Part shown: positions 1 through 13,949 of the stretch, piece by piece | Layout of the letters: the number at the start of each line of letters is the position of its first letter | Numbering within the stretch: the stretch's first letter is position 1 | Source: Phycisphaeraceae bacterium | GTDB taxonomy: Bacteria; Planctomycetota; Phycisphaerae; Phycisphaerales; Phycisphaeraceae | Length of the DNA stretch: 13,949 nt | Direction: 5' to 3' | Assembly: GCA_020850375.1 (NCBI GenBank) | Contig: JADZET010000223.1 | Coordinates: forward strand, 1-13,949 | Notes under the pieces: model-generated | Told to the model about the DNA's origin: nothing | Database searches by the model: none | What the model saw: only the letters and a program-made list of their open reading frames with translations | Translations under genes and position numbers: made by a program

Positions 1-240
1 CCCGGCCCCTCCTCGCCCTGAACCTCACCCTTGTCCCCCAGCCGTGCCGCAGGCCCGTACGTCACCCTAGCCTAGAGCTCTCCAACCCGCCGTGTCGGGT
101 GCCCCGCAGCGACCCGAAGGGCGCTGCGGGTGGTTGGCGGTCCAACGGCGTCGATTCGCGCAGCGCCCTGCGGGACCGCGGAAGGCACTGCGGCGTCCTT
201 CTTCGGTGAACGCGGCAGGCGATACGGTTGGGTGGGAACG
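1..240. other. GC-rich non-coding left edge with nested inverted repeats
   Basis: I see no convincing gene here. The stretch contains a 9-bp inverted repeat, CCCGCAGCG at 103-111 pairing with CGCTGCGGG at 122-130. It is enclosed by a second possible stem, CCAACC at 82-87 with GGTTGG at 132-137. Related CGCAGCG/CTGCGG words recur at 159-173 and 196-204. On the minus strand a GTG at 63-65 opens a short reading frame that runs off the left edge, but about 21 codons is too little to judge. The stretch lies downstream of the cytochrome terminator, so it is either the space between two transcription units or the end of a unit outside the window. Confidence 0.4.
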
Positions 241-249
241 TCCTAAGCG

Positions 250-286
250 AAAAAAACAGCGGCGTCCCTGGAAGGCCGCCGCTGTT
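250..286 (-). terminator. Rho-independent terminator of the tetraheme cytochrome gene
   Basis: A perfect 10-bp inverted repeat, AACAGCGGCG at 255-264 and CGCCGCTGTT at 277-286, encloses a 12-nt loop. Read on the minus strand it is followed at once by seven T residues (256 down to 250). It starts about 19 nt past the stop codon of the minus-strand cytochrome gene. A GC-rich stem followed by a T-run is the classic intrinsic terminator form and gives the minus direction. Confidence 0.9.
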
Positions 287-304
287 CTAACGGAAAGGAG
301 AATG

Positions 305-898
305 TCACCGGTCCTGGCAACCGGGCCCTGATGACTTGTTGTGGCAGTGACGGCAGAAGGCCGAGACCGTCCCGCGTACGTCGCGGTTGTAGGTCCAGCG
401 CAGGTTGGCCGTGTCCACCGCCGCGGTGCTGTTGTGGATGTCGTGACAGCTCGTGCACTGCATCTTGCCGTTGCGGTCGAGGATGTCCTTGGCCAGCGTC
501 GTGGGGTCGATCAGCTCAGGGTCGGCCGCGACCAGGGCCGCGTCATACACGAAGCTCACGGGGTGGTTCCGATCCATCCCGCCCAGGTCGCCCGCCGGGC
601 CGAAGAGCACCTCGGGGTGATCCGACATCGTGCCGTAGGTCCCGTCATGGCAGCTCAGGCACAGCTTGCTGGCGCCATCGGGAGAGTCGGAGATGACCGC
701 GTCCATCGTCGGGCTGATGTAGTTGCCCGTGAGGGTTGTGGTCGAGTGATCCGGCTGCCACAGCGGCACCGACGTGTCCGAGAAGGCCGCGTGCGGTGTG
801 TGGCAGTGGGTGCAGGTCGACGGGTGGCTCGCCAACGCTGGCGTCGACGCCCACGCGCTCAACCCGACGATCAGGGCGGTCATCACGGCTCGTTTCAT
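305..898 (-). CDS. Secreted tetraheme cytochrome c (paired CXXCH type)
   Basis: The 197-residue protein begins with a signal peptide (MKRAVMTALIVGLSAWAST..., likely cleaved after ALA at 21-23). It carries four c-type heme sites: CTHCH at 29-33, CLSCH at 80-84, CTSCH at 148-152 and CRHCH at 182-186. His-Pro and other His residues (TPH, DHP, NHPVSF, DIH) could be distal ligands, and the layout matches the doubled-CXXCH cytochrome family. The start at 898 is chosen over one 21 nt upstream because a GGGAG ribosome site lies about 8 nt before it and the signal peptide begins there. The protein is probably a periplasmic electron carrier. It has no catalytic domain, so its redox partner is unknown. 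It diverges from the hexaheme gene, and both sit beside the ccm operon that would mature them. A strong terminator follows. Confidence 0.88.
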   Translation of the reverse strand: MKRAVMTALIVGLSAWASTPALASHPSTCTHCHTPHAAFSDTSVPLWQPDHSTTTLTGNYISPTMDAVISDSPDGASKLCLSCHDGTYGTMSDHPEVLFGPAGDLGGMDRNHPVSFVYDAALVAADPELIDPTTLAKDILDRNGKMQCTSCHDIHNSTAAVDTANLRWTYNRDVRGTVSAFCRHCHNKSSGPGCQDR

Positions 899-954
899 CG
901 TCGCATCTCCCTTGTGCAAAGGTGGTCGGTTTACCTTCTGCCCCTCCGAGGGCC

Positions 955-998
955 TGAGTGCTCCTGGCTTAAGTGTCTGAATGAACCAGGAGTACTCA
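955..998. repeat. 13-bp-arm inverted repeat in the cytochrome intergenic region
   Basis: TGAGTGCTCCTGG (955-967) faces CCAGGAGTACTCA (986-998). Twelve of 13 positions pair, with one G/T mismatch at 960/993, around an 18-nt loop. No T-run follows and no gene ends here, so it is not an obvious terminator. It lies in the untranslated leader of the minus-strand cytochrome gene, 57-100 nt before its start codon. It could be a 5' RNA hairpin or a protein-binding palindrome. Confidence 0.65.
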
Positions 999-1009
999 CT
1001 GCTCTCTTA

Positions 1010-1025
1010 AGCAAGGTCAATACCA
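1010..1025 (-). promoter_or_regulatory. Possible sigma-54 (-24/-12) promoter for the tetraheme cytochrome
   Basis: Read on the minus strand the sequence is TGGTATTGACCTTGCT. It has the GG and GC doublets 10 bp apart and a TTGCT block, as in the RpoN consensus TGGCAC-N5-TTGCW, but differs in the middle of the -24 box. Transcription would start near 998-1000, exactly at the outer edge of the inverted repeat. This is a visual match only; activator sites were not identified. Confidence 0.35.
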
Positions 1026-1218
1026 CACCGAATTAACCGAACATATTTTTTGCTGTCTGAGCATCCGCCCGTGGTTGCCTGGTCGGAAAAGACGATTCAA
1101 GCCGCACCGTTGCCCGCCTCGCGGGTTCTAACTCCTGGAAACGCTGTGTTTTGTCCCTCGACGCTTTAAGCCCCATGCTCCGCGTGCCGAAAACAGCTAG
1201 CGGAACAGGGGACAAAGC

Positions 1219-2046
1219 ATGCCCGGGTGGCGCCATCTGCTGGCGGCGATTGGCCGCTTCAACCTTCAATTCCCGTTGTTACCTGCTATCGCAGTGGTTA
1301 TGCCATTTGCCGCCATCGCCCTCGCCGAGCCGAGGGACGATTCGGTCCATGTGGCCCTCTATCTGCCCGATACTTCCAGCCAGATCTGGGACCCGATCGC
1401 CCACTCAACTTTGATGAATGATGCGGGGGCCATTGCCAACTGCGAGAATTGCCACCAGGTCAACCCTCTCTTTTCTCACCCCACCGGTGTGACGGCGCAC
1501 CCCTCGGCCGCATCCAACCTGCCACTGGAGAACGGCCTAGTCACCTGCATCACCTGCCACGACAATTCATCGCAAGCCCACCAAGACGCCAAGAACGGCG
1601 TGGGCAAGATGTTGCGTGAGATGCCCAACGGACAATCCCTCTGCGCCGCATGCCATGAAGCATCCTCCGGCCAACACGCCGGCGGGTTAGGGTTGGCCCA
1701 TCTCAAGTGGGAAAATCCCCTCAAAAATCAGGCTTCCGACTCAGTTTCCGAGGGGACCATCGACGCCCTGAGCCTGCAATGCCTGACCTGTCACGACGGA
1801 ACCACCGGCAAAAGCCTGGGCCTGAGCCATCCCATCGCCGTTTCTCAAGATCGAGCAGCCCGCGAAATCTACTCCGGCAGCCTCGCTTACACCGCTCCAA
1901 ATCGTCTCGACAGCCGCGTCCCCTTGTTTGACGGCCTGGTCGGATGCGTCAGTTGCCACAGCCCCTATTCCCAGATCCCCAAACGGCTGGTCATCGACAA
2001 CACCCACAACCAGCTCTGCCTGACCTGCCACGAGCAGCGCCGCTGA
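1219..2046 (+). CDS. Secreted hexaheme cytochrome c (paired CXXCH type)
   Basis: The 275-residue protein has a signal peptide with a hydrophobic core at about 17-33 and a likely cut after ALA (34-36). Six heme-attachment motifs follow: CENCH 75-79, CITCH 110-114, CAACH 142-146, CLTCH 188-192, CVSCH 243-247 and CLTCH 267-271. 'SHP' motifs at about 86 and 203 are possible distal ligand sites typical of doubled-CXXCH cytochromes. The start is supported by AGGGGA at 1207-1212, six bases upstream. There is no recognisable catalytic domain, so I infer a periplasmic multiheme electron-transfer protein or the heme subunit of a larger redox complex. It lies directly upstream of ccmE with a 204-bp gap and diverges from the tetraheme gene. 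The two are related in motif style but differ in length and heme number, so they are not a simple duplication. Confidence 0.88.
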   Translation: MPGWRHLLAAIGRFNLQFPLLPAIAVVMPFAAIALAEPRDDSVHVALYLPDTSSQIWDPIAHSTLMNDAGAIANCENCHQVNPLFSHPTGVTAHPSAASNLPLENGLVTCITCHDNSSQAHQDAKNGVGKMLREMPNGQSLCAACHEASSGQHAGGLGLAHLKWENPLKNQASDSVSEGTIDALSLQCLTCHDGTTGKSLGLSHPIAVSQDRAAREIYSGSLAYTAPNRLDSRVPLFDGLVGCVSCHSPYSQIPKRLVIDNTHNQLCLTCHEQRR

Positions 2047-2114
2047 TTCTTCTCGCCCTCGGGCACGTCCAGGCCCGCCGATTCTCATCCATAAGAGAAC
2101 TTCCCCTCCGTTTG

Positions 2115-2146
2115 AACCTCCCGGCCTCCTGGCCCGGGCGAGGGTT
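2115..2146 (+). terminator. Imperfect hairpin between the hexaheme gene and ccmE
   Basis: AACCTC-CCGG (2115-2124) can pair with CCGG (2134-2137) and GAGG(G)TT (2140-2146), with a two-base bulge and one extra G. It lies about 70 nt past the cytochrome stop. There is no T-run directly after it (an A-run follows at 2154-2160), so termination here is only a possibility. It may instead be a leader structure of the ccm transcript. Confidence 0.25.
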
Positions 2147-2178
2147 GTCCGCGAAAAAAATCGTTTCTCGGGAATTCG

Positions 2179-2184
2179 TACAAT
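2179..2184 (+). promoter_or_regulatory. Weak -10-like box upstream of ccmE
   Basis: TACAAT, preceded by TTCG, lies 66 bp before the ccmE start inside the 204-bp gap. No good -35 hexamer lies 16-18 bp upstream. A six-base inverted repeat (AATCGC at 2182-2187, GCGATT at 2196-2201) overlaps it. The ccm operon needs either a promoter in this gap or read-through from the cytochrome gene; this is the best candidate I see, and it is weak. Confidence 0.22.
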
Positions 2185-2250
2185 CGCTCAGGAACGCGAT
2201 TTTGTGGCATCGGCTTTGTCAGTCATCTCCGCGCCGGGTCGTCACCACGC

Positions 2251-2754
2251 ATGAACCATCGCACACTCAAACTCGCTTTCGGCGCTCTGGTCCTGGTGCT
2301 CGCCCTGGGCTACCTGGCCGTCTCGGGCGTGCGCGAAGGCTGGGTGTACTACGTCACGATCGACCAGCTCTCCGACTCCGACCAGATCCGCGGCCGACGC
2401 ACGCGATTGACCGGCAACGTGGCCAAGCAGGGCATCGAGATCGCCCCCGGAAGGCTCGATGCCAAGTTCATCCTTGCCGGCAACGTCAACCGTCTGCCCG
2501 TCACCTATCACGGCGTCATCCCCGACATGTTTCGCGCCAACGCCCAGGTCATTGTGACCGGCCGCTTGAACGATCAGAACGTCTTCGTCGCCGACGAGCT
2601 GATGACCCAGTGCGCCAGCAAGTACCAATCCGCCAAACCCCCGCAGCACCCCAACGTCGACGCAACGGTTCAGCCCCCGGCTCCGCCGGGGGGTACGTCC
2701 GAATCTCCCCTCGCCCCTGCATCTTCCTCTACTCCCGCCCCCCAGGGAACCTGA
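2251..2754 (+). CDS. ccmE: Cytochrome c maturation heme chaperone CcmE, CxxxY variant
   Basis: CcmE receives heme from CcmABC(D) at the outer face of the membrane and hands it to CcmF. This 167-residue protein has one N-terminal signal anchor (about 6-25), then the small beta-barrel OB-fold domain (about 33-118; e.g. TRLTGNV, VTYHGVIPDMF, VIVTGRL). The family's heme-binding site follows. In E. coli it is H130 with Y134 (HxxxY). Here the aligned stretch reads ADELMTQCASKY, so the His is replaced by C121 and the Tyr is Y125. The resulting CxxxY motif is the hallmark of the System I* form studied in Desulfovibrio and found in archaea. The tail (130-167) is Pro/Ala/Ser-rich and probably disordered. 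No strong ribosome site precedes the ATG. It ends 4 bp before ccmF. Confidence 0.93.
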   Translation: MNHRTLKLAFGALVLVLALGYLAVSGVREGWVYYVTIDQLSDSDQIRGRRTRLTGNVAKQGIEIAPGRLDAKFILAGNVNRLPVTYHGVIPDMFRANAQVIVTGRLNDQNVFVADELMTQCASKYQSAKPPQHPNVDATVQPPAPPGGTSESPLAPASSSTPAPQGT

Positions 2755-2758
2755 CCCC

Positions 2759-4804
2759 ATGACGGCCCTCATCGGCGACTACAGCCTGAGTTTCTGCGTC
2801 CTGATCGCCGGCGCGGGGATCGCCGCCTGCCTCGGTGGCCTGACTTCACTCGCCCGCTGGTGCATCGTCACCATCGCCGTCGCCCTCAGCGTAAGCTGCG
2901 GCGCTCTGCTCACCGCCCTGTTCCAGAACGACTTCTCCATCGCCTACGTCGCCGAATACAGCGAACGCGCCCTGCCCCTGGGCTACAAGATCGCCGCCCT
3001 CTGGGCCGGCCAACCCGGCAGCCTCCTGCTCTGGGCCTGGTTCGTCGCCGTCATGGCCGTCATCTTCGTCCTCGTCCACGCCCGCCGGGACGACCTCGAA
3101 ACCCGCGTCGCCCTCGGCGCCGTCGCCGCCTTCCTCGCCTTTCTCGCCCTCTTGCTCCTGTACGACGACCACGGCCCCTTCGTCACCCAGTCGCCCGCGC
3201 CCCTCGACGGCTTGGGTCTCAACCCGCTGCTCCAAGACCCCGCCATGGTCGCCCACCCCCCGGCGCTTTTCCTCGGCTACGCAGGCTTCACCTTCCCCTT
3301 TGCTCTCATGCTCGGCGCCATGGTCGCCGGACGCTCCGACTCCCAATGGCTCGCCGCCCTGCGCCGCTGGACCCTCGCCTCCTGGCTCTTCCTGACCATC
3401 GGCATCATCCTCGGCGCCCAGTGGGCCTACATCGAGCTCGGCTGGGGCGGCTACTGGGCCTGGGACCCCGTCGAGAACGCTTCGCTCCTGCCCTGGCTGA
3501 CCTCCACCGCGCTCCTGCACTCGATGATCGCCGAGCAACAACGCGGCGCCCTGCGCCGCTGGAACGTTGCCCTGATCGCCGCCAACTTCATCCTCTGCCT
3601 CCTGGGCACCTACCTCACACGCAGCGACATCGTCCAGTCCGTCCACGCCTTCGCCGGCTCGTTCGTTGCCACCTTCTTCCTCGCCCTGATCCTCCTCTGC
3701 CTGGGCGTCAGCGGCGCGCTACTCATCTGGCGCTGGGGCCGGCTCGAAACAGCTCAGCCCGTCCAGAGCCCCTGGAGCAAGGAGGGAGCATTCTGGCTGG
3801 GCAATGCCCTGCTGACCCTCATGACGGTCACGACGCTCGTCGGCACGCTCTGGCCGGCGATCTACTCCCTTTTTGGTGGTGCGGCCATGGACGGCGGGGC
3901 CATGGAGGGCGGCCCCGCCGTCGGCCTTAACTCGGCGTTCTACAACCGCATCGTCCTGCCCATGGGCCTGGTGCTCCTGGCCCTGATGGCGGCCGGCCCC
4001 ATGCTCACCATCGCCGGCAACGGCAAGCAGCTCGCCCGCCGTATGACCGGGCCGTTCGTCGGCGGCTTGGCGGTCGTCGCGATCCAACTCCTGCTGGGCA
4101 TTCGGGGCCTCTGGCCCTTGGCCTGTGGCGCCGTCGTCGGTACGGCCCTCACCAGCGTGGCCCTGGGCTTCGTCCAGGCCGTCAACCTGCGCCGCGGCCA
4201 GACCGGCCAAGGCGCTCTCTCTGCCGCGATCCACGTCTTCGACGGTTCGCACCGGCGCTACGGCGGCCAGATCGTTCACCTGGGCATGCTCATGGTGATG
4301 GCCGGCATCGCCGGCTCGAGCCTCTTCGGCATCAAGGACACTTTCTCGCTGGAAAAAGGCCAGAGCCGGACCGTCGCCGGTTACCAGATCCACTACCTCG
4401 ACTTCCGCCAGGTCAAAGGCTCGAACTACACCGCCCTTCAGGCCGACCTCCGCCTCGAAGCCCCCGACGGCACAACGACCGACCTCGCTCCGCAGACGCG
4501 CTATTACAGCAAGTCCAGCCAGCCCAACACTGAGGTGGCCCTCATGACCAACCTCCGGCGCGACATCTACGTCACCCTCGCCGGCTGGGACCACGACGGC
4601 CGGCTCGCCACCCTCGAGGCGAGGATCAATCCCCTGGTGGCCTGGATCTGGGTCGGCGGCATCGTCCTGAGCCTCGGCGCCGTCATCGGCCTGATGCCGC
4701 GCTTCCTGCCCGCCCGCCAGACGCAGCCGGCCGACGCACGCTCCCCGTCCGCGTCCAAGTCTTTTCACATCCCCCTAAGCACCTGCGACACGGAGACGCC
4801 ATGA
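2759..4804 (+). CDS. ccmF: Cytochrome c heme lyase subunit CcmF
   Basis: CcmF takes heme from CcmE and ligates it to the apocytochrome CXXCH cysteines. This 681-residue polytopic membrane protein is near the usual length (E. coli about 647). The WWD heme-handling motif is intact (W229 through L247, containing WAWDPVEN). All four conserved histidines line up: H166 (AHPPALFLGY), H254 (ALLHSM), H296 (SVHAFA) and H507 (GGQIVHLG), matching E. coli H173, H261, H303 and H491. A soluble outer domain lies at about 525-620, followed by a last membrane helix (about 625-646). Odd points are a Gly/Met-rich insert at about 373-386 from a short tandem duplication, and a polar C-terminal tail (652-681). A ribosome site AGGGAA (2744-2749) precedes the start. 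The stop overlaps the next gene's start as ATGA, so translation is probably coupled. Confidence 0.96.
   Translation: MTALIGDYSLSFCVLIAGAGIAACLGGLTSLARWCIVTIAVALSVSCGALLTALFQNDFSIAYVAEYSERALPLGYKIAALWAGQPGSLLLWAWFVAVMAVIFVLVHARRDDLETRVALGAVAAFLAFLALLLLYDDHGPFVTQSPAPLDGLGLNPLLQDPAMVAHPPALFLGYAGFTFPFALMLGAMVAGRSDSQWLAALRRWTLASWLFLTIGIILGAQWAYIELGWGGYWAWDPVENASLLPWLTSTALLHSMIAEQQRGALRRWNVALIAANFILCLLGTYLTRSDIVQSVHAFAGSFVATFFLALILLCLGVSGALLIWRWGRLETAQPVQSPWSKEGAFWLGNALLTLMTVTTLVGTLWPAIYSLFGGAAMDGGAMEGGPAVGLNSAFYNRIVLPMGLVLLALMAAGPMLTIAGNGKQLARRMTGPFVGGLAVVAIQLLLGIRGLWPLACGAVVGTALTSVALGFVQAVNLRRGQTGQGALSAAIHVFDGSHRRYGGQIVHLGMLMVMAGIAGSSLFGIKDTFSLEKGQSRTVAGYQIHYLDFRQVKGSNYTALQADLRLEAPDGTTTDLAPQTRYYSKSSQPNTEVALMTNLRRDIYVTLAGWDHDGRLATLEARINPLVAWIWVGGIVLSLGAVIGLMPRFLPARQTQPADARSPSASKSFHIPLSTCDTETP
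3883..3916 (+). repeat. Short imperfect tandem duplication inside ccmF
   Basis: Two adjacent copies of a unit of about 15-16 bases containing GCCATGGA and GGCGG give the peptide pattern GGAAMDGG / GAMEGGP at about residues 373-386. It lies in a loop between membrane helices where other CcmF proteins have no such Gly/Met repeat. It looks like a small slippage duplication in frame. Confidence 0.5.
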
Positions 4805-6027
4805 ACCTCCAAGGCCGGCCGGTCCCATGCAATCACTTCCCCGCACGCCGCCGTGCGGCTGCATGGCTCGTTGCCCTGATCGCGATGACCGTGACGCCGG
4901 CATCTCTCGCACAGTCCGCGCCCGGTGACGCGCCCGCGACCATGCCCCCCGGCCATCCCGCCATCGCCCCGCCCCTGCCCGACGAGATGGACACCAGCGC
5001 CGTCGGCCGCGTCACCGTCCAGATCGTCCAGCACACCCCAGACACGACCGGCGTCACCAGCGGCACGGTGACCCTCGAGCTCCAGCACCGTGGCCACGTC
5101 ATGCACAGCCTCACCGCCCCGATCGACGAGCACGGCCGCGCCGTCTTCGACAGCGTCCCCGTCGGCATCCCCGTCGTCGCCGTCGCCCAGTTCGAGCACC
5201 AGGGCGTCCGCTTCAGCGCCCAGAGCGAGCCCCTTAGCGCCGAAAATCCCAACGCCGACATCGAGCTGACCGTCTGCGAGACGACCACGCAGCGGCCGGA
5301 CCTCGCCATAAGCAGCCGCCACGTCATGGTCCGCGTCACGCCCCACGGCCTGATGGTCCAGGAGATGCTCTCGGTCGACAATCCCACGGACAAGGCCTGG
5401 GCCCCCTCCGAGCCTGCTCAGCCGGCCGAAGGCGCAGCCACTCCCGCCGAGCCCCAGCCCGGCCTGACGTTCAGCCTGCCCCTGCCGGACCAATCAGCCA
5501 ATCTCCGCCTCGGCGCGGGCCTGACCCCGGAGAACTCCACGATCGTCGGCCACGAGTTGCAGCTCCGTTCGCCGCTCCTGCCCGGCGACAACCGCATCAC
5601 CATCGCCTACACCCTCCCGCTCCAGGAGGGCCAGGCCGTGCTGCCCGTGCTCAGCACCCTGCCCACCCGGCAGGTGATGATTTTCATCCCCGACGATGGC
5701 TCGGACGTCCAGGCCCAGGGACTGACCGCCGAGGGCAAGATGTCCGCCGGCCCCGGCGAGGTGCGCGTCTGGCGCGGCTCGGACGTGCCGGCCGACCAGA
5801 CGCTGACCCTGACCGTCCGCCCCGGCCAATCAACGACGCAACCATCGGACAGCTCCGCCGCCCCGTCCCCGGCCGCCGCTCCGCCGGATGATTCGCCCGC
5901 TGCGCCACACTCTCAAGTTCCTGCGGCGCCGCCGGGCAGCGCACGCACGCTGGCCCTGGCCGGCGGGGCGGTCCTGCTGCTCCTGGGCGTTATCATGGCC
6001 CTGGCCCGGCGCTCCAAGAAAGCCTGA
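4801..6027 (+). CDS. Uncharacterised membrane-anchored beta-sandwich protein in the ccm operon
   Basis: The product is 408 residues. A hydrophobic segment at about 20-37 ends in SLA-Q and looks like a cleavable signal peptide. A Pro-rich linker (39-61) and a beta-rich domain (68-162) follow; the latter resembles carboxypeptidase-regulatory/transthyretin-like folds, with GTVTLELQHRG, GRAVFDSVPVG and VRFSAQSEPL. A second beta domain occupies about 164-340. After a long Pro/Ala/Ser linker (341-380), a single helix (383-401) and RRSKKA anchor it, with the bulk in the periplasm. There is no CXXC or CXXCH; the only cysteines are C10 in the signal region and C159. HxxHxxH at 96-102 (HRGHVMH) is the only metal-ligand-like cluster. 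The start overlaps the ccmF stop (ATGA) with GGAG at 4792-4795. Position implies a role in heme handling or Ccm complex assembly, but the function is unknown. I do not recognise a named family with certainty. Confidence 0.8.
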   Translation: MNLQGRPVPCNHFPARRRAAAWLVALIAMTVTPASLAQSAPGDAPATMPPGHPAIAPPLPDEMDTSAVGRVTVQIVQHTPDTTGVTSGTVTLELQHRGHVMHSLTAPIDEHGRAVFDSVPVGIPVVAVAQFEHQGVRFSAQSEPLSAENPNADIELTVCETTTQRPDLAISSRHVMVRVTPHGLMVQEMLSVDNPTDKAWAPSEPAQPAEGAATPAEPQPGLTFSLPLPDQSANLRLGAGLTPENSTIVGHELQLRSPLLPGDNRITIAYTLPLQEGQAVLPVLSTLPTRQVMIFIPDDGSDVQAQGLTAEGKMSAGPGEVRVWRGSDVPADQTLTLTVRPGQSTTQPSDSSAAPSPAAAPPDDSPAAPHSQVPAAPPGSARTLALAGGAVLLLLGVIMALARRSKKA

Positions 6028-6054
6028 GCCGCCGCCGCGATCGATCCCCTGGCC

Positions 6055-6813
6055 ATGACTCACGCCGCGCCCGCATCCTCGCCCGCGTCCCAGGTCGCCG
6101 CCTCCCCGGCCGTCCGCATGGTCAACCTGACCAAGCGCATCGACGATCGCCCGATCCTCGCCGGCCTGACGCTGACGATCTCGCGCGGCCGCTTCGTCGC
6201 CCTCGCCGGCGCCAACGGCGCCGGCAAGACCACCCTCCTGCACATCCTCGCCACCCTCACCAACCGCACCAGCGGCGACCTCGAACTGCTCGGCCGGCCC
6301 GTCACCCACGGCTCAGCCTCCGCCCACCTCCGCGCCAAGATCGGCCTGATCGGCCACCAGGCCCTGCTCTACCGCGACCTCACCGCCCGCGAAAACCTCA
6401 TCTTCTTCGCCCGCCTCTACAACGTCACCGATCCCCCCGGCAGGGCGGCGCAACTCCTCTCGCGCATGGGTCTGCTCGACCGCGCCGACGACCCCGCCGC
6501 CACCCTCAGCCGCGGCATGCTCCAGCGCCTGGGCATCGCCCGCGCCGTCGTCCACGACCCCGAGCTCCTCCTCGCCGACGAGCCCTTCGCCGGCCTCGAC
6601 GCCCCCTCCACCGCCGCCATCGAGAGCCTGCTCACTGAACTCCACCAGTCCGGCAAGACCATCCTGATGAGCAATCACGACGTGCCCCAATCGCTTCGCC
6701 TCGCCCAGCACGTCATCGCCCTGCGCCGCGGCCGCTGCGTCATGGATCAGCCCACTACTTCCGGGGGCGGGGCCGAGGTCACGCCTGCCCAACTCCTGGA
6801 GGCCATCCGATGA
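6055..6813 (+). CDS. ccmA: Heme exporter ATP-binding protein CcmA
   Basis: This is the cytoplasmic ATPase of the CcmABC transporter, whose ATP hydrolysis frees heme-loaded CcmE from CcmC. The 252-residue ABC protein has all expected motifs: Walker A GANGAGKTT at 52-60, Q-loop at Q102, signature LSRGM at 151-155 followed by LQRLGIARA, Walker B LLLADEP at 171-177, D-loop GLD at 180-182 and H-loop H208. The signature is LSRGM rather than LSGGQ. The first 21 residues (Ala/Ser/Pro-rich) exceed the usual CcmA start, and M22 (codon at 6118) is an alternative start; neither has a clear ribosome site. It lies 27 bp after the anchored protein and its stop region overlaps ccmB (ATGA), so A and B are translationally coupled. 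Confidence 0.94.
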   Translation: MTHAAPASSPASQVAASPAVRMVNLTKRIDDRPILAGLTLTISRGRFVALAGANGAGKTTLLHILATLTNRTSGDLELLGRPVTHGSASAHLRAKIGLIGHQALLYRDLTARENLIFFARLYNVTDPPGRAAQLLSRMGLLDRADDPAATLSRGMLQRLGIARAVVHDPELLLADEPFAGLDAPSTAAIESLLTELHQSGKTILMSNHDVPQSLRLAQHVIALRRGRCVMDQPTTSGGGAEVTPAQLLEAIR

Positions 6814-7484
6814 CCCTCCTCAAACAGCTCTGGCTCCTGACCGCCAAGGACCTCCGCATCGAGGCCCGCACCCGCCAGACCGTCGGCCTGATCGTCGTCC
6901 TCGGCCTCCTGATCGTCGTCGTGCTGGGATTAGGCCTCGGCCCCGAACAACTCAACCAGAGCCTCGCCGCCCCCGCCGCACTCTGGGTCGCCTACCTCTT
7001 CGGCGGCGTTCTCTGCTTCGAGAAGACCATGGCCGTCGAACGCCACGACGCCGCCCTCGCCGGCCTGCTCATGGCCCCCGTCGACCGCGGCGTCATCTAC
7101 CTCGCCAAGCTCCTGAGCAACCTCATCCTCATGTTCGCCCTCGCCGCCATCGTCACCCCCATCGCCGTGGTCATGTTGAGCTTCGACCTCTCGCCCGCCC
7201 CGATCGGCTTCCTGGCCGTCATGGCCCTGGCCATGCTCGGCTTCGCATCGGTGGGAACCCTCTTCTCCGCCGCCGTCAGCTCCACCCGCCTCAAGGGCGG
7301 CCTCCTGGCCATCCTCGTCCTGCCCATCACCCTCCCGATCGTCATCGCCTCGACCCAGCTTGTCCTGGCCATGTTCCGTGACAACGTCCCCCTCGGTGGC
7401 ACGGGCCTTGCCATCCTTCTAGCGTTCGATGCGATCTACCTCGTCGTCAGTTGGCTGTTGTTCGAACTCGTCCTCGAACCCTGA
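6810..7484 (+). CDS. ccmB: Heme exporter permease CcmB
   Basis: CcmB is the membrane subunit that pairs with CcmA in the CcmABC complex. The 224-residue protein has about six hydrophobic helices (roughly 25-43, 52-70, 98-123, 131-153, 163-187, 199-220). It starts with a cytoplasmic KDLRIEARTRQT segment typical of the family, contains FGGVLCFEKTMAVERHDAALAGLLMAP with the conserved charged loop, and ends in FDAIYLVVSWLLFELVLEP, like other CcmB proteins. The length is normal (E. coli about 220). The ATG overlaps the ccmA stop (ATGA), with GGAGG at 6798-6802 seven bases ahead. No oddities were seen. Confidence 0.94.
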   Translation: MTLLKQLWLLTAKDLRIEARTRQTVGLIVVLGLLIVVVLGLGLGPEQLNQSLAAPAALWVAYLFGGVLCFEKTMAVERHDAALAGLLMAPVDRGVIYLAKLLSNLILMFALAAIVTPIAVVMLSFDLSPAPIGFLAVMALAMLGFASVGTLFSAAVSSTRLKGGLLAILVLPITLPIVIASTQLVLAMFRDNVPLGGTGLAILLAFDAIYLVVSWLLFELVLEP

Positions 7485-7496
7485 GCGGAGCCCGAC

Positions 7497-8189
7497 ATGA
7501 CCACACAGCCACGCAACACCGGCCTGACAATCCTCGCCGCGATCTACTGGCTCCTCACCGCCCTCCTCGCCGCCGCCGTCACCGTCATGGCCCTCACCTG
7601 GACCCCCGTCGAGCAGTCCATGGGCCCCGTCCAGAAGATCTTCTATCTCCACCTCCCCTCCGCCATCAACACCCTTCTCGCCGCGATGATCGTCTTCGTC
7701 GCCAGCATCGGCTACCTCCTCCAGCGCAAGAGCGCCTGGGACGACCTCGCCGCCGCCGCCGCTCGCTCCGCCGCCGTCTTCGGCGCCATCGTCCTGATCA
7801 CCGGCATGATCTGGGGCAAGGCCGCCTGGGGCCAATGGTGGACCTGGAGCCCGCGCCTCACTTTCAGCCTCGTCCTCTGGCTCCTCTACGTCGTCTACCT
7901 CATCATCCGCCCCTCGGTCGAGGGCGAGCACCGCCGCGCCCTGGTCTGCGCCGTCTACGGCATCGTCGCCTTCCTCGACGTCCCGCTCGTCTGGCTCTCT
8001 GCCCGACTCATGCCCGACATCCATCCCGGCTCGATCCAGCTCGAGCCCGAGATGAAGCTCACCCTCCTCGCCGCCTTCGTCCCCGTCACCATGGCCGCCC
8101 TGGGCCTGACCGTCCTCGGCTGGCGCCTCGCCGCCCGCCGCCGACGCTGGCGCGCCGAGTACACCGCCGCCGAATCCCAGCCCGCCTAG
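7497..8189 (+). CDS. ccmC: Heme-handling protein CcmC with altered WWD motif
   Basis: CcmC presents heme to CcmE through a WWD domain and two axial histidines. This 230-residue protein has six helices. H52 in KIFYLHLPSA and H176 in MPDIHPGS are both exactly 8 residues short of E. coli H60 and H184. The WWD stretch runs from W106 (WGKAAWGQWWTW) to R120-L121, but reads WTWSPRLT where the usual text is WxWDARLT: the Asp is replaced by Ser118-Pro119. The rest of the fold and spacing are normal, so it is probably functional with a variant motif rather than decayed. The ribosome site GGAG (7487-7490) lies 6 bases upstream and the gap to ccmB is 12 bp. No ccmD-like short helical gene follows. The protein ends with a basic tail (RRRRWR). 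Confidence 0.93.
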   Translation: MTTQPRNTGLTILAAIYWLLTALLAAAVTVMALTWTPVEQSMGPVQKIFYLHLPSAINTLLAAMIVFVASIGYLLQRKSAWDDLAAAAARSAAVFGAIVLITGMIWGKAAWGQWWTWSPRLTFSLVLWLLYVVYLIIRPSVEGEHRRALVCAVYGIVAFLDVPLVWLSARLMPDIHPGSIQLEPEMKLTLLAAFVPVTMAALGLTVLGWRLAARRRRWRAEYTAAESQPA

Positions 8190-8234
8190 CGCCCCACGCC
8201 CCCGCCAACCCCCAAACCACCACGGGCCTCCAAG

Positions 8235-8253
8235 CCGGGCCTTTCAGGCCCGG
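8235..8253 (+). terminator. Hairpin after ccmC, probable end of the ccm operon
   Basis: CCGGGCCT (8235-8242) and AGGCCCGG (8246-8253) form a perfect 8-bp stem with a TTC loop, 45 bp after the ccmC stop. No T-run follows, so it may work with Rho or as a 3' stabilising structure. Its place just after the last ccm gene favours an operon end. Confidence 0.5.
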
Positions 8254-8411
8254 ATCACTACGCCTACTCTCCCAACACGCCGCCCTCAGATTTCACCGGC
8301 CCGACCTTCACCACCCGCCGCGCGATCCGCTCATTCACGATCGTCCCCGTTCGGCGGGCGATCCCTTATCCAAACTGCCACCAACAGCCCGCCGCATGGG
8401 GGCGAATTTCA

Positions 8412-8440
8412 TTGACAGTCTTAACTACACAATTTATACT
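8412..8440 (+). promoter_or_regulatory. Consensus sigma-70-type promoter of the HAF-repeat gene
   Basis: A perfect -35 TTGACA (8412-8417) and -10 TATACT (8435-8440, five of six) are separated by exactly 17 bp in a local AT-rich patch. Transcription would start near 8446-8448, giving a leader of about 75 nt before the ATG at 8523. It is by far the best promoter match in the window. Confidence 0.85.
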
Positions 8441-8522
8441 TATTAATCATCAATTGCCCTTTTTTTGTTTCTCCCCCCTGATCCAACGCGTCTACCCGTT
8501 CAGAGTCGAGGCCCCTACGCCC

Positions 8523-10031
8523 ATGCAAAGAATAATCCACCCCGTGCAGCCGATGGTCATCCTCGGCATCCTTGCGCTGTCGTCACCCGCCGTGGCGGAT
8601 TTCATCATCGTCCACGGAAGTCCGGCATACACGCCGGGTGTGGGTGGTTACCGCGGCGGCGGTTCGTATTCATTAGCGGGTGACGGCTACGCGGTCGGCT
8701 ATGCAACCCGATTTGACGAATTCGACAAGGGTATGGGCCAGCGAGCCGTCTACTGGAATGCCGCCGGCCTGTCTATGGAATTGGGTGATCTCGGCGCCAG
8801 CGCTTCAGGAGTAACGAATTCACAGGTTCTCGGATTGAATGCGAATGGCCTGATGGTGGGCGACGCTGAAAAATTCAGCGAGGCTGGTTCGAGCTTGGGT
8901 TCACCTGCGGTTTGTTGGAATGCCGCTGGCCAGGTCTTTGAGCTCAAGGGACTTGGCACGAGTGCTACCGGACTAACCGGTGGCAATGCCATTCGAATCA
9001 ACCAAGCCGGAATGATCTGGGGCAACACTCAAAAATATGATGCCACGGGTGAATTGGTGGGTGGTCGCGCAGTGCGCTGGGACAGCCCCGATGCCTCACC
9101 GGCCGAGTTGGAGCTGCTTGATCCCGCGATGCCTGAGGCAGGCGCATATCTAATTGACGCAACTGACTCAGGCATAGCGGTGGGCAGGTCCAGCCGAACA
9201 TTGCCCTCCGGCAAGAGGCTAGACGCCGCCGTGCGATGGGATGCATCAGGCCAAATCACTGAGCTGGGGAATCTCGGAACCTTGTCGGATGGCTTCTACT
9301 ACTCCTATGCCCTGAGAGTCAATCAAGCCGGAACAGCAATCGGCTACGCCATCAAGCTCGACGGATCGGGCGACCCCAACAAGAACCTGGGACTCCGCCC
9401 CGTGCGCTGGGATGCCACGACCGGAGACGCGACGGAACTGGGCGTGCTGGGCGTGAACAACCTCGGCAGGACCCATGGCTACCCGATCGCCATCAACGAT
9501 GCCGGCGTCATTGTCGGGAACCTCGAGAAATTTGATCCGGACCATCAGTCCCTCGGCGGTCGAGCCGTACGCTGGGACCCTCTAAGCGTCGAGGCGATTG
9601 AGATGGAGACGCTCGGCACAAAACCCGCGGGCGTCGCCCAAGCAGAGGTCAAAGCCGTCAATAACCTTGGCATCTCAGTTGGCAAATCTGACATCTACGA
9701 TGCCCAAGGCAACCGGTTGGGCGCGGCGGCGGTGCTCTGGACCGCCGATGGCTCAATTCTGGATCTCAACACGCTGATAGATCCCTCAAGCGGCTGGACT
9801 CTCCAGTACGCCTCGGATATCAGCGATGCTGGTTGGATCACCGGCCAAGGACGCTTCGATCCGGACGGATCGGGCCCCCAAGAGGCGTACACACGGCTCT
9901 GGCTCATGCAAGTGACCTCCGTCGTGCCCGAGCCGTCCTCCACCCTCGTCCTTGTTCCCGGCACCGTCATGTTGCTGCTCCGCCGACGCCGCCTGACCAA
10001 CCCCACCGCCGCCGAACTCCTGCCCGCCTGA
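8523..10031 (+). CDS. Secreted HAF-repeat protein with PEP-CTERM sorting tail
   Basis: The 502-residue product has a signal peptide (cleavage after AVA, about residue 25), then eight repeats of about 54 residues. Each contains an AVRW-like strand (75, 129, 183, 236, 293, 348, 403, 457), usually followed by an ELgxLG segment and an 'INxxGxxVG' turn. This matches the extracellular HAF repeat. The C-terminus is a PEP-CTERM signal: VPEP at 468-471, a short hydrophobic helix (about 473-486) and RRRR (487-490). The protein is thus exported and probably processed by an exosortase, which is not in this window. The start at 8523 is preferred over an in-frame ATG at 8412 that overlaps the promoter; GAGG at 8508-8511 is a weak ribosome site. 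Codon use is visibly less GC-rich than in the ccm genes. The function is unknown; a role in surface or matrix material is inference. Confidence 0.85.
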   Translation: MQRIIHPVQPMVILGILALSSPAVADFIIVHGSPAYTPGVGGYRGGGSYSLAGDGYAVGYATRFDEFDKGMGQRAVYWNAAGLSMELGDLGASASGVTNSQVLGLNANGLMVGDAEKFSEAGSSLGSPAVCWNAAGQVFELKGLGTSATGLTGGNAIRINQAGMIWGNTQKYDATGELVGGRAVRWDSPDASPAELELLDPAMPEAGAYLIDATDSGIAVGRSSRTLPSGKRLDAAVRWDASGQITELGNLGTLSDGFYYSYALRVNQAGTAIGYAIKLDGSGDPNKNLGLRPVRWDATTGDATELGVLGVNNLGRTHGYPIAINDAGVIVGNLEKFDPDHQSLGGRAVRWDPLSVEAIEMETLGTKPAGVAQAEVKAVNNLGISVGKSDIYDAQGNRLGAAAVLWTADGSILDLNTLIDPSSGWTLQYASDISDAGWITGQGRFDPDGSGPQEAYTRLWLMQVTSVVPEPSSTLVLVPGTVMLLLRRRRLTNPTAAELLPA

Positions 10032-10087
10032 TCTCGGCCGTCACCCCGCGCTACCACCCTCGTCCCATCCGATCGCCCCTGCTAATC

Positions 10088-10110
10088 TGTGTCGTTACCA
10101 CAACGTCACA
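10088..10110. promoter_or_regulatory. Operator-like inverted repeat before the deacetylase gene
   Basis: TGTGTCGTT (10088-10096) and AACGTCACA (10102-10110) form 9-bp arms with one mismatch around a 5-bp spacer. The site lies 20-42 bp before the start codon, right after a -10-like TAATCT (10083-10088). Such a palindrome at a likely transcription start suits a repressor site. No -35 box is evident, so the promoter itself is doubtful. Confidence 0.35.
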
Positions 10111-10129
10111 CACCAGCAGGGCGCCCCCC

Positions 10130-11185
10130 ATGCACCTGATCATCGCCTTCGACACCGAGGACTTCGTCACGCCGCAAGCCTGGGACGCCCAGAAATTCTG
10201 GGCCGATGAACTGACCGCCCGCGGCATCCGCGGCTCATTCCAGTGCGTGGGCCAGCTCATCCGCGTCCTGCGAGCTCGCCGGCCCGACGTGATCGAGTCG
10301 CTGTCCCGCCACGAGATCGGCTACCACACCGACCGCCACTCCGTCGCCCCCACCCACCCCCAGGGTGTGGCCGGCCTGCCCCTCGACCAGGCCATCAACT
10401 GGATCCTCCACACCGAAGCCCCAGGCCTCCAAACCCTCCGCGACATCTTCCACCGCGAGCCGATCAGCTTCGCCCAGCCCGGAAGAGCCTGGACCGCCGC
10501 CGGACTCCTCGCCATGGCCTGCGTCGGCATCAAGGTCTGGACCAACCCCTCCTTCAGAATCACCCCCGGCCGGCCCACCTGGTACTGCGGACTCCTCGCC
10601 GTCGGCTACGACCTGGCCTTCGAAGACTACTTCTCCTCCGATGCCGCCGACCTCGACCTCTTCAAGTCCCGCGTCAACGAACTCGCCCTCGCCGCCGGCG
10701 ACGACGGCATCGTCTGCCTCTACTCCCACCCCACCCGCCTCGTCACCGCCCAGTTCTGGGATCGCCCCTGCTTCGGCGCCACACCCCTCACCTTCGACCA
10801 GATCCCTCCCGCCCCTCTCCGCGACCCCGCCCACATCCAACAGCTCCGGGACCGCGTCCGCCGCATGCTCGACTGGCTCGCCCAACGACCCGACGTCCAC
10901 TGGACCGACTACGCCTCGACCTACGCCCGCCACGCCCATCCCCGCCACGACCTGCCCGCCTTGCTCGGCGAGTCCAACCTCCAACCCGACCAGGTCGGAC
11001 GACTCCCCCAGCGCATTCTCCCAGACCAACCCCTCTCCCCCGACGCCCTCTGGCAGAACCGACAACCCTACCGCTGGGGCCCGCTCCCCGCCGATCTCGA
11101 CCGCGACTTCCTCATCAACCAGGCCCGCGCCCTGGCCTGGACCGGCCGACCCGCCACCCCACGCCCCTCAACCGGAACCGCCTGA
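10130..11185 (+). CDS. Polysaccharide deacetylase-like (NodB-fold) protein
   Basis: The protein is 351 residues. The N-terminus MHLIIAFDTEDFVTP places a strand and the acidic motif F-D-T-E-D (7-11) where NodB enzymes have TFDDG. The metal-binding motif follows in HEIGYHTDRHS (H61, H66, H70). Later landmarks are AQPGRAW (115-121) and LYSHPTRL (H200), consistent with a (beta/alpha) barrel carbohydrate esterase that would remove N- or O-acyl groups from a glycan. There is no signal peptide, so action in the cytoplasm or at the inner membrane is expected; the substrate is unknown. The start at 10130 is chosen for AGGG at 10118-10121 and because the catalytic strand begins there; upstream in-frame sequence lies in the preceding gene. 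An operator-like palindrome precedes it. The C-terminal 70 residues are Pro-rich with no motif I recognise. Confidence 0.8.
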   Translation: MHLIIAFDTEDFVTPQAWDAQKFWADELTARGIRGSFQCVGQLIRVLRARRPDVIESLSRHEIGYHTDRHSVAPTHPQGVAGLPLDQAINWILHTEAPGLQTLRDIFHREPISFAQPGRAWTAAGLLAMACVGIKVWTNPSFRITPGRPTWYCGLLAVGYDLAFEDYFSSDAADLDLFKSRVNELALAAGDDGIVCLYSHPTRLVTAQFWDRPCFGATPLTFDQIPPAPLRDPAHIQQLRDRVRRMLDWLAQRPDVHWTDYASTYARHAHPRHDLPALLGESNLQPDQVGRLPQRILPDQPLSPDALWQNRQPYRWGPLPADLDRDFLINQARALAWTGRPATPRPSTGTA

Positions 11186-11348
11186 CCAGACGCCGCCCTC
11201 CGAACACCCCCCATTCCCTCGCGATAAACTCTGCATCTGCGGTAGGGGGGCTGCTTTCTTCTTCCCCCAGGTATCGCCTCACCCCCACGCCGCCGAGCCC
11301 CTCAGCTCGCGACGATTCTTCTCGCCAACCGCCACGGAGCCCCACCCA
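11186..11348. other. Gap between deacetylase and dioxygenase genes
   Basis: This 163-bp gap is C-rich on the plus strand. It has a GATAAACT patch at about 11223-11230 that could be a weak -10 box, and a GGGGG...CCCCC pair (about 11247-11276) able to form a small hairpin. Nothing here is strong enough to call as a promoter or terminator. Whether the two genes share a transcript cannot be decided. Confidence 0.35.
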
Positions 11349-12191
11349 ATGCTCACCGACATGGACAAGTACCTCTTCGACCTCCAGGGCTTCCTCCACC
11401 TCCGCGGCGCACTATCCCCCGACGAAGTCAAAGCCCTCAACGCCTGCCTCGACCAAGTCCCCCCGCTGACGCCCAACGAGTGGTGGGGCTACATCCACCG
11501 CGAGCCCACCCAGGACTCCCGCGGCATCGCCCTCCAGCAGGTCTACGAGCTTGGAGAGCCCTTCGAAAAACTCATCGACCACCCCGCCTGGATCGACAAG
11601 GTCAAACACTTCGTCGGCGGAGAGGGCACCTTCGACTACCACCACGGCCCGCTCTTCATCGACGAGAACTTCGCCTCCATCCGCACCGCCGGCGGCGCCA
11701 TCGGCATGCACTCCGGCGGGCACATCGGCGTCAAACGCACCCAGTTCCACTACCACAACGGCCGTTTCGAGTGCGGACAGATCAACGTCCTCATGGCCCT
11801 GACCGACATCGGCCCCGGCGACGGCGCCACCATGGTCATCCCCGGCTCACACAAGGCCAACTTCGACCATCCCCAGTTCGAACAACACAAGATCCGCGAG
11901 GGCACCTCCATGGACCAGGTCCATGGCGCCATCGAAGTCCACATGACCGCCGGCGACGCCATCCTCTTCGTCGACGCCATCTCCCACGGCTCGGCCCGCC
12001 GCGTCAACCCGGGCGAGCGCCGCATCGTCGTCTACCGCTACGGCCCATCCTGGGGCAACTTCCGCTGGGGCTACCAACCCTCCAGTGAACTCCTCGCCCG
12101 CCTCACCCCCGAGCGCCGACAGATCGTCCAGCCCCTCCAACTCCTCAAACGCCAACCCAACAAACAACACAACATCCCCGACCCCGCCTAG
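11349..12191 (+). CDS. Phytanoyl-CoA dioxygenase (PhyH) family protein
   Basis: The 280-residue protein resembles Fe(II)/2-oxoglutarate-dependent oxygenases of the PhyH family. The best landmarks are NGRFECGQINVLMALTDIG (137-155), PGSHKANF (165-172), the hydrophobic strand GDAILFVDA (202-210) with H213 in SHG as the probable distal iron ligand, and the RR pair at 224-225 for the 2-oxoglutarate carboxylate. The usual first metal motif HxD is not obvious; H121 in GMHSGG or H134/H136 in FHYHNG are the only nearby candidates. The start at 11349 has CGGAG (11335-11339) nine bases ahead; M5 is an alternative. The protein has no signal peptide and is presumably cytoplasmic. The substrate is unknown. 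It is convergent with the PEP-CTERM gene downstream. Confidence 0.82.
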   Translation: MLTDMDKYLFDLQGFLHLRGALSPDEVKALNACLDQVPPLTPNEWWGYIHREPTQDSRGIALQQVYELGEPFEKLIDHPAWIDKVKHFVGGEGTFDYHHGPLFIDENFASIRTAGGAIGMHSGGHIGVKRTQFHYHNGRFECGQINVLMALTDIGPGDGATMVIPGSHKANFDHPQFEQHKIREGTSMDQVHGAIEVHMTAGDAILFVDAISHGSARRVNPGERRIVVYRYGPSWGNFRWGYQPSSELLARLTPERRQIVQPLQLLKRQPNKQHNIPDPA

Positions 12192-12269
12192 CGTCGGTTA
12201 CGCTCGAAGATCAGAGGTTGCACGCCACCATCGGGATAACAGACAGCCCAAGACCACCACGCCACACAA

Positions 12270-13949
12270 TCAGAAACCCGCCCTCGGTCCACGTCGTCGT
12301 CCAAGCTGCAGGCACAGCCCGACCAACCCAACGATCGCCGCCGGCTCAGGCACAAGCACAAGCTGCCCGCCATTAAGGTTGACCGTCCCGCCCAAGTCGG
12401 TAAACGTCCGGTAGTAAAGATTCAGCCCATTGAGATCGAGAACGGAGCCCGCCCCCAGCACCAGGTGCTCGACGTAGAGCGCTTCAGGCAGAGCATCAGC
12501 AAGCGCGTTATTGTTACGGTCCACGAGTTGGGCCCATCCGATGCTGTCATCGCCGCCGATCTGGAGCGTGTCGAGGGCGAAGTTGCTGTCGTAGCCGGCG
12601 AGGGCCGCCCCCAGGTCGAGGCCAGCAACTTCAAGACGCTTGGCTTCAGTCGGATCACCCTCGAAGATCAACGTGAGGTTCTCCAGTCCGGCGACTTTGA
12701 GCGGATCAGTGCCATAAAAGTAGAAGAGTGCATCGTCCAAATGAATGCTCGTCCCGCTGCCGGCTTCGAACTCAGCCGCCTCTCCCAGGATAAATGCCCG
12801 TCCGATGGTGATGCCCACGGTGGGGTCAGTGATCTGCAGCACCGCGCGGCCGTTGGTAAAGACGGTCCCTGCGTTAAGACCGGTCATGGCGTGCAGCGTG
12901 CCGCCCGACATCAAATAAGTCGATGGGGCTGACGCCGCTGTCGAATAGATTTCCATGGGATAGATGGTATCCCCCTCGTGAATGACATCCCCGCCGGTTT
13001 GTTCGAAGCGGGCTGGCCCGGAATCGAACGAGAAGTAGCCAAGCTCGAAGTATTGCGTGGATAGCGTCCCGCCGTGCATCTCATAGACAGACTCCTCGCC
13101 TTGATATCCCATGATGCGCACATAGCCGTGCTCAATCACGCCCTCATGCTGCACGAATGCCCCGGCCGTCTGGAGGGAGGTGAAGGAATCGATGAACACA
13201 TGCTCTATCTGGCCCCCATACATCACCGAAGGTTCGCTTGTGGGCCTCAGATTGACGCCCTTAAGATAGGCCCCAGGGTGAATCGTGACCGTGTTACTCA
13301 GCGAGATCGTGCTGCCGTCGGCCGCGTCAATCCTGCCCCAGACGTCAACCGGATCGCTGATGCTGCCGGCGCCGCCGACCGTCTTGCCGACCGGAATGCT
13401 CAGCGTGGTGCCTCGAACATGCGTCATGCCCTGATTGGTGAAGCTGCCGAAGCCGGCCTCGGGATCGTCGCCGGCATCATGGATCAGCAGCGACTCCGGC
13501 CCGAGCGTGACGGAAGCGTTGCCGGCATTCGTCAGCGTGCGAACCCCGAAGTCGACGATGCCGTTGACCGACAGCGAGGACGGCGACGATGGGAAAACGA
13601 ACTGTGCGGGTGGCCGTCCAGGCGAGCCGATCACCCATCCATAACTGATGGCCAGCGAACCGCCACCCCACTCGTAGCGACCTTCTGGTTTAACGGTCAA
13701 CTGCTCAGCGGTGTGCGACCCGCCTGTCTGGAAAAAGGTGCCGCTCATTTTCACGGATTTGGCCGTGAGCACGCCGGCCCCCTCCAGATGATATTGACCA
13801 TCGACATTCAAGGAATCCGTGTCATGCGTGCCCCCGGACTGCAGGAGGCTACCGCCGGCGCCGCCATTACTTGCCCTGCCAATGGCCGTGGAGCGCGTGG
13901 TCAATTGTCCTGATTGCAGGCCATAGGTTCCGGACGAGCCGGTATCCCA
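12270..13949 (-). CDS. Large PEP-CTERM autotransporter-like protein, 5' end outside the window
   Basis: The frame is open to the right edge (559 codons visible) with no true start inside the window, so the N-terminus is missing. The edge part shows repeats of the form G-x-Y-x-L-x-x-G-x-L with QSGGTH and QTGGSH. The middle has Gly/Ser/Thr/Leu-rich beta-helix-like sequence (TLTNAGNASVTLGPESLL, THVRGTTLSIPVGKTVGGAG). The end has LDLNGLNLYYRTFTDLGGTV, then VPEPAAIVGLVGLCLQL and RRR, a PEP-CTERM sorting signal. Such proteins are exported, trimmed by exosortase and displayed or released; the role here is unknown. Coding use is less GC-biased than in the ccm genes. It converges on the PhyH gene with a 78-bp gap that has no clear terminator. 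Confidence 0.85.
   Translation of the reverse strand, partial: WDTGSSGTYGLQSGQLTTRSTAIGRASNGGAGGSLLQSGGTHDTDSLNVDGQYHLEGAGVLTAKSVKMSGTFFQTGGSHTAEQLTVKPEGRYEWGGGSLAISYGWVIGSPGRPPAQFVFPSSPSSLSVNGIVDFGVRTLTNAGNASVTLGPESLLIHDAGDDPEAGFGSFTNQGMTHVRGTTLSIPVGKTVGGAGSISDPVDVWGRIDAADGSTISLSNTVTIHPGAYLKGVNLRPTSEPSVMYGGQIEHVFIDSFTSLQTAGAFVQHEGVIEHGYVRIMGYQGEESVYEMHGGTLSTQYFELGYFSFDSGPARFEQTGGDVIHEGDTIYPMEIYSTAASAPSTYLMSGGTLHAMTGLNAGTVFTNGRAVLQITDPTVGITIGRAFILGEAAEFEAGSGTSIHLDDALFYFYGTDPLKVAGLENLTLIFEGDPTEAKRLEVAGLDLGAALAGYDSNFALDTLQIGGDDSIGWAQLVDRNNNALADALPEALYVEHLVLGAGSVLDLNGLNLYYRTFTDLGGTVNLNGGQLVLVPEPAAIVGLVGLCLQLGRRRGPRAGF

Follow-up and report, generated by a model that had tools for sequence, protein, structure and literature searches.

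System I* is a variant of the Ccm cytochrome c maturation pathway known from archaea, Desulfovibrio and certain other bacteria (Allen 2006 and Goddard 2010, via PMC3601427 and PMC9084895), and its described holders comprise archaea, delta-proteobacteria, Chloroflexi and Firmicutes (PMC3601427). CcmE has been described with either His or Cys (PMC12285233). The CPSKY motif of System I* was found in 25 of 36 bacterial genomes, and about one third of System I* bacterial genomes have CcmH, the absence of which is not characteristic of the variant (PMC3601427). The Ccm operon of a Desulfovibrio, which lacks CcmH and CcmG, functions in E. coli (PMC3601427), and putative CcmH proteins have been reported alongside archaeal CxxxY (PMC4600277). 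In Methanosarcina acetivorans, CcmE residue C120 is required and the C120A mutant lacks the heme-stained CcmE band (PMC9084895), while for the CcmE of Desulfovibrio vulgaris non-covalent binding of ferric heme has been reported (PMC3884852). System II has been discussed for the anammox planctomycetes (PMC4429474); the main text of PMC9084895 and the passages of PMC12285233 seen here contain no mention of planctomycetes.

The window, by which we mean the whole 13,949-nt stretch analysed here, carries a ccm operon in the order ccmE, ccmF, X, ccmA, ccmB, ccmC, all on the plus strand (Table 1), with ATGA overlaps at the ccmF/X and ccmA/ccmB junctions. Its closest named relatives are mostly MAGs assigned to Phycisphaerae, Phycisphaeraceae or Planctomycetota, and a Phycisphaeraceae bacterium protein shares 70% identity with protein X of the window. 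One close locus (L023) stands in a record titled Vicinamibacteraceae, yet its genome (G004) was drawn within the class sample described below.

Table 1. Features of the ccm operon and of the adjoining cytochrome genes in the window.
Feature	Position	Strand	Basis or remark
ccmE (Cys-type heme chaperone; predicted TM helix, OB fold, flexible Pro-rich tail)	2251..2754	+	167 aa
CxxxY heme motif CASKY (C121, Y125)	2611..2625	+	translation, phmmer, MAFFT, structural alignment
ccmF, heme lyase	2759..4804	+	PF16327 5.1e-48, PF01578 1.4e-37
protein X, unnamed	4801..6027	+	408 aa from first start; overlaps ccmF by ATGA
ccmA, ABC ATPase	6055..6813	+	PF00005 4.8e-31; TIGR01189 ccmA 8.1e-36, under curated cut-off
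ccmB	6810..7484	+	PF03379 1e-25
ccmC	7497..8189	+	PF01578 9e-24; TIGR01191 7.4e-29, under curated cut-off
multiheme cytochrome c, six CxxCH, likely client	1219..2046	+	PF09699 1.3e-13
tetraheme cytochrome c, four CxxCH, likely client	305..919	-	PF09699 4.6e-07

Residues 32-127 of the ccmE product match the Pfam CcmE family (PF03100, 3.7e-24), and sequence and predicted structure together give an OB-fold heme chaperone domain with an N-terminal membrane anchor; the protein scores under its NCBIfam equivalog or subfamily cut-off. An ungapped phmmer alignment sets ELMTQCASKYQ of the window against EVLAKHDENYT of E. coli CcmE (1sr3, 8ce8), and phmmer also places the motif Cys on the Cys of D. vulgaris CcmE (2kct). 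With MAFFT, C121 pairs with His130 and Y125 with Tyr134 of E. coli CcmE. The structural alignment of the CcmE model with 1sr3 closes on the pair model 121 : chain 130, and that with 2kct ends at 124 : 130, by which C121 would fall on 2kct residue 127. C121 is the sole Cys of the protein, and its His residues are confined to positions 3, 87 and 133, so the heme site is without a His. The signature of canonical System I, HxxxY with His at the CcmE heme site, is therefore absent, C121 replacing His130. CASKY is unchanged in all 41 aligned CcmE sequences of a protein search, the window's own included, so the motif is not there by chance. The first-pass annotation had read a Cys at the heme-binding position, CxxxY for HxxxY, and had proposed alignment with the E. 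coli and Desulfovibrio proteins; its reading is borne out. The assignment of the protein as a System I*-type CcmE of a planctomycete is well supported, and its sequence suggests that heme would be attached via C121.

A protein search favours close kin, and we therefore added the general Pfam CcmE model as a second route. This model matches both types of chaperone, that of E. coli (His) and that of Methanosarcina (Cys). It was applied to two overlapping samples, 392 genomes of Planctomycetota and 396 genomes of the class of Planctomycetales bacterium ZRK34 (G001, locus L010), for which a completeness of 80 was requested, the actual values not being displayed. CcmE is present in 38 of the 392 phylum genomes, at 40 places, and 38 of these places align a Cys in the column of the window's Cys. 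A second, partial CcmE domain in genome G037 has a gap there (its first domain has Cys), and the place in genome G164, missed by the profile, reads CEHAY at the heme site by eye. In total, Cys is found in 38 of 38 CcmE-bearing genomes of the phylum and His in none; the same column is His in three His-type references (E. coli, Sphaerotilus, Cupriavidus). In the class sample CcmE occurs in 35 of 396 genomes, once per genome and always with Cys: CASKY and CESKY in 15 each, and CGSKY, CGSRY, CPSKY, CSSRY and CPSRY in one each, part of these motifs being scored as the last [CH]xxx[YF] within the matched stretch.

Two of these places differ from the usual arrangement. The CcmE ORF of G037 (locus L092) is accompanied by the partial second domain, which has no heme motif. 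The G164 protein (locus L167, 6137-6685, minus strand) is a divergent CcmE-like protein; CcmF, CcmA, CcmB and CcmC were not seen near it in the 14-kb locus, and CcmB had no match in the G164 genome.

A CcmE tree, also proposed by the first-pass annotation, was built from 119 rows and 128 columns with the motif columns omitted. The 116 Cys-type rows separate from the His-type side, which consists of three references only, with an SH-aLRT support of 99. The window CcmE falls in a 44-row group (support 80) that holds most Phycisphaerae-type rows and 11 CPSxY rows, its position within the group not being settled by 128 columns. Further Cys-type loci were retrieved under titles including Chloroflexi, Deltaproteobacteria, Poribacteria, Spirochaetia, KSB1 and Nitrospira; they give no frequency, because the retrieval pattern itself contained the Cys. 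The expectation that the window would extend the CxxxY variant to another phylum stands in so far as no report of a Cys-type CcmE in Planctomycetota was found among the literature matches listed (subscription papers, for the most part, and supplements being outside their scope). The window is not an isolated case, however, given the Cys in all 38 CcmE-bearing genomes. The variant itself was already known; our counts indicate that the Cys-type is the rule among the planctomycete relatives sampled.

CcmF retains His matching E. coli positions 173, 261, 303 and 491, together with the motif WGGYWAWDPVEN, and CcmC retains His matching positions 60 and 184; these positions are described as heme ligands. 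CcmA has the Walker A and signature motifs. CcmA, CcmB, CcmC and CcmF, the set that goes with System I*, are all present by Pfam matches over cut-off and by residue checks, while CcmA, CcmB and CcmC score under the NCBIfam equivalog or subfamily cut-offs. Both multiheme cytochromes c lie upstream of the operon. Among the eight window proteins scanned, the ResB/CcsB models of System II matched CcmF and CcmC alone, as weak side hits; some ResB match occurs in 20 of the 35 CcmE-bearing class relatives. Further along the window, ORFs at 8412-10031 (plus strand) and 12270-13904 (minus strand) encode predicted surface proteins with a tail of Pro-Glu-Pro, a hydrophobic segment and an Arg-rich end, presumably akin to a PEP-CTERM sorting signal.

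Within the window, no ORF of at least 60 aa matches E. coli CcmG or CcmH or the Metabacillus CcmH (phmmer, 1e-3), an operon content that agrees with System I*. For CcmD, the stretch downstream of ccmC as far as 8412 has no listed start of a plus-strand ORF of at least 20 aa, the listing giving one start per ORF and no internal ones where ORFs overlap. The CcmEFABC set that the first-pass annotation called complete belongs to a planctomycete-type operon; it is not a complete System I, and a sixth protein lies between ccmF and ccmA.

Compared with E. coli System I (CcmABCDEFGH), the window has Cys for His130, no recognised CcmD, CcmG or CcmH in the operon, and the order E-F-X-A-B-C instead of A-B-C-D-E-F-G-H. 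It resembles System I* in CxxxY for HxxxY, in CcmA, CcmB, CcmC and CcmF, and in an operon in which CcmG and CcmH were not found; it differs in phylum, in CASKY as against the majority CPSKY, in having X between ccmF and ccmA, and in that CcmD was not recognised, which D. desulfuricans has and needs (PMC9084895). The CcmABCEF set of M. acetivorans is likewise combined with a Cys-type CcmE and without recognised CcmD, CcmH or CcmI, but there ccmF is split and the genes lie outside one operon (PMC9084895), whereas the window has one operon and a single-gene ccmF. A ccm operon on a Metabacillus plasmid (NZ_CP088246.1) shares the order E-F-...-A-B-C and a Cys-type CcmE (CPSKY); unlike the window, it has annotated CcmH and CcmD and two extra hypothetical genes between ccmH and ccmA.

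CcmH, a helper on which E. coli depends, was sought with PF03918 in 45 CcmE-bearing genomes and then in 27 further class genomes; in 14 control genomes this model matches four (E. coli, Caulobacter, Thermus and Deinobacterium). It has no match in 13 genomes with CASKY, CGSRY or CESKY CcmE, and matches 25 of the remaining 32, which are phylum genomes whose CcmE motif is a different one, a set not sorted by class; 22 of the matches are over cut-off. The complete genome of ZRK34 (G001), whose locus L010 has both a CASKY CcmE and X, is among those with no match. None of the 27 further class genomes, three with CPSKY, CSSRY or CPSRY among them, has a match, giving 0 of 35 CcmE-bearing class genomes (8 from the first set and 27 from the second), a count to be read with fragmentary MAGs, divergent CcmH and shared ancestry in mind. 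A very divergent CcmH could escape, since matches in other planctomycetes go down to 20 bits. CcmB is present in 42 of the 45 genomes, and a DsbD-type transmembrane protein in all 35 CcmE-bearing class genomes. The window, where neither CcmH nor CcmG was found, and the class relatives, with no detectable CcmH, together suggest that CcmF probably functions without both here.

Protein X matches no Pfam family. Its database copy (P0042) has 361 aa, and it is predicted to have a signal-peptide-like start, an MPPGHP motif, two beta domains and a C-terminal TM helix (structure model pLDDT 83.9). Of 32 Phycisphaerae-type loci, 31 have a homolog after ccmF. Motifs of the form (M/L)PxGHP occur in 24 of 60 X proteins, with 56 copies altogether; one to five copies follow the signal peptide in the window and in loci L013, L015, L002, L010 and L017. 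PxGHP-type motifs are also seen in ORFs downstream of ccmC (L014, 13688-14560; L027, 14119-15060), and some Cys-type CcmE proteins have a (M/L)PxGHP stretch in their tail. An X-type membrane-anchored beta protein is conserved within ccm operons across several phyla. In Chloroflexi and deltaproteobacterial loci (L037, L053, L047, L050, L060, L061), X has a charged, helical-looking end past the TM segment, which may resemble the cytoplasmic portion of CcmI. X probably serves as an accessory subunit. More tentatively, and on balance doubtfully, it may be a component of Cys-type Ccm systems that helps CcmF to receive heme or apocytochrome, with (M/L)PxGHP as a heme-relay or docking element.

We consider a streamlined maturation system for cytochrome c of the System I* type, with C121 as heme site, CcmF working without CcmH/CcmG and X as a likely accessory, to be the best reading of the locus (probability about 0.8). 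CcmABC would bring heme to the membrane's outer face, and CcmC would load it onto CcmE. There C121, with Y125, would stand in for His130, with Tyr134, as attachment site, the bond probably being a thioether to a vinyl group of the heme. CcmE would then pass the heme to CcmF, which would attach it to the CxxCH motifs of its clients, for example both adjacent multiheme cytochromes. Reductant would probably come from a DsbD/CcdA-type protein, and X would probably join the maturation machine as an accessory subunit. Release of heme from CcmE is left unexplained by this scheme, because a thioether is normally very stable (PMC3601427).

That difficulty would be sidestepped if C121 were only a non-covalent axial (thiolate) ligand and the chaperone carried heme with no covalent bond (PMC3601427), as the ferric heme of D. 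vulgaris CcmE suggests. The D. vulgaris report (PMC3884852) also qualifies the first-pass premise that CxxxY proteins bind heme through the Cys, since established work does not extend covalent binding to all of them. We regard non-covalent carriage as improbable, given the covalent heme reported for D. desulfuricans CcmE (PMC3601427) and the heme-stained band of M. acetivorans CcmE that is lost in C120A.

A conventional System I, relying chiefly on a CcmH and a His-type CcmE whose genes lie elsewhere, gains some room from a gene search that spans only the window for the source organism. It is very unlikely in view of the class relatives, in which CcmH goes undetected in all 35 CcmE-bearing genomes and the single CcmE place of each is Cys-type. 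It is harder still to credit a neutral or degenerate Cys in a non-working CcmE, as the H130C allele of E. coli CcmE, which binds heme and fails to hand it over (PMC9084895), might suggest, when every CcmE-bearing relative read has Cys, the ccm operon is intact and tightly packed with its motifs and His retained, and multiheme cytochromes adjoin it.

The results point to a Cys-type heme chaperone as a phylum-wide rule, well beyond sulfate reducers and archaea. To our knowledge, the failure to detect CcmH in the class and protein X are new. X is a conserved, unnamed operon partner and a concrete new gene for testing; if it does aid CcmF, this would explain how multiheme cytochromes are produced without CcmH in this planctomycete class. 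The class pattern of Cys-type CcmE, undetected CcmH and a usually retained X offers a natural minimal set with which to probe the role of CcmH and the means by which CcmE might be freed from so stable a bond as a thioether.
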